The notes under the pieces were generated by a model, which saw nothing but the letters and a program-made list of their open reading frames with translations, was not told the DNA's origin and did no database searches. This document shows, one piece after another, positions 1 through 64,000 of a DNA stretch of 64,000 nucleotides (within the stretch, counting starts at the first letter, position 1; each line of letters begins with the position of its first letter). The translations under genes were made by a program, and so were the position numbers. Source of the DNA: Nitrospira sp. GTDB lineage: Bacteria > Nitrospirota > Nitrospiria > Nitrospirales > Nitrospiraceae. The stretch is from contig JARFXP010000001.1 in assembly GCA_029194675.1 (NCBI GenBank), positions 1,666,501 through 1,730,500 on the forward strand, in the 5' to 3' direction.

Positions 1-1004
1 CGGATGCCGGTCGACAAATTGGGGTACCACAGTGGGCTGGCCACGACCAGGCCGCGAAAAGCAAAGAACGGCGCTGCCGTTTCGGTCACCTCTTTGTCGC
101 CGCTGGCCTCCACATATGTATCCCAGAACAGCCGGAACAAGACTTCGAACGGCCCCCGGAGCTTGCCCCATCGAATGAGCGAGTTGAGCAGATAGTTGAT
201 CGTCATCGCAGTGATATCATCGGCCGGCTCGCCCCATTCTCCTCGTGAGCGATCCAATACCGCAAAATCCGTCCCAGTACGAAACAGCACATTGTACGGA
301 TGGAAATCCCCGTGTACCTGGGAAAGTCGATTGGCTCTGTCTCGGAGCCGCCATCGCCATCGATTGCACGCTTCCTCCACCGTTCGCAACAAATCGCCGG
401 TGATAAAACCACAGCGCGCTGGATAGCTGTCGGTCAATCCCATGATGCATTCGCCATGGCCGATTAATTCACGCAGCCGCCGCTTGTACAGATCTGCATC
501 ACGCCGTTTCTTCGCATGGATCTGGGCCAAGTAGCGCGCCAATGCGACGGTGCGTTGTCGATCCAACTTACGCAGCGTACCGCCTTTCATCAGCCGCTCA
601 AGATCCCCATGATAGCTCGCGCCGTCGGTCCATTCATTCAACACGAAGAATTCGCGAGCTTCCGCGAGAGAAAAGAGCGTCTGCTTGGTATCGAATGCAC
701 CTACATCAAGCGCCTTCACATGGCGGGGAAGACGCCCGTACGAATCATAGTCCCACAACATCGCTTGGGCCCGATCCGCCATATGTTCATGACCAAACGG
801 GCCTGGCTTCATGGTCGCCAGCACAGCGGACTGAAGTCGACGCCCGATCTGAAACGTCAATTTGACAGGCGTGCCGTACCCATAGCGCTTCTGCTCTCCC
901 TTGGAACTCTCTTTGCCGATGACTTCATAGGAACGTAGCTCGACACGAGGACCAAAACGACTCCGTAGATACAGCTGCAGGGCTTGTTTACTTAACCTTG
1001 GCAT
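1..1004 (-). CDS. APH-family phosphotransferase, C-terminus off window
   Basis: The frame opens at ATG 1004 (MPRLSKQALQLYLRS) and stays open to the left edge, about 334 codons, so the 3' end is missing. Around residue 231 it carries the kinase catalytic-loop motif HGDFHPYNVLF, followed about 20 residues later by LDRSRGEWGEPADD, which fills the metal-binding Asp position of aminoglycoside/choline-type phosphotransferases. Such enzymes pass the ATP gamma-phosphate to a small hydroxylated substrate in the cytoplasm; the substrate cannot be told from the sequence and an antibiotic need not be it. No ribosome-binding site stands out before the ATG. The fold assignment is firm; the physiological role is unknown. 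Confidence 0.8.
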   Translation of the reverse strand, partial: MPRLSKQALQLYLRSRFGPRVELRSYEVIGKESSKGEQKRYGYGTPVKLTFQIGRRLQSAVLATMKPGPFGHEHMADRAQAMLWDYDSYGRLPRHVKALDVGAFDTKQTLFSLAEAREFFVLNEWTDGASYHGDLERLMKGGTLRKLDRQRTVALARYLAQIHAKKRRDADLYKRRLRELIGHGECIMGLTDSYPARCGFITGDLLRTVEEACNRWRWRLRDRANRLSQVHGDFHPYNVLFRTGTDFAVLDRSRGEWGEPADDITAMTINYLLNSLIRWGKLRGPFEVLFRLFWDTYVEASGDKEVTETAAPFFAFRGLVVASPLWYPNLSTGI

Positions 1005-1432
1005 ACCGCAATAAGTCGCAAGTCATGTTCCACGTGATCGGAGCGGGCTGAGAAACCGACTCGTCATTAGTCAAACCTCATGCGTTTCAATTCAACACTG
1101 AAGAGTGGCGATCCAACATTGCCTTCCGCACTTTCATCCACACTCGTTCAATAACTGATGCATAGCCATCCACTTGCTAAACCTTACCGAGGAGAAAATC
1201 AATACACCCATCACACCGTGTCCGTAAACGTGATCGAAGAGGCCGTCGAACAGCAGAAGGGTATCGCAGCTGGCGAGTGAGGGTCGATGAAGCCTATCCG
1301 ACCGACAGCTTCGTCGCACCGCTCAGCGACTTGAGGAGATGGCGCAGGCTGTAATACATGGAATGAAGGAGAAAAGGAACCGATCAGGCAGATCTGTCTG
1401 GATGGCGGTTGCTGATGCGAGGCGTGACAGAT
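1005..1432. other. Gene-poor stretch with a diverged repeat
   Basis: No convincing gene. Positions 1151-1330 match 13222-13406 (see the repeat entries). The rest shows no structure I could recognise. Confidence 0.5.
1151..1330 (+). repeat. Diverged 180-bp repeat, copy 1
   Basis: Starts ATAACTGATGCATAG and ends CCGCTCAGCGAC. It aligns along its length, with scattered substitutions and small indels, to 13222-13406 in the same orientation. One plus-strand frame reads VNVIEEAVEQQKGIAA here and VNVIEEAAE-stop-QKDIAAN in copy 2, so it may be a fossil of a coding sequence. I do not recognise the parent gene. Confidence 0.7.
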
Positions 1433-2743
1433 TCAGGCAGGGTTCTGCCGGTTGGCTGCCGCATGCGGGATCCGGGAGCGCTTCGTTCGAAAGTGGACCA
1501 GGTCCTTCGAGAAGAGCACATCCAGCGTCCAGTCCAAGGCCACGAGCAGTTTCTTTTCAAAGCGAGGCAGTTTCAGCAAGTAGATCGTCCGCCACAACCA
1601 CCAGGCGATGAAGCCGGAGAAATTCACCCCGAGAATGTTCGCGACGCCGGTCCGTTTCCCAATGGGAGCCAGCAGCCCGAGCGTCGAGTAGACGAAGGGC
1701 TTCATGCGCTCCCCTCGCAGGGTCGCCAGGATATTCCGCGCCGCCACTCTCCCTTCACGCAGCGCATGTTGCGCGGTCGGAGGATGGAAGGCTCCGGTTT
1801 TACGATCCGGCACGAGCGCGCAGTCGCCGAAGGCCCAGAGGCCCGGCCACCCCGGCACTTCCAGGTACTCGTTGACGAGGACCCGGCCCTTCGTTTTCGG
1901 GCAGGGCAGGGTCTCCAAGAGGGCATGCGGGCTGATGCCGGCGGTCCAGACCAGCGTATTGGTCGACACTGTCGTCCCATCGCTGAGGGTGACATCGAGG
2001 TCCGTCACGGCGGTGACTTTACAACTTGAATGGATTTCCACCTTTTGCTCGATGAGTTTGCGCTGGGCGTAGGTGCCGAGCTCCTCCCCCAGTTCCGGCA
2101 AGATGAATTTCCCCGCACTGACCAGGATGATCCGCAGCATGTCCGCCCGCAGATGCGGGAAGAACTGCACTGCCTCCCGCAGAAAGTCATTCATGGCCGC
2201 GATGGTCTCGACCCCGGCGAACCCGCCGCCGGCCACGACGAAATTCAGTAAGGGCGCCCGGAGCGACGCTCCGCACTCATAGTCCGCCTCTTCCAGATTC
2301 GCGATGAGGTGGTTGCGCAGCACAATCGCATCATCCAACGATTTCATGGTCAGCGCCCGGTCGGCCAAGCCGGGGATGTGGAAGAAGTTCGTGGTGGACC
2401 CGAGGGCCAGCACCAGGTGGTCGTAGGGCAGCGAGTGGCAATGGGCCTCGTGCCCATGCGAGAGGCCGACGCGCTTGTGCACGAGATCAATGGCTTCGAT
2501 CTCGCCGTGAAAGAACGTCACGCGCCGCAGCAGCTTCCGGATCGGGCTGACGATATTGGTGATATCCAGGTCGCTCGCCGCGACTTCGTGCAGCATCGGG
2601 GTGAAGAGGAAAAAGTTGTCCTGGTTGACGAGGGTGACGTCCAAGTCGGCTCCGCGTGTCAGGGCTCGTTCGAACTCCAGCGCGGCATACATCCCGCCGA
2701 ACCCCCCACCCAGAATCACTACGCGCGGTTTTCCGTTCACCAT
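1433..2743 (-). CDS. ndh: Type II NADH:quinone oxidoreductase-like flavoprotein
   Basis: A 436-residue single-chain FAD enzyme. The N-terminal VVILGGGFGGMYAALEFE is the FAD-binding dinucleotide fold, and FVVAGGGFAGVETIAA near residue 168 is the second fold, for NAD(P)H. LWAFGDCALVPD near residue 310 is the usual FAD-contacting segment. Length and order fit NDH-2, which oxidises NADH at the inner membrane face and reduces quinone without pumping protons. The C-terminal segment FIAWWLWRTIYLLKL is hydrophobic and basic and could be the membrane-associating helix. It starts at ATG 2743. Nitrospira and other Gram-negatives carry such proteins beside complex I. It has no operon partner here. Some family members act on other acceptors, so quinone is inferred. 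Confidence 0.88.
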   Translation of the reverse strand: MVNGKPRVVILGGGFGGMYAALEFERALTRGADLDVTLVNQDNFFLFTPMLHEVAASDLDITNIVSPIRKLLRRVTFFHGEIEAIDLVHKRVGLSHGHEAHCHSLPYDHLVLALGSTTNFFHIPGLADRALTMKSLDDAIVLRNHLIANLEEADYECGASLRAPLLNFVVAGGGFAGVETIAAMNDFLREAVQFFPHLRADMLRIILVSAGKFILPELGEELGTYAQRKLIEQKVEIHSSCKVTAVTDLDVTLSDGTTVSTNTLVWTAGISPHALLETLPCPKTKGRVLVNEYLEVPGWPGLWAFGDCALVPDRKTGAFHPPTAQHALREGRVAARNILATLRGERMKPFVYSTLGLLAPIGKRTGVANILGVNFSGFIAWWLWRTIYLLKLPRFEKKLLVALDWTLDVLFSKDLVHFRTKRSRIPHAAANRQNPA

Positions 2744-3400
2744 GAGTCCTCAGCGAACGTGGACAGGGTTTGGGGCGTACGACGCGAGGAGCGCGTTCGG
2801 TAGGAGCCAGGCCATCGCTTGGCCTGTGTCCTCTGCTGAGAATGTCGCGGGAGTCGTCGTTCGCCCGCCAGAAAGGATCGTTCGCGATCCGCTCTCGGAC
2901 CTTTCGTCTCGACCAGCTCGTGCCTGGTAGCGGAGATCTCTCTCATTCGTATGAGGGGCTGCATGAAGACCTTGTGACGTTGTTCTTCTTAGACGCTGCA
3001 AGATCAAGGCCGGGGAGTTACAAAATTCTATCACGCATGGTGCCGACTGATAGGGCTGAAACAGTTAGCCATCAGACATCCAATTCAGTCAAGCTGAAGG
3101 AGGGGCGATGTGGGCGGTATCGGCAGTGCCTCCCTTCCTGACCCGGCCTTAGCCGAGTGGGTGTGGTCGCGCGAAATGTTGCCACAGGCTTTTTCATGTT
3201 CCCACACCTTCTGTTTATACCTCGGTTTCTTAAAGAGCGATTGCGCACGCTGCGCCGCTGGAAATTCCGCTCAGTTCAAAATCAAGACGAAATTACCTCA
3301 GACTTCATTAGGTATCCATATCATATCATAACCACTCGTTATGCTTGTATTTTATGAATCAGGGGCGTTTGGTATACCCCGACAAGGGAAAAACTCATGT
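2744..3400. other. Long intergenic region
   Basis: About 650 bp without a convincing full-length gene between two outward-facing transcription units. It holds a 14-codon ORF behind a perfect AAGGAGG (3108-3152) and an imperfect inverted repeat (GGTGTGG near 3160, CCACACC near 3205). Nothing else recognised. Confidence 0.4.
3108..3152 (+). CDS. Possible 14-codon leader ORF
   Basis: ATG 3108 is preceded by AAGGAGGGGCG, a strong ribosome-binding site, and the frame runs MWAVSAVPPFLTRP then TAG. It could be a leader peptide, or the remains of the 5' end of a lost gene. The support is the ribosome-binding site alone. Confidence 0.2.
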   Translation: MWAVSAVPPFLTRP

Positions 3401-3417
3401 TTGGCACTTAATGTGCT
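3401..3417 (+). promoter_or_regulatory. Sigma-54 (-24/-12) promoter
   Basis: TTGGCAC-N5-GTGCT has GG and GC separated by exactly ten bases, the spacing required by sigma-54, with one mismatch to TGGCAC-N5-TTGCW. It lies about 35 bp before the ATG at 3452. A sigma-54 activator gene carrying the GAFTGA loop sits two genes downstream, supporting a real promoter. Confidence 0.7.
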
Positions 3418-3451
3418 TGTGCCGACCTGAGACGAGGAAGCGAGATGGCTC

Positions 3452-3664
3452 ATGGGTGAGACAGATATCGTTGATCGTGTCCGGTCCGTGCTGGAGGAAT
3501 GCGGCACAGCCTGTTCGCTGGACGACGTCACGCAACTGTGTTCCGACTTGACCTGGAATCAAGTGTTCTTAGCCATCGACTTTTTAAGTCGGACTGGCCA
3601 AGCCGATGTCATCTTGGATTCTAGACAGGTCCATTGGGTGCAAACCCGTCGCACAGCCGCATGA
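3452..3664 (+). CDS. Small hypothetical protein of a sigma-54 unit
   Basis: A 70-residue protein (MGETDIVDRVRSVLEECG...) whose alternating helical pattern, including DDVTQLCSDLTWNQVFLAIDFLSRTGQ and a following short strand, resembles a small winged-helix domain. It is the first gene after the sigma-54 promoter and lies 48 bp before the diheme cytochrome gene, so the two are probably co-transcribed. The ATG at 3452 was chosen because it is just downstream of the promoter. I do not recognise a named family; a DNA-binding role is only suggested by the helix pattern. Confidence 0.6.
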   Translation: MGETDIVDRVRSVLEECGTACSLDDVTQLCSDLTWNQVFLAIDFLSRTGQADVILDSRQVHWVQTRRTAA

Positions 3665-3712
3665 GCGCATGCCGATTGCCTCAACCGCTTACAATGCGAG
3701 ACTGGAGAGACT

Positions 3713-5137
3713 ATGGTGAAATCCAGTCTCTGGTTGGCAGCTGCGCTTCTGCTGAGCCTTACATCGGTCGTGGCTGCGGAATCCGACGCACCCACCGTTT
3801 TTCCAAACCTCTTCCCCTTTCCCAATGCCACAGGCATTCTGAAAACCTTCAATTTGTCCGGGAAGCTCGATCTGACCGGCCCTTTCTTTCAGAGTCTGGG
3901 AACCAACGGTCGCAGCTGCGCCAGCTGTCATCAGCCCGGCGATGCCTGGTCCATCTCGGCGGCGCACGTCGAGGATCGGTTTGAGCGGTCGCACGGCCTC
4001 GATCCGATCTTTCGGACCAATGACGGCTCCAATTGTGATCACAACATTGATACCGCCACGGTGGAAGCGCGTCGCCAAGCCTACAGCCTCCTGCGCACCC
4101 GCGGATTGATCCGTATTGCACTTGCAGTCCCGGCAGAGGCCGAGTTTGATGTCGTGAGCGTCAGGAACCCCTACGGCTGCAGCGAGACGAGCACACTCTC
4201 CATGTACCGACGTCCTCTGCCCTCCACCAACCTCCGGTTTCTCAGCACCGTGATGTGGGATGGGCGCGAATCTTCACCACAGACCGGCACGAAACCGATC
4301 ACGTTCGCCACGAATCCCGCCGATCTGCTCTCCGACCTAGCCCACCAGGCAATGGCTGCCGCCCTCGGCCATGCACAAGCCACAACGGCGCCGACCCAAG
4401 AACAGCAAAAAGGGATCGTCGATTTTGAAATGGCGATCTCCACGGCTCAGGCGATCGATTTCGGTGCTGGGGCCCTCGATGTTCACGGCGCGAGCGGCGG
4501 TCCCATCATCCTCTCCGAGCAACCGTTTTTTATCGGCATCAACGACCCACTGGGGCTCAATCCCTTCAAGACACCTTTCACACCGGTGGTCTTCACCCTC
4601 TTCACCAATCACTGGGCTCATGTTTCCGCTCATGAGGAGCAGAGGCATCATCAGGATCGTCGGGCAAGCATCCTCCGAGGACAAACCCTCTTCAATTCAC
4701 ACCCCATCAACATTGTGGCGGTGGGCGGTCTCAACGATGCGACTGGTCTCCAGATTATCAATGGCACCTGCGGCACCTGTCATAATTCGTTCAATGTGGG
4801 TGACCACTCCATGGGCGCTCCGCTGAATATTGGAATTGCCGATGTAACGAACCCCTTGGGGGTAGGTTACCTCCCTGTCATCACTCTGCGTAACAAGGCA
4901 GATGGAGCGGAACTGTCCACAACAGATCCAGGCCGAGCGCTAATTACAGGAAAATGGGCCGACATTGGGAAGTTCAAAGGCCCGATTCTCCGAGGTCTGG
5001 CCGCCCGGGCGCCCTATTTTCACAACGGCTCGGCCGCAACCTTGAAGGAGGCAGTGGAGTTCTACAACATCCGCTTTGACATGGGTTTGACTCATCAAGA
5101 AATAGCCGACCTCGCCGCGTTTTTGAGTGTGCTGTAG
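3713..5137 (+). CDS. Diheme cytochrome c peroxidase/MauG-like protein
   Basis: A 474-residue exported c-type cytochrome. The Sec signal is MVKSSLWLAAALLLSLTSVVAA. Two heme-attachment motifs are present: CASCH near residue 69 and CGTCH near residue 353, the layout of the diheme peroxidase/MauG superfamily. The end, ILRGLAARAPYFHNGSAATLKEAVEFYN, is the family's conserved C-terminal segment. The gap between the hemes is larger than in classical CcpA, and TVMWDGRES near residue 180 is typical of the large uncharacterised MauG-like branch. It acts in the periplasm, on peroxide or an organic or protein substrate that cannot be specified. It is probably driven by the sigma-54 promoter at 3401 and followed by a strong hairpin at 5156-5190. 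Confidence 0.85.
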   Translation: MVKSSLWLAAALLLSLTSVVAAESDAPTVFPNLFPFPNATGILKTFNLSGKLDLTGPFFQSLGTNGRSCASCHQPGDAWSISAAHVEDRFERSHGLDPIFRTNDGSNCDHNIDTATVEARRQAYSLLRTRGLIRIALAVPAEAEFDVVSVRNPYGCSETSTLSMYRRPLPSTNLRFLSTVMWDGRESSPQTGTKPITFATNPADLLSDLAHQAMAAALGHAQATTAPTQEQQKGIVDFEMAISTAQAIDFGAGALDVHGASGGPIILSEQPFFIGINDPLGLNPFKTPFTPVVFTLFTNHWAHVSAHEEQRHHQDRRASILRGQTLFNSHPINIVAVGGLNDATGLQIINGTCGTCHNSFNVGDHSMGAPLNIGIADVTNPLGVGYLPVITLRNKADGAELSTTDPGRALITGKWADIGKFKGPILRGLAARAPYFHNGSAATLKEAVEFYNIRFDMGLTHQEIADLAAFLSVL

Positions 5138-5155
5138 GGACATGGACATCATCTG

Positions 5156-5190
5156 CTGAGGTGCCGGGCAAAGCCTTGCCCGCACCTCAG
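5156..5190 (+). terminator. Hairpin after the diheme cytochrome gene
   Basis: CTGAGGTGCCGGGCAA and TTGCCCGCACCTCAG form a stem of about 15 bp with a single bulged C and a tiny loop, 18 bp past the stop codon. There is no T-run after it, so it may act as an attenuator or RNA stabiliser rather than a strict intrinsic terminator. Confidence 0.55.
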
Positions 5191-5251
5191 CTTCCGCGTA
5201 TATCTCGTTCAAAATCCCACACGCAGGTACCTGGACATTACCGTTTCTTCT

Positions 5252-6808
5252 GTGATTGAATCAGGGCGCCAGGAGCCGGAATCATTGGATCAGATCGAAC
5301 GAAACTATCGCGCACTCTTGTCCGTCGCCCTCGTGCTGAACTCGCAGCGCGACATGCGCAGCTTGTGGGAAGCGATTACAGTGGAGATCACCAAGGCCAT
5401 CCCATGGGCCCGCGCCTCGATCACCCAATACGATCCTCAGACCGATGCATTCCGGTTTTATGTCCTCGCGACCACTGTCCCGCTGGTCGCGCTTAACCGC
5501 GATGCCATCGTCCCACGCCACGGAAGCGGGATGGGATGGGTATACGAACACAAAATCCTGCACATTCGCCCCGATCTCAAGAAAGAGCAAATCTTTCCTG
5601 AAGACAAGCTATACGCCCAAGAAGGCCTCGGACGGATGATTAATCTTCCACTGCTCGTGAAAGATCAATGCCTCGGTATTCTCAATATCGGCACTCGGGA
5701 ATCGGGCGATCCCGATCCTGGAGATATCGAATTCCTCACACAAGTGGCGATGCAAATCGCCTATGCGATCGATCACGTCCAAGCCTACGAACAAATCGAC
5801 CAGTTACGGAACCAATTGGCTAAAGAAAACGTGTACTTGAACGAGGAGCTGCGACTCACAAAAAATATCGACAGATTGGTAGGGGAAAGTACCGTCTTTC
5901 AGCATGTATTAACCCTCGCGCGACAAGTTGCCTCGACGCCGACGACCGTTCTCCTGACGGGTGAGACAGGGACCGGCAAGGAATTGATCGCTCAAACCAT
6001 TCATGATTTGAGTCAGCGCCATCGGAAACCCATGGTGCGCGTGAATTGCGCCGCCTTTCCGGCTGGACTGGTTGAAAGTGAATTATTCGGCCACGAACGA
6101 GGCGCATTTACCGGAGCGGACCGCGCCCGTGAAGGACGATTCGAACTGGCCCATGAAGGAACATTGTTCTTGGATGAAGTCGGTGAAATGCCCTTGGAGA
6201 CACAGGCGAAATTGCTGCGAGTCTTACAGGACGGGATGGTCGATCGTTTGGGTGGGAAACAGCCGATTCGAGTGGATGTTCGTCTCATCGCCGCCACGAA
6301 CCGCGATCTTTCCGCCGCGGTCAAGCTCGGTACGTTTCGAGCGGATCTACTGTATCGCCTGAACGTGTTCCCGATCCGACTACCCACACTGAGCGAGCGT
6401 CCTGAAGATATTCCATTGTTAGCCCGGCACTTTCTTGAACTCTACGCAGCAAAACTCCGCCATTCCTGTACGGATATCGATCCTGATTCTTTAGAACGAT
6501 TGGTGCGCTACTCGTGGCCGGGCAATGTCCGTGAATTGGCCAATGTGATTGAACGAGCCTTGATTCTTTCACGCGAGTCGATTTTGCGGATCGATGACCA
6601 TCTCCTGGGATTGCATGATCGCTCGTTCACCAGCTTGCCGCCGTCCGACCTCAAAGATGTCGAACGTCGACACATTCTCCAAACCCTGGCTTTGACCGAT
6701 TGGCGCATCGAAGGTCCTGACGGAGCAGCAGCACGTCTCGGCATCCCGCCCAGTACCTTGCGCAGCCGGATGAAACAACATGCGATAAAGCGACCGACCG
6801 CTAACTGA
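5252..6808 (+). CDS. Sigma-54-dependent regulator, GAF-AAA+-HTH (FhlA-like)
   Basis: A 518-residue enhancer-binding protein. Residues about 20-180 form a GAF sensor domain. The AAA+ domain follows, with GETGTGKE (Walker A, near 236), GAFTGA (near 283, the loop that touches sigma-54) and GTLFLDEVGEMP (Walker B, near 302). The C-terminal Fis-type helix-turn-helix is around residues 465-510 (AARLGIPPSTLRSRMK). The order matches FhlA/NorR-class activators, which sense a small ligand through GAF. The start is uncertain: GTG 5252 is used here, but the frame stays open upstream and no clear ribosome-binding site is visible. It lies beside a sigma-54 promoter driving a diheme cytochrome, the obvious target. 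Confidence 0.88.
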   Translation: MIESGRQEPESLDQIERNYRALLSVALVLNSQRDMRSLWEAITVEITKAIPWARASITQYDPQTDAFRFYVLATTVPLVALNRDAIVPRHGSGMGWVYEHKILHIRPDLKKEQIFPEDKLYAQEGLGRMINLPLLVKDQCLGILNIGTRESGDPDPGDIEFLTQVAMQIAYAIDHVQAYEQIDQLRNQLAKENVYLNEELRLTKNIDRLVGESTVFQHVLTLARQVASTPTTVLLTGETGTGKELIAQTIHDLSQRHRKPMVRVNCAAFPAGLVESELFGHERGAFTGADRAREGRFELAHEGTLFLDEVGEMPLETQAKLLRVLQDGMVDRLGGKQPIRVDVRLIAATNRDLSAAVKLGTFRADLLYRLNVFPIRLPTLSERPEDIPLLARHFLELYAAKLRHSCTDIDPDSLERLVRYSWPGNVRELANVIERALILSRESILRIDDHLLGLHDRSFTSLPPSDLKDVERRHILQTLALTDWRIEGPDGAAARLGIPPSTLRSRMKQHAIKRPTAN

Positions 6809-7125
6809 AGCACTCACCCTCCCGTCTCGTAGGAAGGCTCTCCATCCCCTTAGCATCATAGGCCTCGATCCGTCGTGAGTAGAGTCCGCGATGAACCGCG
6901 ACGTATCGTGGGTTCTCAGTAATTTTCTTTTTCGGTTTAGGAAGATAATCCCTCGCAGCCCTGAAATTTCAATAGGTTGAGACTATATGGTTGAAGAGGC
7001 ACATTCCTTGCTTATGCACAGCTTCTGATATTGAGGCTGCCTCACGCACCACAGTTGGCCTTTGTGCCGGAGACCTCAGCAGATGAGTAACCGAGCACAC
7101 CACGTTCTGTTGAACGAGCCTTCTT
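6809..7125. other. Intergenic region before the efflux operon
   Basis: About 315 bp with no gene seen. The promoter of the downstream efflux operon must lie here, but I could not pick a convincing -35/-10 pair. Confidence 0.4.
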
Positions 7126-8724
7126 ATGACGACACGGGATTATCCAGAGAGCCGCTGCCTCGGATGGCACTTCATCCTCCTCAACCTCGTCTTAGGCCTA
7201 GCCCACATCGTGGTGTTGTTCAACGCCGGATCGTACGTGGCGCTGGAGCCGCACGCGGCAGGAGGCTTGGGCGGCGTGCAGGTCAGTTTCGGGCGGTGGG
7301 CGCAGACGAATTTCATGATCGCCCTGGCCCTGGGCTTTCCCCTCGCCCGCTGGTTCTCCGACCGCTATGGAGAACCACGCGTCTTTAGCGTCGCCTTCAT
7401 CGCCTACGCAGTGGCATCCGCATTCTGCGCGACGGCCGACAGCATTGAAGGCTTCGTGTCGGCTCGCGTCCTTCTCGGTCTCGCCGGCGGCGTCACCTTG
7501 CCCCTGAGCCAATCCTTGCTGATCAAGGAGTATCCCGATCACCTGAAGTCGTTGGGTCTGGCAATCTGGGGGCTTTTCACGTTGACGCCCTTTACGTTGG
7601 GGCTGGTCACCGGTGGTTGGCTGGGTGATCATTGGGGCTGGCGCACCCTGTTCTACCTCAACATCTTCCTGGCGATATTGATCGCCGCCCTGGCAGCCAC
7701 CTTGTTCCATGGAAGACGTCATGATGTTCGCCATGAACCATTCGACCTCGTTGGATTTGTCCTGTTGTTTGTGATCTTCGGTAGCCTTCAGACGATTTTG
7801 AACGGAGGAAACGATTTTGATTGGTTCGACGATCCGCTTTTACGTGCCATGTTGGTCGTCGTCATCGTGACTGTCCCGGTCTGGATCGTCTGGGAGCTCG
7901 GAGAACGCCGTCCGGCGATTGACCTTCGGTTATTCGCGCATCGGAATTTCTCGATCGGCTTACTCTGTCTCGGTCTGGGCTTCCTTTCGATTCAAGGATT
8001 GCTCTCCCTCTTCGTCGTTCAACTGCAGTTGTTGCTGGGCTATTCCTCCGAGCTGGCCGGTCTGGTGTTCCTGCCCATGATTCTGCTGGGCATGCCGATG
8101 ATCGCCCTGATGCACGAAATCGCAAAACGGCTGGACGTCCGATGGCTGGCCTGCTTGAACAGCTTGGGATTCGCCGCCACGTTTTATTGGATCGGCCTCT
8201 ACGACGATCCCCACTCCTACGATCAGATCTTTTGGCCGATGGCGCTCGAGGGGGTGTTCCTCGGCTCGTTTTTCACGCCGTTGACCGTGTTGACGTTGCA
8301 CGGCCTTTCGGGTGAGCAAATGCTTCGCGCGGCGGAGACGGCCAATATTCTTCGCATCGCGTCCGGCGCGGTGGGGATTACCTGGCAAGGGATCGTCGTC
8401 TTCCGCCGTCTCCCCTTTCATCAATTGCAACTCAGCGACCATTTCGGCGGGAGAATCTCGGCTTCGTATGACGCGCTCAATCAGTTCACGGCTAAGCTCG
8501 AGGCACTCGGCTTCGATCCCGCCATGATCCAACGCAAGGTGCAACTGACGATCAAGCAGGCGGCCGGCATTCTCGCCTTGAATGACACGTTCCTCCTGTC
8601 GAGCTATCTCTGTCTGGGGATTGCGGCGCTGGTCTGGTTCGCGCATTCCAGCCGCGTGCCGCTGTTGAAGCAGGCGGAAGCCGTGCGCGAGTTGCAGGCG
8701 GAAGAGCTGATGGAGCAACCATGA
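7126..8724 (+). CDS. MFS drug efflux permease, DHA2 (EmrB/QacA) family
   Basis: A 532-residue protein with about 14 hydrophobic segments, the count and length of the DHA2 family. The loop GFPLARWFSDRYGEPRVF, between helices 2 and 3, is the MFS signature region, and LLGLAGGVTLPLSQSLLI corresponds to the antiporter motif C region of helix 5. It exports hydrophobic compounds in exchange for protons across the inner membrane. Its stop codon overlaps the start of the outer-membrane channel gene by 4 bp, and a membrane-fusion gene follows, giving a complete EmrAB-TolC-like tripartite pump in one operon. The substrate is unknown. Confidence 0.88.
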   Translation: MTTRDYPESRCLGWHFILLNLVLGLAHIVVLFNAGSYVALEPHAAGGLGGVQVSFGRWAQTNFMIALALGFPLARWFSDRYGEPRVFSVAFIAYAVASAFCATADSIEGFVSARVLLGLAGGVTLPLSQSLLIKEYPDHLKSLGLAIWGLFTLTPFTLGLVTGGWLGDHWGWRTLFYLNIFLAILIAALAATLFHGRRHDVRHEPFDLVGFVLLFVIFGSLQTILNGGNDFDWFDDPLLRAMLVVVIVTVPVWIVWELGERRPAIDLRLFAHRNFSIGLLCLGLGFLSIQGLLSLFVVQLQLLLGYSSELAGLVFLPMILLGMPMIALMHEIAKRLDVRWLACLNSLGFAATFYWIGLYDDPHSYDQIFWPMALEGVFLGSFFTPLTVLTLHGLSGEQMLRAAETANILRIASGAVGITWQGIVVFRRLPFHQLQLSDHFGGRISASYDALNQFTAKLEALGFDPAMIQRKVQLTIKQAAGILALNDTFLLSSYLCLGIAALVWFAHSSRVPLLKQAEAVRELQAEELMEQP

Positions 8725-10232
8725 TCCAAGGCCGACCGACCATCCCCCCATACGTCTCGGCCTTGTGCCTGTCGGTCATGTTCGCGGTCACCGGCTGTGG
8801 TTGGTGGATCCCGAAGGGCGATCCGCCTGCTACTCATATGGTGTCGCCCAAGTTGCAGGAAACCCTTGAGGAAGTGACCAACCGGTTGCACAAATGGCCC
8901 GACGATCGGTGGTGGGAACAATTCCAAAACGCCGAGCTCAGCCAACTGATGGAGACGGCGCTGCGCGACAACCCGGGGCTCAAGGTGGCCTCGGCCCGCT
9001 TACGGGAAGCGCAAGGGCTGGCACGTGTGGAAGGCGCACGCCTTCTTCCCTTCCTGGATGCCGACGCGTCGTTGACCTACGAGCGCATCTCGCAACACGG
9101 AGTGTTCGCTGCCTTGAATGCCGAGACCGCGGGACAACGCATTCTGCTCGGCATGATCAACCCGCTCACGTTTCGGTACGAGTTCGACTTCTGGGGCAAA
9201 TATCGCGCGACGCTCGAAGCGGCGCTCGGGCATGCGGCAGCCGAAGAAGCGGAATTGGCTGAAGTCCGACTCCGCCTGACCACCGGCATCGCACGTGCCT
9301 ACTTCCGCGGTCATGCGCTTCATCGTCAGCTGGAATTGGTCCACGCCATCGTCGATCTACGCCGCAGGCTTCGGATTCTCGCGGAGACCCGGTCCAAACT
9401 GGGATTGGATAATGACCTGGCGGTGAAGCAAGCCGTCGCCGACTACGAAGCGGCGGTCACACGGCAGGCCTCGGTTCACGATCAATTGGACATTCAGTGT
9501 AATTTGCTCGCCCGCCTCATGGGCAAAGGGCCGGACGACGGTCGACACCTCTTCACGGCTTCTTCCCCAACCATTCCTGAGCAGGTGCCCGTCCCTGAGC
9601 ACCTCTCGATCGGATTGCTGGTCCACCGGCCTGATTTGGCCGCGGCACTGTATCGCGCGTACTCCGCCGCTCGGGTGGTGAAGGTCGCAAGGACGCAGTT
9701 CTACCCGACGATCGATCTGACCGCCTTCGTCGGCTTCAATGCGTTGACGTTCACCAAAGGTGCCGATAAGTTGGCGAATTTCCTGTTCTCGGGACAGAGC
9801 TTTTCCTACGGCATCGCCCCGGGCCTGCGCTTGCCGATCTTTGAAGGCGGCCGCTTGCGAGGCGAACTGGCGACGCGCCGGGCGGAGTACGATACCGCAG
9901 TGGAACTGTACAACGACACGCTGCTCGACGCTTTGCGGGAAGTCGCGGACAGTCTGAGCGCGTGGCAGGCGACGCGCGAGATGCTGGAATCGCATCATCG
10001 CTTGGTGACGTCGCTCAGTGAGGAGTGGCGTCTCGCAAAAGTACGGGTCGTGTCCGGACTGGACGACGACCGGGAAGTTCTCCGCCATCGCTACCCGGTG
10101 CTGGAACAGGAATATGCTCTGCGGGCGCTGGAGAGCGATCAACTCGTCGCGGTGGTGGATCTCATTGAAGCATTAGGCGGCGGATACAACAATCCCGATG
10201 TCGAAAAGAAGCCGAAGGAGCCGACGAGCTGA
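8721..10232 (+). CDS. Outer-membrane efflux lipoprotein (NodT/TolC family)
   Basis: A 503-residue outer-membrane factor. The N-terminal signal ends in FAVTGC, a lipobox, so the mature protein is probably a lipoprotein of the NodT type. Two OEP repeats follow, marked by LMETALRDNPGLKVASARLREAQG and LLVHRPDLAAALYRAYSAARVVKVARTQFYPTIDL, and the glycine/aspartate-rich end GGGYNNPD fits the family. It forms the trimeric channel across the outer membrane for the pump of the preceding gene. It overlaps that gene by 4 bp and is followed after 4 bp by the adaptor gene, implying translational coupling. Confidence 0.88.
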   Translation: MIQGRPTIPPYVSALCLSVMFAVTGCGWWIPKGDPPATHMVSPKLQETLEEVTNRLHKWPDDRWWEQFQNAELSQLMETALRDNPGLKVASARLREAQGLARVEGARLLPFLDADASLTYERISQHGVFAALNAETAGQRILLGMINPLTFRYEFDFWGKYRATLEAALGHAAAEEAELAEVRLRLTTGIARAYFRGHALHRQLELVHAIVDLRRRLRILAETRSKLGLDNDLAVKQAVADYEAAVTRQASVHDQLDIQCNLLARLMGKGPDDGRHLFTASSPTIPEQVPVPEHLSIGLLVHRPDLAAALYRAYSAARVVKVARTQFYPTIDLTAFVGFNALTFTKGADKLANFLFSGQSFSYGIAPGLRLPIFEGGRLRGELATRRAEYDTAVELYNDTLLDALREVADSLSAWQATREMLESHHRLVTSLSEEWRLAKVRVVSGLDDDREVLRHRYPVLEQEYALRALESDQLVAVVDLIEALGGGYNNPDVEKKPKEPTS

Positions 10233-10236
10233 ACGT

Positions 10237-11457
10237 ATGAGCGACAGCCATTCCATTCCCCCACCGTCCCCGCAACTGATTGAAGAGTCGCTGCACGCAC
10301 AACGCACCCGGCGGCTGTTGATCGTGGCGCTCGTGCTGAGTCTGGCAGGCTTCGCCTATGGCGGATATTGGTGGACGTCGGCCCGGCATTGGGTTCAAAC
10401 CGACAATGCCTACGTGACCGGCAACCTCGTGCCGGTCACCGCGCAGGCCAACGGCATCATCACGCAGGTGCTGTTCGAAGAAACTCAGTTCGTGAATCGA
10501 GGCGATGTGCTGGTCCGTCTCGATGCGAACGAAGCCACTGCGGCGCTGGGACAGGCGCGCGGTCGACTCGGCGACGCGGTCCGGCGCATCAACTCGCTCT
10601 TCATCACGCAACGGCAATTGGCCGACAAATTGGCGGCTCGCAGGGCGAGATACGACGTGATCCGCCACGACATGGATCGGTACGGTCGAGCGGTGCCCAG
10701 CGGAGCCGTGTCGAAGCAGATTCTCCAGAATGCGCAGGATCACTTGCGGGCATTGGAAGCGGATGTGCGGGAAACACAGGCTGAATACGACGCGCTCGAC
10801 GCTCAGATCGGCGGCACGACAGTGATGGAACATCCGACAGTCGAGCTGGCGAAGCATGAGTTCATCCATGCCCATCTCGAATATGCGCGACAGCAGATCC
10901 GAGCGCCGGCGTCCGGATACGTGGCGAAACGTAAGGCGCAGGTCGGCGAACGGGTCAAGCACGGCACGAACCTCATGACGATCGTTCCGCTGGACCATCT
11001 CTGGGTGGAAGCCAACTTGCGAGAAACCGACTTGGGGAACGTCCGACCGGGTCAACCGGCCGAAGTGCGCGTGGACCTCCACGGCGGCAAACACACGTTT
11101 CGCGGCACTGTGGAAGGGCTGGTACCAGGCACGGGTAGTCCGTTCGCGCTTTTACCGCCGGACAACTCCACCGGCAACTTTATCCACATCATCGAACGAG
11201 TACCGGTACGGATCGCGCTGGAAGCCGAAGAACTGCGAGAGCATCCGATTAGGCCCGGCCTGTCAACGGTCACCAAAATCCGCGTCAGCGATGTCGGGCA
11301 ATCCATCTGGTCGTCTCTGGCGAAAGCCGACAGCGAGGAATATCAGACCGACGTCTATGACAACGAATTGATGGACGCAGAATCGCTGGCACAAGAAGTC
11401 ATGAGGACCAATATGGTGTCCCGAATCCCTTCATCCGTGTCGACGTCAAGCGACTAA
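10237..11457 (+). CDS. HlyD/EmrA-type membrane fusion protein
   Basis: A periplasmic adaptor of about 406 residues. A single N-terminal membrane anchor (LLIVALVLSLAGFAYGGYWW) precedes the biotinyl-lipoyl-like region (VQTDNAYVTGNLVPVTAQANG), a coiled-coil hairpin (about residues 95-200) and the closing beta region (IRAPASGYVAKRKAQVGERV). The motif TDNAYV is typical of EmrA. It links the MFS permease to the outer-membrane channel. The ATG at 10237 was chosen because it lies just past the previous stop; an in-frame ATG at 10198 inside the preceding gene would add 13 arginine-rich residues. Confidence 0.88.
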   Translation: MSDSHSIPPPSPQLIEESLHAQRTRRLLIVALVLSLAGFAYGGYWWTSARHWVQTDNAYVTGNLVPVTAQANGIITQVLFEETQFVNRGDVLVRLDANEATAALGQARGRLGDAVRRINSLFITQRQLADKLAARRARYDVIRHDMDRYGRAVPSGAVSKQILQNAQDHLRALEADVRETQAEYDALDAQIGGTTVMEHPTVELAKHEFIHAHLEYARQQIRAPASGYVAKRKAQVGERVKHGTNLMTIVPLDHLWVEANLRETDLGNVRPGQPAEVRVDLHGGKHTFRGTVEGLVPGTGSPFALLPPDNSTGNFIHIIERVPVRIALEAEELREHPIRPGLSTVTKIRVSDVGQSIWSSLAKADSEEYQTDVYDNELMDAESLAQEVMRTNMVSRIPSSVSTSSD

Positions 11458-11513
11458 CCCAGGCGCCGACACACCGGTTGTTCGGACGATCTCAAGTCGG
11501 CGGGCGAGAAGCG

Positions 11514-11642
11514 ATGAGGACATGTGGGCATGATCGGCATGTCTCAGCGACCATCGCCCAACGGAACGAGCCGATTGTGCGGCGGATCCATGGGCAGAAA
11601 GCGGAACATCTTTTCATGCGCTATCGCCGGATGGGGTTCTGA
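11514..11642 (+). CDS. Possible 42-residue protein or gene remnant
   Basis: ATG 11514 opens a frame ending ...EHLFMRYRRMGF. The basic end resembles a genuine C-terminus more than random sequence. No family recognised. It could be the tail of a lost gene, since the next gene converges on it immediately. Confidence 0.25.
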   Translation: MRTCGHDRHVSATIAQRNEPIVRRIHGQKAEHLFMRYRRMGF

Positions 11643-12716
11643 TTAGGTACCTCTTGCTGCTTGATGCACAACCTTTCGCTCTACGACCTCATGCACCCCA
11701 CCAGCCACCAGGTGTTGAACGAGGTTGTAAAAGATGATCGGCACCATGACACGGGGATACGAGGCGAGGACAAGCGAAGCTAACACCAATCCAGTCCCAT
11801 TGTTATTCATCCCCAATCCATACATCAGCGAGATCCCTTCAGCATCATCGACCTTGAAGAGTCGACTCAACCCATAGCCAGATGCAAATGCCGTGAAACA
11901 GAGGCCCGCCGTGATGGCCAACGTCACCGCCAAGAAGTCGTAATCTCGGTCTGCTACTGCCTGGGGAAGTGACACTGACCCGTTCGAATAGTTCAACAAC
12001 AATAAGACAATGGAATTGATCAATTTGAGGAACGGCATGATCGCCGTCAGGTGAGTTTCAGACACAACGAAGCGCACACCAAGGCCCAGGAGAGAAGGCA
12101 ACACGATCCAAAGACCCAGGAATGCCCCCGATCCGTACGCGGCGAGATGGTGTATAACCGTCTCATATTCCTCCGTGGCCATCTCTCCGAATGCATACAG
12201 AGCGATAGGCGTCAGCACAGGACTGAGTACGGTCGAGGCGAGGACTAATCCCAAGCTCAATGCGAGATTGCCATTGGAGTTCTGGGCCCAGGCAGTTGAG
12301 GCTCCGGCAATCGGCATGGCAGCCACCAACGCCAGCCCGATCAAGATGTGTTGGGCTTCCACCGGGTTGTGCCACAGCCGCATGATGAAGGTGACCAGAA
12401 AGATATAGGCCATGGGGATGATGAGATTCGCGGTGAGCCCCGCAAGCAATACCTTGGTTTTCTGGGCCAGAGCTGTGAGGTGCGAGGTCTTGACGCCCAG
12501 TCCCGCGTTGAACATCAATGTCGCCAGTAGAAGCAGGAGTAAGGAGACATGGAGCTGCTCGTTGAAGATTTGAAGATCACCAAACGTAAGGTTCCGAATC
12601 CATAGGCCGGCTGTCGGCCACATGGCGGAAATGGCATACGCGCCGATCAAAAACCAAAGCAGGTGATGATGGATGAACTGAGTCGAGGCGAGAAGGCTGA
12701 CGTTGCGGTGATCCAT
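11643..12716 (-). CDS. Bile acid:Na+ symporter (SBF/BASS) family permease
   Basis: A membrane protein of about 357 residues with roughly ten helices and the layout of the SBF/BASS superfamily. Features include LLLLATLMFNAGLGVKTSHL (first broken-helix region), AMPIAGASTAWAQNSNGN, which corresponds to the conserved cross-over segment, and GLGMNNNGTGLVLASLVLA, the second cross-over with its Asn-rich Na+-site sequence. Relatives move bile acids, pantothenate, pyruvate or other organic anions with sodium; the substrate here is unknown. The ATG at 12716 (MDHRNVSLL) was preferred to the in-frame ATG at 12818, which would add a 34-residue Cys-containing extension unlike the family. Confidence 0.82.
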   Translation of the reverse strand: MDHRNVSLLASTQFIHHHLLWFLIGAYAISAMWPTAGLWIRNLTFGDLQIFNEQLHVSLLLLLLATLMFNAGLGVKTSHLTALAQKTKVLLAGLTANLIIPMAYIFLVTFIMRLWHNPVEAQHILIGLALVAAMPIAGASTAWAQNSNGNLALSLGLVLASTVLSPVLTPIALYAFGEMATEEYETVIHHLAAYGSGAFLGLWIVLPSLLGLGVRFVVSETHLTAIMPFLKLINSIVLLLLNYSNGSVSLPQAVADRDYDFLAVTLAITAGLCFTAFASGYGLSRLFKVDDAEGISLMYGLGMNNNGTGLVLASLVLASYPRVMVPIIFYNLVQHLVAGGVHEVVERKVVHQAARGT

Positions 12717-12819
12717 TTTATCGTTCTTAAAACAGGTCACCGGTAGGATCATGGCATAGCGCGAAGTATGTGTCCATAAAGGAGAAACGACATGCGCCCG
12801 TGTAGACGAGCAAATCAAG

Positions 12820-12906
12820 ATGGACTACATGGCGGTCAAAGATCAGGTCAAGGCTTACGTTTCGGAAGACGGATATGCCACGACGATTCAGCGAGTCTCG
12901 GATTAA
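12820..12906 (+). pseudogene. Short C-terminal-like coding remnant
   Basis: A 28-codon frame (MDYMAVKDQVKAYVSEDG... ending QRVSD) that looks protein-like and ends exactly where the opposite-strand isochorismatase remnant ends. I do not recognise it. Probably the last codons of a gene whose 5' part is gone. Confidence 0.25.
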
Positions 12907-13222
12907 TTATCAGCTGCTGACCAACCCAATCTGTATCGTGGAGCAAGCCGCTCAATGACTTCGGCGGTTGTGGCGACTTCGCCAAAGATGCCGCCTTCCA
13001 CGCCGATCATGGCTAATGAAGCTTTGTGTAGGTCGGGATCACCCGAAGCGCAGGCATCGCTCACAGTGATACAGCGGTAGCCGAGGTCGATTGCAGCACG
13101 CAACGTCGAGCTGACGCACACTTCTGTGGTGACGCCCGTTAGAATGAGTGTTTCAACGCCGCGCTTCGTCAGCATCTGTTGTAATCCCGTATGAGCAAAC
13201 GCGCTATAGCCAGGCTTGTCGA
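12903..13222 (-). pseudogene. Isochorismatase-family hydrolase, N-terminus lost
   Basis: About 107 residues matching the second half of a cysteine hydrolase of the isochorismatase family: VIDKPGYSAF carries the catalytic Lys and TLILTGVTTEVCVSST the nucleophile Cys. The first ~110 residues, which should hold the catalytic Asp (DxQ motif), are missing because the frame runs at 13222 into the diverged repeat shared with 1151-1330. A GTG at 13244 would permit translation of a fragment, but it cannot be catalytic. The repeat therefore marks the breakpoint. Confidence 0.75.
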
Positions 13223-13406
13223 TAACTGATGCATAGGCATCCACTTGCTAAACCTTACTGTGGAGAAAATCAACACGTCCACCACACGTTGTCCGTGAAT
13301 GTGATCGAAGAGGCCGCCGAATAGCAGAAGGATATCGCAGCCAACAAACGAGTGCGCGATGAAGCCTATCCGGCCGACAGCGTCTTCGGTCGCGCCGCTC
13401 AGCGAC
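13222..13406 (+). repeat. Diverged 180-bp repeat, copy 2
   Basis: Direct-orientation partner of 1151-1330. Its left edge truncates the isochorismatase gene and its right edge lies 7 bp before the vapB start. Copy 2 contains an in-frame TAG where copy 1 reads CAG, so both look like decayed copies. Confidence 0.7.
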
Positions 13407-13412
13407 ACGCAT

Positions 13413-13605
13413 ATGTCGTACTACGCGCAACATCGACGACCAGCTCCTCAGACGCCCTGGACAACTGACCGACGTTCAGGAGAAGACGCAACTCGTACGC
13501 TTCGGACTCGAAACCCTTATTTCACGCGAAGCCGCGAAGCGGCTTGCTCGACTGGGCGGCAGCGAACCCTAATTGAAAGGCATCCGCCGGCGTCGCCCCG
13601 CCTAG
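13413..13605 (+). pseudogene. vapB: VapB-like antitoxin, frameshifted and with a stop
   Basis: From 13414 one frame reads CRTTRNIDDQLLRRPGQLTD, then EKTQLVRFGLETLISREAAKRLARLGG, the shape of a ribbon-helix-helix VapB antitoxin. Two lesions are visible. The ATG at 13413 is one base out of frame with RTTRNIDD, so an extra T after the ATG breaks the start. A TAA at 13570 interrupts the C-terminal toxin-binding tail, which would otherwise run (LKGIRRRRPA) to TAG 13603, 2 bp before vapC. If the base calls are right the antitoxin is not made in full. Confidence 0.65.
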
Positions 13606-13607
13606 GT

Positions 13608-13979
13608 ATGCCCACTCTGGTCGACACCTCCCTGTGGATCGACCACTTTCGTACCAATTCCTTCGCCCTCCGACGGCTGCTGGACGATGACCTGGTCATG
13701 TGCCACCCGCTCGTCATCGGGGAAATTGCCTGCGGCAACTTGAAACATCGATCTGAGGTGCTCGAGTCTCTGGCCGCGTTGCCTACCACGCCCATCATTG
13801 AATATCAGGAACTCCTGACTTTTATCGCAACCCATAAGCTCTTCGGACAGGGTTTAGGATGGATCGACGTACATCTCCTCGCCTCGACAATGCTCCGGCA
13901 GGCGACACTCTGGTCTCTCGATCAGCCTCTACGACGGGCTGCCAGAAGACTGCGCTGTCATTTTGAATCGCCCGACTGA
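13608..13979 (+). CDS. vapC: VapC-type PIN-domain ribonuclease toxin
   Basis: A 123-residue PIN protein. LVDTSLWIDHF holds the first catalytic Asp, VIGEIACGNL the Glu, and GWIDVHLLAST the later Asp of the acidic site. Such toxins cut RNA, commonly initiator tRNA or rRNA, and are held inactive by VapB. ATG 13608 starts 2 bp after the natural vapB stop, the usual coupled arrangement. All catalytic residues are present although the cognate antitoxin gene looks damaged, so the toxin may be poorly translated, or controlled by another VapB. Confidence 0.82.
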   Translation: MPTLVDTSLWIDHFRTNSFALRRLLDDDLVMCHPLVIGEIACGNLKHRSEVLESLAALPTTPIIEYQELLTFIATHKLFGQGLGWIDVHLLASTMLRQATLWSLDQPLRRAARRLRCHFESPD

Positions 13980-14514
13980 TCGATCGTTCCCTACGCTTCA
14001 CAATCGGAACAATTCGGATCAGACAAAGGTATCCGACCCTTTATAAATTCCCTCACTTGCCGTTAGCGACCGTTCCTTTCTGCTGCACCCAATAATCCGC
14101 TGTTTCCATTGGATGTATGACAACCCATATCTCCAGCCACCTGGGCCTACCCGCCCGCGCCCCACCGCGTGCCCCTCGTCGAGTCAAGCTATTCTAGACA
14201 ATCTAACAGCCGAAAACCGCCTGCCAAACGCAAGCCGACGGCGCCGCTCGCCCGCAGTCCGAGCGAGCGACGCGATAAGGAATCTTTCGCGCGCTTACCG
14301 ACTACTCCCCCGCCGAGCCGGAGCGCTACAATAGTGGGTTTTTCATCACGCAGAAAAAGAATTGACACCTCTCCTGGTCTTGGGCTATAGCTCCGCCATA
14401 GAAAAGGCCGTTTAAAAATCCTATCCCTACTTTCTCCAGGCGATGGCGTATGGCATCGGTAAGGAAATCGGGAGAAACTGCGGCCACAGCCACTGCCGCC
14501 CACGGGAGGGCCAA
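13980..14514. other. Left flank of the KAP island
   Basis: About 530 bp without a complete gene. It contains the last 22 codons of an IS91-type transposase (14129-14197) and then unrecognised sequence up to the KAP start. An in-frame ATG at 14443 exists for the KAP gene, but the better ribosome-binding site supports 14515. Confidence 0.45.
14129..14197 (+). mobile_element. IS91-family transposase, C-terminal tail fragment
   Basis: The frame reads ISSHLGLPARAPPRAPRRV then KLF and TAG, which is the C-terminal end of IS91/ISCR-like Y2 transposases. The same SHLGLP segment follows the larger transposase piece near 19270, in the same orientation. Only the tail survives here, so it marks the left border of a former rolling-circle element next to the KAP gene. 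Confidence 0.6.
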
Positions 14515-17508
14515 ATGGCAGCGCCTAAGCAGACTGTGCCCCCGCCTTCCAAAGGCGTGCCGAACCAGACGTCGGATGACGACTTTGCGGCGGAACCTGC
14601 GCCCACTACCGATCCTCCAAAGACCTATGCGGTGACACTGGTCTTCGATACGGAGAAAGGTGTCCGGCTTGCGCAGCCCAAGCGTTATCCCGTCGTCGTG
14701 TCGGCGCAGCTCGCGCGCGTTCTGGTGCGCGCGGCCAGTATTGCTCCAACTTCCGAACCACCGCTTCAATTCAGCACGCTGCTGATAGCGATGCTGGTCG
14801 ACGAGGACAAACGCCTCGAAACGCAGCTCAAGTCTCTGCAGGGGGTGAATTTCGAGGCCATTGCACGCAAGCGAGCCTACAACGAGGCATCGCTTCGCAG
14901 TCTCAACGAAGGCACGCTCAGGGGCGATTACCTCGCTTCGATGTCGGCGCGCGAGGCTCTCGAGGAAACCGAGCGAATTGCGCGCGCGACATCCGGCCCG
15001 GTTCTCGACATCCGGCACCTCAATGCGGCCTACCCCATTCTCGAAAAATGGCACTTGAAGGACTTCGCCGATTTCCAGATCGATCGACTCGACTGGGCGC
15101 GTGCCGTGGGCTCGGACATGGCGCGACAGTTTCCAGTCGAGCGGACTTACTGGATGCGATACGCGGATCGCGCCGCGCCTGTACCGCTCACCTCGTTCAG
15201 CGCCGACGTGTACACGCAGGAAGACCTCCTGGGCATCGATCGCAGCGTCGATGCGCTGGCGCTCCTCATGGCCTCCACGCGCACGGTGACGCCGCTCGCC
15301 ATCGGCGTGTTCGGCCCCTGGGGCTCGGGCAAGAGCTTCTTCATGCGTCACCTGCAGAAGCGGATCGTTGGGCTCCGCAAGGACGAGCAGGACCGGATCG
15401 ACTCGTGGGTGGAGAAACGAGAGAAAAAATCCGCGAAACCGGAGGATGCACCTCTCTACTTCGGCGAAATAGCACAGGTGGAGTTCAACGCCTGGCACTA
15501 CAACGAGGGCAATCTCGTCGCGAGTCTCGTCGAGCAGCTGTTCCGCAATCTCCGGATCCTGCCCAACGACGGCGACAAGGAGCTCGACGCACGGCGCGCG
15601 AACATGCTGATGCAGCTCAAGGTACTGAACAGTGATCTGACTACGGTCGAAGCGACCGTCGCAACCGCGAAACAGAACGTCGAAACCGCCAAGACGAACG
15701 TAGCCCACGCCGCAAGGGATGCCGCGGTGGCGAAGCACCAGGTCGACCAGCATGCACAGCAAATCAAGATCGAGAACGATGCATTGAAGTCAGAGCTCGG
15801 CAAACTCGATGACGCATTGAAGGCAGCCAGGCTCGAACCGGGCCACGTCGACCCCAACGCCGTAATTGCCGTGGCGTTCGGCCCGCTCGCGCCGTTTTTT
15901 GCGAAAGTTCAGGGCGCCAGCGAGGACGCGCGCAATCGGGTCTTCGATTGGAAAGAATTCTTCGGCCGGGTTTTCAGCACCAAAGGCCTCGTGATCATCG
16001 CCCTCTGCCTGCTGGTGCCCCTGGTGTTGACGCTCAAGGATGTGCTCGAAGCGCAATGGTCGGCCTTGATGGGTTCCGTGGCGGCTATTGTCACCGCGCT
16101 CGGCAGTGCCCTGGATGTATTCAAGCGCAGTCGCCAGCAGTTCGAAGCGAAGCTCGCGGCGCTCGATGCCGAGCAGGACCGACGCGCGGAGGAGGTTCGA
16201 AAGAACATTCAGCAACAGCAACTAGCCCTCACCGAAAACGCCAAGCAAAAGATTGCGGCGCTCAGCGCCGATCTCGAGACGCGCCGCAAGAATCTCGCAG
16301 AATGCGAGACGGCAATGAATCTCGCGGCCAGCAACCTTGCAGCCCGTGCGCAGGTACATGACGCACGGCTGCTCGAACGCGTCACAGCGGAGAAGAAAGT
16401 GCGTGCGGCGGAGGCGGAACTCGAACGGTTGTCGAGCGCGCTGCTGCTGGAGGAATTCATCACGGAACGCGCGAGTACCGACGAATACCGCAAGCAGCTC
16501 GGATTCCTGGCCCTGGTGCGCCGGGATATCGAGCGATTGTCAAAGCTGATCGATGACGCGAATCGGGAATGGCTTGCGACGGACAACTCGAAAGGAAAAC
16601 CTTCGATCAATCGCATCGTGCTCTATATCGACGATCTCGACCGCTGCAAGGAAAGCACCGTGCTTGCCGTACTCGAAGCCGTGCACCTGCTGCTGGCGTT
16701 CCCTCTGTTCGTCTGCGCCGTGGCGGTGGACCCGCGCTGGGTGGAGAAATGCCTGCGCGAGGCCCGTAAGCAGATGTTCATTGACGAAGATGCACCCAGT
16801 GGCCAGGTACCGACCGGAGCGACCGCGACCGTCGGCGACTACCTGGAAAAGATCTTCCAGATTCCCATCTGGATGTCGCCGATCGAGAGCCAGACTCGAG
16901 CGACCCTGGTCAACTCCCTGCTCGGACCAACCGCGGCTCCCGCTGCCAGGGCAACTGGCAATGGTGCCGACCACACCGCGACGGCGCAGGAGGATCAACC
17001 CGCCCAGGCAGGCGCGTTCAACACACTGGTGGCTTATGCGCGCGAGCGACCCGACCCGCTCAAGATACTTCCCGAAGAGGCAAAATTCGTCGGTGAGATT
17101 GCCGACCTGCTCAGCGACCGGCCGCGCGCCCTCAAGCGCTTCGTCAATACGTATCGTTTGCTGAAGGCGAGTCTTCCGGATATCGAGCGAACGGACTTCG
17201 TGACCGAGGATGCCTCGAGCCCGCATCGAGCCTGCCTGATTCAGCTCGCGTTCTTCACGAGCCATCCACGATTGGCGTCGGAGCTGGTTTCGAAGCTCGA
17301 GGCCGAGGCCACTGCCGCGAACGGTGCCTTGAGTCCGGCTCCGAAGGTTCAAACGACGTTCGGAGGTTGGCTCGAAAAGACGTTCCAGGAGAAATCACCG
17401 GTGCGCAAGGCACTCGAAGAAATCCCGGCAAGCAAGGCGATTTCGCTGCAGGTCTTCCAGCGGTGGCTACCGCTGACGAGCCGCTATCTTTTTCACCGCG
17501 CAAGCTAG
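14515..17508 (+). CDS. KAP-family P-loop NTPase with Clp-N-like N-terminus
   Basis: A protein of about 997 residues. Residues 1-200 form a helical region (LLIAMLVDEDKRLETQLKSL, LNAAYPILEKWHLKD) resembling a Clp N-terminal repeat. Walker A GPWGSGKS is near residue 266, and VEFNAWHYNEGNLVASL follows as in KAP NTPases. A long coiled coil (about 375-450) leads to two membrane helices (about 490-540), a second coiled coil (545-660) and Walker B LYIDDLDRC near 705. Membrane segments inserted between the Walker motifs define the KAP family, whose member PifA of plasmid F blocks phage T7. The start at 14515 has GGGAGGG upstream; ATG 14443 would add 24 residues. Flanking IS91 pieces suggest acquisition by transfer; an antiphage role is inference. 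Confidence 0.85.
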   Translation: MAAPKQTVPPPSKGVPNQTSDDDFAAEPAPTTDPPKTYAVTLVFDTEKGVRLAQPKRYPVVVSAQLARVLVRAASIAPTSEPPLQFSTLLIAMLVDEDKRLETQLKSLQGVNFEAIARKRAYNEASLRSLNEGTLRGDYLASMSAREALEETERIARATSGPVLDIRHLNAAYPILEKWHLKDFADFQIDRLDWARAVGSDMARQFPVERTYWMRYADRAAPVPLTSFSADVYTQEDLLGIDRSVDALALLMASTRTVTPLAIGVFGPWGSGKSFFMRHLQKRIVGLRKDEQDRIDSWVEKREKKSAKPEDAPLYFGEIAQVEFNAWHYNEGNLVASLVEQLFRNLRILPNDGDKELDARRANMLMQLKVLNSDLTTVEATVATAKQNVETAKTNVAHAARDAAVAKHQVDQHAQQIKIENDALKSELGKLDDALKAARLEPGHVDPNAVIAVAFGPLAPFFAKVQGASEDARNRVFDWKEFFGRVFSTKGLVIIALCLLVPLVLTLKDVLEAQWSALMGSVAAIVTALGSALDVFKRSRQQFEAKLAALDAEQDRRAEEVRKNIQQQQLALTENAKQKIAALSADLETRRKNLAECETAMNLAASNLAARAQVHDARLLERVTAEKKVRAAEAELERLSSALLLEEFITERASTDEYRKQLGFLALVRRDIERLSKLIDDANREWLATDNSKGKPSINRIVLYIDDLDRCKESTVLAVLEAVHLLLAFPLFVCAVAVDPRWVEKCLREARKQMFIDEDAPSGQVPTGATATVGDYLEKIFQIPIWMSPIESQTRATLVNSLLGPTAAPAARATGNGADHTATAQEDQPAQAGAFNTLVAYARERPDPLKILPEEAKFVGEIADLLSDRPRALKRFVNTYRLLKASLPDIERTDFVTEDASSPHRACLIQLAFFTSHPRLASELVSKLEAEATAANGALSPAPKVQTTFGGWLEKTFQEKSPVRKALEEIPASKAISLQVFQRWLPLTSRYLFHRAS

Positions 17509-17548
17509 CGCGAGGTTTCACCTCGCCAGCCTGGCGCGGCAGGAGCGA

Positions 17549-17806
17549 TTAGCGGCGGCGGCCGGTCACCAGGTTGATCGGGCGGCCGAAGATCCCCCGA
17601 CGGAAGCCGTCAACTTGCATTGCAGCGCGCGGATTCGTGTTCTGACGGCGCATTTCCGCCAGCACATCGGGCGGGAGATTGATCCGGAATTCGCCGCTGG
17701 CAGCCGTGTCGTTACGCATTTTTCTGAGACTCCGCTCTCGTTGGACCGTTTCTTCTGCGTCACCGGCCGCTTCGGGCAGGTGCGCGTATGCAGTTTGCTT
17801 AACCAT
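17549..17806 (-). CDS. Hypothetical 85-residue protein, doubtful
   Basis: A frame convergent with the KAP gene (MVKQTAYAHLPEAAGDAEE..., ending INLVTGRRR). GEFRINLPPDVLAEMRRQN has a plausible helical pattern, but there is no strong ribosome-binding site and I recognise no family. It may be a real island gene or chance. Confidence 0.3.
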   Translation of the reverse strand: MVKQTAYAHLPEAAGDAEETVQRERSLRKMRNDTAASGEFRINLPPDVLAEMRRQNTNPRAAMQVDGFRRGIFGRPINLVTGRRR

Positions 17807-18030
17807 GATCCGTACATAGTGTGCCGGGATTCACACTGTTTCCAATGTCGCAAATTGCGCACTTCATTATGTTCGGGTCTGATTGGTGTGTAGGCGCGGC
17901 GCGAGTCCATTCGCTACAAAATTCTGACACACCTTTGCCGACATCCCTGTCGTCCGCGCACTGTGATATTGCGCACGCCGCGTGAAATGCGACAGCGCGA
18001 TTCCGCGTGAAATCGCGCAGATTCAGCCCC
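17807..18030. other. Intergenic stretch of the KAP island
   Basis: No gene seen. It contains repeated TTGCGCA-like words (near 17853 and 17965) and presumably the promoter for the secreted-protein pseudogene. Confidence 0.3.
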
Positions 18031-18426
18031 ATGAAGAAAATCGTGATGTAGCTGGTGATCGCACTGGCCGGAACCTACGGCACCGCCGCGGTGAACCTGT
18101 CCGAATCCGGTGCAAACCGATTTCTGAACGACCTCGAGCATCTCTCGCTGTCGGCTCAGGGCAAGGAATACTGTGCACGCCTGCACGACGACCTGAAAGT
18201 TTCCACCCAGGACCACAGCGCCGATCCGCCGGCGGATTTCGAGGGCGGCCGCGACGAGTTCTGCAACTATGTGAGCGAAGCGGCGAAGGGCATGGACCTG
18301 CTCGGTGCGGGCACTCACGTGACACGCGATGATTTCACCGTCACGCGCAGCTGGCTGCACCTGTGGACGGCCCACGTCAGCTACAACGAGGACCGCATCA
18401 CTACGATGTCACGCGTGAACGTCACT
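18031..18426 (+). pseudogene. Secreted hypothetical protein, amber codon and truncation
   Basis: ATG 18031 gives MKKIVM, then TAG (18049), then LVIALAGTYGTAAVNLSESG, so the stop falls inside an otherwise good Sec signal peptide. The mature part (FLNDLEHLSLSAQGKEYC..., HDDLKVSTQDHSADPPADFE) continues to about 18426, where the frame runs into the IS91 transposase fragment. It is therefore broken at both ends. No family recognised. Its base composition matches the KAP gene, so it probably came with the island. Confidence 0.55.
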
Positions 18427-19301
18427 CTTCACAGTGGTGCTCGACGGTGTGTACTTAAACCGCGACGGCGCGGCGGTCTACGAGGCGGCGCCTCCCACGG
18501 TGGAAGAGCTTGAATTTCCACTCGCCAAGATCATCACGCGCACCATGCGCCTATTGACGCGCCTGGGGGCTCTCATTAAGGAAACCGACCAGACGTACCT
18601 CGCCGAAACGGACACCGATGGGGCGCTCAAATCCCTGCAAGCCGCCTCGTGCGCCTATCGTATTGCGCTGGGTCCGCGCGCCGGTCAAAAAGTGCTGAGC
18701 TTGCAAAGCCTGCCGAGCGTAACCAGGCCGTCCAGCCCAGAGCTGCGAGTCAACGCGCACGGCTTTAGCTTCCATGCGGCGCTGCGCTGGCGCTCCGATG
18801 AGCGCGCAGAACTCGAACAGCTCTGCCGCTATATCACCCGGCCGCCCATCGCTAACGAACGGCTCAAACGTAATCACGCCGGCCAAGTCGTGCTGCAACT
18901 GAAGAGTCCCTACAAAGACGGCACCCCCCATATGGTCATGGAGCCGCTGGAGTTCATGGAGCGTCTGGCGGCCCTGGTGCCGCGCCCGCGTTTACATCTG
19001 ATCCGCTTCCACGGCGTGCTGGCGCCCAACGCGAAGTTGCGCCGTCAAATCGTTCCCGCTCCGGCAGAGCGTGCCGCCGCGCCCCCGACCGATCACGCGT
19101 CTGCCCAGGGAGAAGCGCCGCGCATGAGCTGGGCCCGGCTGCTCAAACGGGTCTTCGACATCGACATCGAACACTGCCCGAACTGCAGCGGCGCTTTGAA
19201 GATCATCGCCGCCCCTTCGTCAGGCTCAGGACAGGCATCGAAGCTCCGCTAGTGATCGTCAAGATCCTCAGCCACCTGGGCCTACCGCATCAAACAAAGG
19301 G
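18427..19301 (+). pseudogene. IS91-family transposase, 5'-truncated and interrupted
   Basis: About 270 residues of the C-terminal half of an IS91-type transposase: VVLDGVYLNRDGAA, YRIALGPRAGQKVLSLQ, LCRYITRPPIANERLK, PRPRLHLIRFHGVLAPNAKL, and the Cys pair in IEHCPNCSGALKIIAA. The catalytic N-terminal half (HUH and tyrosines) is missing: the piece begins abruptly at about 18427 inside the island. After LKIIAA the frame is broken by a roughly 40-bp insertion containing CTTCGTCAGGCTCAGGAC, a sequence like a common dispersed repeat; the transposase then resumes as VIVKILSHLGLP in another frame. It is not functional. It is in the same orientation as the tail at 14129. Confidence 0.8.
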
Positions 19302-19768
19302 TCGCCCATCTCGAAGGCTCCGGTCAAGCGGGCACAGTCCATCGTGCCCCTCCCATTCTGCGAAGGGGGCAAGATCTCAGACGATGTCTCTCCTCGCCAT
19401 GCCGGTCACGTGACTCCGTCGCATCCCGGTTGTCTTCGTCAGTGGTGTTAGCTCTCAGCTGAGCCGCACCAGTCACCCATCAGGATCAAGGCACAGGAGC
19501 GAGCCTCATGGAGAATCGACTCCAACCCCTGGCACGTCGTGCCCCAGACCACCGTCGGTTCCCGGTCACGTCCACCGGATAGAGGCACAGGATGTCTGGC
19601 TGCCAGCGGGCTGGCGCCACCCCCGTGCTGGCTCATGACCGAGGCGTCCCAGTCCCCCACACCACAGGCAAGGGAGAAGACGGGGTGGCAACTGAAGCGA
19701 ATCGGGAGTGCGGGATCGAGCCCCAACCCCTTTGCGAGCTCCCAGTTCCACCCCTGCTCCGTTCACGG
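19302..19768. other. Region between IS91 and IS110 remnants
   Basis: About 465 bp with no gene. Part of it lies just 3' of the IS110 transposase and could be that element's non-coding end. I could not identify the terminus or a guide-RNA structure with confidence. Confidence 0.35.
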
Positions 19769-20134
19769 TCAGCCGAAGGCGCGCGCCAGATCGAACGACA
19801 CCTGCTCGCGCAACAGGTGATCACAGGTCCGCGCCAATTGATGCGCCACGGCCTTGAGCGCCACCAACGGATGCGTCCGCGCCTGCTTCCGCTGATAATA
19901 CTTCCGAATCACGCCTTCATAGCGAATGGCGAAGTGAGCCGCTTCAATAAACGCCCAGCTCAAATACTTGTTGCCGTTTTTTGTATTGCCTGCCCCTTTG
20001 CGTTTACCGTTGCTCACGTGCTCGCTGCCGACGCAGCGACAATAGGAGGCGAAGTGCCCGACGGTCGCAAACCGCCGCATGTCGCCGGCTTCCATGACCT
20101 GGGTTGTCAATAGTGGACGCCATGAATTGCCGCC

Positions 20135-21046
20135 TCACGCCGCCAGCTGTTGACGAGCCCACTGCTGGGCAAACACCGCGGGCGAGCAATTTCCCAGCCT
20201 GGAATGCCGACGCTGACGGTTATAGAAGAGCTCGATGTACTCCGTGATCTCTCGCCGAGCCTGCTCCCGTGTTTCATACCGCCGGTGGTGCACCAGCTCA
20301 TTCTTGAGCGTTCCCCAGAAACTCTCCATCGGCGCGTTATCATAGCAGTTGCCCTTCCGACTCATAGACGGGGTCAGGCCGAACTGCCGCAATTGCGCTT
20401 GATAGTCCTGGGCACAATATTGAGAGCCGCGATCAGAATGATGAATGAGCCCCGGGGCCGGGCGCTTGGTGTCGAGAGCGTTCCTGAGCGCCCCCTGCAC
20501 CAAGTCCGTCGTCATCCGCGCCCCCATCGCATGCCCAACCACCTCACATGTATACAGATCTTTGATCCCCGCCAGATACAACCACCCTTCTGCGGTGGGG
20601 ATATACGTGATGTCGGTGACCCAGGTCTCGTTCGGGCGCGTGGCGACAAACGTTTGGGCCAAGACATTCTCCGCCACCGGCAGCGAGTGCTTTGAATCCG
20701 TCGTGGTCGTGAACCAGCGCACCTGTTTGCAACGTAGTCTCAGTTTCTTGCGTAGCCGTTTGATGCGTCCGACCCCAGCGGGGAACCCATCCTCACGCAA
20801 TTCCGCTTGGAGACGTTCCGGCCCATAGGTCTGCCGGGTGCGCACATGCGCGGCCTGGATCGCCACTTCTAGGCGCGCGTTCTCCTGAGCGCGCTTCGAG
20901 GGACGGCGCGTGCGCCAGGCATAGTACCCACTTCGGGACACCTCCAGCACCCGACACAACACACTCAGGGGATACTGGGGCCGCAGCGTCCTCATGAGCG
21001 CGTACCGGGCAGCTGCGCCTTGGCAAAGTACGCGGTGGCTTTTTTT
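20135..21046 (-). CDS. IS3 OrfB, integrase-core transposase
   Basis: The DDE (rve) domain of an IS3 transposase, about 300 residues, read from the A7 slippery run at 21040-21046 by -1 frameshifting from OrfA; an internal ATG at 20995 (MRTLRPQYPL) could also serve. TWVTDITYIPTAEGWLYLA carries the first Asp, IHHSDRGSQY the second, and NAPMESFWGTLKNE the Glu. HTH_21-like sequence (SGYYAWRTRRPSKR) precedes the catalytic core. No lesion is visible, so this is the likeliest active copy in the window. Confidence 0.88.
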   Translation of the reverse strand, partial: KKSHRVLCQGAAARYALMRTLRPQYPLSVLCRVLEVSRSGYYAWRTRRPSKRAQENARLEVAIQAAHVRTRQTYGPERLQAELREDGFPAGVGRIKRLRKKLRLRCKQVRWFTTTTDSKHSLPVAENVLAQTFVATRPNETWVTDITYIPTAEGWLYLAGIKDLYTCEVVGHAMGARMTTDLVQGALRNALDTKRPAPGLIHHSDRGSQYCAQDYQAQLRQFGLTPSMSRKGNCYDNAPMESFWGTLKNELVHHRRYETREQARREITEYIELFYNRQRRHSRLGNCSPAVFAQQWARQQLAA

Positions 21047-21309
21047 AAGATGTCGCGCTCCATCCGCGCCTCGGCCAGGTCGCGCTTCAGCCGAGAGACC
21101 TCGGCCTCCAGCTCTGTCACGGGCCGTCGGCTCTCCCCCAGCGTCGCGAGCTGACCGCGCCGGGCTCGACACACCCAGTTCTCGAGCGTCTTGCCCGACA
21201 TGGCCAGGCGTCTTGCTACCTCTGGAATCGTCAACTTCTGTTCCAGGACCAGCTGCACCGCTTGCTCACGGAACTCCTTCGTATACTGCTGTCGCGGAAC
21301 TCGTTCCAT
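20992..21309 (-). CDS. IS3 OrfA, HTH DNA-binding protein
   Basis: A 105-residue OrfA: YTKEFREQAVQLVLEQ plus VARRLAMSGKTLENWVCRAR is the helix-turn-helix, followed by a leucine-zipper-like coiled coil (ELEAEVSRLKRDLAEARMER). It binds the element ends, and its ILKKA codons hold the A-rich slippery site (TTA AAA AAA G) that yields the OrfAB transposase by -1 frameshifting. Confidence 0.88.
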   Translation of the reverse strand: MERVPRQQYTKEFREQAVQLVLEQKLTIPEVARRLAMSGKTLENWVCRARRGQLATLGESRRPVTELEAEVSRLKRDLAEARMERDILKKATAYFAKAQLPGTRS

Positions 21310-21975
21310 CTCACACCTCCAGACCTCAGATCATAGGTTGAAGGCGTCCACTTTTTCGAGCCTAGCACACCAAGAGAATGGTGCCCGCCAAGATGGGGCC
21401 GATGCCGGGGACGGTCTGCAACAGCGCATAGCCGGGCTGGGTCCGCCCGGCTTCTCGGACTCGGTTCTCGATCGTACGCCCCTCGTGCTCCAGACACGCC
21501 AGGACCGCCAACAAACTCATGACTGCCTGCACCTGTTCGGGAAACGGCACGAGGGTCTGAATGTGTTCGGGGGTCAGTGCCCGGAGTCGCGGCAGAGAGA
21601 GGCGGCTCCCGGTGAGCCGCGTGAGCAGACTTTGCAGACTGAGCACCACCATGGTTTTGTGTCGGACGAGTTGACTGCGTTTGCGGAGCAGATCTCGGAT
21701 GGCCCGTTCTGCCTTGGGATCAATATAGCCGGTGGGAAGGATGCCCAGGCGGAGCAGGTGGGCTAACCACTGCGCATCGTGCTGATCGTCAACGTGCTTG
21801 AGCCCACTACACTGTGGAAGCGCGGGCGCATGGGCCAAGTGCACGCGGTAGCCGGCGTCCATGAGGCCATCAACCAACCAGTACCAATTATAAGTGGATT
21901 CGACCGCCGCACCCTGGACCGTAGCTCGATACGGCTCCAGCGTCGCGAGGATCACCGGCAGGCGACTGGGACAAG

Positions 21976-22677
21976 ATGGACAAGACACAACAGGACGCTC
22001 GCCTACAGAGTCATTGGGGCTATTGGGGGATCGAAGGGCCTAAACATTGGGCCATGTTGAGCCCGCAATATATGACGTGCGAAGCCGGCTCTGAGCAATC
22101 GCCCATCAATATCCACGCGCCTCACCATTCCAATACGCAAGAAACGCTGGCGTTCGATTACAAACCGACTCCTGTTCACGTCGCCAACAACGGTCATACC
22201 ATCCAAGTGGACTATAAATCGTACAGCGTGCTGCATGTGAACGACCGGACTTACCGCCTTCGGCAGTTTCATTTTCATGACCCCAGTGAACACGAGATTG
22301 AGGGAGTCCGTTACCCGATGGAGCTTCATCTCGTGCACCAGGATCCTAGGGGGCATATCGTCGTGGTCAGTGTCTTTCTGGAGCTCGGTGCCGCAAATCC
22401 TTGGATCGCCAATATCTGGAACTGGATGCCTAAAACGACGACCAAGGTGTTCACACCGCTCTTCATAAACGTCGCAGAGATTCTCCCGTCAAATACTCAC
22501 CATTATACGTACAAGGGTTCCTTAACCACACCGCCTTGTACCGAGGGAGTGCAGTGGATTCTGCTGGAAAAACCCGTTCAGATATCTGCCGATCAACAGA
22601 AGCGGTTGGCGGACATTGTCGGAGAGAATGCTCGACCGGTGCAATCCATCCATGGACGGGACGTGGAGGAGTATTAG
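21976..22677 (+). CDS. Alpha-carbonic anhydrase lacking a signal peptide
   Basis: A 233-residue alpha-class carbonic anhydrase, hydrating CO2 to bicarbonate at a zinc site. HWGYWGIEGPKHW is the conserved N-terminal motif, QSPINI follows, and the zinc histidines lie in LRQFHFHDPSEHE and MELHLVH. SLTTPPCTEGVQWILL is the substrate-pocket segment with the Thr. Bacterial alpha enzymes are normally exported, but only about 13 residues precede the HWGY motif, and the ATG lies 9 bp from the truncated edge of the IS110 remnant. The signal peptide and promoter were probably lost to that event; cytoplasmic or no expression is the inference. Confidence 0.85.
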   Translation: MDKTQQDARLQSHWGYWGIEGPKHWAMLSPQYMTCEAGSEQSPINIHAPHHSNTQETLAFDYKPTPVHVANNGHTIQVDYKSYSVLHVNDRTYRLRQFHFHDPSEHEIEGVRYPMELHLVHQDPRGHIVVVSVFLELGAANPWIANIWNWMPKTTTKVFTPLFINVAEILPSNTHHYTYKGSLTTPPCTEGVQWILLEKPVQISADQQKRLADIVGENARPVQSIHGRDVEEY

Positions 22678-22797
22678 CATGAATCCCCAGTCATCGGATG
22701 ACGTGAATCAGGCTCGGATCACCCCTGTTCGGCATCATGTGCTAGGCTCGAAAAAGTGGACGCCTTCAACCTATGATCTGAGGTCTGGAGGTGTGAG

Positions 22798-23115
22798 ATG
22801 GAACGAGTTCCGCGACAGCAGTATACGAAGGAGTTCCGTGAGCAAGCGGTGCAGCTGGTCCTGGAACAGAAGTTGACGATTCCAGAGGTAGCAAGACGCC
22901 TGGCCATGTCGGGCAAGACGCTCGAGAACTGGGTGTGTCGAGCCCGGCGCGGTCAGCTCGCGACGCTGGGGGAGAGCCGACGGCCCGTGACAGAGCTGGA
23001 GGCCGAGGTCTCTCGGCTGAAGCGCGACCTGGCCGAGGCGCGGATGGAGCGCGACATCTTAAAAAAAGCCACCGCGTACTTTGCCAAGGCGCAGCTGCCC
23101 GGTACGCGCTCATGA
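22798..23115 (+). CDS. IS3 OrfA (copy 2)
   Basis: Identical in protein sequence to the OrfA of copy 1 (105 residues, HTH plus coiled coil), with the A7 slippery run at 23061-23067. Intact. Confidence 0.85.
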   Translation: MERVPRQQYTKEFREQAVQLVLEQKLTIPEVARRLAMSGKTLENWVCRARRGQLATLGESRRPVTELEAEVSRLKRDLAEARMERDILKKATAYFAKAQLPGTRS

Positions 23116-23971
23116 GGACGCTGCGGCCCCAGTATCCCCTGAGTGTGTTGTGTCGGGTGCTGGAGGTGTCCCGAAGTGGGTACTATGCCTGGCGCACGCG
23201 CCGTCCCTCGAAGCGCGCTCAGGAGAACGCGCGCCTAGAAGTGGCGATCCAGGCCGCGCATGTGCGCACCCGGCAGACCTATGGGCCGGAACGTCTCCAA
23301 GCGGAATTGCGTGAGGATGGGTTCCCCGCTGGGGTCGGACGCATCAAACGGCTACGCAAGAAACTGAGACTACGTTGCAAACAGGTGCGCTGGTTCACGA
23401 CCACGACGGATTCAAAGCACTCGCTGCCGGTGGCGGAGAATGTCTTGGCCCAAACGTTTGTCGCCACGCGCCCGAACGAGACCTGGGTCACCGACATCAC
23501 GTATATCCCCACCGCAGAAGGGTGGTTGTATCTGGCGGGGATCAAAGATCTGTATACATGTGAGGTGGTTGGGCATGCGAGGGGGCGCGGATGACGACGG
23601 ACTTGGTGCAGGGGGCGCTCAGGAACGCTCTCGACACCAAGCGCCCGGCCCCGGGGCTCATTCATCATTCTGATCGCGGCTCTCAATATTGTGCCCAGGA
23701 CTATCAAGCGCAATTGCGGCAGTTCGGCCTGACCCCGTCTATGAGTCGGAAGGGCAACTGCTATGATAACGCGCCGATGGAGAGTTTCTGGGGAACGCTC
23801 AAGAATGAGCTGGTGCACCACCGGCGGTATGAAACACGGGAGCAGGCTCGGCGAGAGATCACGGAGTACATCGAGTTCTTCTATAACCGTCAGCGTCGGC
23901 ATTCCAGGCTGGGAAATTGCTCGCCCGCGGTGTTTGCCCAGCAGTGGGCTCGTCAACAGCTGGCGGCGTGA
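23061..23971 (+). pseudogene. IS3 OrfB (copy 2), frameshifted
   Basis: Same transposase as copy 1, but near 23580 the T of GCATGCGATGGGG is missing (GCATGCGAGGGG), so the frame breaks after YTCEVVGHA, and the rest (MTTDLVQGALRNAL onward, including the second Asp and the Glu) is in another frame. It is unlikely to be active, though OrfAB from copy 1 could act on its ends. Confidence 0.82.
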
Positions 23972-24046
23972 GGCGGCAACTCATGGCGTCCACTATTGAC
24001 AACCCAGGTCATCACGACGCTTGATAACGGTTTCAGGGAGGACATC

Positions 24047-25609
24047 ATGACGCTGTCCATGCCTGTTCGGCGCTCGACTCTGCACCCTTGTGTTGGCAGC
24101 CGGCCTATCGGCCGGCTGTCACGGGGCCTAATGACCATACCCCTTCTCTGCGGAATGTTTGCTTGTCAGTTCCCTCATCACGGGGTGGAAGGGGCGCGCA
24201 TCAATGACAAAGCCAAAGCGCAGACTGTGACATTCGGCGGCGGCCCGCACAGGCAGTCACCTTCCGGACAGATTCTGCAGGCCCGCGAGGTCGATCCGCA
24301 GAAAGAAGCGGAGCTGCTGACCCCGCCGTTCACACTGGAGAAGTTGGGCAATCTGGCGCTTCGGTTCAATCCCACCCTCGCCCAAGCGGTCGGGCATGTG
24401 GAGGCGGAAGAAGCCAAGGTGTTGCAGGCCGGGCTCTACCCCAATCCGATCCTGGGTTTTTCAGGCGTGCAGTTCTTTCTTCCTTCCGGCGGCCCCATCT
24501 TCATCGGCGGCTACGCGCAACAAACGTTCATCTCCGGGGGCAAGCTGCGCCTGAGCCGCGAGAAGTTCTTGATGCGCGCCTCGTTGGCGGAAATCGAGGC
24601 ACTCGAGCAGATGTTCAGGGTGACTAACAGCATGCGGATCAACTATTTCACCGTGCTCGGCGCGCAACGCATCTTGCAGATCCAGAAGGAGCGCCTTCAA
24701 TGGGCGCAGGATCAGCTCGTCATGGCGCAGGGAAGGTTCAACAAAGGCGTTGTCGATGGCGCCGTTGTCCAGCACCTTCAGATCGTCCTGCAGGAACGGG
24801 AGTGGAAGGTCCTGGAAGCGGAAAACAGCCTGCGCATGCATTGGGAGAATCTCGTGACCAGCATCGGGAAGCTGCTCCCCCTAAGCCCGCTGGAAGACAA
24901 CCTCGAAGCAGACCTGACGCCGCCGCTCGAATTCGACAAGGAACTGGAGCGGATGCTCGACGCAAGTCCCGAGCTGGCGCATGCGGAGCTCTTCGTGAAG
25001 TTCGATCACATCAAGGTCCAGCGGGAACAGGTCGAGCCGATCCCTAACCTCACGATCGTCGCGGGCGGCGGCGTGAACCACGAAGGGGCCCCCCGAGCGG
25101 GACCTGGGCCCTGGAATGTGGCTAATGTGGATGTGTCCATCAACCTGCCGATCTTCGACCGGAACCAGGGCACGATTCAGCAAGCCAAGGCGGCTCTCAA
25201 GAATGCACAGTACGAAATCACACGCATGCAATTGGATTTGCGGCGCCGGCTGGCTGATGCATTCGGGATGTATCTGACCTCGCTGCAGTACGTGCGGGCT
25301 CTGCAGAGCGCCATTCTCCCGCAGGCCGAAACACGCTACACCGCCCAGCTCAAAAGCTATCAAGAGAATCGGGCGAACTGGCGAGCGGTGCTGGAGGCGC
25401 AGGACGAGCTCTTCGCGCAAAGACAGAACCATGTCGTGCGTCTGGTGCAACTGCACATCCCCCGCGTGTTGATCAAGGGGTTTCTCTTGAGCGGTGGGCC
25501 GCCGCCCGTCGGCTTGCCCGGAGATCCCTTCCGGAACGCCAATGGCTTGACGCCGGCCCCGGCTCCCGACATCCCGGGCCATATCACCGCGACGCCGAAG
25601 CCGCGTTAA
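24047..25609 (+). CDS. TolC/CzcC-type outer-membrane efflux protein
   Basis: A 520-residue outer-membrane factor. An N-terminal signal region (LMTIPLLCGMFACQ) is followed by two OEP halves: LGNLALRFNPTLAQAVGHVEAEEA near residue 100, then alpha-helical barrel segments, and VDVSINLPIFDRNQGTIQQAKAALKNAQYE near residue 370, the signature of the CzcC/CusC-like branch. It would form a channel for a heavy-metal or multidrug RND pump, but no pump gene is adjacent here. ATG 24047 follows GGGAGG by about 6 bases. It may have been in an operon with the carbonic anhydrase before IS3 copy 2 inserted. Confidence 0.82.
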   Translation: MTLSMPVRRSTLHPCVGSRPIGRLSRGLMTIPLLCGMFACQFPHHGVEGARINDKAKAQTVTFGGGPHRQSPSGQILQAREVDPQKEAELLTPPFTLEKLGNLALRFNPTLAQAVGHVEAEEAKVLQAGLYPNPILGFSGVQFFLPSGGPIFIGGYAQQTFISGGKLRLSREKFLMRASLAEIEALEQMFRVTNSMRINYFTVLGAQRILQIQKERLQWAQDQLVMAQGRFNKGVVDGAVVQHLQIVLQEREWKVLEAENSLRMHWENLVTSIGKLLPLSPLEDNLEADLTPPLEFDKELERMLDASPELAHAELFVKFDHIKVQREQVEPIPNLTIVAGGGVNHEGAPRAGPGPWNVANVDVSINLPIFDRNQGTIQQAKAALKNAQYEITRMQLDLRRRLADAFGMYLTSLQYVRALQSAILPQAETRYTAQLKSYQENRANWRAVLEAQDELFAQRQNHVVRLVQLHIPRVLIKGFLLSGGPPPVGLPGDPFRNANGLTPAPAPDIPGHITATPKPR

Positions 25610-25683
25610 AAAATGAAATAGGTCAAACAGTCGACACCGACTCTCTGCGGTGCCATCGAAGATGTAGCCAAGGAGAACATGCC

Positions 25684-26676
25684 ATGAGAATTCTCGATGA
25701 CCCAAGCCACTGTCATCCTGATCCGTCCGCGGTACTCGAACAGCGAATGGTCGACATGCAGGTGGAACGGTGGAGCGGCTCCGATGTGTTGCACGACCAA
25801 GATCTGTTGGCGGTCGAAGAGGCGCTCGAGATTCGTCTTGTGTACGGTGCTACACACCGGCGCACACGTAAGACGATCTCCGTGACGATGCGGACTCCGG
25901 GCAACGATCTGGACTTGGCTGTCGGATTTCTCTTAGCCGAAGGCCTCATCCGTTGCCCCGAGGACGTTCAAACAATGCAGCACTGCGGCCCTCCCGCGGG
26001 ATCGCTCCGGCTCAGGAACGTCGTGCTCGTCGAACTGCGGTCCGAGGCGAAGATTGACCCGACCGGTCTGGAACGACATTTCCTCTCTACGTCAAGCTGT
26101 GGTGTCTGCGGAAAGGCTTCGATCGAGGCCCTGCCGCCCTTGCGCCGAACCCGATTATCGGATGGTTTCGTCGTGGCTGCTTCCATCATCCACGACCTCC
26201 CCGACATGCTGCGTCACTCGCAGATGGTATTCGATTCTACCGGAGGCTTGCATGCAGCCGCGCTCTTTGACCGGTACGGACGGCTGCACGATGTGAAAGA
26301 AGATGTCGGGCGGCATAACGCTCTCGACAAACTGGTAGGCCGGCAGTTTCTCGATGGCATGGTCCCCTTGTATGACCGAGTGCTCCTCGTGAGCGGACGC
26401 GTGGGCTATGAACTGGTCCAAAAGGCGATCGCAGCCGGCATTCCGATCCTGGCCGCCGTCGGCGCTCCGTCGAGCCTCGCAGTAGATCTTGCGAAGGATG
26501 CCAATATGACGCTGGTCGGCTTCGTGCGGGATGGTCGCTTCAACATCTACAGCGCCTCTCAACGAATCTGTGACATCAACGAATCTGCAACAGGACTGGT
26601 GACAGCTGACAACCTTCTCACCTCAGGGGTGAACTCTGAGCGCAGAAAAATTCCCGATGTCCCAGAGGACCAATAG
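25684..26676 (+). CDS. fdhD: Formate dehydrogenase accessory sulfurtransferase FdhD
   Basis: A 330-residue FdhD. STSSCGVCGKASIEAL near residue 138 holds the CxxC pair that carries sulfur from a cysteine desulfurase to the molybdenum cofactor, needed to activate formate dehydrogenases. FDSTGGLHAAALFD, EDVGRHNALDKLVG and SGRVGYELVQKA are the family's conserved blocks. It acts in the cytoplasm. The ribosome-binding site AAGGAG precedes ATG 25684. Its likely client, the molybdopterin oxidoreductase at 28619, lies downstream, separated by a triheme cytochrome and a second partial fdhD. Confidence 0.93.
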   Translation: MRILDDPSHCHPDPSAVLEQRMVDMQVERWSGSDVLHDQDLLAVEEALEIRLVYGATHRRTRKTISVTMRTPGNDLDLAVGFLLAEGLIRCPEDVQTMQHCGPPAGSLRLRNVVLVELRSEAKIDPTGLERHFLSTSSCGVCGKASIEALPPLRRTRLSDGFVVAASIIHDLPDMLRHSQMVFDSTGGLHAAALFDRYGRLHDVKEDVGRHNALDKLVGRQFLDGMVPLYDRVLLVSGRVGYELVQKAIAAGIPILAAVGAPSSLAVDLAKDANMTLVGFVRDGRFNIYSASQRICDINESATGLVTADNLLTSGVNSERRKIPDVPEDQ

Positions 26677-26688
26677 AAACGGCACACC

Positions 26689-26880
26689 ATGGCGAACTAT
26701 CAGCAAAAGACCGGGACTCGAATTCCTCAATGTCCGAGCATGGGAGGCGGTCCTTTGAGTTGTTCGTGTGAGATGTCTGCTGATCGCCAATCAGCGGTCC
26801 TGAAGAACTTCCGAACGAAATCAATGCGTAATGGGACTGATCAAGGTGGAAGAAGTAAATTGAAGTCATCATCACCCTGA
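26689..26880 (+). CDS. Doubtful 63-residue ORF
   Basis: An ATG frame right after fdhD (MANYQQKTGTRIPQCPSMGG...). There is no clear ribosome-binding site and no recognisable family; it spans a small GCTGAT/ATCAGC hairpin near 26777. Treated as a possible but weak gene. Confidence 0.2.
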   Translation: MANYQQKTGTRIPQCPSMGGGPLSCSCEMSADRQSAVLKNFRTKSMRNGTDQGGRSKLKSSSP

Positions 26881-27032
26881 AGTCGAATGATCCAGTCGTC
26901 GGCTATAACCAATGGCCAAAATGTAAGACATGACGGGTACTCTCTACCCCATGCTCAAGGTCTTGCAATCATACATTGGGACCTTGTCGGTATGGATACC
27001 CACCGTGGAACCGGAGAGGAGAACAAACAAAC

Positions 27033-28268
27033 ATGTCACTATCTGAATGGACAGGTCGTGCCGCGACAGTCGCCGCACTTGCCGTTGCTGCACTCGGATC
27101 ATACGACAGTTTTTCCCAGGTGTTGCCGGCGGATTCGGTCAAGCGAGGCGAGTACCTCGAGCGTGCCGGCGATTGCATCTCCTGCCACACCGCAAAAGGC
27201 GGTCTACCCTTCGCCGGCGGCCGGCGCATCGACACGCCGTTCGGCTATATGCTTTCGTCCAATATCACGCCCGATCTGGAAACGGGCATCGGCAACTGGT
27301 CGGCCGACGACTTCTACCGGGCAATGCACGATGGCGTGAACAGGCAGGGACAAGACATGTACCCGGTCATGCCGTACGATTTCTACACGAAGGTGACACG
27401 CGAGGACGTCGACGCAATCTTTGCGTACCTGAAGACCGTCAAGCCAGCGCTGAACACCGTCGACACAAACCATCTGCATTTCCCGTTCAGCTTGCGGAAA
27501 ACGATGGCCGTCTGGCGCGAGCTTTACTTTACTGAGGGCACATTTAAGCCGGTGCCGGAAAAGTCCGAGGCATGGAATCGAGGCGCCTACCTGGTCGAGG
27601 GGCTCGGCCACTGCAGCGACTGCCATTCGCCGAGGAATCTCTTGGGCGGCATTGAAAAGAGTAGGGATTTCTCCGGCGCCGTCGTCGACGGATGGTTCGC
27701 GCTGGACCTCAGTTCTGACATCGCGACCGGATTGGGCTCTTGGAGCGTCGACGACATCGCAACATACTTGAAAACCGGCGCATACAAGGGCAAAACCTCG
27801 GCGTTCGGGCCGATGGCTGAAGTCGTCCAGAACAGCACGAGCCGCATGTCCGACGCTGATCTCAAAGCGATGGCCGAGTACCTGAAGTCCATTCCTCCAG
27901 AGACAAGGCTGCGCACTGGACGACGGGTCCCGGACGCAACGCGGCAAAAGGGAGCCACACTGTATTCGGATAATTGCAGCTCCTGTCATCAATCGCTTGG
28001 GCGCGGCATGCCGGGCATCTTTCCGCCGCTTGCTGGTAACGGCGCCGTGGTCGCGTCCGATCCAGCGGATATCTTCAATGTCGTGCTGGGCGGCATACCG
28101 ACGCAAAGCAAGTATATGCCGATGCCGCCGTTCGCAGGCCAGCTAACCGATCAGGACATCGCCGACATCACCAATTACATCCGGACGAGCTGGGGCAACG
28201 CTGCGCAGCCGAACGCCACCGCAGCAGCAGTGGCCAAAATACGCGCGACAATGCCGAAGGCGAAGTGA
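27033..28268 (+). CDS. Triheme cytochrome c (alcohol/aldehyde dehydrogenase type)
   Basis: A 411-residue exported protein with three cytochrome c domains, attached through CISCH (near residue 48), CSDCH (near 196) and CSSCH (near 316). ITPDLETGIGNWSADDFYRAMHDGV is typical of the cytochrome subunits that take electrons from membrane-linked alcohol, gluconate or aldehyde dehydrogenases. ATG 27033 has GGAGAGGAGAAC upstream; MSLSEWTGRAATVAALAVAAL is the export signal. Here it stands between fdhD and a molybdopterin oxidoreductase and so may carry electrons from the latter, although that enzyme shows no signal peptide. Confidence 0.85.
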   Translation: MSLSEWTGRAATVAALAVAALGSYDSFSQVLPADSVKRGEYLERAGDCISCHTAKGGLPFAGGRRIDTPFGYMLSSNITPDLETGIGNWSADDFYRAMHDGVNRQGQDMYPVMPYDFYTKVTREDVDAIFAYLKTVKPALNTVDTNHLHFPFSLRKTMAVWRELYFTEGTFKPVPEKSEAWNRGAYLVEGLGHCSDCHSPRNLLGGIEKSRDFSGAVVDGWFALDLSSDIATGLGSWSVDDIATYLKTGAYKGKTSAFGPMAEVVQNSTSRMSDADLKAMAEYLKSIPPETRLRTGRRVPDATRQKGATLYSDNCSSCHQSLGRGMPGIFPPLAGNGAVVASDPADIFNVVLGGIPTQSKYMPMPPFAGQLTDQDIADITNYIRTSWGNAAQPNATAAAVAKIRATMPKAK

Positions 28269-28457
28269 TCCGGAGGGCCTTGTGGAGAATGCACATCGTG
28301 TGGTGAATGTGTGTTTGAGCAGAAGCGTGAGGAATAGGGCTCGTGATGAGTCGGACCGTTCGTTTGGTGAGCGTGTGGGCGGTTCGCCACCTGGCTGGCT
28401 TCAGAAGAGGATATATCGGTACCAGGAGCGTTGATGTGACCAGTAAATGGTCCGCCC
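28269..28457. other. Short non-coding gap
   Basis: No gene seen between the triheme cytochrome and the fdhD fragment. Confidence 0.4.
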
Positions 28458-28574
28458 GGCGCCCCCTCGAGCCTTGCGGTGGATCTCGCAAAGGATGCGA
28501 ATATGACTCTGGTCGGGTTCGTACGGGACGGACGGTTCAACGTGTACAGTGCTGCTCAACGCATCTGTGATTAG
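28458..28574 (+). pseudogene. 3' fragment of a second fdhD
   Basis: The frame reads [20 protein letters not shown], then [18 protein letters not shown] and TAG. This matches the C-terminal part of the complete FdhD at 25684 almost residue for residue, but with many silent differences, so it is a paralogue's tail and not a fresh duplication. It sits 45 bp before the molybdopterin oxidoreductase gene, where a native fdhD would be expected. Confidence 0.8.
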
Positions 28575-28585
28575 CTGGATCGGTA

Positions 28586-28606
28586 TTCACTTAGATTGTA
28601 AGTGAA
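28586..28606 (+). promoter_or_regulatory. Perfect hairpin before the Shine-Dalgarno
   Basis: TTCACTTA-GATTG-TAAGTGAA is a perfect 8-bp palindrome with a 5-base loop, ending one or two bases before the GAGGAG of the oxidoreductase gene. It could be an operator for a dimeric regulator or an RNA hairpin affecting translation. Confidence 0.4.
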
Positions 28607-28618
28607 AGAGGAGAACCC

Positions 28619-31081
28619 ATGAGCACAGAACAGCGCCCGAACGCAGAGCAGACGAGCCGATATCGCGTTGATGTGCAACATACGCCCAGGACCAACCACC
28701 GGCAGCAGAGTCCTCATGATCGGCTGGAAATGCTCAAAACATGTAAGGCCAATGCCGATGGTGATCCTGTTTTACAGTCTGCACAACCCCCCGAAGAAAT
28801 TGTTCAGGCCAAACGCGGGACAGCCTCCCATGCTGCCGCGGGAATACCGGCGGTTCTTAAAACGATGGAGTTTGGATGGCATCAGATGGGGGTCGTCCGT
28901 AGCCTCAGAACGTACCTCAACATAAATCAAAAGGATGGTTTCGACTGTCCGAGTTGCGCGTGGGCGAGCCCTGACGGGAAACGGCATCGCGCCGAGTTTT
29001 GTGAGAACGGGGCCAAGGCTGTGGCGTCGGAAGCGACGACCCGTCGGGTGACCCCTGAGTTCTTCCGACGTTGGTCCGTTGAACAACTTGCTGCACAATC
29101 GGACTATTGGCTGAATCAACAAGGTCGCCTGACCCATCCCATGGTTCTGAGTCGGGGCCGGCGTCATTATGAACCGATCGAATGGACAGATGCGTTTTCG
29201 CTCATTGCCCAGGAGTTGAACCGGCTTGGCTCTCCGGATGAAGCCTCCTTTTATACCTCCGGCAAAATCACCAATGAGCCGGCGTTCCTCTACCAATTGT
29301 TCGCCCGCCAGTTCGGCACAAATAATCTGCCTGATTGCTCGAACATGTGTCAGGAAGGGTCCGGTACTGCCTTGTCCGAAACGATTGGCGTCGGCAAAGG
29401 GACAGTCACACTGAAGGACTTCGAGCTCGCGGATACGATCCTCCTGATCGGCATGAATCCCGGCACCAATCACCCCCGCATGATGACTTCACTCTGGCAT
29501 GCCAAGCGGAAGGGAGCAAAGATGATCGCAATTAATCCGCTCCCGGAAATAGGAGTGTTGCGCTTCAAGAATCCGAACCCACAGGAGTACCCCAACCCGC
29601 TGGCGATGGTTCCCGCCCTTCTTGGCGAAGGTGTGGTCCTTTCGGACCTTTTGCTGCAGGTGCGTATCAACGGTGACATGGCGGTGCTTAAGGGCATCAT
29701 GAAACAGATGCTGGAGGAAGAGGATCAGCATCCAGGGCAAGTCTTCGATCGAGAATTCATCAATACCTATACGGCCGGATTTGATGCTGTCGTGGCCGAA
29801 CTCAGACGCATTAGTTGGAATGAAATCATGGAGGGAAGCGGCGTTCCTCTCGAGCAGATCCGTGCGGCTGGGAAAATTGTGGCCGGATCCAAGCGCATGA
29901 TTTGTTGCTGGAGTATGGGGCTCTCGCAGCACAGAAACGGCGTGGATACTATCGAGGAGGCCGTCAACCTGTTGCTGCTCGGTGGCCATATCGGAAAACC
30001 CGGCGCTGGTGTGTGCTGCATGCGTGGGCATTCGAATGTGCAGGGTGACCGAACGGTAGGTATTTGGGAACGCCCACCTGAAGAGTTCTTAGAGGCCTTA
30101 GAGCGTGAATTCAACTTTAAACCACCGCGGAAGCATGGCTACGACGCGGTGGATACGATCAAGGCAATGCATGAGTGCGAGGTGAAAGTATTCTTTGGAC
30201 TCGGTGGCAACTTTCTGTCCGCCGCACCTGATACGGCATACACTGCCGAAGCTATGCGTCGATGCCGACTGACGGCCCAGGTATCGACGACACTGCACCG
30301 TGGGCATCTTGTCACCGGCGAGCAATCATTGATCCTGCCGTGTCTCGGTCGGACGGACCGAGATATGAGACCCACGGGGGATCAATTTGTGACGGTTGAG
30401 GATCAGATGGGAGTCGTCAGCCCCTCGCGCGGTGTGCTCAAACCCGCCTCCCCACATCTGCTCAGTGAGACGGCTATCATTGCACGGATGGCCGAGGCCA
30501 CCTTGGGTCAGCGCAGCACGGTGGATTGGGCAGCCCTCGAGGCCGACTACGATCGTATTCGTGACCATATCTCCCGAGTCATTCCCGGCTTCGAACGGTT
30601 CAACGAGCGCATCCGTAAGGATATCTTTTATTTGCCGAACTCGGCACGAGATCGCAAGTTCATTACCAAAACAGGAAAGGCCAATTTCACCGTCCACACC
30701 ATTTCCCAGTGGGACCTCGCGCCAGGAGAGTTACTCATGATGACGATCCGCAGTCACGATCAATACAACACGACGATCTATGGGTTGGATGATCGGTATC
30801 GCGGGATCTATGGCGGTCGTCGAGTCATCCTCCTCAACCAGGAAGATATGGATGACAGAGGGTTGAAGGCGGGGCAGTTGGTGGACATCACAAGTCATTT
30901 CGAAGCCGAGGAACGCGTGGTACGCCGATTTCAAGTTGTGCCGTACAACATTCCCAGGCGGTGTGCGGCCGCCTATTATCCGGAAACCAACGTCCTAATA
31001 TCAGTCCGGAGTGTTGACGGCCGGAGCGATCAACCTGCGTTTAAGTCGGTTCGAATTACTCTAGCGCGGTCAAAGAGGTGA
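28619..31081 (+). CDS. Molybdopterin oxidoreductase, FdhF/YdeP-like alpha subunit
   Basis: An 820-residue cytoplasmic bis-MGD enzyme of the FdhF/YdeP branch. CPSCAWASPDGKRHRAEFCENG near residue 100 is the family's N-terminal Cys cluster. FGTNNLPDCSNMCQEGSG near 240 places a Cys, not selenocysteine, at the molybdenum-ligand position. GGHIGKPGAGVCCMRGHSNVQG and LILPCLGRTDRD are molybdopterin-domain blocks, and residues 700-815 form the molydopterin-dinucleotide binding domain (SHDQYNTTIYGLDDRYRG). Relatives are annotated as formate dehydrogenase-like; formate as substrate is supported by fdhD nearby but not proven. GAGGAG precedes ATG 28619. No small subunit is adjacent. Confidence 0.88.
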   Translation: MSTEQRPNAEQTSRYRVDVQHTPRTNHRQQSPHDRLEMLKTCKANADGDPVLQSAQPPEEIVQAKRGTASHAAAGIPAVLKTMEFGWHQMGVVRSLRTYLNINQKDGFDCPSCAWASPDGKRHRAEFCENGAKAVASEATTRRVTPEFFRRWSVEQLAAQSDYWLNQQGRLTHPMVLSRGRRHYEPIEWTDAFSLIAQELNRLGSPDEASFYTSGKITNEPAFLYQLFARQFGTNNLPDCSNMCQEGSGTALSETIGVGKGTVTLKDFELADTILLIGMNPGTNHPRMMTSLWHAKRKGAKMIAINPLPEIGVLRFKNPNPQEYPNPLAMVPALLGEGVVLSDLLLQVRINGDMAVLKGIMKQMLEEEDQHPGQVFDREFINTYTAGFDAVVAELRRISWNEIMEGSGVPLEQIRAAGKIVAGSKRMICCWSMGLSQHRNGVDTIEEAVNLLLLGGHIGKPGAGVCCMRGHSNVQGDRTVGIWERPPEEFLEALEREFNFKPPRKHGYDAVDTIKAMHECEVKVFFGLGGNFLSAAPDTAYTAEAMRRCRLTAQVSTTLHRGHLVTGEQSLILPCLGRTDRDMRPTGDQFVTVEDQMGVVSPSRGVLKPASPHLLSETAIIARMAEATLGQRSTVDWAALEADYDRIRDHISRVIPGFERFNERIRKDIFYLPNSARDRKFITKTGKANFTVHTISQWDLAPGELLMMTIRSHDQYNTTIYGLDDRYRGIYGGRRVILLNQEDMDDRGLKAGQLVDITSHFEAEERVVRRFQVVPYNIPRRCAAAYYPETNVLISVRSVDGRSDQPAFKSVRITLARSKR

Positions 31082-31283
31082 ATCTTTGAAGGCTGATCTG
31101 TTGGGCAGGAGTATTCTCGTCGGCACCTGCTTCTTGGTACCAGCTTCCCCCTCGGCTGCGCCACTACTGTGCACCTCACGTGGACTGATTTGCTGAGTTA
31201 TGCGAGTCCAAGGGCCGAACCTTTTAGGTTGCCCTTCCCAAGTTACGTTTTTGCATTGTTTGTCCTTTGAGATGTCACCTGGG

Positions 31284-32342
31284 TCATTTAGATTTGAGAG
31301 AAGCCATATCGATGGAGAAGCGGTACTTCACATCGGACTTGAGCAGTCTGTCGTAGGCTTCGTTGACCTTCTGAATGGGGATGAGTTCGACATCGGCAGT
31401 GATGTTGTGTGTGCCGCAAAAGTCGAGCATCTCCTGGGTCTCAGGAATACCGCCGATGGGTGAGCCGGAAAGGCTGCGGCGTCCGAACAGAAGACCGAAG
31501 GCGGCCACGCGGAGGGGCATCTCAGGCGCGCCGACGAGGGTGATATTGCCGTCGCGGCGCAGCAGGTCGATATAGACATTGATGTCGTGATCGGCGGAGA
31601 CGGCGTCGAGGATAAAGTCGAAGCTGTCTCTGTGCTTCTTCATTTCGTCGGCATTGCGGGAGATGACGACTTCGTCGGCGCCAAGGCGGAGCGCGTCTTC
31701 CTTTTTATTGGGTGAGGTCGTAAAGACCACGACGTGAGCGCCGAGTGCATGAGCAAACCTCACCCCCATATGGCCTAGTCCGCCGAGACCCACCACGCCT
31801 ACTTTCTTGCCTTTGGTGACGCCCCAGTGACGCATGGGAGAATATGTTGTGATCCCGGCACAGAGCAGCGGTGCGGCTCCTGCCAGGTTGAGGTTGGGAG
31901 GAACTCGCAAAACGAAGCGTTCATCGACCACGATGCTCTCAGAGTAGCCGCCATAGGTGACGCCGCCGAGGTGCTTGTCAGGGGAATTATAGGTCAGAGT
32001 CAGATTCCGACAGAACTGCTCAAGGCCGGCCCGGCACTCGGAGCAGGTGCGATCGGAATCGACCATGCAGCCGACCGCTGCGAGATCGCCGGTCTTGAAC
32101 TTAGTGACTGAGGAGCCGACCCTGGTGACACGGCCGACGATCTCATGGCCTGGGACGCAGGGATAGACAGTCGGCATGACGTTCTTCCACTCATTGCGGA
32201 CTTGGTGGAGATCGGAGTGGCAGATCCCGCAGAATAATATCTCAATCTGCACGTCGTGTTCGGTTGGATCTCGACGAGCGACCGTCGAGGAAGTAAGCGA
32301 CGATGTCGCACCGGCAGCGGAGTAAGCTTTTGCGTTGTACAT
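31284..32342 (-). CDS. Zinc-dependent NAD(P) alcohol dehydrogenase (YahK/CAD-like)
   Basis: A 352-residue medium-chain dehydrogenase. FCGICHSDLHQVRNEW holds the catalytic zinc Cys, GHEIVGRVTRVG the zinc His/Glu segment, and CSECRAGLEQFCRN the structural-zinc cysteines. VGVVGLGGLGHMGVRFAHALG is the cofactor-binding motif, followed by HVVVFTTSPNK, which favours NADPH. It reduces aldehydes to alcohols, or the reverse, in the cytoplasm, in the YahK/cinnamyl alcohol dehydrogenase group. GAGGAGG lies before ATG 32342. It is the last gene of a leftward cluster divergent from an AraC regulator. Confidence 0.92.
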   Translation of the reverse strand: MYNAKAYSAAGATSSLTSSTVARRDPTEHDVQIEILFCGICHSDLHQVRNEWKNVMPTVYPCVPGHEIVGRVTRVGSSVTKFKTGDLAAVGCMVDSDRTCSECRAGLEQFCRNLTLTYNSPDKHLGGVTYGGYSESIVVDERFVLRVPPNLNLAGAAPLLCAGITTYSPMRHWGVTKGKKVGVVGLGGLGHMGVRFAHALGAHVVVFTTSPNKKEDALRLGADEVVISRNADEMKKHRDSFDFILDAVSADHDINVYIDLLRRDGNITLVGAPEMPLRVAAFGLLFGRRSLSGSPIGGIPETQEMLDFCGTHNITADVELIPIQKVNEAYDRLLKSDVKYRFSIDMASLKSK

Positions 32343-32393
32343 CGATGTATCCTCCTCTATGCAAAAGATGTCAGTATGATGATATTAACATTG

Positions 32394-32611
32394 TTACACG
32401 GTCTGGCCGCCATCGACGACCATGGCGTCGGGTGCCGCCCGAGAATGATGATCTGCTCTGCGCCGAGTCGCTTCGCAGCAATGACGCCACACAAACCGAC
32501 CGTGCCATCACCGACCACAGCTGCTTTCTTGCCACGATTGACCTTCGCAGTCACAGCGGCGTGATGGTCAGTTCCCATGGCAAAAGGCGTCAGGAGGGAC
32601 GGAACCAGTGC
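32394..32611 (-). pseudogene. Fossil fusion of zinc dehydrogenase and SDR fragments
   Basis: The 5' part reads LVPSLLTPFAMGTDHHAAV, then GKKAAVVGDGTVGLCGVIAA and GAEQIIILGRH, the middle of a zinc-dependent medium-chain dehydrogenase. It then switches to DAMVVDGGQTV and TAA, the C-terminal signature of a short-chain dehydrogenase. The two belong to different families, so this is a junction of two gene fragments left by deletion. Neither could function. Confidence 0.7.
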
Positions 32612-32667
32612 ATGATCTTCGCGAGCCCCGTCGGTTCAATCATCCTTTCATTTGGCAACGTGCCCGT

Positions 32668-33498
32668 TCACCTCTTGATGAAGGCAAGGAGATCCGCGTT
32701 GATGACATCGGCATGCGTGGTACACATACCGTGCGGGAATTTCTCGTAGACCTTCAAGATGCCCTTCTTGAGAAGCCTCGCCGAAAGTTGCGCGGAATCG
32801 GCGATCAGCACAATCTGATCGTCGTCGCCATGCATGATGAGCGTCGGCACGTCGATGAGTTTTAGGTCCTCGGTGAAGTCGGTCTCCGAAAACGCCTTGA
32901 TGCCGTCATAATGTGCTTTAGCACCGCCCATCATACCCTGGCGCCACCAGTTCTCGATCACGCCCTCAGACACCTTCGTGCCCGGTCTGTTGTACCCATA
33001 GAAGGGGCCGCTCGCGAAATCGCGATAGAACTGCGCGCGGTTGGCGGCGAGCTTTCGCCGGAGGTCGTCAAAGACCTCAATCGGCAAACCACCCGGATTG
33101 GCGGTCGTCTTAACCATGATCGGCGGCACAGCGCCGATGAGCACCAGCTTTGCGACACAGCCCTTGCCGTGGTGGGCGACATAGTGCGTCGCTTCGCCGC
33201 CACCGGTCGAATGGCCAATATGGATAGCGCCTGGTAGACCGAGATGCGTGACGACCGCGGCGGCGTCCGCGGCATAGTGGTCCATGTCGTGACCATCGGT
33301 GACCCGGCTTGATCGGCCATGGCCGCGCCGGTCATGCGCAATGACGCGATACCCTTTCTCCACGAAGTAAAGCATCTGCACATCCCAGTCGTCGGCGCTG
33401 AGCGGCCAGCCGTGACGGAAAACGATGGGCTGCGCGTTCTTGGGGCCCCAGTCCTTGTAGAAGATCTCGACGCCGTCTTTGGTGGTGACCATACTCAT
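32668..33498 (-). CDS. Alpha/beta hydrolase, cofactor-free haloperoxidase type
   Basis: A 276-residue hydrolase. PIVFRHGWPLSADDWD forms the oxyanion region, IHIGHSTGGGEATHYVA holds the nucleophile Ser, MHGDDDQIVLI the Asp and FPHGMCTTH the His. Length and motifs match the non-heme bromo/chloroperoxidase and esterase group, which perhydrolyse short carboxylic acids or hydrolyse esters. Cytoplasmic; no signal. GAGAGGAGG precedes ATG 33498. It sits in the leftward cluster next to the flavodoxin pseudogene. Confidence 0.9.
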   Translation of the reverse strand: MSMVTTKDGVEIFYKDWGPKNAQPIVFRHGWPLSADDWDVQMLYFVEKGYRVIAHDRRGHGRSSRVTDGHDMDHYAADAAAVVTHLGLPGAIHIGHSTGGGEATHYVAHHGKGCVAKLVLIGAVPPIMVKTTANPGGLPIEVFDDLRRKLAANRAQFYRDFASGPFYGYNRPGTKVSEGVIENWWRQGMMGGAKAHYDGIKAFSETDFTEDLKLIDVPTLIMHGDDDQIVLIADSAQLSARLLKKGILKVYEKFPHGMCTTHADVINADLLAFIKR

Positions 33499-33546
33499 GG
33501 ATTACCTCCTCTCCGTCTGGTTGGAACTCATTGAGATGGGACGGTC

Positions 33547-34212
33547 TCAAGCCGAGGCTCCGCATCCTCGATGAACCACCTGCGAATCGATAGCACCGAC
33601 CACCTTACTCGGGCTGATCTGCTGAATCATGCGACCACGGCGGACGAATCGATACTCGAATGACCTGGCGCCTCGTTCCATGACCTTGGCCTTGAAGGTT
33701 TCGATGTACTCGGACTTGAACTGACTGTTGAACGTATTGAACAGTACGACGCGCTTTCCATCGAAGCGGTTGTGCTCAATGAAATCCCAGATCGGCGGCG
33801 CCGGGCTGTACAACCAGATGGGAGTCCCTAGGTAGACCGTGGTGAATTCGCTCAGATCGATCGTGCGTGCTGCGATATCGGCTTCGTGCTTACGCGCATC
33901 CAACATCGCACGCAACTATCCCTGCAGGCCCAGACGATAGGCCGGAGCCTGAATCTCGAACAGTTGCGCGTCCAACCGCCTCGCAACATGCCGTGCTGCG
34001 AGGGCAGTGTTGCCGGAGCGGGAGAAATACACGACCGCAGTCCGACTCTTCTGCTCAGCCATCGGCGACACGTACGGCGCTAGCGCTTGGAGATCGCCGG
34101 CTTGGCGGCGTTCGATCCACGTAACAGTCACGACAACGAGCGCCGCCAGCACCAGGAGCAGGCCAAGCAAGTACGACAGCCATTTGAGCACCCAGAGAGT
34201 CGTCATGCGCAC
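33547..34212 (-). pseudogene. Membrane-anchored flavodoxin-like protein, amber-interrupted
   Basis: One continuous frame except for a TAG at 33916-33918. The N-terminal part has a membrane helix (LLGLLLVLAALVVVTVTW) and the FMN-phosphate loop AVVYFSRSGNTALAARH. After the TAG the frame continues as LRAMLDARKHEADI, TTVYLGTPIWLYSPAPP and VVLFNTFNSQFKSEY, the rest of a flavodoxin fold. GLQG-stop-LRAM would read through as one domain if the TAG were TGG. Start GTG 34212 or ATG 34206. A pseudogene unless the amber codon is suppressed or is a base-call error. Confidence 0.8.
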
Positions 34213-34331
34213 TACAGCTTCGACTTGAAGAACGGCGCCAGCTGGCCGATCGCCTCGTTGATGTACTTCTCGCCGTCGTACATCGACATGTGGTTTGCAC
34301 CTTCGACGACATGAAATTTTTTCGTCTCAGG
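34212..34331 (-). pseudogene. C-terminal fragment of an alpha/beta hydrolase
   Basis: PETKKFHVVEGANHMSMYDG, then EKYINEAIGQLAPFFKSKL and a stop. This is the C-terminal end, with the catalytic His (GANH), of a dienelactone-hydrolase/YcjY-like protein. The rest of the gene is absent; the next gene upstream encodes a different hydrolase. A deletion scar. Confidence 0.7.
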
Positions 34332-34387
34332 AGAACGCCGGTTTGGTGCCATCCGTATTCGACTCGATCAAGGGGCTAAAACCACAG

Positions 34388-35389
34388 TTAGACACCTTTG
34401 CGAACAGCGGCGGCTTTCTGTTTCATATATTTGTCAAAAAAGGGAATGATCTTTTCGGGATATCGTCCAAAATAGTTGTAGCCATCTTTAAACCTTCTCG
34501 TTGTTCCCTCAATCCACAGCAATTCTTTCTCTTTGCTCCCTAACAGATCAAATGTTTTTTGCGCGTCATCCGGATTTTTGGTCCAAGCATCGTCTTTGAC
34601 CTGGACCATCAGGACCGGCATTGTTACTCCGTGAGCGGACAAGTGCGGCGTCATTTCATCCATTAAGAACGCACCGGCTTTCAGTAATTCGAAATCCAAC
34701 AGCTCCAAATATTGGGATACGCCTTGCAGCTCGGAGAATGCCTGGTAAATGGCCCTCATGGACACCACCATCGGACTGCACATACATGACACGTTCTCGA
34801 ACAGATCCGGACGCCGGTTGATCGCTTCGTACTGGGAATTTCCACCCATACACTGGCTGTATAACCCGACCTTCATGTTCCTCAATCGTGGATGATGATC
34901 GACATATTGCTTGACGCCGACGCAGTCGCGCCATTCGATCTGCCCAATGCCGCTGACGCCGTTGTTTGAGGCGCCGCTTCTCCCATGATTTCTGATGTCG
35001 TAGGCCAGGACGTTGTATCCGGCGTCGGTTAAATGCTTCATTTGGATGACGAAATCAATTTCTACCGCGTCGTAATTACTCCAGGGCTCCCCAAAGTGCC
35101 CTTGAAATCCGGCACGGCACATGGGAAGCGCATGGTTAAAGATCACCAATTTATCACTTTCGCCGCCTTTTGCCGGTATATACCAACCTTCCAATGGCAC
35201 ACCGTCATCAGCAGGAAAGTAAATATCGCTCCATCCCGTCATCCCATAATCGTCCGGGTTTTTATGGAGCACGCTTCTAAACGGCCGCACGACATTGACC
35301 ATGCCTTTTATCTTTGCGTAATCTTTTTCGGAAATCGTCTTGAGTTGTTCCAAGGCCTTTTCCATTCTCTCTTTGGATATTCTGCCCAT
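34388..35389 (-). CDS. Alpha/beta hydrolase with a cysteine nucleophile
   Basis: A 333-residue cytoplasmic hydrolase. LVIFNHALPMCRAGFQGH is the oxyanion-hole region, NVLAYDIRNHGRSG a core strand and KVGLYSQCMGGNSQYEA the nucleophile elbow, with Cys where most relatives have Ser. MVQVKDDAWTKNP carries the acid. The His expected near the C-terminus is not obvious: the corresponding segment reads IEGTTRRFKDGYNYF. It has lower GC and more Asn/Lys than its neighbours, suggesting a separate origin. GTGGAGG precedes ATG 35389. It is the first gene of the leftward cluster, divergent from the AraC gene. Confidence 0.75.
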   Translation of the reverse strand: MGRISKERMEKALEQLKTISEKDYAKIKGMVNVVRPFRSVLHKNPDDYGMTGWSDIYFPADDGVPLEGWYIPAKGGESDKLVIFNHALPMCRAGFQGHFGEPWSNYDAVEIDFVIQMKHLTDAGYNVLAYDIRNHGRSGASNNGVSGIGQIEWRDCVGVKQYVDHHPRLRNMKVGLYSQCMGGNSQYEAINRRPDLFENVSCMCSPMVVSMRAIYQAFSELQGVSQYLELLDFELLKAGAFLMDEMTPHLSAHGVTMPVLMVQVKDDAWTKNPDDAQKTFDLLGSKEKELLWIEGTTRRFKDGYNYFGRYPEKIIPFFDKYMKQKAAAVRKGV

Positions 35390-35590
35390 GATTTCACCTC
35401 CACGCGATGTTTAGTTTTGAGAATACTGAATGGTCTCACGTATTGAGGGCCCGACAACTTCGTAGATTCTCTTCACATCATTTGCACGGAGCACCATCCT
35501 GTACCCATGAGCCGACCGGCAGGTAGAATGATCCTGCCTATTTCTTGCCTAATCCTCCGAGGTTCATGAACGCATCACTTGTACTGACAT

Positions 35591-36622
35591 GTGGGGTCTT
35601 GTAACATTCTAAAGGTGAATCAAATTCCAAAACCGGATCGTCTCAAGCAGGAGTCTTCGAGTGCTAAGGTGCTACAGGCCCTTCACGCTTTGAGGAAGGG
35701 TATTGCCCGATGGACTGATAAGGGAGACCTCCTCACAACCGCCATTTCTGGCTTGTCACTTTTTCGGCGGGACACACCCACTCCACCGATGAGCTACATG
35801 TACGAGCGAAGCGTCTGCCTGATCGCGCATGGGGTCAAACAGGTACTGCTAGGAGGTGACGTGTATGTGTATGACGCTCACCATTTTTTGATCACGTCTG
35901 TGGATCTACCCGTCATTTGCCGGGTTATAAAAGCAAGCCGGGAGCAGCCTTACCTGAGTCTCCTCTTGAAACTTGATCGACATGAGATCTCACAGTTGAT
36001 CGCGGACAGCCATCTTCCTCCACCGCCTGTGCAGCAAGCGGGACGCGGAATGGCGATCGGTCCGGTCACATTGCCGCTACTCACTGCCTTTCAACGGTTG
36101 ATCGACCTGCTTGGCGAGCCGCAAGATATACCGATTCTGGCGCCGATCGTTCAGCGGGAAATCATGTACCGGTTACTTGTAGGCAAGCAAGGTACTCATC
36201 TTCGTCAGATGGCGTCGGCAGGAAGCCAGAGTCAACAAATCGCGCAGGCCATCTGCTGGTTGAAGAGTAATTTCACCAGGTCGTTCCGCATCGAGGAACT
36301 CGCCGGTCACGTCAATATGAGCCCCTCCACCTTTCACCATCATTTCCGAACGCTGACGGCGATGAGTCCGCTGCAGTATCAAAAATGGCTGCGATTGAAC
36401 GAAGCGAGGCGATTGATGCTCACTGAGCGCCTTGACGCGACCACCACGGCCTTTCAGGTTGGCTATGAGAGTCCTTCCCAATTCAGCCGAGAGTACAGCC
36501 GCTCGTTCGGGGCACCTCCAATGCGTGATATTACAAACTTACGAATGCGCGCGACTAATGTTATCCGCAAAGAGATCAGGCATTCGCCATCGGACGAGTG
36601 GGATTCATCGACCCTGATCTAA
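35591..36622 (+). CDS. AraC-family transcriptional regulator
   Basis: About 343 residues. The N-terminal half (MSYMYERSVCLIAHGVKQVLLGGDVYVYD) is the AraC_N cupin-like effector domain; the C-terminal 100 residues carry two helix-turn-helix motifs (IEELAGHVNMSPSTFHHHFR and DATTTAFQVGYESPSQFSRE). The start is GTG 35591 or GTG 35615; neither has a clear ribosome-binding site. It is transcribed away from the hydrolase/dehydrogenase cluster across a 200-bp shared promoter region, the classical layout for a regulator of that cluster. In proteobacteria similar regulators respond to aldehydes; that is an analogy only. Confidence 0.88.
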   Translation: MGSCNILKVNQIPKPDRLKQESSSAKVLQALHALRKGIARWTDKGDLLTTAISGLSLFRRDTPTPPMSYMYERSVCLIAHGVKQVLLGGDVYVYDAHHFLITSVDLPVICRVIKASREQPYLSLLLKLDRHEISQLIADSHLPPPPVQQAGRGMAIGPVTLPLLTAFQRLIDLLGEPQDIPILAPIVQREIMYRLLVGKQGTHLRQMASAGSQSQQIAQAICWLKSNFTRSFRIEELAGHVNMSPSTFHHHFRTLTAMSPLQYQKWLRLNEARRLMLTERLDATTTAFQVGYESPSQFSREYSRSFGAPPMRDITNLRMRATNVIRKEIRHSPSDEWDSSTLI

Positions 36623-36722
36623 TGACACAATGGATCACCGCCAACCAGGCATGAACAGACTTAGGTTAAGCGGCGCCTCACGCTTGGCTCAATCCTGACC
36701 TGGACCTCAACCTTTTTGGGAA

Positions 36723-37157
36723 TCACGACCAATGCTGCGACGCTTTCATATAGCCGTACAACAGATCACGCCGGGCAAGAATTCCGACCAGCTTGTTGTT
36801 CCGGACCACCGGTACGCGAGTCAAATAGCGATCCTGGAACAGGTCGGCCACCTGGGCTAGTGTTTGATCTTCTGTCACGGTCACGGGATGGGTCGACATA
36901 ATTTCCGTGGCGAGGACTTTTCGAAGGTCACGCCCATCGAGCATGACCTGCAATAGGTCGTATTCCGTGACGATCCCGACTAACGTGCCGTCCTCTTCCA
37001 CGACCGGAAGACTCCCGAAGTTCCGATGGGTCATCATGTGCGCAATCGTCGAGGCATCGGTGCGTGACGTGCATCTGGTGACTGCGTCCTGCATCAACTG
37101 TTCCACGATCAAGGCCTTGGGGTCGCTGGCTTTCATGAAAAAATCGGTTTGTCTCAT
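36723..37157 (-). CDS. Tandem CBS-domain protein
   Basis: 144 residues consisting of two CBS motifs: MQDAVTRCTSRTDASTIAHM followed by GSLPVVEEDGTLVGIVTEYD, and MSTHPVTVTEDQTLAQVADL followed by RVPVVRNNKLVGILARRDLL. CBS pairs bind adenosyl ligands and regulate partner proteins. ATG 37157 was chosen because GAGGAACCT lies upstream; the frame extends further into the previous gene. It lies 7 bp after a second CBS gene and is probably co-transcribed with it. Confidence 0.88.
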   Translation of the reverse strand: MRQTDFFMKASDPKALIVEQLMQDAVTRCTSRTDASTIAHMMTHRNFGSLPVVEEDGTLVGIVTEYDLLQVMLDGRDLRKVLATEIMSTHPVTVTEDQTLAQVADLFQDRYLTRVPVVRNNKLVGILARRDLLYGYMKASQHWS

Positions 37158-37164
37158 AGGTTCC

Positions 37165-37620
37165 TCATTGTTCTTGTTTTCCTCCGGTGGCAAGGTAGGT
37201 TCGCAAGACATCGCGTCTCGCGATGAGACCGATCAGTTTATCCTTGTCATCCACGACGGGAACACGAACGAGATCGCTTGCGCGCAGCACATGGACCAAC
37301 GTACCGAGCGTCGTTTCAGCCCTTACTGAATAAGGGTTAGAAGTCATGATGTCCTTCGCCGCAACGGCACCGAGCCGATGACGGTCGTCGATGGCTGCAA
37401 GCAAATCATGTTCGCTGACAATACCGGCCAACTTCTTTCCATTCTCCACGACCGGCACGGCCCCGAACCCCTCGATCATCAACGAAGCAATCACGTCTCC
37501 CTTCGTCCTCAGGCGGGCGCATTGCACTTCTTTTTCCATCACCTGGCCGACCGTCATGGAATCGAAGTCTTTGACCTTGACCGCCTTGGTCCTCTTTTTG
37601 GCTCTCTTTGTTTTCATCAT
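37165..37620 (-). CDS. Tandem CBS-domain protein with a basic N-terminus
   Basis: 151 residues: a lysine/arginine-rich leader (MKTKRAKKRTKAVKVK) and two CBS motifs (VMEKEVQCARLRTKGDVIAS, then GAVPVVENGKKLAGIVSEHD; IMTSNPYSVRAETTLGTLV, then RVPVVDDKDKLIGLIARRD). It resembles the downstream gene closely in plan, suggesting an old tandem duplication. The basic leader might bind nucleic acid or membranes. Ligand and partner unknown. Confidence 0.88.
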   Translation of the reverse strand: MMKTKRAKKRTKAVKVKDFDSMTVGQVMEKEVQCARLRTKGDVIASLMIEGFGAVPVVENGKKLAGIVSEHDLLAAIDDRHRLGAVAAKDIMTSNPYSVRAETTLGTLVHVLRASDLVRVPVVDDKDKLIGLIARRDVLRTYLATGGKQEQ

Positions 37621-38036
37621 TCCTCCCTACCGATTGGTCCACCCTCACCGTCCATGCGTCATGCGTCGCCCCTCAGAAGGGCGGATGCCACATCGCCATT
37701 CCAGCGAAGCGAGACGATCCGCAGCTTTAACGCCCTTACTTAGTTAGCCGCGGGTCTCATTGCGCTGCTGAGACAATCTGTCCTTCCTTGGCCACCCGAA
37801 AAGTTCTTCCGCGCGAAGACATACCCCTTCGACTGGCGCTAATCACCACAGAGTGTCGCCGGCCTCTGCTGCAAAACGCCGCAACCTTCCATCGGATTAC
37901 AACACAGGGAACGTGCCTAACTCTTCGAAAGATGACCAATTCTTCTTCCATGACTCTCCATGACACAGGCACATCCAATGCAGTTCTAATACCCGAAATC
38001 GTTACTCCAGATTGACCATGCTCAGGAGGGAAATCG
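37621..38036. other. Intergenic region between CBS and Usp genes
   Basis: About 415 bp with divergent promoters expected. No gene seen. The end carries AGGAGGG, the ribosome-binding site for the universal stress gene. Confidence 0.4.
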
Positions 38037-38951
38037 ATGATGCGAATTCTCTGTGCGGTCGATGGGTCGGAACATTCACGATGGGGAGTAGAAGCGCTCG
38101 AGACTCTTGCTGCTCGAGAACCTGAGCATGTGGGGCTCCTGCACATAGTCGACCAGCCGGCGCTTCAGGCCTCCAAGAACAAGAACCCCGTCGCAGCAAA
38201 GCGTGCCATTGCCGCTATGGAAAAGGCCGGGACTATCGTGCTGCGCGACGCTGCGCGATCGGCCCGACTCGCCCTCGGGCAGGCAGCAACCGGACCACGC
38301 ACAAAATTCCAGACTATCCTCACGCATGGTCCGGCCGCCCATACCATTGCGAAGACAGCCCGTCGCCTGAAGGCGGATCTGATCATCATGGGATCCCGCG
38401 GTCTGAGCGACATTCAGGGATTCTTGCTTGGGAGCGTCTCTCGTCAGGTGGTCTCGGCGGCCGCTTGTTCCGTCTTGGTCGTGAAACAGCCCATGCCCAA
38501 CCTGCATCGTGTTGCCCTCGCTGTCGATGACTCCAAACCGTCACGAAGCGCCGCCAGGTTTCTGCGATCTTATGTGCTTCCAGAATCCGCCACCGTCACG
38601 ATCCTGACCTCGGCTGAAAGTCCTGTTACGGACTTTGCTAAGCGGTACCTGTCCGAGTCGCAACTGGCCGAATTAACCGAACCGGTCATGGAGCGGGCAA
38701 CCACGCTCGTCAACGGCCTGCGTGACGAGTTCATCAAAGACGGCTATTCCGTCGTCACACAGGTCCGGATGGACCACGTCGTCCAGACCATTATCAACCA
38801 CGTCGAAGCCAATCGTGACGAGCTACTCGTGGTCGGGTCCCGCGACTTGACCAAGCACGAGCGGCTCTACCTCGGCAGCGTTTCCGAAAGCCTGCTCAGA
38901 CATGCTCCCTGTTCAGCCCTGGTCGTACGAGGGACCAGTGCCCGACATTAG
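38037..38951 (+). CDS. Tandem universal stress protein (UspA)
   Basis: 304 residues with two Usp domains. Each ends in the ATP-binding signature: GSRGLSDIQGFLLGSVSRQV (near residue 120) and GSRDLTKHERLYLGSVSESL (near 280). Such proteins bind ATP or other nucleotides and act in stress survival. AGGAGG precedes ATG 38037. It overlaps by 14 bp the start of a truncated P-type ATPase, with which it was probably co-transcribed. Confidence 0.92.
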   Translation: MMRILCAVDGSEHSRWGVEALETLAAREPEHVGLLHIVDQPALQASKNKNPVAAKRAIAAMEKAGTIVLRDAARSARLALGQAATGPRTKFQTILTHGPAAHTIAKTARRLKADLIIMGSRGLSDIQGFLLGSVSRQVVSAAACSVLVVKQPMPNLHRVALAVDDSKPSRSAARFLRSYVLPESATVTILTSAESPVTDFAKRYLSESQLAELTEPVMERATTLVNGLRDEFIKDGYSVVTQVRMDHVVQTIINHVEANRDELLVVGSRDLTKHERLYLGSVSESLLRHAPCSALVVRGTSARH

Positions 38952-40014
38952 CCACCACGACATTCACCGGCTCTCGGCAGAAGACGTGCTGAAGCGACTG
39001 GACACCGCCAACGGTGGTCTGTCGTCCGCTGACGTTCAACGGCGATTGGCTCAATACGGGCCCAATGTCCTCGTCGGGCCAAGCCATTACTCGCTCCTTC
39101 GAGAGCTCCTCCACCAGTTCACTCACTTTCTCGCGATTCTTCTTTGGATTGCCGTCGGTCTCTCCTTCGCCGCGGACGTCGTGAAGCCCGGTGAAGGGAT
39201 GGCCACATTGGGATTGGCGATCCTCGGCATCATCGTGATCAACGCCGTATTCGCCTTCTTCCAGGAATACAAGGCCGAGCGAGCTCTCCAGGCCCTCCAC
39301 CGCTTATTGCCTGATAAGACATGGGTGAGCAGAGGAGGACAGCCAGTCGAGGTGACGCGAAGCGAGATCACACCTGGCGATGTGCTGATTCTAGAAGAAG
39401 GAGAACGGGTGCCGGCCGATGCACGTCTGATCGAGGCAGTCGGCATGCTAGTGGACAACGCCGCCTTGACCGGTGAATCAAGACCGAAACGACGGGCGGC
39501 CGAAGCAACTGAGGACGGGCACTGGCTCGACCTCCCAAACCTCGTCTTTGCCGGCACCACCGTCCTGTCGGGGCATGGTCGCGCCGTCGTCTTCGCCACC
39601 GGGATGAATTCAGAGTTCGGCAAGATCGCCGCACTCACCACCATGATTGAAACCGGGCTCAGTCCTCTCCAGAAAGAGATCGCCAAGGTTACTCGCATCA
39701 TCGCCGTCATTTCGTTGGCGATGGGAGCCTCGTTTTTTGCGATCGGCCTCTGGGCAGGACTTGGGTTTTGGATCAGCGCCATCTTCGGCATCGGCATCAT
39801 CGTGGCAAACGTGCCGGAAGGTTTGCTCCCGACCGTCACCCTGGCCCTCGCCATCAGCAGCCAGCGCATGGCGAAACGCAACGCATTGATCAAGCACCTG
39901 CCCTCCGTTGAGACGCTCAGCTGCACCAAGGTGATTTGTATGGATAAGACGGGCGTCTCAGGAATGGTGAATCTGCCGTCAAGTGCTCAATTGTTGAAGC
40001 GGTATGAATCGTGA
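38938..40014 (+). pseudogene. Cation P-type ATPase, cut after DKTG
   Basis: About 358 residues: the N-terminal cation_ATPase_N region (IHRLSAEDVLKRL, LAQYGPNVL), helices 1-4, the actuator domain (ALTGES) and the ion-site helix VPEGLLPTVTLALAIS of the P2 group. The phosphorylation motif appears as CMDKTG, but instead of TLT the frame goes to VSGMVNLPSSAQLLKRYES and a stop. The phosphorylation and nucleotide-binding domains and the last helices are missing, so it cannot transport. Start GTG 38938 is preferred; ATG 38902 would add 12 residues. The break is near 39950 and no known element abuts it. Confidence 0.85.
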
Positions 40015-40275
40015 GCGGTTTCTGCGGTTGATTTGGCAAGTGAGAGATTGCTAGTCTTGGTTGTCCGAATAAGTTATTTTCCGTTAACGAAGAACCGGTA
40101 GAAATAGTTCTCACACTTAGGTTGTTTGAAAATGTGTAATCGCCCATCACGAAGTTTGATTATTTCATTCTTCATCGGGAGATGCTCACATAACAAATCG
40201 CAGTTATGTGACAGCTAGAGCACTTTCATTCAACGGCTTATGGACATAAGCCATTGCTTTATATGGTAAGTATGT
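40015..40275. other. AT-rich flank of the tRNA gene
   Basis: 260 bp, clearly more AT-rich than its surroundings, between the broken ATPase gene and tRNA-Arg. No gene seen. Confidence 0.4.
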
Positions 40276-40352
<77 letters not shown>

Positions 40353-40637
40353 AGGTCACGCGGTTACCGGAGCTTCACCGATATTCCTACCAGGTTGGTT
40401 GCGCGGAGGCTGCAGGTCCCTCTCCATCGTGTGTGACTTACTCGTCGAGCCGATCTACCGCCTGCCGATGGCCACCAGGGATTAAATGCCCGTATAAGTC
40501 GACCGTGATGGCAATGGAGCTGTGTCCCATCTGTTCTTTCACGTACACGGGGCTCTCGCCTTGCTGGAGCAACAAACTGACGAATGTGTGACGTGTAGAT
40601 CATGGAATCGAATTTTTCGTAGCCCTGAGGGGTCACA

Positions 40638-42069
40638 TGACAACACATCGTTGACACCCAAACTGACACGACATCGATGACACTTGGCCGACACCGATAA
40701 AACGGATAGAAGGACCCTCCAGTCCATCAGGGGGGAAGGATATGAGTCAAAAAAAGTGCGGAGCTGATCGAGGAACGCAAGCGATGTGTCGGCTGGTGGC
40801 TGCAACAGCGGTCGATCAGTTGGATTGCCCGACGACTGCGACGAAGTCGGGAGTGGGGGCACAAATGGATCCGGCGGTATCGCCAAGGAGGCCCGACGTG
40901 GTTTTTGGAGCGATCCCGACGACCGCACCAGATAGCCCGGCGTGTGTCGGCCACGTTCGAGCAGGCGGTCATCCGAACGCATGCTCGGCTCACCAGTCCG
41001 CGCAATCCGCTTGGGTTTTACGGCGCGGAAGCGATCGCACACGAGTTGGCCGATGTGGGGGTGTCCCCCGTGCACAGTATCCGCACCATTCACCGAATCT
41101 TGGCCCGGCACCAGCTGGTCACGCGCAGGCGACGGGACCGATCTCGGCGCGGTCCCAGCTTGCCCACTCCTCCGGCCCGGCGCCAGAACGACGTGCACCA
41201 ACTCGACTTCATTGTCGGGCATTATCTGGGAGCTCGGCGGCCCGTCGTCATCTTGAACCGCAAGGACATAGCCACGGGGCTGGTCGGCGGGACCGAGGAA
41301 CCCGACCGACGAGTCCAGCGCGTGCTGGCGTTTCTGACGCGGGACTGGCACCGTCATGGCCGGCCTCGGTTTGTCCAAATGGACAACGACATGAGCTTGA
41401 CGGGCGGCCGGTTCTATCCTCGCAGTCTGGGGCAACTGATCCGATTCTGCTTGGCCTGTCGAGTCATCCCGGTCTTTACGCCCGAGCGGCAACCCGCCGC
41501 CAACGCCCGCGTCGAACGCTACAACGGCCTCTGGCAGGAGAAGGTCTGGCAGCGGTATCGCTTCCGCACCCTGCGGCACCTGCGGGCTCGGTCGCACGCC
41601 TTTCAGGTGGCCTACAACACCTATCTCACACGCAGGCTGATCCATCAGGGGCAGTACGCGCGCTTGAACGGCCCTCGGTGCCCGTTGCCCGTGCCCTTCC
41701 GTATGCCCCACCCGTTGCCACTCTGTCGCGGACAGATCTGGGTGATCAGGAGAATCGATGAAAACGGCCACATCCAGGTGTTCAACGAAACGATTCGGCT
41801 CCCCCCGCGCTATGCCCATGAGTTTGTCCGCGTGGTCATTCGGACCGGCCCGCAAACTCTTTCGGTGTACTGGACTGCGTCCCAACAGGGGCGCCTCAAA
41901 CGGATTGTGCATCGAGCCTATCGCCTCCGTGAAAAGGCCTGCACTCCTTTGCTCTGAAGTCATGCGTCGTCCGGTGACTTCCGCACGAGTGTCGGAGGGT
42001 CAACTGGGTACAGTCAGCGATGTCTTGTCGCGCATGAAGACCAATTCATGTGTCAGCGATGTGTTGACA
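40638..42069 (+). mobile_element. IS481-like insertion sequence
   Basis: About 1432 bp. Terminal inverted repeats of roughly 20 bp (TGACAACACATCGTTGACAC at the left; right end, reversed, TGTCAACACATCGCTGACAC). The subterminal left end repeats the word GACAC several times, probably transposase-binding sites. Inserted in the integrase gene; no target duplication could be seen. Confidence 0.75.
40742..41957 (+). CDS. DDE transposase of the IS481-like element, frameshifted start
   Basis: About 400 residues with an N-terminal HTH (SISWIARRLRRSREWGHKWI) and an rve core: QLDFIVGHYLGARRPVVILN (first Asp), RFVQMDNDMSLTGG (second Asp) and PERQPAANARVERYNGLWQE (Glu). The only ATG with a ribosome-binding site (40742, MSQKK) is out of frame with the rest: a run of seven A at 40749-40755 needs one base less, or programmed slippage, to join them. 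From TTG 40905 onward the frame is clean. Homopolymer slippage is known in transposases, so it may be functional. Confidence 0.75.
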
Positions 42070-43023
42070 CTTGTCGCTGAGGCATTAAGAAGGGCATAGA
42101 ACGCCCGATGCCGCAGGTTGTCTCCGTCCAGCAATCCACCTGCTTCGCTACAGAAGACCCATTCCGGAACGCCCGGCCAGCCGTTCGTGCTGGCTTGCAG
42201 CTGGCGGTCCAGGTGGAGGTCTGATAAGGCCTGGGTCAGCTCTCGCGACATATCGACACGCCGAACCTCTCCGTTCTTGGGAGACGTCATCTTGCCGTGT
42301 GTATAGTTTCGCTGCACGAGCAGAAAGCGGCTTTGGAAATCGAGGTCACCCCACTGGAGCGCCAGGAGCTCGCCGAGGCGGAGCCCTGTGCGGACGGCAC
42401 ACAGAAACAGCGGATAATACCGGGAGGCATGGCGCTGAGCTGTGGCGAGGAAGATCGAGACTTCCTCTCTGGTGAATGGGTTCACTTGCCGGCGCTTGGA
42501 GACCTTTGGAAGAAACTTTCCGGGTTTCAGCGCCACGTTGACGGGAATCAAGTTATCTTCGACAGCCTGGCTGAGGAGGCTGCTCAGGACCCGAACGTTG
42601 TTCTGCACAGTCTTGGGAGATAGGGCCGAGTTGAGCTGCTCGGTCACCATCGAGCGAACCTTCTCGCGGGTGATATCAGGTAGGTGAAGTGAACCGAGGG
42701 CAGGGAGGAGCCATCGATCAAGCCGCTTCTGGTAGTCCTCGTGTGTGGTGTGCTTTCGCACCTGACGGATATGGGCAAGCCACCTCGCTGCATACTCCTG
42801 CAACGTGACGCGCGTTCGTTCCGGAAGAGCCGCCTGCCCGAGAGCCAGCCTGGCCTGAATCTGTTGCGCAACTTGCTTGGCAGCTTTCTTGCCGGATTCA
42901 CCGGTGCCAATCCGCTTGGCCTTGCGAGTGCCCTGATGGTTAATAAAGACCCACCACGCCCCTTTCCACTCTCGAATCTTCACGCCCATGGTGCGCATAG
43001 GGTCCGTGTTTCCTACTCGGTTG

Positions 43024-43293
43024 TCAAGCAACCCGCTTTGATAGTCGAACTTGTGCCATAACCGAATCAATGATGTCGTTCAGTCCGTCCGCCGGTGAGG
43101 CAACGCGACAGGCGGAAAGCCAGTGGTCGAACTCTTCTCGCTTCACCAGGATCTTTCCTTCGATCCGATAGTGAGGCAATGGACGGAACTGATCAACGAG
43201 CCGATCGCGTAGCCACCGCACTGAGCAGGACGAGTAGGCGGCTAGTGCCTGGAGATCGAAATACTCAGGTTCGATGTAATCCTGTAGTTTCAC
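43024..43293 (-). CDS. Excisionase-like helix-turn-helix protein
   Basis: 89 residues. FDLQALAAYSSCSVRWLRDRLVD and PHYRIEGKILVKREEFDHWL have the winged-helix plan of MerR/Xis-like HTH_17 proteins that pair with tyrosine integrases. It precedes and overlaps the integrase frame slightly and so belongs to the same element. It may direct excision or repress the element. Confidence 0.72.
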   Translation of the reverse strand: MKLQDYIEPEYFDLQALAAYSSCSVRWLRDRLVDQFRPLPHYRIEGKILVKREEFDHWLSACRVASPADGLNDIIDSVMAQVRLSKRVA

Positions 43294-43331
43294 AGCGCTC
43301 TATCCTAGTGCACGCGCGCTATCCGGGATCG

Positions 43332-44108
43332 TCATACGGAAATTCCTCGCATCCGCATCACGGACGGCATGGAGTCAAAGACCGATTTCGCAATCTGCCG
43401 CCCATCGAGTTCGACCGTGATGCTGGTTGGCCCTCCTGATTTCGTCCCGCCCATCGCATCGCGCATGAACGCCGCCCCGCGCTTGTTGAGCGGAATGACG
43501 GCTTCGCTACTGCCAGCTTCGCCGACTAATCCCATCGTTGGCCCCGTCGCGATGCCGCCATCGGCAAAGGCAAAGGCCGCGAGTGTCCCGATGGCCGCCG
43601 CGATGATGGCCACCCCGGCCAAGATCGCCACCCCATAGGGAATGCCGAAAATCGTGGTGGAGGCCGCTGCCGCGATGGACGACAAAAACGTCATGAGAGC
43701 TTCACCGATCGAGACGAAAAAGGGAATCAGCGTCGAGGTAAAAAAGCCAGTGATTGCCCCCGTGATCATCGCGAAGGTCCCGGTAATGGCCAATCCTGCC
43801 CCTTCCCAAATCCCGACGGTTGCCCCGGCTGCCGCTGCATCGCCTGCGACAATCGTCGCGTTTTTGGCGGCATTAATGCCTGCCACGGAGGTCGACGTTG
43901 CCAGCATCAAGGACAGTTCCTCGGCGGCTTGCCCGGCCAGGAGCGAAGCCTTCTGGATCCCGAGATTCATAACCCCTTGCAGGAGCGCGATCTGTGTGGA
44001 TTCCCAGGCTTGTTTGGCGAAATCTCCACCTTTCACGATGGCGTTGGCCAGGCCAGAAGTCCAGGTGTTCGCAATCATGGCGACCGAAAAACTATTGCTC
44101 TGCTGGAT
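43332..44108 (-). pseudogene. Phage tail tape-measure protein, C-terminal part
   Basis: About 258 residues, open at its 5' side into the IS3 edge at 44109, so only the C-terminal end of the gene survives. It has Ala/Gly-rich hydrophobic stretches (FGIPYGVAILAGVAIIAAA) and FADGGIATGPTMGLVGEAGS followed by SEAVIPLNKRG, the hallmark near the C-terminus of phage tape-measure proteins. It shows that the tRNA-linked element was at least partly a tailed prophage. Most phage genes are missing. Confidence 0.82.
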
Positions 44109-44148
44109 TGACCTCGGTTGTCAATAGTGGACGCCATGAATTGCAGCC

Positions 44149-45060
44149 TCATGCCGCCGGCTGTTGACGGGCCCATCGCTGGGCAAATGCAGCGGGCGAG
44201 CAATTCCCGAGCCGGGAATGCCGCCGTTGACGGTTATAGAAGAGCTCGATGTACTCCGTGATCTCCCGCCGGGCCTGCTCCCGCGTGGCATAACGCCGGT
44301 GATGGATCAGCTCATTCTTGAGCGTTCCCCAGAAGCTCTCCATCGGCGCGTTGTCATAGCAGTTGCCCTTCCGACTCATGGACGGGGTCAGGCCGAACTG
44401 CCGCAACTGCTCTTGATAGTCCTGGGCACAATATTGGGATCCGCGATCGGAGTGGTGAATCAAGCCTGGGCGTGGGCGTTTCCCCCACACTGCTCTCACC
44501 AAGGCGTGACGCACCAAGTCCGTCGTCATCCGAGCTCCCATCGCATGTCCGACCACCTCACACGTATACAGATCTTTGAGCCCGGCCAGATACAACCACC
44601 CTTCTCCCGTGGGGACATAGGTGATGTCGGTGACCCAGGTCTCATTCGGGCGCGTTGCGGGGAACGTTTGAGCCAGGAGATTGTCCGCCACAGGCCATTG
44701 ATGCGCCGAATCCGTGGTGATCGTGAACCGGCGCACCTGTGTGCAGCGTAAGCCCAACTTCTTCCGCAGCCGCTTGATGCGCCCAATCCCGGCTGGAAAA
44801 CCATCCTCACGCAATTCCGCCTGGAGGCGTTCCGGTCCATAGGTCTGGCGGGTGCGCACATGGGCCGCCTGAATCGCCACTTCCAGCCGTGCGTTCTCCT
44901 GGGCGCGCTTCGAGGGGCGGCGGTTCTGCCAGGCATGGTACCCGCTTCGGGACACCTCCAGTACCCGACACCACAGACTCAGGGGATAGTGGGGCCGCAG
45001 CGTCCTCATCAGCGCGTACCGGGCAGCTGCGCCTTCGCAAAGTACGCGGTGGCTTTTTTT
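44149..45060 (-). CDS. IS3 OrfB, integrase-core transposase (copy 3)
   Basis: The same architecture as copy 1: DDE residues in TWVTDITYVPTGEGWLYLA, IHHSDRGSQY and NAPMESFWGTLKNE. Read by -1 frameshift at the A7 run (45054-45060) from OrfA. It differs from copy 1 at numerous residues (for example LVRHALVRAVWGKRPRPG), so it is a distinct isoform acquired separately. No lesion seen. Confidence 0.85.
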   Translation of the reverse strand, partial: KKSHRVLCEGAAARYALMRTLRPHYPLSLWCRVLEVSRSGYHAWQNRRPSKRAQENARLEVAIQAAHVRTRQTYGPERLQAELREDGFPAGIGRIKRLRKKLGLRCTQVRRFTITTDSAHQWPVADNLLAQTFPATRPNETWVTDITYVPTGEGWLYLAGLKDLYTCEVVGHAMGARMTTDLVRHALVRAVWGKRPRPGLIHHSDRGSQYCAQDYQEQLRQFGLTPSMSRKGNCYDNAPMESFWGTLKNELIHHRRYATREQARREITEYIELFYNRQRRHSRLGNCSPAAFAQRWARQQPAA

Positions 45061-45323
45061 AGGATGTCGCGCTCCATCCGCGCCTCGGCCAGGTCGCGCT
45101 TCAGCCGAGAGACCTCGGCCTCCAGCTCTGTCACGGGCCGTCGGCTCTCCCCCAGCGTCGCGAGCTGACCGCGCCGGGCTCGACACACCCAGTTCCCGAG
45201 CGTCTTGTCTGAAATGGCGAGTCGTCTCGCCGCCTCCAGAGTCGTCAAGTCCTGTTCGAGCACAAGCTGCACCGCTTGCTCCCGAAACTCCTTCGTATAC
45301 TTCTGTCGTGGGACTCGTTCCAT
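45009..45323 (-). CDS. IS3 OrfA (copy 3)
   Basis: 104 residues (MERVPRQKYTKEFREQ..., ARRLAISDKTLGNWVCR, coiled coil), a variant of the OrfA of copies 1 and 2. ATG 45323 matches the start of the other copies; an ATG further upstream (45365) lies in the element's end. Confidence 0.83.
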   Translation of the reverse strand: MERVPRQKYTKEFREQAVQLVLEQDLTTLEAARRLAISDKTLGNWVCRARRGQLATLGESRRPVTELEAEVSRLKRDLAEARMERDILKKATAYFAKAQLPGTR

Positions 45324-45450
45324 CGCACACCTCCAGACCTCTGATTCTAGGTTGAAGGCGTCCACTTTTTCGAGGTTACCTCATAGAACCAACTAAGTAC
45401 ACTGGGGCATCGCATGGCAAAAGCGGCGAAGGAACTTGCGGCTGATGCTA

Positions 45451-46335
45451 GGGCGTGTCCTCAATTAGTTTGGAGGATTCACAATAGCTTAGGTCTGTGA
45501 TTCACTCTTCATAAGCCAGGGGAGGGGCTTATGGATGGGGCAACGGCGTTATGGATTGCGGGACGATCAGTGGAAGCGGATCGAAGGATGGCTGCCGGGG
45601 CGCGACGATACGGTTGGCGTGACGGCGAAGGACAACCGGTTGTTCGTGGCGGCGGTTTTATACCGTTACCGGGCGGGGATTCCCTGGCGGGATTTGCCGG
45701 AACGGTTTGGCCCGTGGAAGGCTGTGCACACACGCTTCACGCGCTGGTGCGAGCGCGGCGTTTGGGAAAATGTGTTCAAGCATCTGGCCGCTGATGCCGA
45801 CAATGAATACGCGATGATCGACTCCACAATCGTGCGTGCCCATCAGCACGCGGCGGGGGCGCGTAAAAAGGGGGGCAGGAGACCAAAGACGTCCGCGAAC
45901 AAGAAGCGATCGGGCGCAGCAAGGGCGGACTGACCACCAACATCCACGCCACATGCGACGCGTTGGGCAATCCCACGGGTGTTCACCTCACGCCCGGTCA
46001 CGCGCACGATCTGCAAGGGGCCGATGTTCTCCTGCCGGGGGTTCTTGAAAAAATCGAAGCCTTGCTTGCGGATAAAGCCTTCGATGCGAGCGAGCGCGTT
46101 CTGGACCTTCTGAAGCAGGCGGGCGTTGAGAGTGTCATCCCGCCAAAATCCAGCCGCATGGAACAGCGGGAATACGACAAAGAACTCTATAAAACGCGCC
46201 ACCTGATAGAACATTTCTTTGCCAAACTCAAGCACGATCGCGCCATCGCGACGCGCTCCGACAAAACCGCCAGAAATTTCCTCGGCGCAATCTATCTCGC
46301 CGCCTCCGTCATCTGGCTCAATTGAGGACACGCCC
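45451..46335 (+). mobile_element. IS5-family (IS427-like) insertion sequence
   Basis: 885 bp with inverted repeats GGGCGTGTCCTCAATT at both ends, inserted at CTAG with a 2-bp TA duplication. Encodes a two-frame transposase. Confidence 0.9.
45535..46325 (+). CDS. IS5/IS427-type transposase, two frames
   Basis: OrfA (45535-45933) has the DUF4096 N-terminal region (LRDDQWKRIEGWLPGR) and the first Asp in YAMIDSTIVRAHQHAAG. OrfB (frame of 45963) has LTTNIHATCDALGNPTGVHL, then LLADKAFDASERVLDLL and FFAKLKHDRAIATRSDKTA with the remaining acidic residues. The frames join at AAAAAGGGGGG (45865-45875) by -1 slippage, as usual for the IS427 group. Appears intact. Confidence 0.87.
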
Positions 46336-46488
46336 TAGCCTGGCCGTGCAAAGGCGGCTACCACCGGCAATTGCATAAATATTTGATTCTTCATCCTCCA
46401 TAGTAGGCTCGCCTCAACTTTGCACCACCTTCTAAAGTCCTATTGCGGTTAGATTTCACTCCCTTCTAGAATTTGCCCCTCTATCGAG

Positions 46489-46839
46489 ATGCCTATGCCC
46501 TTCGTGCTGCATCCCTATCGTCGCTTCCAGATTCAATGCCCTGTTGCCTATTCCGCTGGTCCGTTTAACGGGGTGGGCACTGTGTGGAATCTTTCGTTGG
46601 CCGGGTGGCGTCTCTCCGGTGACTTACCGATGAGAGAATGGGAAACGCCGTCATTGTCAGTGACGCTACCAAACAAGCAACGAATCAATGTTCCAAAGGC
46701 GACCGTCGGATGGTCGAGAGGCAATGAGTTTGCTGCGGAGACAAATACGATCAACCCGCGCACGATGGCAAGACTTCAGCACTATGTGAAGCGGCTGGTG
46801 CAGGGAAGTGGCTTAGCTAAGGAGGTTTGTTGTCAATGA
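46489..46839 (+). CDS. PilZ-domain protein
   Basis: 116 residues. HPYRRFQIQCPVAY is the arginine motif region and GTVWNLSLAGWRLSGDLPM the beta-barrel segment corresponding to NxSxxG of PilZ proteins, which bind cyclic di-GMP. The first motif has a single RR, so binding is plausible but not certain. Start ATG 46489 or 46495. Its stop overlaps the start of the lipoprotein pseudogene. Confidence 0.75.
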   Translation: MPMPFVLHPYRRFQIQCPVAYSAGPFNGVGTVWNLSLAGWRLSGDLPMREWETPSLSVTLPNKQRINVPKATVGWSRGNEFAAETNTINPRTMARLQHYVKRLVQGSGLAKEVCCQ

Positions 46840-47330
46840 AGGCATATCTTGTAATTACGTTAGTGAGCTTCTTCCTTCTAGCTCAATCAGGATGTATTGG
46901 TAATCCCCAGGTAGAGATGAAGACACCCTTTTCGGTGAATGATTTTGAACCTTACAAGACTAAGGGGCAGGGGAAGATTTATGGCCAAGCTTTTTTGAAG
47001 ACTAGAGGGGGAGATGTAAAAATAGGGGCTGGTGACACGGTGTGATTGTGGCCTAATCCTCCCTTCATGAAGGAAGTAATTTCGCTCAAAGACCGAGGGT
47101 ATAGCATTTCCAACTACACCACGGAGATGGTCCAACAAATGCGCCCATATGTTCGAGAGAACGTTTGTGATGCCCAAGGTAATTATGAGTTTACAGATCT
47201 CCCGCCTGGAGACTACTTCCTTGAAATCACCATTACCTGGTTGGCTGGAAATCAAACGACTGGAGGCGTAATACGGAAGCCCATAACACTAGGGGAGGGA
47301 CAGGTAGTGAAGGTTTTGCTCACGCCATGA
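46836..47330 (+). pseudogene. Lipoprotein with carboxypeptidase-like domain, TGA-interrupted
   Basis: ATG 46836 follows AAGGAGG. MKAYLVITLVSFFLLAQSGC is a lipoprotein signal. The frame runs GKIYGQAFLKTRGGDVKIGAGDTV, then TGA at 47043, then in the same frame LWPNPPFMKEVISLKDRG and CDAQGNYEFTDLPPGDYFLEI, the typical beta-sandwich repeat of carboxypeptidase regulatory-like domains. A single stop thus splits one domain. Pseudogene, or a sequencing error at one base. Confidence 0.7.
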
Positions 47331-47761
47331 GCAGCGACCGGCCCAAACGCGAAAGCATGTCCCTCGAAGAAGCGACGATCTCCAACATGTGGGAGATTGC
47401 GGCGCTCGTGAAGGTCTTGGAGAAGAAGGGCATCTGTACAAAGCAGGATCTGGTGAAGACGGTGATTGAGCTACGAAAGAAGAAGCCGCGAGCCCAAATC
47501 TCTGAAACACTCTTTCTTCACATACATTCAGTTCCATCTGACTGCTGGAATGATTCTCCCTCCCAGCGAGAACCGGGCGGAGCGAATCTGTTCACGTTCA
47601 TGCTGAAGCGTCTTTTTCTGAGTTGTTACGAGTCCCTCCGTCTATTCCTCCACGCTGATACGACGATGTACATGAGTCCCACAATGAGGCCCACCAAGAC
47701 CGGTTCGATGAGCCATAGCATCATAGCGAGCCACCTCCTTTCCTCTCATGACCGCTACTGA
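47327..47761 (+). CDS. Hypothetical protein with a probably altered C-terminus
   Basis: 144 residues. The first 60 (ATISNMWEIAALVKVLEKKG, KQDLVKTVIELRKKKPRAQI) look like a well-formed small helical protein of a kind common in Nitrospira. After residue 62 the sequence becomes low in structure and rich in Ser/His, as if a frameshift or junction had replaced the native end. It overlaps the preceding gene by 4 bp. Confidence 0.5.
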   Translation: MSSDRPKRESMSLEEATISNMWEIAALVKVLEKKGICTKQDLVKTVIELRKKKPRAQISETLFLHIHSVPSDCWNDSPSQREPGGANLFTFMLKRLFLSCYESLRLFLHADTTMYMSPTMRPTKTGSMSHSIIASHLLSSHDRY

Positions 47762-47802
47762 GTACTGGGCTGTCGATTGCGCTCGACCACACTAAAAGAA
47801 AA

Positions 47803-47826
47803 CTCCGTCCTCTCGCAAGGGCGGAG
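47803..47826. terminator. Hairpin, terminator-like on the minus strand
   Basis: CTCCGTCCT and AGGGCGGAG form a 9-bp stem (one G-T pair) with a 6-base loop. On the minus strand it is followed by TTTTCTTTT, as in an intrinsic terminator; on the plus strand no T-run follows. Confidence 0.5.
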
Positions 47827-47972
47827 CTTGGCTGAACAGCACAGCTTCTCTCATTCTGTGTCGGGTCACGTTTCCGCTACTCGCTCAAAATGTCTCTGCG
47901 CTGTTCCACCTTCATGCTATCCCGTTCAGACTCAGGTCGATACTGGGCGAATCCCTAAGGTAAGCTTTCCGA

Positions 47973-48371
47973 ATGCTACCATTGAAAGGATCTAGCGAAG
48001 AAGTACAAGGACAAGGAAAAGAAGAAATGATTGAGGTGCCCCCTTCAGGTGATGGAGGAATCATGGACACTGGTAAATGTGGAGTTAATCCGATCACAAT
48101 TCAGACCATACGGGAATGTCTCGAAAAGCAATTCGTAGACGTGAAGTTCAGTCAGACTATCAGACCGACGTTTGGCTTTCACCACGGCGTCGAGAAGGTA
48201 TCCTGGCTCCTTGTCGTGAACGAGGAGTTTTTAGCTGGTCACATGTCCCTCGAGAAGTTGCGGCGATTCGTAGAAGACAAGGTGATCCCGAAGGTCCTCA
48301 AGAACCCTGGGAAGCGAATTCAGGTTTCAAAGTTGGGAGACGTCACCGTCGAAGAGAAAAATCTTTCGTAG
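47973..48371 (+). CDS. Conserved-looking hypothetical protein
   Basis: Up to 132 residues. The core (NPITIQTIRECLEKQFVDVK, KVSWLLVVNEEFLAGHMSLE, LRRFVEDKVIPKVLKNPGKR) has clean alternating secondary structure and reads as a real folded domain. The start is uncertain: ATG 47973, ATG 48027 (MIEVPPSG) or ATG 48063 (MDTGKCG). No family recognised. Confidence 0.5.
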   Translation: MLPLKGSSEEVQGQGKEEMIEVPPSGDGGIMDTGKCGVNPITIQTIRECLEKQFVDVKFSQTIRPTFGFHHGVEKVSWLLVVNEEFLAGHMSLEKLRRFVEDKVIPKVLKNPGKRIQVSKLGDVTVEEKNLS

Positions 48372-48424
48372 CGTTCTGCAGCAGGACAGAGATACGCTCA
48401 AGATTGACGAGTGGTCACAGCTCA

Positions 48425-48530
48425 TCACCCCTGCAATGCCTTCAGCAAGGCCTGAATCGTCAACGGGGCGTTCCCCTCTGATTGATTGTCGATGATCACA
48501 TAGGCTCGGCGGTTCTCGGCAATTGCTTTT
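48425..48530 (-). pseudogene. DUF72 (YecE-like) C-terminal fragment
   Basis: KKAIAENRRAYVIIDNQSEG, then NAPLTIQALLKALQG and TGA, the C-terminal end of a DUF72-family protein. Upstream the reading frame is lost. A remnant only. Confidence 0.6.
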
Positions 48531-48733
48531 TTACCAGCTCGATTGTTCTCACCGCATCCCCAGTAGCTCACCCACAATCTTCTCACGGGGCTAGCTCGTT
48601 TCTTGTCACTTCAATAACGCACGGTCCCCGCTCCCTATCCCCCTTTCGACGTACCTCGTTCGAATCTGGCTCCAATGCTCATACCTGATACGGTTAACTC
48701 ATGCGCGACGCGATCACCACCCGGAGGACTGCA

Positions 48734-48979
48734 ATGAACTGTACACGCTGTCAGGGGTTGATGCTGGAAGAACACATGATCGATATGGAAGCGGGGTATG
48801 GCGAGATGTGGAGCTGCAGTTGGCGATGTTTCAATTGTGGCCATCGAGATGACGCGGTCATGCGGCACCACCGTCAGTTACACGCCAAGCCGATCGTCGT
48901 AAGTCCTCAGGCCGTGACGGTTCTAGAGACTTCCGAATTGTCCTGGGAATCGGAGCCGGTTGAACCGCGTGCCGCCTAA
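48734..48979 (+). CDS. Small zinc-ribbon protein
   Basis: 81 residues with CTRCQG and CFNCGH, two Cys pairs spaced for one zinc ribbon, followed by a charged tail. ATG 48734 has GGAGG 7 bases upstream; an upstream in-frame ATG (48701) lacks one. Function unknown; similar short zinc ribbons are frequent in Nitrospira. Confidence 0.7.
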   Translation: MNCTRCQGLMLEEHMIDMEAGYGEMWSCSWRCFNCGHRDDAVMRHHRQLHAKPIVVSPQAVTVLETSELSWESEPVEPRAA

Positions 48980-49079
48980 AGAGGCGGGCGACGTCGGGGC
49001 GGGATCTCCAGGCGGGACAAAATGATGAGGTCAGCCACCATTCCGACCATTATGGTGGTTTTAACGGGAGGGACTCACC

Positions 49080-49232
49080 ATGCTTGTTCTTGTGATGACC
49101 TTGGCAAGTGGGCTTTGTTGCGGGATTCTTTTCACATTGGCTCTGGCGAGGTATGCGGCCTTGCCTCAGACGGACGTGGAAAAGATGGCCGCTCATTGCG
49201 TTAAGCAGTGTTCCCATCCTACTCCTAGATAA
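49080..49232 (+). CDS. 50-residue single-helix membrane protein
   Basis: ATG 49080 is preceded by GGGAGGG. MLVLVMTLASGLCCGILFTL is one membrane helix, followed by a short soluble tail with two Cys (AAHCVKQCSHPTPR). No family recognised. Confidence 0.5.
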   Translation: MLVLVMTLASGLCCGILFTLALARYAALPQTDVEKMAAHCVKQCSHPTPR

Positions 49233-49270
49233 AACTAACGAAGGCTTCACGTCCTCCCGGTTGACGCGGA

Positions 49271-49477
49271 CTATAAGTACCGCTTGACGCTCTCAGTGAG
49301 TGGCCGTCGCTGTCCGCCCGGTGTGCGCGTGTACTCGATTTTCCCGTCCCGCATGTAATTATCGACCGTCCTAGGCGTGACTTCGAGCAGAAACGCCGCC
49401 TCATGGCGCGTGAGCTTGTTTTTCCGCAACAAGGCCTCTGCGTCATACTCAACGGTCTCCTTACGTTTCGTCATCAC
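49271..49477 (-). CDS. Small helix-turn-helix protein
   Basis: 68 residues. LTRHEAAFLLEVTPRTVDNYMRDGKIEYTRTPGGQRRP is a MerR/Xis-like helix-turn-helix with wing, including the GGQRR turn typical of excisionase-like domains. It lies 12 bp after the TSCPD gene on the same strand; probably a regulator of the mobile region. Confidence 0.75.
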   Translation of the reverse strand: MMTKRKETVEYDAEALLRKNKLTRHEAAFLLEVTPRTVDNYMRDGKIEYTRTPGGQRRPLTESVKRYL

Positions 49478-49489
49478 GACCTCCTCGCG

Positions 49490-49900
49490 TCAAGTTCCCT
49501 CGGCCCTATCCTCGGCTATCGCCCTTGTTACATGGGCCAGCTCGTCGCGCCCGCAGTACTCGACCAGCAGATGTCGGCCGATGAGATCGGGCAAGCTGGA
49601 GCAGTGTTTCAGCCGATCGTGTCCCGACACCTGCCCGCATGGGGTAAATTGGGCGCCGGTGAGGAGATCCCCGAGCTTTTCGAGGGGAGCACCGTACTGC
49701 AAAGCCACGCTCATCAGGCGGGCGATTACGTCGTAGAGCGCGATCGTCTCCGGAGTACAGTCGGTCCCTTTCACCCGAAGGAAGATCTCGGCAGGGGATG
49801 GATCGTCGTGAACGGAGATGTAGAGCGTTCGCTGGTCTGCAATGCGGACCTTCTGGGTGATGTGGTGACGACGTGAAGGGAGTGCAAGACGAGTGTTCAT
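49490..49900 (-). CDS. Stand-alone TSCPD-domain protein
   Basis: 136 residues matching the TSCPD domain found at the C-terminus of B12-dependent ribonucleotide reductases: RTLYISVHDDPSPAEIFLRV, then VIARLMSVALQYGAPLEKLG and CGQVSGHDRLKHCSSLPDLI, with CGRD near the end. Here it is free-standing, with no reductase body nearby. Phages and mobile elements often carry such pieces. It may assist nucleotide reduction or act independently. Confidence 0.72.
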   Translation of the reverse strand: MNTRLALPSRRHHITQKVRIADQRTLYISVHDDPSPAEIFLRVKGTDCTPETIALYDVIARLMSVALQYGAPLEKLGDLLTGAQFTPCGQVSGHDRLKHCSSLPDLIGRHLLVEYCGRDELAHVTRAIAEDRAEGT

Positions 49901-49949
49901 GGCTTACCTCCCTCTGCCCCAGATGGATCTGGAATGTCTACTCATCGGT

Positions 49950-51035
49950 CAGTAATATAGACAACAGTATCTGGAAGTGCGAGACTCGGCCTCGCCATGA
50001 CACGCGACGGTCGCACCCTCGATCACCGGACCTTGGAGACGATTCGCACGATGGCCGTCGCGCGGGTGCGTGAGGGGGAGCGCCCGAGTGCGGTCATCGC
50101 CAGCTAGGGGTTTCATCGCTGCACGATTTACCGCTGGCTGAAGACGGCCCGCCGGCGTGGCCAGGGTCTGAACGCCTTGGCAGCCCGGCCCGCCACCGGT
50201 CGTCCCCGCACCCTCACGGCGGCACAGGAGCGGCAGGTGTTTCGCTGGATCAACGGCAAGAATCCGAGGCAATACGGGTTTGACTTTGGCCTCTGGACGC
50301 GCCAGATCGTGCGTGAATTAGTCGCTCGGCGATTTGGGGTGCGCCTGAGCCTGGCGTCAATCGGGGCAGTCCTGGCCCGTCAGGGGCTGCCTCCACAGAA
50401 GCCGTTCCAGCGCGCCTACCAGCGCGCCCCCGTCGCGATTGCGCGCTGGCAGCGTGAGACGTATCCGGCGATCGTACGCCGCGCCAAGCGGGCCAAGGCC
50501 GAGATTTATTTCTGGGACGCGTCCGGCTTTCGGGCCGATGCGGTACACGGCACCACCTGGGGGGCTAAGGGCCAGACCCCAGTGGTGGCGGTCCCTGGTC
50601 AGCGCCAAGGCATCAGTGCCGCGTCCGCGGTCAGTGCCCAAGGTGCCTTCTGGTTTGCTACCTATGCGGGCGGACTGACGGGCGAACGGTTTGTCACCCT
50701 GCTGCACCGGATGCTGCGCGGCCGGCGCAAGCCCCTGCATCTAATCCTGGATAGATTGCCGGCCCACAAAACCAGGGCGGTCACGCACTATGTGGCAGGA
50801 CTCAACGGCAAGCTGACCCTGCACTATCTGCCCGGCTACGCCCCAGACCTCAACCCGGATGAGCTGGTGTGGAGCTATGCGAAGCGGACTGGGACAGCCC
50901 GGACCCCGCTGCAAAAGGGCGAGACGCTTGAGGCGCGGGTCACCACGCAGCTGACAGAGATCGGTCACCGCCCGGCGCTGGTGCGGTCCTTCTTCCAACA
51001 CCCGAGTGTGGCCTATCTTTCTGACTACTGAGTAA
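49950..51035 (+). mobile_element. IS630-family insertion sequence, approximate limits
   Basis: Limits are approximate. TCAGTAATATAGA near 49950 resembles, inverted, the right end near 51030 (TTCTGACTACTGAG). Contains an amber-interrupted transposase. Confidence 0.55.
49997..51031 (+). pseudogene. IS630-family transposase with an amber codon
   Basis: ATG 49997 gives MTRDGRTLDHRTLETIRTMA and the helix-turn-helix region VIAS-stop-GFHRCTIYRWLKTARRRG, with TAG at 50105, then the rest in frame: YGFDFGLWTRQIVRELV, YFWDASGFRADAVHG (first Asp), LHLILDRLPAHKTRAV (second Asp) and YLPGYAPDLNPDELVWS (Glu). Only the stop in the DNA-binding part prevents a full-length product; a shorter product from downstream would lack that domain. 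Confidence 0.83.
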
Positions 51036-51153
51036 GTTCTGGTTGCGCCGAGGTTGCAGGGTTGCGGAAAACCTGCCGCAGTTCTCATTCATCTGCACAC
51101 CCAGGCTCTTGATTTGTTTGAGTTTCTGGAGTATCTGATTGATCAGGGTGTGA

Positions 51154-51329
51154 CTTCGAACCCGTAGGTCGCAGGTTCAATTCCTGCCGGGCGCACCAAG
51201 GTCACGCGGTTACCGGAGCTTCACCGATATTCCTACCAGGTTGGTTGCGCGGAGGCTGCAGGTCCCTCTCCATCGTGTGTGACTTACTCGTCGAGCCGAT
51301 CTACCGCCTGCCGATGGCCACCAGGGATT
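51154..51329 (+). repeat. 176-bp direct repeat (attR side)
   Basis: Second copy of 40308-40483, carrying the 3' part of tRNA-Arg without its 5' half, and the integrase 3' tail. It marks the right limit of the ~10.8-kb element. Confidence 0.88.
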
Positions 51330-51435
51330 CATGTTCAGGCAACTCGACCGTTATCATGATCGAGCTGTACTCATAACTGTGAACATCGAGAATAGTTCAG
51401 GACTCGCATCTCGCCGCTCATTTTGGGGAGGCAAA

Positions 51436-52119
51436 ATGATGAGGAAACGTCAGGCAGGGGTGCTGGCCACCTGCATCCTCATCCTCATGACGAGTCTGCC
51501 TGGTGCACGGGCGACATCGAACGACACACCCGGCACTGACGGGCCGTCGCTGGAGGAGACGTTGGCGTTTATCAAAGACACGTGGGGAGCGTGCTCAACA
51601 ATGCACAGTGGTTTGCAACGCATGATGGCTAAGGACGGATCACTCTGGCATGTGGATCGAATGGCGAAGGTCGACGTGGTTCTTATGCCTCCATCAGCTC
51701 TCAAAGTTGTTACACGTCTGAATGAACTGAGGAAGTTGAGCGGGATATTCGCACTCCAATCACCAGCAGAAAGGATTCAGGAGTTCGACTTGAATGCACT
51801 ATCGCCTAACGTGAACCCGGAGCGGGAAGGTGAGAATATTTTTGGAATTCGGTTACGTTGTGCCCGCGGCGCGTGTATAACGGAATGGCTAGCGTCTCTC
51901 GCGATACATGGTAAACCCATGCACGAACTAAAAACCGGCAGGGTAGCCATCACGAGCCTCGAAGACCTGGTGTATGAGGATGGTACCCCAAAAGACAAAC
52001 CGGGGGAAAAGAAGGGGGAGGTGTATATTCCTGTCTGTGATATGGCATCCTTAGAAAGCCTTTCGAAGGCCTTTCAGCACGCCATCGTCAAAGCTGGCGG
52101 AAAGAAGCCGCTGTTTTAG
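51436..52119 (+). CDS. Exported hypothetical protein
   Basis: 227 residues. GGGGAGG precedes ATG 51436; MMRKRQAGVLATCILILMTS ending PGARA is a Sec signal peptide. The mature part (LEETLAFIKDTWGACSTMHS, DGSLWHVDRMAKVDVVLMPP) contains Cys residues at LRCARGACIT that could pair in the periplasm. No family recognised. It lies just outside the right repeat. Confidence 0.65.
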   Translation: MMRKRQAGVLATCILILMTSLPGARATSNDTPGTDGPSLEETLAFIKDTWGACSTMHSGLQRMMAKDGSLWHVDRMAKVDVVLMPPSALKVVTRLNELRKLSGIFALQSPAERIQEFDLNALSPNVNPEREGENIFGIRLRCARGACITEWLASLAIHGKPMHELKTGRVAITSLEDLVYEDGTPKDKPGEKKGEVYIPVCDMASLESLSKAFQHAIVKAGGKKPLF

Positions 52120-52396
52120 CAGGCTGTGGTACGAGCAAGGCTTGAGAAGCAGGAAAGGAGTCGATCTCTGAAACTCCTCCCTTGATTTTCGTTCATCCGT
52201 CTGTGTAGCCTTCCCATCTGTAGAATTTCCGACACCTGAACCGCTCAGAGGGCGCTCTCGAACCCCATAGATTTCACGTTCAATTGATGCCAGGGCGCTC
52301 GACAGAGGATGCTTTCTCTACGGGTCAGGAATGTAGGGGGTTCATTCCGCTAAAGTTGGATAGATCCGTGATGGAGTTTCGTCCACTATACCGTTC
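52120..52396. other. Intergenic region with a tRNA-like scar
   Basis: No gene. Positions 52256-52300 resemble a decayed tRNA 3' half (see repeat entry). Confidence 0.4.
52256..52300 (+). repeat. Decayed tRNA 3'-end-like segment
   Basis: TCGAACCCCATAGATTTCAC then GTTCAATTGATGCCAGGGCGC lines up with the anticodon-loop-to-acceptor part of the tRNA-Arg at 40309-40348, keeping TCGAACCC, GTTCAATT and GGGCGC. It is probably an old attachment-site remnant; chance similarity cannot be excluded. Confidence 0.45.
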
Positions 52397-52585
52397 ATGC
52401 GCGAAAGCGGTTATGCCCTGCGGAGGTTTTGCCGATATAGAAGGCAGACGACCATCGGAGCGCTATACTGCGAACAGAAGCAGCGGTTTGCCTGGACCAG
52501 ACAATGTCCCTGTTGTGGGAGACCACTTGAGAAGCTGGATCCGATGACCCCCTGGATCTGTGAGTGCGGATGGCGCAGTCAATGA
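52397..52585 (+). CDS. Small zinc-ribbon-like protein
   Basis: Up to 62 residues with CPCCGRP and ICECGWRSQ, a zinc-ribbon pair around LEKLDPMTP. The N-terminal part is arginine-rich and may not be translated; the start is unclear. Function unknown. Confidence 0.45.
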   Translation: MRESGYALRRFCRYRRQTTIGALYCEQKQRFAWTRQCPCCGRPLEKLDPMTPWICECGWRSQ

Positions 52586-52609
52586 ATCGAGCAAGAAGAG
52601 GGAGGTACC

Positions 52610-52750
52610 ATGATCCCCGTTTTGCACGACGTGAGAGCAGCATTTTTCCTCTTGATCGCACTCGCCATGCTGTTGTTTATCTGTGCGCTGGCCGGATTAG
52701 GAGCGGTGCTACAACCGGCCCGTTGGTCTGAGCGCAAAGGCGGTCGCTGA
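52610..52750 (+). CDS. 46-residue single-helix membrane protein
   Basis: GGGAGG lies 5 bases before ATG 52610. MIPVLHDVRAAFFLLIALAM leads into a hydrophobic helix and a short basic tail (SERKGGR). No family recognised. Confidence 0.55.
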   Translation: MIPVLHDVRAAFFLLIALAMLLFICALAGLGAVLQPARWSERKGGR

Positions 52751-53028
52751 ACGAAAGTGTCTGTCAGTATAGGTTAGCAGCTGGCTTAATCGCGTTCTTG
52801 TCTGATCAAAGAAGATTCTCCCTCCTGTCTCTCCAAATATGTGAAATCATTAGGCATCCTGCCATCGATCCGCTAAGCTCCTGTTAAAGAATCAGTTTTC
52901 AACGCCGGTGCTATATTTGTTTTGTGTGGAGAAGATAACTGGCGAGCCTCCAGGTGATCCTCATTACATTGATTGTTTCTGGATCGATTGAGGGGCTGAA
53001 TGGGAATGTTGCATGGAGGAGAAGGGTC

Positions 53029-53673
53029 ATGAATAAGGTGATGGCGAAGTCCGGAGCGCTGATGGTGATGGGACTGATCTTGTTGTCAAACCAGGGCTGT
53101 AACACGAAATGGCTCAAGTCTGACGGTGAAGCTGGATCCGAGAGTGGGAGTGCGAAGCTTCCAAGCATGTCAGGACTAGGCTCAATAGGCTCAAGCGGCG
53201 AATTGAGCGGTTTTTCTCGCAATCCGTCGGAAGAGCGGCTTACGCAAGGCGGATATTCGACGGCACTGAACCCGTCAGGACTCAGCCCACGTCAGCGTGC
53301 CGAACTAACAAAAGAGGAAAAGGCTGCCGTGGAAGCAGGGTTGCAGGATGTTTTCTTTCGTTATGACCAGTGGACCCTGTCGGATACCGGGATGGAAGCA
53401 CTCAATCATGACGCTGCTTATCTCAAGGATCATCCAGCGGCCGTGCTGAAAATTGAAGGGCACTGTGACGAGCGAGGCACCAGCGACTATAACATGGTTT
53501 TGGGCGACAAACGCGCCAAGGCAGCGCGGAACTATCTTGCGGAAGCCGGGGTGAATCCTAAACAGATGGCGATCGTGTCTTTCGGCAAAGAGCGCCCCTT
53601 TTGCTTTGATCGGGATGAGCCCTGCTATCGGCAGAACCGCCGCGACCACATGCTTCTGACTACCAAGAAGTAA
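53029..53673 (+). CDS. pal: Peptidoglycan-associated lipoprotein Pal (OmpA-like)
   Basis: 214 residues. The signal ends LLSNQGC, a lipobox. Residues about 105-210 are an OmpA-like domain: VFFRYDQWTLSDTGMEAL, IEGHCDERGTSDYNMVLGDK with the peptidoglycan-binding Asp/Arg, and VSFGKERPFCF. Pal anchors the outer membrane to peptidoglycan within the Tol-Pal system; no tol genes are adjacent. GGAGGAGAAGG precedes ATG 53029. DRDEPCYRQNRRDHM near the end follows the family (usually NRRxxF/V). Confidence 0.88.
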   Translation: MNKVMAKSGALMVMGLILLSNQGCNTKWLKSDGEAGSESGSAKLPSMSGLGSIGSSGELSGFSRNPSEERLTQGGYSTALNPSGLSPRQRAELTKEEKAAVEAGLQDVFFRYDQWTLSDTGMEALNHDAAYLKDHPAAVLKIEGHCDERGTSDYNMVLGDKRAKAARNYLAEAGVNPKQMAIVSFGKERPFCFDRDEPCYRQNRRDHMLLTTKK

Positions 53674-53767
53674 GGCGCTTCATGTGAGTTGTGCGTTTCG
53701 GGGACGGGCCTCAAAAAGATCTGTCGATCACCTCAGATAATAGATAAATTAGACAAGGGCCTCCTCT

Positions 53768-54148
53768 TTGAACAAGTTCAGTTCTCTCTTCAAGTCAGAT
53801 GCACCCGATCAGACCCCGTCCAAACCTCGACCACAGGACCGGCGAGTCCAACCGAGATTCACCACGCAATTTCGCAGCACTTTCTCGGGTGAGAAACAGG
53901 AAGGACAGGGAAGAACTCTGGATGTTTCAGCCGGCGGTTGTAAAATTGAAAGCGACATGATGGTGGAGCAAGGTGCGAAGTTCGAATGCCGACTCCACAT
54001 TCCAGGCCTTGATTGGCCTTTGCGGATCGAAGAAGCGACGGTCCGTTGGGTTGATGGCAATAGTTTTGGGATCGCGTTTTCGCGTATCGCTCCAGAAGAG
54101 TTTGGAAAGCTCAAGACGGTACTCTCCGAACTTGAACAGGACGAGTAG
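53768..54148 (+). CDS. PilZ-domain protein
   Basis: 126 residues, TTG start at 53768. DRRVQPRFTTQFRSTF is the RxxxR-type motif and LDVSAGGCKIESD the DxSxxG motif of a cyclic di-GMP-binding PilZ domain, both present, so binding is likely. It is distinct from the PilZ at 46489. The ribosome-binding site is weak; a downstream start would lose the first motif. Confidence 0.8.
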   Translation: MNKFSSLFKSDAPDQTPSKPRPQDRRVQPRFTTQFRSTFSGEKQEGQGRTLDVSAGGCKIESDMMVEQGAKFECRLHIPGLDWPLRIEEATVRWVDGNSFGIAFSRIAPEEFGKLKTVLSELEQDE

Positions 54149-54371
54149 TTCTCCCCTAATCGCTGCAGCGCAGACACGGCCACTCTCGTATGATTTCTTG
54201 ATGGAGTGTTCGGCAGTGGATCTCGTCGCTCTCTCGTTCCGCTGTGGGGCGATGTGCCCTCCCAGGCTATCCTGAACACGGTTGACATGGCTGCCATAAC
54301 TGTCAGAAAGTACAGAATGGTTAAGGTTTGAATCAAAAATTTCGGCATGAGGATAGAGAAAGGAGTGGGGA

Positions 54372-54533
54372 GTGGAACAGAGGTATGCGATCACCGTGAA
54401 ATTCTTCGTCGATGCCGATTCTGCGGAAGATGCTGAAGAGATGGTCGAAACTGCCTGTGAAAAGGCCTCGGCCTCATTCCCGGAAATGAGTTACGAAGGG
54501 ATTGAGGATATTGAGGAAGAAGAAGAGGAGTAG
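54372..54533 (+). CDS. 53-residue acidic protein
   Basis: GTG 54372 after AGGAG. MEQRYAITVKFFVDADSAED followed by a helical part and the tail IEDIEEEEEE. The beta-then-helix pattern suggests a small alpha/beta fold. No family recognised. Confidence 0.55.
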   Translation: MEQRYAITVKFFVDADSAEDAEEMVETACEKASASFPEMSYEGIEDIEEEEEE

Positions 54534-54583
54534 TCGGTCTTCGTCAACTGAAAGCATCTCTCCATTCGCCGACAAATCGCACA

Positions 54584-55147
54584 ATGGGAGACGAATCTCA
54601 CTTGATCTCATCGGAGAAGGAAGTCGCTATTCTCGCAGGCGGCTGTTTTTGGTGTCTTGAGGCGGTTTATGATCAGGTCCAGGGAGTGGAATCGGTCGAG
54701 TCAGGTTACGTCGGTGGAACCCTGGACAATCCTACATACGAAGCCGTGTGCGGGGGGCAGACCGGCCATGCTGAAGCCGTACGGATCACGTTTGATCCTC
54801 GAATGATCTCCTACAAAGAACTCCTTGAAATCTTTTTTTCCATTCATGATCCCACGACCCTCAATCGGCAAGGAAACGATCGAGGCACCCAATACCGCTC
54901 ATCAATTTATTACGGTAGTCCGGCACAGCAACAAACAGCTGAGAGGCTCATCCAATCGCTTTCGGAAGGGAAGCTGTTCGACACTCCTATCGTAACTCAA
55001 GTTGTACCGGCTACCCAATGGTATGAAGCAGAAGCTTACCATCAAGAGTATTTCGTCCGAAATCCTTCCCAAGGCTACTGCCAGGTTGTGGTGGGTCCAA
55101 AAGTCGCCAAGTTTAGAAAACAGTTTGCCCAACGCCTCAAAGTCTAG
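54584..55147 (+). CDS. msrA: Peptide methionine sulfoxide reductase MsrA
   Basis: 187 residues. AGGCFWCLEAVY holds the catalytic Cys of the GCFWC motif, YVGGTLDNPTYEAVCGGQTG and GHAEAVRITFDP the substrate pocket, and QYRSSIYY completes the fold. It reduces the S epimer of methionine sulfoxide in damaged proteins. No signal peptide, so cytoplasmic. ATG 54584 is used for lack of a better start; no clear ribosome-binding site is seen. Confidence 0.94.
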   Translation: MGDESHLISSEKEVAILAGGCFWCLEAVYDQVQGVESVESGYVGGTLDNPTYEAVCGGQTGHAEAVRITFDPRMISYKELLEIFFSIHDPTTLNRQGNDRGTQYRSSIYYGSPAQQQTAERLIQSLSEGKLFDTPIVTQVVPATQWYEAEAYHQEYFVRNPSQGYCQVVVGPKVAKFRKQFAQRLKV

Positions 55148-55159
55148 GCTAGACCTCGC

Positions 55160-55594
55160 TCACCGGCTGAACCATCTCGTCAGTATCTCCTTTACCGCCC
55201 CGAACACCGCCGGTTTCTGAAATATCTGATGCAATTTGACAAGAACTTCGGCATGCACAGGGCAAAACGGCCATGCCCCGGCCGGATTGCCTTGAACTTG
55301 AGCGATGATCAAGCCATCAGCTTGGTCGATCGGAGAATGGAGGACGATCAAGGGACTGTTCGGATCAAGTAAGCAGGTATCGTCCGCCTTACCTGATTGC
55401 TCGGTAGCCGCATGACGAATCTGCACATGCTGTTCACCCTCGGAGAAGACGGTGTCTCCATCCCGAATGGGGCCGGTCGGCGCCAAAGAATACAGAACCA
55501 GCGGAGCAACCAGAACGATGACTGCGGCAAGGCCGATCGACCAGAGCGGAGGCTCACTCCTATTACTCTCATCGCTTGTCGATGCTGCAGTCAT
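55160..55594 (-). CDS. Membrane-anchored hypothetical protein
   Basis: About 144 residues: a short N-terminal tail, one membrane helix (WSIGLAAVIVLVAPLVLYSL) and a soluble domain with two Cys (DDTCLLDP, WPFCPVHAEVL). Convergent with msrA. ATG 55594 is used; an upstream in-frame start at 55600 adds two residues. No family recognised. Confidence 0.6.
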   Translation of the reverse strand: MTAASTSDESNRSEPPLWSIGLAAVIVLVAPLVLYSLAPTGPIRDGDTVFSEGEQHVQIRHAATEQSGKADDTCLLDPNSPLIVLHSPIDQADGLIIAQVQGNPAGAWPFCPVHAEVLVKLHQIFQKPAVFGAVKEILTRWFSR

Positions 55595-55849
55595 GCCCAA
55601 CTAATTGTCCGGCTGCGCAGCCGTTCCCTAATCCCGAAGTCCTGAAGCAGGTCAGATGGCATGCCACCCCACGAGGGTGTGAACAAGGCGTGAAAGGTCT
55701 GTCACTCTCTCATCGCCTTGGCCTGTCCTCGTCACTGTAGGTTCCAAAAGAAAATTAACAGTCTTGTAATACTGCGGTTACCCTCTCGCAATCCTGAGCG
55801 ATTACATGGAAGCCGACAGCAACGGTTACCTTAAGCAGGGAGGAACCCA

Positions 55850-56929
55850 ATGATACGGCCATTTTGGAAAACGATCGCGCTTGGAATTCTTGTGCGGTCC
55901 GCTCTTTATCTTATCTGCTTTCCTGAGCCATCGTCGGCTGAGCTGAGAGATCCATTTGCCGTTGGAGGTGCACATTCAGAATTGGCTCATTATAGCCCGA
56001 AGAAGCAGGTCGCAGGTGCGTTCAAACTTCAAGGCTCGGACGCGCTGTATCCATTGCTCACCCGCCTCAGTGCTGACTTCCAGAAATTTCAACCGAAGGT
56101 GAACATCGATTTAAAAAAAGAAAGCCCGAAAGCGGTGTCCGAGTTTCTGCAGCCTCCGCATCACAAAACCGGCAAGATCATGATGATGGACGATCGGGAA
56201 TCCAGCTTCAAACTGCTGGTTACAACGCATCAGCTCTCTGACGCCGAAGTGAAAGAATTCGTCGCTCAACATGACTATGAACCGACTACCGTGCCTATAG
56301 CCATCGGTGCCGGCGCGCTGTATGTGCACAAGGAGAACCCACTGCCTGGCCTGACTCTAGACCAAGCTGATGCCATGTTCTCGTCCACGCGGAAACGAGG
56401 ATTCAAGACAGCCATTTCCCAGTGGGGACAACTTGGATTGGGTGAAGGCTGGAAGGAGGCGGCAATCCAGCTCCATGGCCGTGATAGACGGTCGGAAGCC
56501 CGGTCAGCTTTTCAGGAACATGTGCTCAGTGGCGGTGAATTCAAATCAAGCGTCCAAGAACATCCTGGCGGGGCGACAGTTATCTTCAATATCGAGCGAG
56601 ACCAGACGGCGATAGGCTACAGCGGACTGGACTTGCATGCGTCAAATGTACGAGCCCTCCCAATTGCGGAGAAGGAAGGGATGCCGTTTGTATCACCATC
56701 TCGAGAAACGGTAATTGATCAGACCTATCCGTTGCAAGCTGTGTTGTATCTGCACTTCGACAAGTCGCCCAAGAGGCCTTTGCCTGAGGCAGTCCAGGAA
56801 TTCTTAACCTTCATCATAAGTCGGGAGGCGGAAGAGATTATGATGAAGGCGGGATTGTTCCCCTTACCTCCCGCCCAAGCTGAGCGCAGGGCCGTTGCCT
56901 TCGGCGTTCCTACCGGACTGAGTCAATGA
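55850..56929 (+). CDS. PstS-family phosphate-binding protein
   Basis: 359 residues, exported (signal ending PEPSSA). Residues 60-340 form a PBP-like domain (FKLQGSDALYPLLTRLSADF, PGGATVIFNIERDQTAIGYS, TYPLQAVLYLHFDKSPKRPL). The usual PstS opening GSST is GSDA here, and a phosphate-contacting Asp/Arg set is less clear, so ligand choice is inferred from family and from the neighbouring porins. GGAGG precedes ATG 55850. An OprP-type porin gene follows. Confidence 0.78.
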   Translation: MIRPFWKTIALGILVRSALYLICFPEPSSAELRDPFAVGGAHSELAHYSPKKQVAGAFKLQGSDALYPLLTRLSADFQKFQPKVNIDLKKESPKAVSEFLQPPHHKTGKIMMMDDRESSFKLLVTTHQLSDAEVKEFVAQHDYEPTTVPIAIGAGALYVHKENPLPGLTLDQADAMFSSTRKRGFKTAISQWGQLGLGEGWKEAAIQLHGRDRRSEARSAFQEHVLSGGEFKSSVQEHPGGATVIFNIERDQTAIGYSGLDLHASNVRALPIAEKEGMPFVSPSRETVIDQTYPLQAVLYLHFDKSPKRPLPEAVQEFLTFIISREAEEIMMKAGLFPLPPAQAERRAVAFGVPTGLSQ

Positions 56930-57004
56930 TCAGTCAAAATCCGGTGAGAACAACGCAATTCGAGTTTCGACGCGCTACGCAATTTTTACCCAGGAGGATT
57001 TCAC

Positions 57005-58576
57005 ATGAGAGGACTGTGCCGGGCGGCGGATACTGCCCGAGTGATGCTTATTACCGCACTCACAGCCGCGACCGTCGCGTTGTTCCAGCAACCCATATTG
57101 GCCCAGGACCTTTCAACAAGTATGAAGCCGTTGCCTACTCCTGTGCTCATGGCTCAACAGGTCGAAGCAGGGCCGGAAAAACAAGGATCACCGTCGGCAG
57201 GCCAGGCCACACAGGGCGGAATATCGCTGGAAGATCTTCTCCTCCAAAGGGGATCCATTACTAAGGATGAGTGGCTCAGAATTCGCGCGGAAGAAGAATA
57301 CAAGGCCATAGAGCAAACAAAGCGGTTAGAAACCCTGGAGGATTGGAAAAGCAAAACTGAAGTACTTCCGATCCTCAGGGACAAGGTTAATTTCGGCCTG
57401 AACGCGCTGCAATTTGTGTATGGGCACGTCGACGCCAGTGTTCCCGAAGGGAGAAGTCAAGATAGTTTGTTTATTCGCCGAGCAGAGCTGGTTTTCTGGG
57501 GAAAGCTGAGTGACTATCTTCCTCGCTGGCACATCTTGTTGGAATTTCAAAGTAGCGGTCTGACGAACAACACGCCCCTGTCCGGTACGTCAGTTCCGAC
57601 CGCTACAACTTCCTTTCGAGAAGCCTATATCGACGTTCGTCCGGTCCAAGCATGGGCGCCCATTCTCAATGTCATCAAGATGGGGGTCTTCCGGATGCCC
57701 TTCGGCATCTTCACTGAGACGTCCGGAGGTCTTCGGGATGTCATCAGTTCTCCCTATTTGACTGCTGTGGGAGGAGGTGGTGGACCACCACAGAATAAGA
57801 ACGGTACGGGTGGGGCCATTGAGTTTATTCAAGAACGCGATTACTTTGTCGACGTTCGAGGCAAGCTTTGGAACCGCCTCGAATACGTGGTCGGTATCAT
57901 GAATAACAATAACTTTCAAGCCAATGCGATCGTCAATACTGCAGCGGGGATCGGGGGGGCCAATCAGCCTAAGGCATTCTACACCCGTTGGCGTCTTTTT
58001 GGGGACGACGTCTCGTTTGTAAGTTTCACCACCATTCAGGGCACATCAAACAACGCCGGCACGTTCATTAATGGTCGAGGTAAAGGGACCTTTGACCGCT
58101 ATGGCGTAGATTTTCGCTACAACCCAAGGTTCCTGCCTGCTTTCACGACCTACGGAGAATACTGGCAAGGACATGACGGTTCGAATGCGACCACGGTAGG
58201 AACTCCGGCCGACGGCGCCTGCCTTGACACCTGCGGTGGTTCCGGTGCACCGGGCGTGCAACGACGCACATGGTACGTTCTGGCAAAGTATCTCTTTACG
58301 GAAGGGCTGCTCGAAAACTTTGAGCCGGTCTACATGTATGAGCAATTCGACCCCAATACCAGCATGGGGAACGACCTCTACACTAGGCAAATCCTCGGCT
58401 TCACCTATTATTTCGAAAATTTCCCGCCGAAAATGCAGTCCAAAATCCAGTTCAATTACGAGTTCCGACACCACGCCGGCCTTGGAACCGGACCTAACAC
58501 ACCGCCATATAACTCCGCCACAGACCCATTCGCGAACAATGCATTCTTCTTGATGGTCCAGTTACGGTATATGTAA
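57005..58576 (+). CDS. Phosphate-selective porin O/P-like outer-membrane protein
   Basis: 523 residues: signal peptide, a coiled-coil-like LEDLLLQRGSITKDEWLRIR segment found in OprO/OprP relatives, then a 16-strand barrel (FIRRAELVFWGKLSDYLPRW, MGVFRMPFGIFTETSGG, ending FLMVQLRYM with the C-terminal aromatic). AGGAGG precedes ATG 57005. It follows the PstS-like gene at 75 bp. Named for phosphate-selective porins, but actual selectivity is not shown. Confidence 0.85.
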   Translation: MRGLCRAADTARVMLITALTAATVALFQQPILAQDLSTSMKPLPTPVLMAQQVEAGPEKQGSPSAGQATQGGISLEDLLLQRGSITKDEWLRIRAEEEYKAIEQTKRLETLEDWKSKTEVLPILRDKVNFGLNALQFVYGHVDASVPEGRSQDSLFIRRAELVFWGKLSDYLPRWHILLEFQSSGLTNNTPLSGTSVPTATTSFREAYIDVRPVQAWAPILNVIKMGVFRMPFGIFTETSGGLRDVISSPYLTAVGGGGGPPQNKNGTGGAIEFIQERDYFVDVRGKLWNRLEYVVGIMNNNNFQANAIVNTAAGIGGANQPKAFYTRWRLFGDDVSFVSFTTIQGTSNNAGTFINGRGKGTFDRYGVDFRYNPRFLPAFTTYGEYWQGHDGSNATTVGTPADGACLDTCGGSGAPGVQRRTWYVLAKYLFTEGLLENFEPVYMYEQFDPNTSMGNDLYTRQILGFTYYFENFPPKMQSKIQFNYEFRHHAGLGTGPNTPPYNSATDPFANNAFFLMVQLRYM

Positions 58577-58650
58577 TGAGTGCGCATGATGATTCGTTAG
58601 CTTCATCGTCGGTTTGACACTCCGTACTGGAACGGTGTAAGGAGGTGAAT

Positions 58651-59187
58651 GTGAGAATTGTTGCTGGTCTTCTCGTCCTATCATCGGCAGTGGTGAGCGC
58701 CTGCGCTCCCAGCTACACGGTTTTCCCCGCCAAGGCTATGGAGGGCGTTGACCGTAATTTTGATTTTTCCCGCTGGCGTATGATGGCCGATGAATCCGAA
58801 TCGACAAAGGTTCAGCTTGGGGGGCGTATCGTGCACTCAGAGGTATCCGGCGACACAGTAACGATCGTCGTTGCTCAGTTGCCCATCGTCGACAAACCGA
58901 TTTATGGACCAAAGGATAACAGGAAGAACAATGGAGATTTTGTCGTTATCTATCAGGGGCAAATCGACACGGCGGATCTCCAGCGTGGCAATCGAGTGAT
59001 GGTTGTCGGGACGACTCAGCCGTCGAAAGTCATCACTGTCGCTGATCTCTCCCGAAACTTCCCGATTGTAGCAGCCCAATGTCTACATTTCTGGAACACG
59101 CAGGGGAAAGACATTGCAGATTTTCCATACGTGGGAGCAGGATATGTACCCCTTAAGCAAGAGACGGTTTGCGCGAAGAATCCATAG
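58651..59187 (+). CDS. Slp-family outer-membrane lipoprotein
   Basis: 178 residues with lipobox VVSAC. VQLGGRIVHSEVSGDTVTIV, then VVIYQGQIDTADLQRGNRVM and VVGTTQPSKV, match the Slp (starvation lipoprotein) fold. GTG 58651 follows AAGGAGG by 5 bases; the GTG at 58645 overlaps the ribosome-binding site and is unlikely. Probably co-transcribed with the next lipoprotein gene. Confidence 0.85.
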   Translation: MRIVAGLLVLSSAVVSACAPSYTVFPAKAMEGVDRNFDFSRWRMMADESESTKVQLGGRIVHSEVSGDTVTIVVAQLPIVDKPIYGPKDNRKNNGDFVVIYQGQIDTADLQRGNRVMVVGTTQPSKVITVADLSRNFPIVAAQCLHFWNTQGKDIADFPYVGAGYVPLKQETVCAKNP

Positions 59188-59210
59188 TTGTGGCACTCGA
59201 TATACGACTC

Positions 59211-60212
59211 ATGAATGTTGCCGATGGTATTAGAGGTCGACGGTTTGTCAGCTTTCATTCAATCATAATGGGGACCACTTTCTGCTTTTTGTCGCTGATC
59301 CTCACAATCGGAAATCTATCTGGCTGCGCCCTTTTTAACCCCCTTTTTCAGCATGGACGATTGGTGTATGACCGAGAGGGCATCAGGATCGGTATTGAAG
59401 GTGACCCCTCAGTGCGCCCGTCCAGCCAGACGGTTTTGAACAATCATCCGATGGATTTAACTCCCAGAGAACTCGAATCGCTGCTTCAGGTCCTTCAGGT
59501 CAGTGGGTATAGTGGGACCATTGTTGGACTGCTCATAAACCCTCAACCGGTCCCACTTTTCACGCCCAAAGAGTTATCGGTAATTTCGGCACATCTCGCC
59601 ACGGCCTTCCGTGAGGCGCATCCCACGGAGCGAGTGTCTTTCTCGCTGCCGAAGCCGGACGTGACCTATAGTGAGGATCGAACGGTCGGCTTCTTGTTTT
59701 TTCGTGGGCGCTATCTCCATGTGGTCCTGAAAGACCATTCTTCCTTTATTCGTACCGACACCGGCGGGGGGGAGGATTCGGCGCATAAAGATCTTCGGGA
59801 TACCAAAGGCATGAAACTGTGGGTGACTCGTCCAGCTCGCGCGGCAACCGTTCCGGATCTCGAAGTGCCACGATGGGCGCACTTCGAGAGGGTTCATATT
59901 TCTCTAGTTGTCAAAGAGATTCTGGCTCAGACGGAGAAGATTCCAGCTGGGCGCATGAATCAAGCGGGAACGATGACACCAGTCCCCCAGCCTGCCGCAG
60001 TGCCACCAGAAAGCCGTCAGGGCAGTGCCTCGCCTGATGATCTGCAACTCCAAATTCGAGAACTCTCCGGTGCCAATGAAGACCTCAAAATTCGGCTTGA
60101 TGAGCAGAATAAGCGTACGCAGCAGTTGCAAGATCAGGTAGAACAGCTGCGCCGTGAACTTCCAAAAGGAGATTCGAAAGACCAGCCGTATAAACCCGTT
60201 CCGAAGCCGTAG
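59211..60212 (+). CDS. Lipoprotein with C-terminal coiled coil
   Basis: About 333 residues. The lipobox is NLSGC. A soluble domain (LTPRELESLLQVLQVSGYSG, LFTPKELSVISAHLATAF, VGFLFFRGRYLHVVLKDH) is followed by a proline-rich linker and a coiled coil (LQLQIRELSGANEDLKIRLD). The domain resembles that of the opposite-strand lipoprotein at 60351. The start is ambiguous: ATG 59211, TTG 59169 or ATG 59268. Function unknown. Confidence 0.7.
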   Translation: MNVADGIRGRRFVSFHSIIMGTTFCFLSLILTIGNLSGCALFNPLFQHGRLVYDREGIRIGIEGDPSVRPSSQTVLNNHPMDLTPRELESLLQVLQVSGYSGTIVGLLINPQPVPLFTPKELSVISAHLATAFREAHPTERVSFSLPKPDVTYSEDRTVGFLFFRGRYLHVVLKDHSSFIRTDTGGGEDSAHKDLRDTKGMKLWVTRPARAATVPDLEVPRWAHFERVHISLVVKEILAQTEKIPAGRMNQAGTMTPVPQPAAVPPESRQGSASPDDLQLQIRELSGANEDLKIRLDEQNKRTQQLQDQVEQLRRELPKGDSKDQPYKPVPKP

Positions 60213-60350
60213 TAGGCCATGGTGTACATTTTCTTAACCGAGCTTCATCCCTAGCCGGCTTCTGGCCCCCCCACGCTTCTCCTATTGATGGTTTGTTTAC
60301 CAAGCAGAGAGAGAACGAGCAGGAGAGACCGGATTAGCTTCAGCAGGCAG

Positions 60351-61064
60351 TCAATCTGGTTTGTGGCCTACGTCTGAAGCTCTACTTGGTAGCTTCTTAA
60401 ACAGTACGACTATCTCTCGTCGGTCTGGTCGGAACAGTCTGCTCAAGATGCCTTCTCGTGAGGGGGCAACAGCCGCGGTCGGTTCGAAATAAAGTGTCGT
60501 TTCCTGAGGGGCAATGGGCTGCAGCGGCCTCGATTGTCCATCGATCGCGGCCCCGATTCCAGGGTCCGACGCATAGTTGGTCTGGGAACGATAGTTGCCG
60601 AATATGAGGTGTAGCTCGTCGCCATCGATAAAGATCCCGCCGGAGGTCACTATTTTATTGCGCGCGGTCTGCTGAGTGGATTGATAAAAGGTGACGATTT
60701 CCTCGGATGTCGCCGTCCCCAGACCTTTTGCGACTAAGGGAGCAAGGAATCTGATTTCGGCTTCGGTGAATGCCGGATGCCGTGGCGGCTCCTCGTCCTT
60801 GCTCGTAAAGGGCAAGGATGGAATGCGGAGGCGCGCGTCGTCGATTATCACGCCCGATAGAACAGCCGCCATCCTATCAGTCGTGATGTCGGCCGGGTGA
60901 GAATGACTCCCCCCCACTGTAGGATCTACTTCAAGTCGGACAAAACGCGATGGATCCTCGTACATGGCCAGGGTTGGAAAAGGTCGATTCTGGCAAGCCG
61001 TAAGGGAAAGTAGGAGAGCGACGCCAAAGAGAAGGATCACACCAGAGTTCTTCATTCTATCCAT
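60351..61064 (-). CDS. Lipoprotein paralogous to the preceding one
   Basis: 237 residues, lipobox LTAC. VRLEVDPTVGGSHSHPADIT, FTEAEIRFLAPLVAKGLGTA and GGIFIDGDELHLIFGNYRSQ parallel the domain of the 59211 protein; the coiled coil is absent. Convergent with it. ATG 61064, with GGAG upstream. Function unknown. Confidence 0.7.
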   Translation of the reverse strand: MDRMKNSGVILLFGVALLLSLTACQNRPFPTLAMYEDPSRFVRLEVDPTVGGSHSHPADITTDRMAAVLSGVIIDDARLRIPSLPFTSKDEEPPRHPAFTEAEIRFLAPLVAKGLGTATSEEIVTFYQSTQQTARNKIVTSGGIFIDGDELHLIFGNYRSQTNYASDPGIGAAIDGQSRPLQPIAPQETTLYFEPTAAVAPSREGILSRLFRPDRREIVVLFKKLPSRASDVGHKPD

Positions 61065-61407
61065 CCTTAGCTCCTGAGGGCAAGATACTAGACTGCCTTT
61101 CTACGATTAACGGGATGAGGCCTCCATGTTACGGCCTCGTAAATTCTCTTACAAGTCACTAAATGTTCTACCGTTCGCTGGACACAAAATTCTCCCCCTA
61201 TGTTCAGTGTTGAGTTAACCCAGAGTTGACGCACCAGTGACGGCGCCGAAATCAATGAGCCGTAAGCTCATCGCACAAGAAGGTGAACGATAGCGCCGGA
61301 CGTACGTGGTTATCGCGAACATCACCAACCCGGTTTTCAATTCTTCGACCGTCATGATGCCGATCACACATCACTTCAAGGCCCATCGAACAGAAAGGAG
61401 CGATTCC
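61065..61407. other. Intergenic region
   Basis: About 340 bp with no gene seen; probably divergent promoters. It contains TTACAAGTCA-like sequence, but I cannot defend a regulator site. Confidence 0.35.
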
Positions 61408-61599
61408 ATGTTTTCCATTCGGCAAGTCGTTCAAGATTATGGCCGTAGCTGCGAACGTCTTCTTTCCAAGCACTCATTCGACTCCCCGCTCTCACAGGAA
61501 GAAGAGGCGTTTATCCAATACTACATGGATGAGATGGGGAAAAGATTTGACGGCTTATTCTCAAAACTAGAGGTCAGTGGGAAGATGTCACGGAACTGA
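61408..61599 (+). CDS. 63-residue hypothetical protein
   Basis: AAAGGAGCG precedes ATG 61408. FSIRQVVQDYGRSCERLLSK and LSQEEEAFIQYYMDEMGKRF are helical. Upstream in-frame ATGs lack a ribosome-binding site. No family recognised. Confidence 0.55.
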   Translation: MFSIRQVVQDYGRSCERLLSKHSFDSPLSQEEEAFIQYYMDEMGKRFDGLFSKLEVSGKMSRN

Positions 61600-61640
61600 A
61601 TGAATATATTATTGCGCTATCTGAATCAAAGGGGGAGAGA

Positions 61641-61986
61641 ATGCTGATTATGAAATACTTGCGGTGTATGATCGTGGCCGGCTTATGGGCGACTTTTGTT
61701 CTGGCAAGTCATCCAACACAGCCAGAGCACTCGGCCATGATCAAGGTGGATGGCTCAAGTACCGTGTATCCCTTAACCGAAGTGGTGGCGGAAGAATTTC
61801 GGAATGCCAATCGCGGGAAGATTCGAGTGACCGCTGGCATTGCGAGGACAGGCGGCGGATTCAAAAACTTCTGTCGAGGCGAGATCGATATCGCCGATGC
61901 CTCTCGGCCAATTTTGAAGGAAGAACTGGCTCTTTGCCAGAAGAACGGTATCGCCTACTATGAGTTGCCCATCGCCTTCGATGCTG
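61641..61986 (+). pseudogene. pstS: PstS phosphate-binding protein, truncated by IS4 remnant
   Basis: About 115 residues of a standard PstS: signal peptide, KVDGSSTVYPLTEVVAEEFR, RTGGGFKNFCRGEIDIADAS and YYELPIAFDA. The frame then enters IS4 sequence and stops at 62007. The second lobe and part of the phosphate site are missing. A ribosome-binding site (GGGGGAGAG) precedes ATG 61641. Unlike the 55850 protein it has the canonical GSST. Confidence 0.85.
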
Positions 61987-62400
61987 AAGATTCGACTTGG
62001 CGCGGATGACGAAGAACGCCTCCGCCCGATGCAGGGCATGCAGCCTCCCAAAGTCGAGAAGGCCGCGATCCATCACGTAGAAGCTTCCCGCCTCGAAGGC
62101 ATTGAGACTCAAGGCCAGATCGCGACAGATGCGCTAATCCCGTTTCTCGTTGGCGTCGGCGAGCGTGCTTCGCGTGATGCTGCCGCGAATGCCGAGGTGA
62201 TACAGTTTGCTTGAATGGGCGCGCAGGCACGTCTCGATGTCGCGCAGGCTCTCGCGAAAGGTGAGCTGCGCAAACGCCATCGCCAGGAACTGATCGAGAT
62301 GCGAGAACGTCAGTGTCGTGTAGCGGCCCGGATAACGTGCGACACAGCGCCGCAGCGTATGCAGCGGCAGGTGCCCCATCAATTGAGCAAACACACCACT
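61986..62400 (-). pseudogene. IS4-family transposase, internally deleted
   Basis: The N-terminal part (FAQLMGHLPLHTLRRCVARY, DQFLAMAFAQLTFRESLRDI, IRGSITRSTLADANEKRD) meets TAG at 62134-62136, where intact relatives have Trp, and then jumps to the C-terminal piece EAGSFYVMDRGLLDFGRLHA, AEAFFVIRAKSNL. Most of the catalytic middle is missing. It is the element that truncated pstS. Confidence 0.8.
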
Positions 62401-62602
62401 GATTTGTCATGATGAATCGCCGGGCCAGCACTCTCCCGCCTTCCTACTCATCAAATCGTAGCTGATTTAACAAATCAGTAACAATTTCGTAGTGCCATCT
62501 TAACCATTGCTCCCTATACCTGTCCCAGATCGTGTGATCTCGCACATCTGGCACAGTGCGAATATGAACTACAGAACCAACTAGGAAATGGAGGGAATTG
62601 TA

Positions 62603-63940
62603 ATGAAGGGATGGTGCTTTGCGGTCGGTATGTGTGTGATCGGTCTCTGGTTGGTCTGTAATGCCAATGTGGCCCAAGCCAGCCTGGAGGATCTGCTCTA
62701 TGAGAAGGGGCAGATCACGAAGGAAGAATGGGTCAAGCTGAAAGCCGATCGGGAAAGAGAAGAAGGGATTATTCAACAGCGGCCGACGACAGAACGATGG
62801 TACGACAAACTCAGCATACGAGGCTATACGCAATTTCGCTATAGTTACCTCCCTGACAATAAAGATATCGTCTTCGATGATTCTGATGCCACCATCAATG
62901 ACCCTTCGGGCTTCACGCTTCGCCGCATGCGCCTCGTTTTTTCAGGTGATGTTACCGATTGGTTGTCCGTCTATATTCAGCCGGATTTCTCCGCCTCTCT
63001 TTCGGGCGTGACGGGAGACGCAGGCAATAACTTTGTCCAACTTCGCGACGCCTATGCCGATATCTTTCTCCCCTTACCCCACCTAGCGCCAAAAGAACTG
63101 CGGATTCGAGCAGGGCTATCGAAGGTCCCATTTGGCTTTGAAAATATGCAGTCCTCCCAACAGCGCGCCCCCTTCGACCGGAGCGACGCGCTTAATAGCG
63201 CGGTGCCGGGAGAGCGGGACCTCGGATTGTTCATTTATTATTCGCCGGCTGAAACCAGAAAATTATTCAGAAGACTTGTCGATTCGGGTCTCAAAGGCGC
63301 CGGCGACTACGGCGTCTTCGGTATCGGCGTCTATAACGGTCAAGGCATCAATATCTCGGAACGCAATGATAATAAACATCTCATCGTGCATTCCACCTAT
63401 CCCCTTGAATTGCCATATGGGCAGATCATCCAGTTCGGCGCGGATGCGTTCCGTGGGACGTTCAATCCCGCTGTGTCAGGTACCGGCCTCCCCGGTGTTC
63501 CAAGGGTAGAAGATAACGGGAGTTACCTGGACGAGCGGGTCGCCGTGCATTTTGTGCTCTTTCCTCAACCCGTGGGTATCCAAGTGGAATGGAATTGGGG
63601 CCGTGGTCCACGGTTGAACGAAGCCGAAAATGCGATTGAAGACAGCACTCTCCAGGGCGGCTACGTCATGGGGATGTATAGGTGGGAAGTAAATAAGCCC
63701 TGGTTGACCCACCTGACACCTTATGTGCGCTGGCAAGAATACGACGGCGGGAGGAAGAACCGGACCAATGCACCGTCCACCGTTGTTCGGGAATGGGAAC
63801 TCGGGGTCGAGTGGCAAATCGTTAAGGCCCTGGAATTCACGATCGCATGGGCCAACACCGAACGAACGAATACGCGAACGGCCCCATATGGAACTCAGGA
63901 AGGGAACATTATCCGTACTCAGCTGCAGTGGAACTACTGA
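62603..63940 (+). CDS. Phosphate-selective porin O/P-like outer-membrane protein
   Basis: 445 residues. Signal peptide ending NVAQA, then the short EDLLYEKGQITKEEWVKLKA helix shared with the 57005 porin, then a beta barrel (GYTQFRYSYLPDN, RRMRLVFSGDVTDWLSVYIQ, RAGLSKVPFGFENMQSS, ending RTQLQWNY). GGAGGG lies 8 bases before ATG 62603. It stands beside a truncated pstS, as the other porin stands beside an intact PstS-like gene. Confidence 0.88.
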   Translation: MKGWCFAVGMCVIGLWLVCNANVAQASLEDLLYEKGQITKEEWVKLKADREREEGIIQQRPTTERWYDKLSIRGYTQFRYSYLPDNKDIVFDDSDATINDPSGFTLRRMRLVFSGDVTDWLSVYIQPDFSASLSGVTGDAGNNFVQLRDAYADIFLPLPHLAPKELRIRAGLSKVPFGFENMQSSQQRAPFDRSDALNSAVPGERDLGLFIYYSPAETRKLFRRLVDSGLKGAGDYGVFGIGVYNGQGINISERNDNKHLIVHSTYPLELPYGQIIQFGADAFRGTFNPAVSGTGLPGVPRVEDNGSYLDERVAVHFVLFPQPVGIQVEWNWGRGPRLNEAENAIEDSTLQGGYVMGMYRWEVNKPWLTHLTPYVRWQEYDGGRKNRTNAPSTVVREWELGVEWQIVKALEFTIAWANTERTNTRTAPYGTQEGNIIRTQLQWNY

Positions 63941-64000
63941 GGATATTTCCTTGTACGGACCTGGTAGAACAGTCCGTGTTTGGGGGTATCTGAGCGTCAA

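Follow-up and report, generated by a model that had tools for sequence, protein, structure and literature searches.

Organization of the locus

The window analysed here is a stretch of 64,000 nucleotides from the genome of Nitrospira sp. (assembly GCA_029194675.1, our G000; 5.2 Mb in 16 contigs, 99.21% complete). Its forward strand carries the remnant of a vapB antitoxin gene (13417–13605) followed by a vapC toxin gene (13608–13979), the open frame of which encodes a PIN-domain protein of 123 aa. The former vapB start codon, an ATG at 13413–13415 on the same strand, no longer shares the reading frame of vapB and now shares that of vapC, and an open frame of 188 aa runs from this ATG through vapC (13413–13979, forward strand), its first 65 aa being vapB DNA read in another frame. 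In gene order, gene sizes, protein families, acidic residues and predicted PIN fold, the locus resembles the type II VapBC systems (PF09957 and PF01850).

The upstream neighbours of vapBC are gene fragments. One lies on the reverse strand and encodes the C-terminal half of a protein of the isochorismatase family (12906–13244; Pfam PF00857, 99.4 bits, profile positions 89–175 of 175). The other, on the forward strand (13219–13406), derives from the 3' region of a LonB-like protease gene, and its left end shares a few bases with the isochorismatase ORF. The LonB-like piece was recognized by a self-match in the window (1148–1330, 83.5% identity) and by matches in other genomes, which cover 13236–13406 in G017 (80%) or shorter parts elsewhere; the open frame of one relative of the fragment (L029) carries AAA_32, LonB_AAA-LID and Lon_C domains. 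With copies at 13219–13406, at 1148–1330 and in G017, the fragment looks like a dispersed gene scrap. Long open frames flank the vapBC locus on both sides. A KAP-family P-loop NTPase of 1021 aa is encoded downstream (14443–17508) and partially resembles defence proteins of the QatA type (PADLOC E 3.5e-16).

The antitoxin gene is broken twice

The vapB body matches the VapB_antitoxin family (PF09957, 30.4 bits vs the Pfam cut-off of 23.4). The preliminary description of this DNA had reported a one-base excess after the vapB ATG and a TAA in the tail of the gene, and both lesions were borne out by comparison with ten relatives aligned at the nucleotide level, some of which are not intact, and with the translations of 16 intact ones: the body is one base off register with the ATG, and the TAA lies at 13570–13572, ahead of the normal family end, a TAG at 13603–13605. 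The alignments show the loss of frame directly. At the TAA site the aligned relatives have CAT, CGT or CAG, and TAA is at least two substitutions away from each of these. Three of the 39 VapB columns that are invariant in the 16 others are altered in the window, position 1 by the change of frame and two by substitution (A15P and G20D). No usual start codon opens at least 30 aa in the vapB frame of the window, and ribosomes in that frame would halt at 13570. A functional vapBC operon requires an intact, translated vapB upstream of vapC; here the ATG is out of frame and the TAA interrupts the reading, disabling lesions which, relative to the intact relatives, place the locus among decayed toxin-antitoxin loci.

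The toxin gene retains a VapC frame

The window VapC is a PIN-domain protein (PF01850, 28.4 bits vs a Pfam cut-off of 23.6), and with its conserved acidic quartet it belongs to the VapC class. The earlier claim that the toxin keeps all acidic residues holds for the four invariant ones, D6, E39, D87 and D105, which are present in 18/18 aligned VapCs including that of the window, and fails at position 74, which is E or D in all 16 intact Nitrospira VapCs and in 15/17 wider relatives (K or R in the other two) and is Ala here. Two of the 46 VapC columns that are invariant in the other 16 are also changed (V9L and T103S); intact loci have between 0 and 3 unique changes each at such columns.

The AlphaFold2 model of the protein has a pLDDT of 92.2, and in a Foldseek search with this model the first three rows were M. 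tuberculosis VapC11, while of the 50 matches listed VapC15 reached the highest query TM-score (0.81). A sequence-profile search for structures returned VapC11 and VapC15 chains only, and weakly (E 0.0021 and 0.028). The NCBIfam equivalog NF047959 scored 24.8 bits, far under its cut-off of 80, and the window VapC had no PADLOC match at E 0.01. Sequence and predicted fold mark the protein as a VapC, a putative toxin.

Loss of the upstream promoter region

The nine best relatives (L010–L018) all become homologous to the window at the DNA level from 13406–13410 onwards, further matches being shorter pieces. The homology of the LonB-like fragment ends at this same breakpoint, and in the 58 other genomes compared we found no single match spanning the junction. 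Upstream of vapB, TTGAC stands at −36 or −37 from the ATG in 15 of the 16 intact relatives, and in 13 of the 16 a script identified TTGACR followed after 18 bases by a −10-like hexamer whose end lies at −8. This hexamer is CATATT in 10 of the 13; the −10 threshold of the script is looser than that of the promoter tool. No promoter-like site of this type was found upstream of the window vapB, either by script or by promoter tool. The tool returned 0 sites vs 0.7 expected in shuffled sequence, so that its negative result is weak taken alone. Three intact relatives (G005, G016 and G063) also fail the promoter test of the script, G063 lacking TTGAC as well, and given these, promoters of other types for vapBC are possible. 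As far as sequence can tell, the promoter/operator that a functional vapBC operon requires upstream of vapB is therefore missing in the window. Neither this loss nor the fact that the ATG at 13413 now shares the vapC frame was recorded in the preliminary description.

In the relatives, a transcript start 7–8 nt past the −10 hexamer is predicted to make the vapB mRNA leaderless; toxin-antitoxin transcripts of M. tuberculosis are described as predominantly leaderless in an excerpt of PMC8485053. Palindromic GCATAT-type repeats lie near the predicted start in many of the Nitrospira vapBC loci compared (L054–L064, L066–L070).

Translation of vapC and the 188-aa frame

The vapC start lies 2 nt past the vapB stop in 14/16 intact relatives, and inspection by eye of the 18 nt before vapC showed nothing resembling a Shine-Dalgarno sequence in the relatives; none is visible before the window vapC either. 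Because of this spacing and the lack of a visible Shine-Dalgarno sequence, vapC would be expected to be translated by re-initiation after vapB.

Of the 19 loci compared, the window alone has a vapC frame that is open across vapB (0 stops vs at least one in 18/18 others), and an ATG in this frame is present also in G005, G030 and G060, but with stops. In simulations with the codon usage of the window, the vapC frame across vapB was open in 0.099–0.113 of cases, and we dropped the open frame as a special feature, since about 0.1 is not beyond chance. Searched at E 0.1, the N-terminal extension of the 188-aa frame matched no family in Pfam or NCBIfam.

Decay of vapBC in the genus Nitrospira

We surveyed 79 genomes of the genus, that of the window included, and at E 1e-12 or better found VapC matches in 21 and VapB matches in 24, together 25 genomes. 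Weaker VapB matches (such as that of G071, at 1e-7) and the vapC tails in G003, G012 (near a contig end) and G027 were left out of the count. Both genes are open in 16 of the 25. Unlike a type II VapBC system in working order, the window has a twice-broken antitoxin and no promoter-like site, and its vapBC is predicted not to be a working pair. The other nine genomes, the window's among them, hold degraded copies, so that vapBC decays commonly in Nitrospira. Both genes are broken in G007, G030 and G061; G067 has only a vapC fragment; G006 has an open vapB and a broken vapC; and in G062, G092 and G100 vapB is open and no vapC was found in the 0.9–1.5 kb downstream. The combination of a broken vapB with an open vapC occurs in the window alone. 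Thus four of the five half-decayed loci with one open gene retain the antitoxin, and the window is the exception; the downstream regions of G062 and G100 look alike and may represent one event.

The open vapBs of G092 (L090), G062 (L099) and G100 (L101) appear to be antitoxins left after toxin loss. N. moscoviensis (G060; L043, L069) was considered as a second case of an orphan vapC and rejected, as an intact vapB lies 264 bp further upstream. The 264-bp insert separates vapB and vapC with both frames intact (L069), and is built of repeats, with 15 matches in that genome when its own is counted.

Selection on the two genes

In a two-ratio codon model comparing the window branch with the background, omega of vapC was 0.27 vs 0.157 (2dlnL 1.34 against equal ratios and 7.80 against 1), and omega of vapB was 0.21 vs 0.079 (2dlnL 3.48 and 9.24, respectively). 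The window branch reaches back to the split from G015 (support of a nearby node, 53), and these values mix functional and decayed periods. The omegas of G005 (5.06; rooting taxon), G022 (3.10) and G031 (0.99; both short branches) were disregarded as unreliable. With omega well under 1, both genes would have been constrained over most of the window branch, which favours a late collapse of vapBC. That vapC does not differ from the background also fits a vapC still under selection. If lesions were evenly spread over vapB and vapC, both small lesions would fall in vapB by chance with a probability of (193/565) squared, about 0.12, and their distribution can be explained without selection to keep vapC.

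Possible explanations for an open toxin frame beside a broken antitoxin

The preliminary description had offered three ways in which cells could tolerate the orphan toxin: an unlinked antitoxin, a toxin that is not translated, or wrong base calls. The loss of the promoter region and the breakage of vapB, the reading of which would serve the initiation of vapC, make absence of translation the best supported of the three, by inference. Wrong base calls, with vapB in reality intact, are very improbable: a one-base excess is a common type of error, but the TAA takes at least two substitutions, normally invariant VapB residues are changed too (A15P and G20D), and the promoter region, next to two gene fragments, was lost by a rearrangement, which no base-call error would produce (a misjoined assembly being a separate possibility). 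The near-complete genome, assembled in 16 contigs, and the long open frames on either side also speak against an error. Neutralisation of VapC by an unlinked antitoxin is likewise very unlikely. The suggested search for other VapB homologues did return one, a second PF09957 VapB at C1:1121512 (48.5 bits), from which the nearest listed PIN match lies about 7 kb away. It is a weak candidate, however, being distant (34% alike by HMMER, E 1.5e-4, with no BLASTP alignment) and reading differently in its C-terminal part, which in VapBs is the toxin-binding part. The 17 other PIN matches in the genome may have further antitoxin partners. A second copy of vapBC as the rescuer was rejected, as the genome search found no other VapC of the family at E 1e-12 and only this one distant VapB. 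The VapB at C1:1121512 (L051) itself has a different open frame downstream and is perhaps an orphan antitoxin.

It is also conceivable, and in our view unlikely, that VapC is made and is no longer toxic, such that the exchange of E/D74 for Ala together with V9L and T103S has weakened the toxin and the antitoxin is unneeded. The constancy of position 74 in the intact relatives and the two changes at otherwise invariant columns are in line with this, but the invariant acidic four are kept, the fold is confidently predicted and finds VapC matches, two wider relatives do without an acidic residue at position 74, and the intact loci bear unique changes of their own. We consider it extremely improbable that the 188-aa frame yields a functional PIN protein which has gained an N-terminal extension and a new role. 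Only in the window, among the 19 loci, is the vapC frame free of stops across vapB and provided with an ATG, but an ATG in that frame occurs in three relatives with stops, the openness is of the order given by chance, a promoter-like site was looked for and not found, and the extension matches no known family in Pfam or NCBIfam at the threshold used. There is hardly more than a slight chance that the cell keeps the extended VapC, or a vapC transcribed by passing read-through in place of its own promoter, as a domesticated RNase needing no antitoxin.

A probable, recently silenced vapBC remnant

Very probably, the locus is a recently beheaded vapBC remnant which is decaying and most likely silent, its toxin frame so far spared. 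As we reconstruct it, an ordinary type II vapBC operon would have been the starting point, from which a rearrangement at 13406–13410, visible by comparison with the relatives, took away the promoter/operator region and left the LonB-like gene fragment in its place. The loss of the vapB frame and the gain of the TAA, both evident in the alignments, would have followed, this order being the one we infer, and vapC would simply not yet have been struck by mutation. In the relatives vapB is at the predicted transcript start, and translation of vapC probably follows that of vapB; with neither a promoter nor a translated vapB, little or no VapC would be made and the antidote would be unneeded. Transcription of vapC by read-through from neighbouring DNA is possible. 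It counts against a silent remnant that no other of the nine degraded loci has kept an open toxin frame.

Decaying chromosomal toxin-antitoxin loci, for example E. coli O157 ccd, are a close parallel. In an excerpt of PMC7167474 such systems are described as decaying by deletion, nonsense mutations and drift, and inactive toxin mutants are spoken of, whereas in the window the toxin frame is still open. Orphan VapCs of M. tuberculosis, with doubtful active sites, are mentioned in an excerpt of PMC7354431. The window likewise has a vapC without a working partner; unlike those orphans, it has its broken partner still visible in place and keeps the invariant acidic residues. This locus is mentioned neither in these excerpts nor in one of PMC4226512, nor in the excerpts of abstracts on orphan toxins, Nitrospira VapC and vapBC frameshifts.

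Apart from the order of decay, the locus is a case of ordinary gene decay. Once both genes were silenced together, decay could reach the antitoxin ahead of the toxin. In essence, the locus suggests one way out of toxin addiction, in which the shared promoter is lost, and with it the translation coupled to vapB, and both genes are silenced at once.

Follow-up and report, generated by a model that had tools for sequence, protein, structure and literature searches.

A KAP-family NTPase gene with a Clp-N N-terminus between ISCR transposase fragments in a Nitrospira genome: a candidate anti-phage protein

A 64,000-nt stretch of a Nitrospira sp. genome (contig JARFXP010000001.1), here termed the window, carries an intact gene for a 997-aa KAP-family membrane NTPase. 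It is bordered on both sides by ISCR-type transposase pieces whose ends are complementary. The protein has an N-terminal region predicted to adopt the Clp-N fold, and the gene was most likely acquired laterally, as judged from its relatives. On balance we lean toward a reading in which it encodes a single-gene, membrane-anchored anti-phage protein of the abortive-infection type, with Clp-N as sensor, the KAP domain as switch and a membrane hairpin as effector; sequence and analogy are the grounds for this. What had been observed in an earlier reading made from the DNA letters (the sequence-only reading) is confirmed and sharpened here, and its interpretation is supported in part: the domain combination is not unusual, and a proposed pairing with a secreted-protein gene is not real. 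Features and their coordinates are listed in Table 1.

Table 1. Features of the KAP island and its edges, in positions of the window
Feature	Position	Strand	Basis or remark
IS91/ISCR-type transposase, last 22 codons and stop	14129..14197	+	translation ISSHLGLPARAPPRAPRRVKLF, then stop
ISCR 3′ end with oriIS-like motif AAAAGGCCGTTTAAAAATCCTATCCC	14198..14437	+	motif at about 14400-14432
Clp-N/KAP membrane NTPase gene, 997 aa	14515..17508	+	KAP_NTPase Pfam match
Predicted Clp-N fold, residues about 60-220, two helical repeats	14692..15174	+	structure match and profile-profile comparison
Walker A GPWGSGKS, residues 267-274	15313..15336	+	near-invariant in 81 relatives
Insert separating Walker A from Walker B	15571..16425	+	coiled coil 353-437, membrane hairpin about 486-536, coiled coil 557-637
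Walker B region LYIDDLDR, residues about 703-710	16621..16644	+	DD.DRC invariant (81 relatives)
Pseudogene of putative exported protein	18031..18429	+	in-frame stop read from sequence
ISCR clade Ia transposase fragment	about 18425..19286	+	truncated at both ends, frameshifted by short insert
IS110-family element	19296..21960	-	left end about 19296, right part truncated about 21957; interrupted by IS3-family copy

The KAP protein and its N-terminal domain

The KAP gene begins with ATG at 14515 and ends with TAG at 17506-17508. Its 997-codon frame is unbroken and all conserved motifs are kept, and a ribosome-binding site, GGGAGGG (14504-14510), is found 4 nt 5′ of the ATG. The Pfam KAP_NTPase match scores 78.2 bits (E 8.3e-22) against a curated cut-off of 20 bits, which places the protein in the family. 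The sequence-only reading had described an NTPase of about 997 residues with coiled coils and two membrane helices between Walker A and Walker B, and Pfam, an AlphaFold2 model and hydropathy all bear this out. The model (mean pLDDT 74.5) displays two very long helices, residues 353-437 and 557-637. Between them, residues about 486-511 and about 517-536 are hydrophobic, helical in the model, and qualify as the membrane helices of a KAP protein; the Kyte-Doolittle mean is 2.47 at residues 492-511, and the membrane segment is modelled at low confidence (pLDDT < 50-66). Membrane helices within the NTPase are ordinary for KAP proteins, since they are described for the KAP protein Tmn also (PMC11846954). 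A Foldseek search with the whole protein was discarded as evidence (best E 0.01, prob about 0.3), its low confidence being attributed to the insert, and a whole-protein sequence search of solved structures gave no match. Codon usage departs only mildly from that of the window genes (GC3 0.743 against 0.661) and does not decide the origin of the gene.

A Clp-N-like N-terminus had also been claimed. Pfam is silent on this point, with no match in residues 1-246, so that the Clp_N cut-off is not reached; structure and profile comparisons nevertheless agree on a Clp-N fold. A model of residues 1-246 (mean pLDDT 70.5) has the N-domains of ClpA, ClpC, ClpB and Hsp104 as its top Foldseek matches in the PDB, with prob 1.00, E 0.002-0.03 and TM 0.5-0.74 depending on the target. 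Among the 50 best PDB rows are found chains titled ClpA, ClpB, ClpC, ClpC2 or Hsp104, with prob mostly 0.95-1.00, the exceptions being one chloroplast Clp complex chain and a small number of malarial proteins of proteostasis/secretion. The E-values of this search are modest (0.002 upward), and its weight rests on the consistency of the matches. ClpA N-domains are also the best PDB matches of a sequence profile built from the N-termini of 12 relatives (E 0.02, weak alone), and profile-profile comparison by hhalign with ClpC and ClpB N-domains from related genomes gave P of 5e-5 and 2e-5, respectively. An N-terminus lacking the Clp-N fold, which was to count against the original proposal, is thus not what structure prediction returned, and the predicted fold can be regarded as established.

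Residues about 60-220 have the same fold as the N-domains of ClpA, ClpB and ClpC, at about 15% identity. The difference lies in what follows, an Hsp100 AAA+ pair in the Clp/Hsp100 proteins and a KAP NTPase here. Clp-N domains of Clp/Hsp100 proteins bind adaptors and substrates. No published Clp-N/KAP fusion was found in the literature searched, which leaves out most subscription journals. A 980-aa ORF of the same genome, with a weak Clp_N match, was set aside as no relative; by eye it is a ClpV-like ATPase among T6SS-like genes.

ISCR fragments at the island edges

IS91-type pieces in the same orientation had been reported for both edges of the island, and both are indeed present on the + strand. 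The left piece is a transposase tail that is 83% identical, over 42 nt of DNA, to that of a related ISCR element (locus L124), and the oriIS-like motif found 3′ of it is 87.5% conserved at about the same distance 3′ of the L124 tnpA. In that element, whose transposase is 58% identical, tnpA, tail and the motif AAAAGGCC.TTTAAAA.TCCTAT follow one another without a break. Since the related element has the same motif past its transposase tail, the left piece represents the oriIS side. A blastn search of plasmids with the left end gave no match.

The right piece was described as the larger C-terminal part of such a transposase. It is of IS91 type and C-terminal, with matches to NF052416 (ISCR clade Ia, E 3.8e-57) and PF04986 (E 5e-21) that identify it as a transposase, but as a fragment truncated at both ends; profile positions 219-473 are matched, the N-terminal part is missing, and the sequence beyond 19296 belongs to an IS110-family element and not to an ISCR. 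The tnpA frame is broken by an insert around 19214-19235. At this break lies a 22-bp sequence, CCTTCGTCAGGCTCAGGACAGG, of which four close variants occur elsewhere in the genome (1 mismatch to a degenerate pattern); a reversed control pattern gave none there. It looks like a short dispersed repeat.

A 23-nt repeat marks the two boundaries. Its left copy forms the first 23 nt of the left transposase tail, and the right copy is at 19264-19286. The 18-mer CAGCCACCTGGGCCTACC occurs twice in the 5.2-Mb genome, both times at the island edges, where it ends one ISCR piece exactly and lies no more than 6 nt from where the other starts. Because this 18-mer is found nowhere else in the genome, the two pieces are seen as complementary parts of one transposase end. 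When the end of the right piece is joined to the start of the left piece, a continuous transposase C-terminus with oriIS is restored. The segment thus shares with ISCR elements (clade Ia, IS91-like) the tnpA C-terminal sequence and the oriIS-like 3′ end, and differs from them in holding fragments only: the N-terminal part of tnpA is missing, the KAP gene separates tnpA from the oriIS-like end, and no terIS was identified. No intact ISCR was found elsewhere in the genome with either the island or tnpA as query.

The preferred explanation of the coincident ISCR ends, as yet unproven, is a circle derived from rolling-circle replication. ISCR replication starts at oriIS and can pass terIS into adjacent DNA, and entry of circular ISCR products by homologous recombination has been proposed (PMC7707992). 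The KAP gene would probably have arrived on a segment derived from an ISCR. If rolling-circle replication begun at oriIS had aberrantly run beyond terIS, tnpA, oriIS and KAP would have ended up on one circle, and a break in the tnpA of this circle, at the 18-bp sequence, would account exactly for the present gene order. A history with no circle should also be considered, and we give it a somewhat less than even chance: the flanks may be unrelated ISCR remnants with ends that match by chance, or a tandem ISCR-KAP-ISCR array may have been reduced to them by separate deletions. Published work describes ISCR arrays in which copies are repeated, IS110 and IS3 elements have rearranged this region heavily, and the 18-mer sits in a well-conserved stretch of tnpA. 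By a rough estimate, the chance that two independent truncations of a gene about 1.5 kb long lie within about 20 bp of each other is about 1-2%, which is not negligible. What speaks against such a history is the precision with which the 18-mer ends one piece and nearly starts the other, together with its absence from the rest of the genome.

A preference of IS110 for the 18-mer was rejected as the cause of the matching ends, as other IS110 copies have unrelated left flanks. IS110 copies with the same left end are present elsewhere in the genome, and the island ends on the right at this element. A search of 58 related genomes with both flanks located no empty site; right-flank matches are IS110 copies, and on the left side DNA homology to related genomes ends at about 13992, just beyond the PIN-domain (VapC-like) gene (13359-13979) that adjoins the island. 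To judge by this break, the stretch 13992-14128 may be foreign or rearranged too. An isochorismatase-family gene at 12903-13244 is seemingly truncated, with profile positions 89-175 of 175 matched. On the other side, two inverted IS3-family copies (20095-21369 and 22738-24000), both of which match a third copy, on contig C4 (L115), at about 99.6-99.7% identity, enclose the IS110 remainder and an alpha-type carbonic anhydrase gene (21976-22677) in a composite-transposon-like layout.

Between the KAP gene and the right transposase fragment is the gene that was read earlier as encoding a secreted partner of KAP. It begins MKKIVM and has TAG at 18049 (codon 7), followed by 125 open codons that extend into tnpA. 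It is a pseudogene, no homologue of which was found in plasmids or beside any of the fetched KAP relatives, and the claimed pair does not hold up.

With this gene and both transposase pieces broken, and the region crowded with IS elements, the KAP gene might itself be a functionless passenger, brought in long ago with an ISCR, now placed in a region that is decaying, and cut off from its original promoter by the oriIS junction 78 bp upstream. A scan of the + strand at 13980-14600 detected no sigma-70-like promoter, in a search that took in this one promoter type only. This is improbable in our view, given the intact 997-codon frame with its conserved motifs and the good ribosome-binding site.

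Relatives, N-terminal domains and gene neighbourhoods

A conserved-peptide (alignment-query) scan of bacterial genomes yielded 292 relatives, the best 80 of which were listed. A protein-query search of genome contigs confirmed no close KAP relatives, and phage genomes searched with the KAP protein gave no match. A Clp-N-type N-terminus, recognised by the Clp-N region profile or by a canonical Clp_N match, is present in 27 of 78 listed relatives; 8 of the 27 had gone into the profile itself and so match it by construction, and the weakest matches (E about 1e-3) are uncertain. Other listed relatives have macro (8), EVE (7), WD40 (5) or TIR (4) N-termini, and trypsin-like, papain-like and peptidoglycan-binding domains are found on the KAP core in single cases. 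The combination of Clp-N and KAP, once thought unusual, is thus recurrent, and from these domain matches the KAP subfamily appears to be one that repeatedly swaps its N-terminal domain.

Two relatives display longer layouts. A planctomycete protein (L023, 7258-11280) has canonical Clp_N repeats (E 6e-31), then leucine-rich repeats, then the KAP NTPase, an NLR-like arrangement built around a membrane ATPase core. An acidobacterial protein (L018, 7687-11574) has TIR, a Clp-N-like region and KAP in that order.

In a KAP-core tree, a quick build with long branches, the window gene groups with three genes of Myxococcus, to which it is 33-34% identical, at an SH-aLRT of 98%. Genes from Nitrosomonadaceae, Acidobacteriota, Bacteroidota and Desulfobacterota are on the branches beside them. 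The Clp-N label requires 12 changes on this tree, of which at least 7 are forced by well-supported branches. As hosts are scattered across neighbouring branches, the history of the KAP core looks dominated by lateral transfer. Among 58 further genomes from the genus and order of the host, only 3 gave KAP matches, all of them weak and partial. The lateral transfer proposed earlier is supported by this absence of a close relative and by the Myxococcus genes as nearest kin.

Gene neighbourhoods give a mixed picture. In the window the KAP gene has as neighbours the PIN-domain gene, the IS110 and IS3 elements and the carbonic anhydrase gene, and no defence island is found there. Rhizobial-plasmid KAP/P-loop proteins (WP_069061674, WP_283074106 and WP_142781928 among them) have the same KAP core with membrane insert, at 26-31% identity; they differ in their N-terminus, which is a TIR domain or a longer array, Clp-N-like by eye. 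Unlike the window gene, these plasmid-borne relatives adjoin recognisable defence and toxin genes (DarT/macro, SIR2, VapBC, Fic) and integrases. PADLOC families matched number 174 among 129 KAP-adjacent proteins vs 49 among an equal number of distal proteins from the same loci, taken as control, with redundant models inflating both counts; the distinct defence-like proteins that can be named from the listed rows are about ten adjacent vs about seven distal, similar numbers that do not clearly set the adjacent proteins above the control. From these comparisons a defence association of the KAP relatives is plausible, and the PADLOC signals are suggestive only. Genes near the relatives are functionally diverse and include metabolic ones, and across 80+ loci no family besides KAP is common to more than 6. 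Homologues placed consistently in housekeeping operons, which would have told against a transferred defence module, are not what these neighbourhoods show.

The many non-defence neighbours and the want of a conserved partner gene would also suit an NTPase of conflict or signalling unrelated to phage, such as a switch for membrane stress or proteostasis, carried on a mobile segment by chance. The Clp-N domain would then bind misfolded peptides or Clp adaptors, in keeping with the binding of adaptors and substrates by this domain in Clp/Hsp100 proteins. We consider this unlikely, as the patchy spread over phyla, the near-absence from close relatives of the host and the modular N-termini, TIR among them, better suit conflict systems.

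Possible function and comparison with known KAP systems

The sensor-effector reading is drawn from family membership, the modular N-termini, patchy transfer and the analogy with Tmn and PifA, and from these we infer a role in defence. It is favoured by the genes beside the plasmid relatives. Against it weigh the window neighbourhood with no defence island, the PADLOC-positive genes that are found farther away in the same loci as well as adjacent, and the diversity of the relatives' neighbours. The Clp-N domain, a peptide/protein-binding fold, would recognise a phage-made or infection-altered protein. Upon binding, the AAA+-like KAP domain would exchange nucleotide and assemble, and the coiled coils and membrane hairpin would relay this change to the inner membrane, which would be compromised so that phage production stops. 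The TIR, LRR, WD40, macro, EVE and protease N-termini of relatives would be interchangeable sensors or effectors on a common KAP switch.

More tentatively, this KAP branch could be a large membrane-anchored counterpart of the NLR/STAND immune receptors. In it a conserved switch with an ATPase-internal membrane hairpin would have Clp-N, TIR, LRR, WD40, macro, EVE or protease domains swapped onto it and would be spread between phyla by mobile elements, Clp-N serving as a sensor of pathogen proteins. The modular N-termini suggest that an NLR-like logic exists in bacteria beyond the STAND clade. A protein-binding domain that recurs before a membrane-inserted ATPase also offers a concrete handle, as Clp-N may be used as bait for the sensed ligand. 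In addition, the flanking pieces show that ISCR elements, familiar chiefly as vehicles of antibiotic resistance, can border KAP genes in other settings. KAP proteins in defence are already known, and the interest of the present case is moderate, chiefly from the recognisable protein-binding domain recurring on a membrane-inserted ATPase switch.

The KAP NTPases PifA, Tmn and QatA have known roles in phage defence, PifA being the T7 exclusion protein of the F plasmid. PifA resembles the window protein in the KAP Walker A region (PADLOC E 3.6e-5 over residues 234-293), and the match is limited to this P-loop region. Of the named defence proteins QatA matches best, with E 1.5e-18 in NCBIfam and E 3.3e-16 in PADLOC, across the P-loop and the Walker B half; at 66.8 bits the window protein is far below the 600-bit NCBIfam equivalog cut-off and is not classed as a QatA. 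QatA also has a separate C-terminal domain, and no qatBCD genes are found beside the window gene, the neighbours of which are IS remnants and the PIN gene. Much of Qat defence survived deletion of QatA (PMC13279940), so a KAP protein is not necessarily an effector, and this too weighs against the sensor-effector reading.

Tmn is a single-protein anti-phage system of the KAP family, the mechanism of which is called unexplored (PMC11846954). The passages on Tmn considered here make no mention of a Clp-N domain. In PADLOC no model named Tmn matches the window protein up to E 1, in a library that may hold none. Compared by described layout alone, Tmn and the window protein are alike in being the product of a single gene, a KAP-family NTPase, with two membrane helices (PMC11846954).
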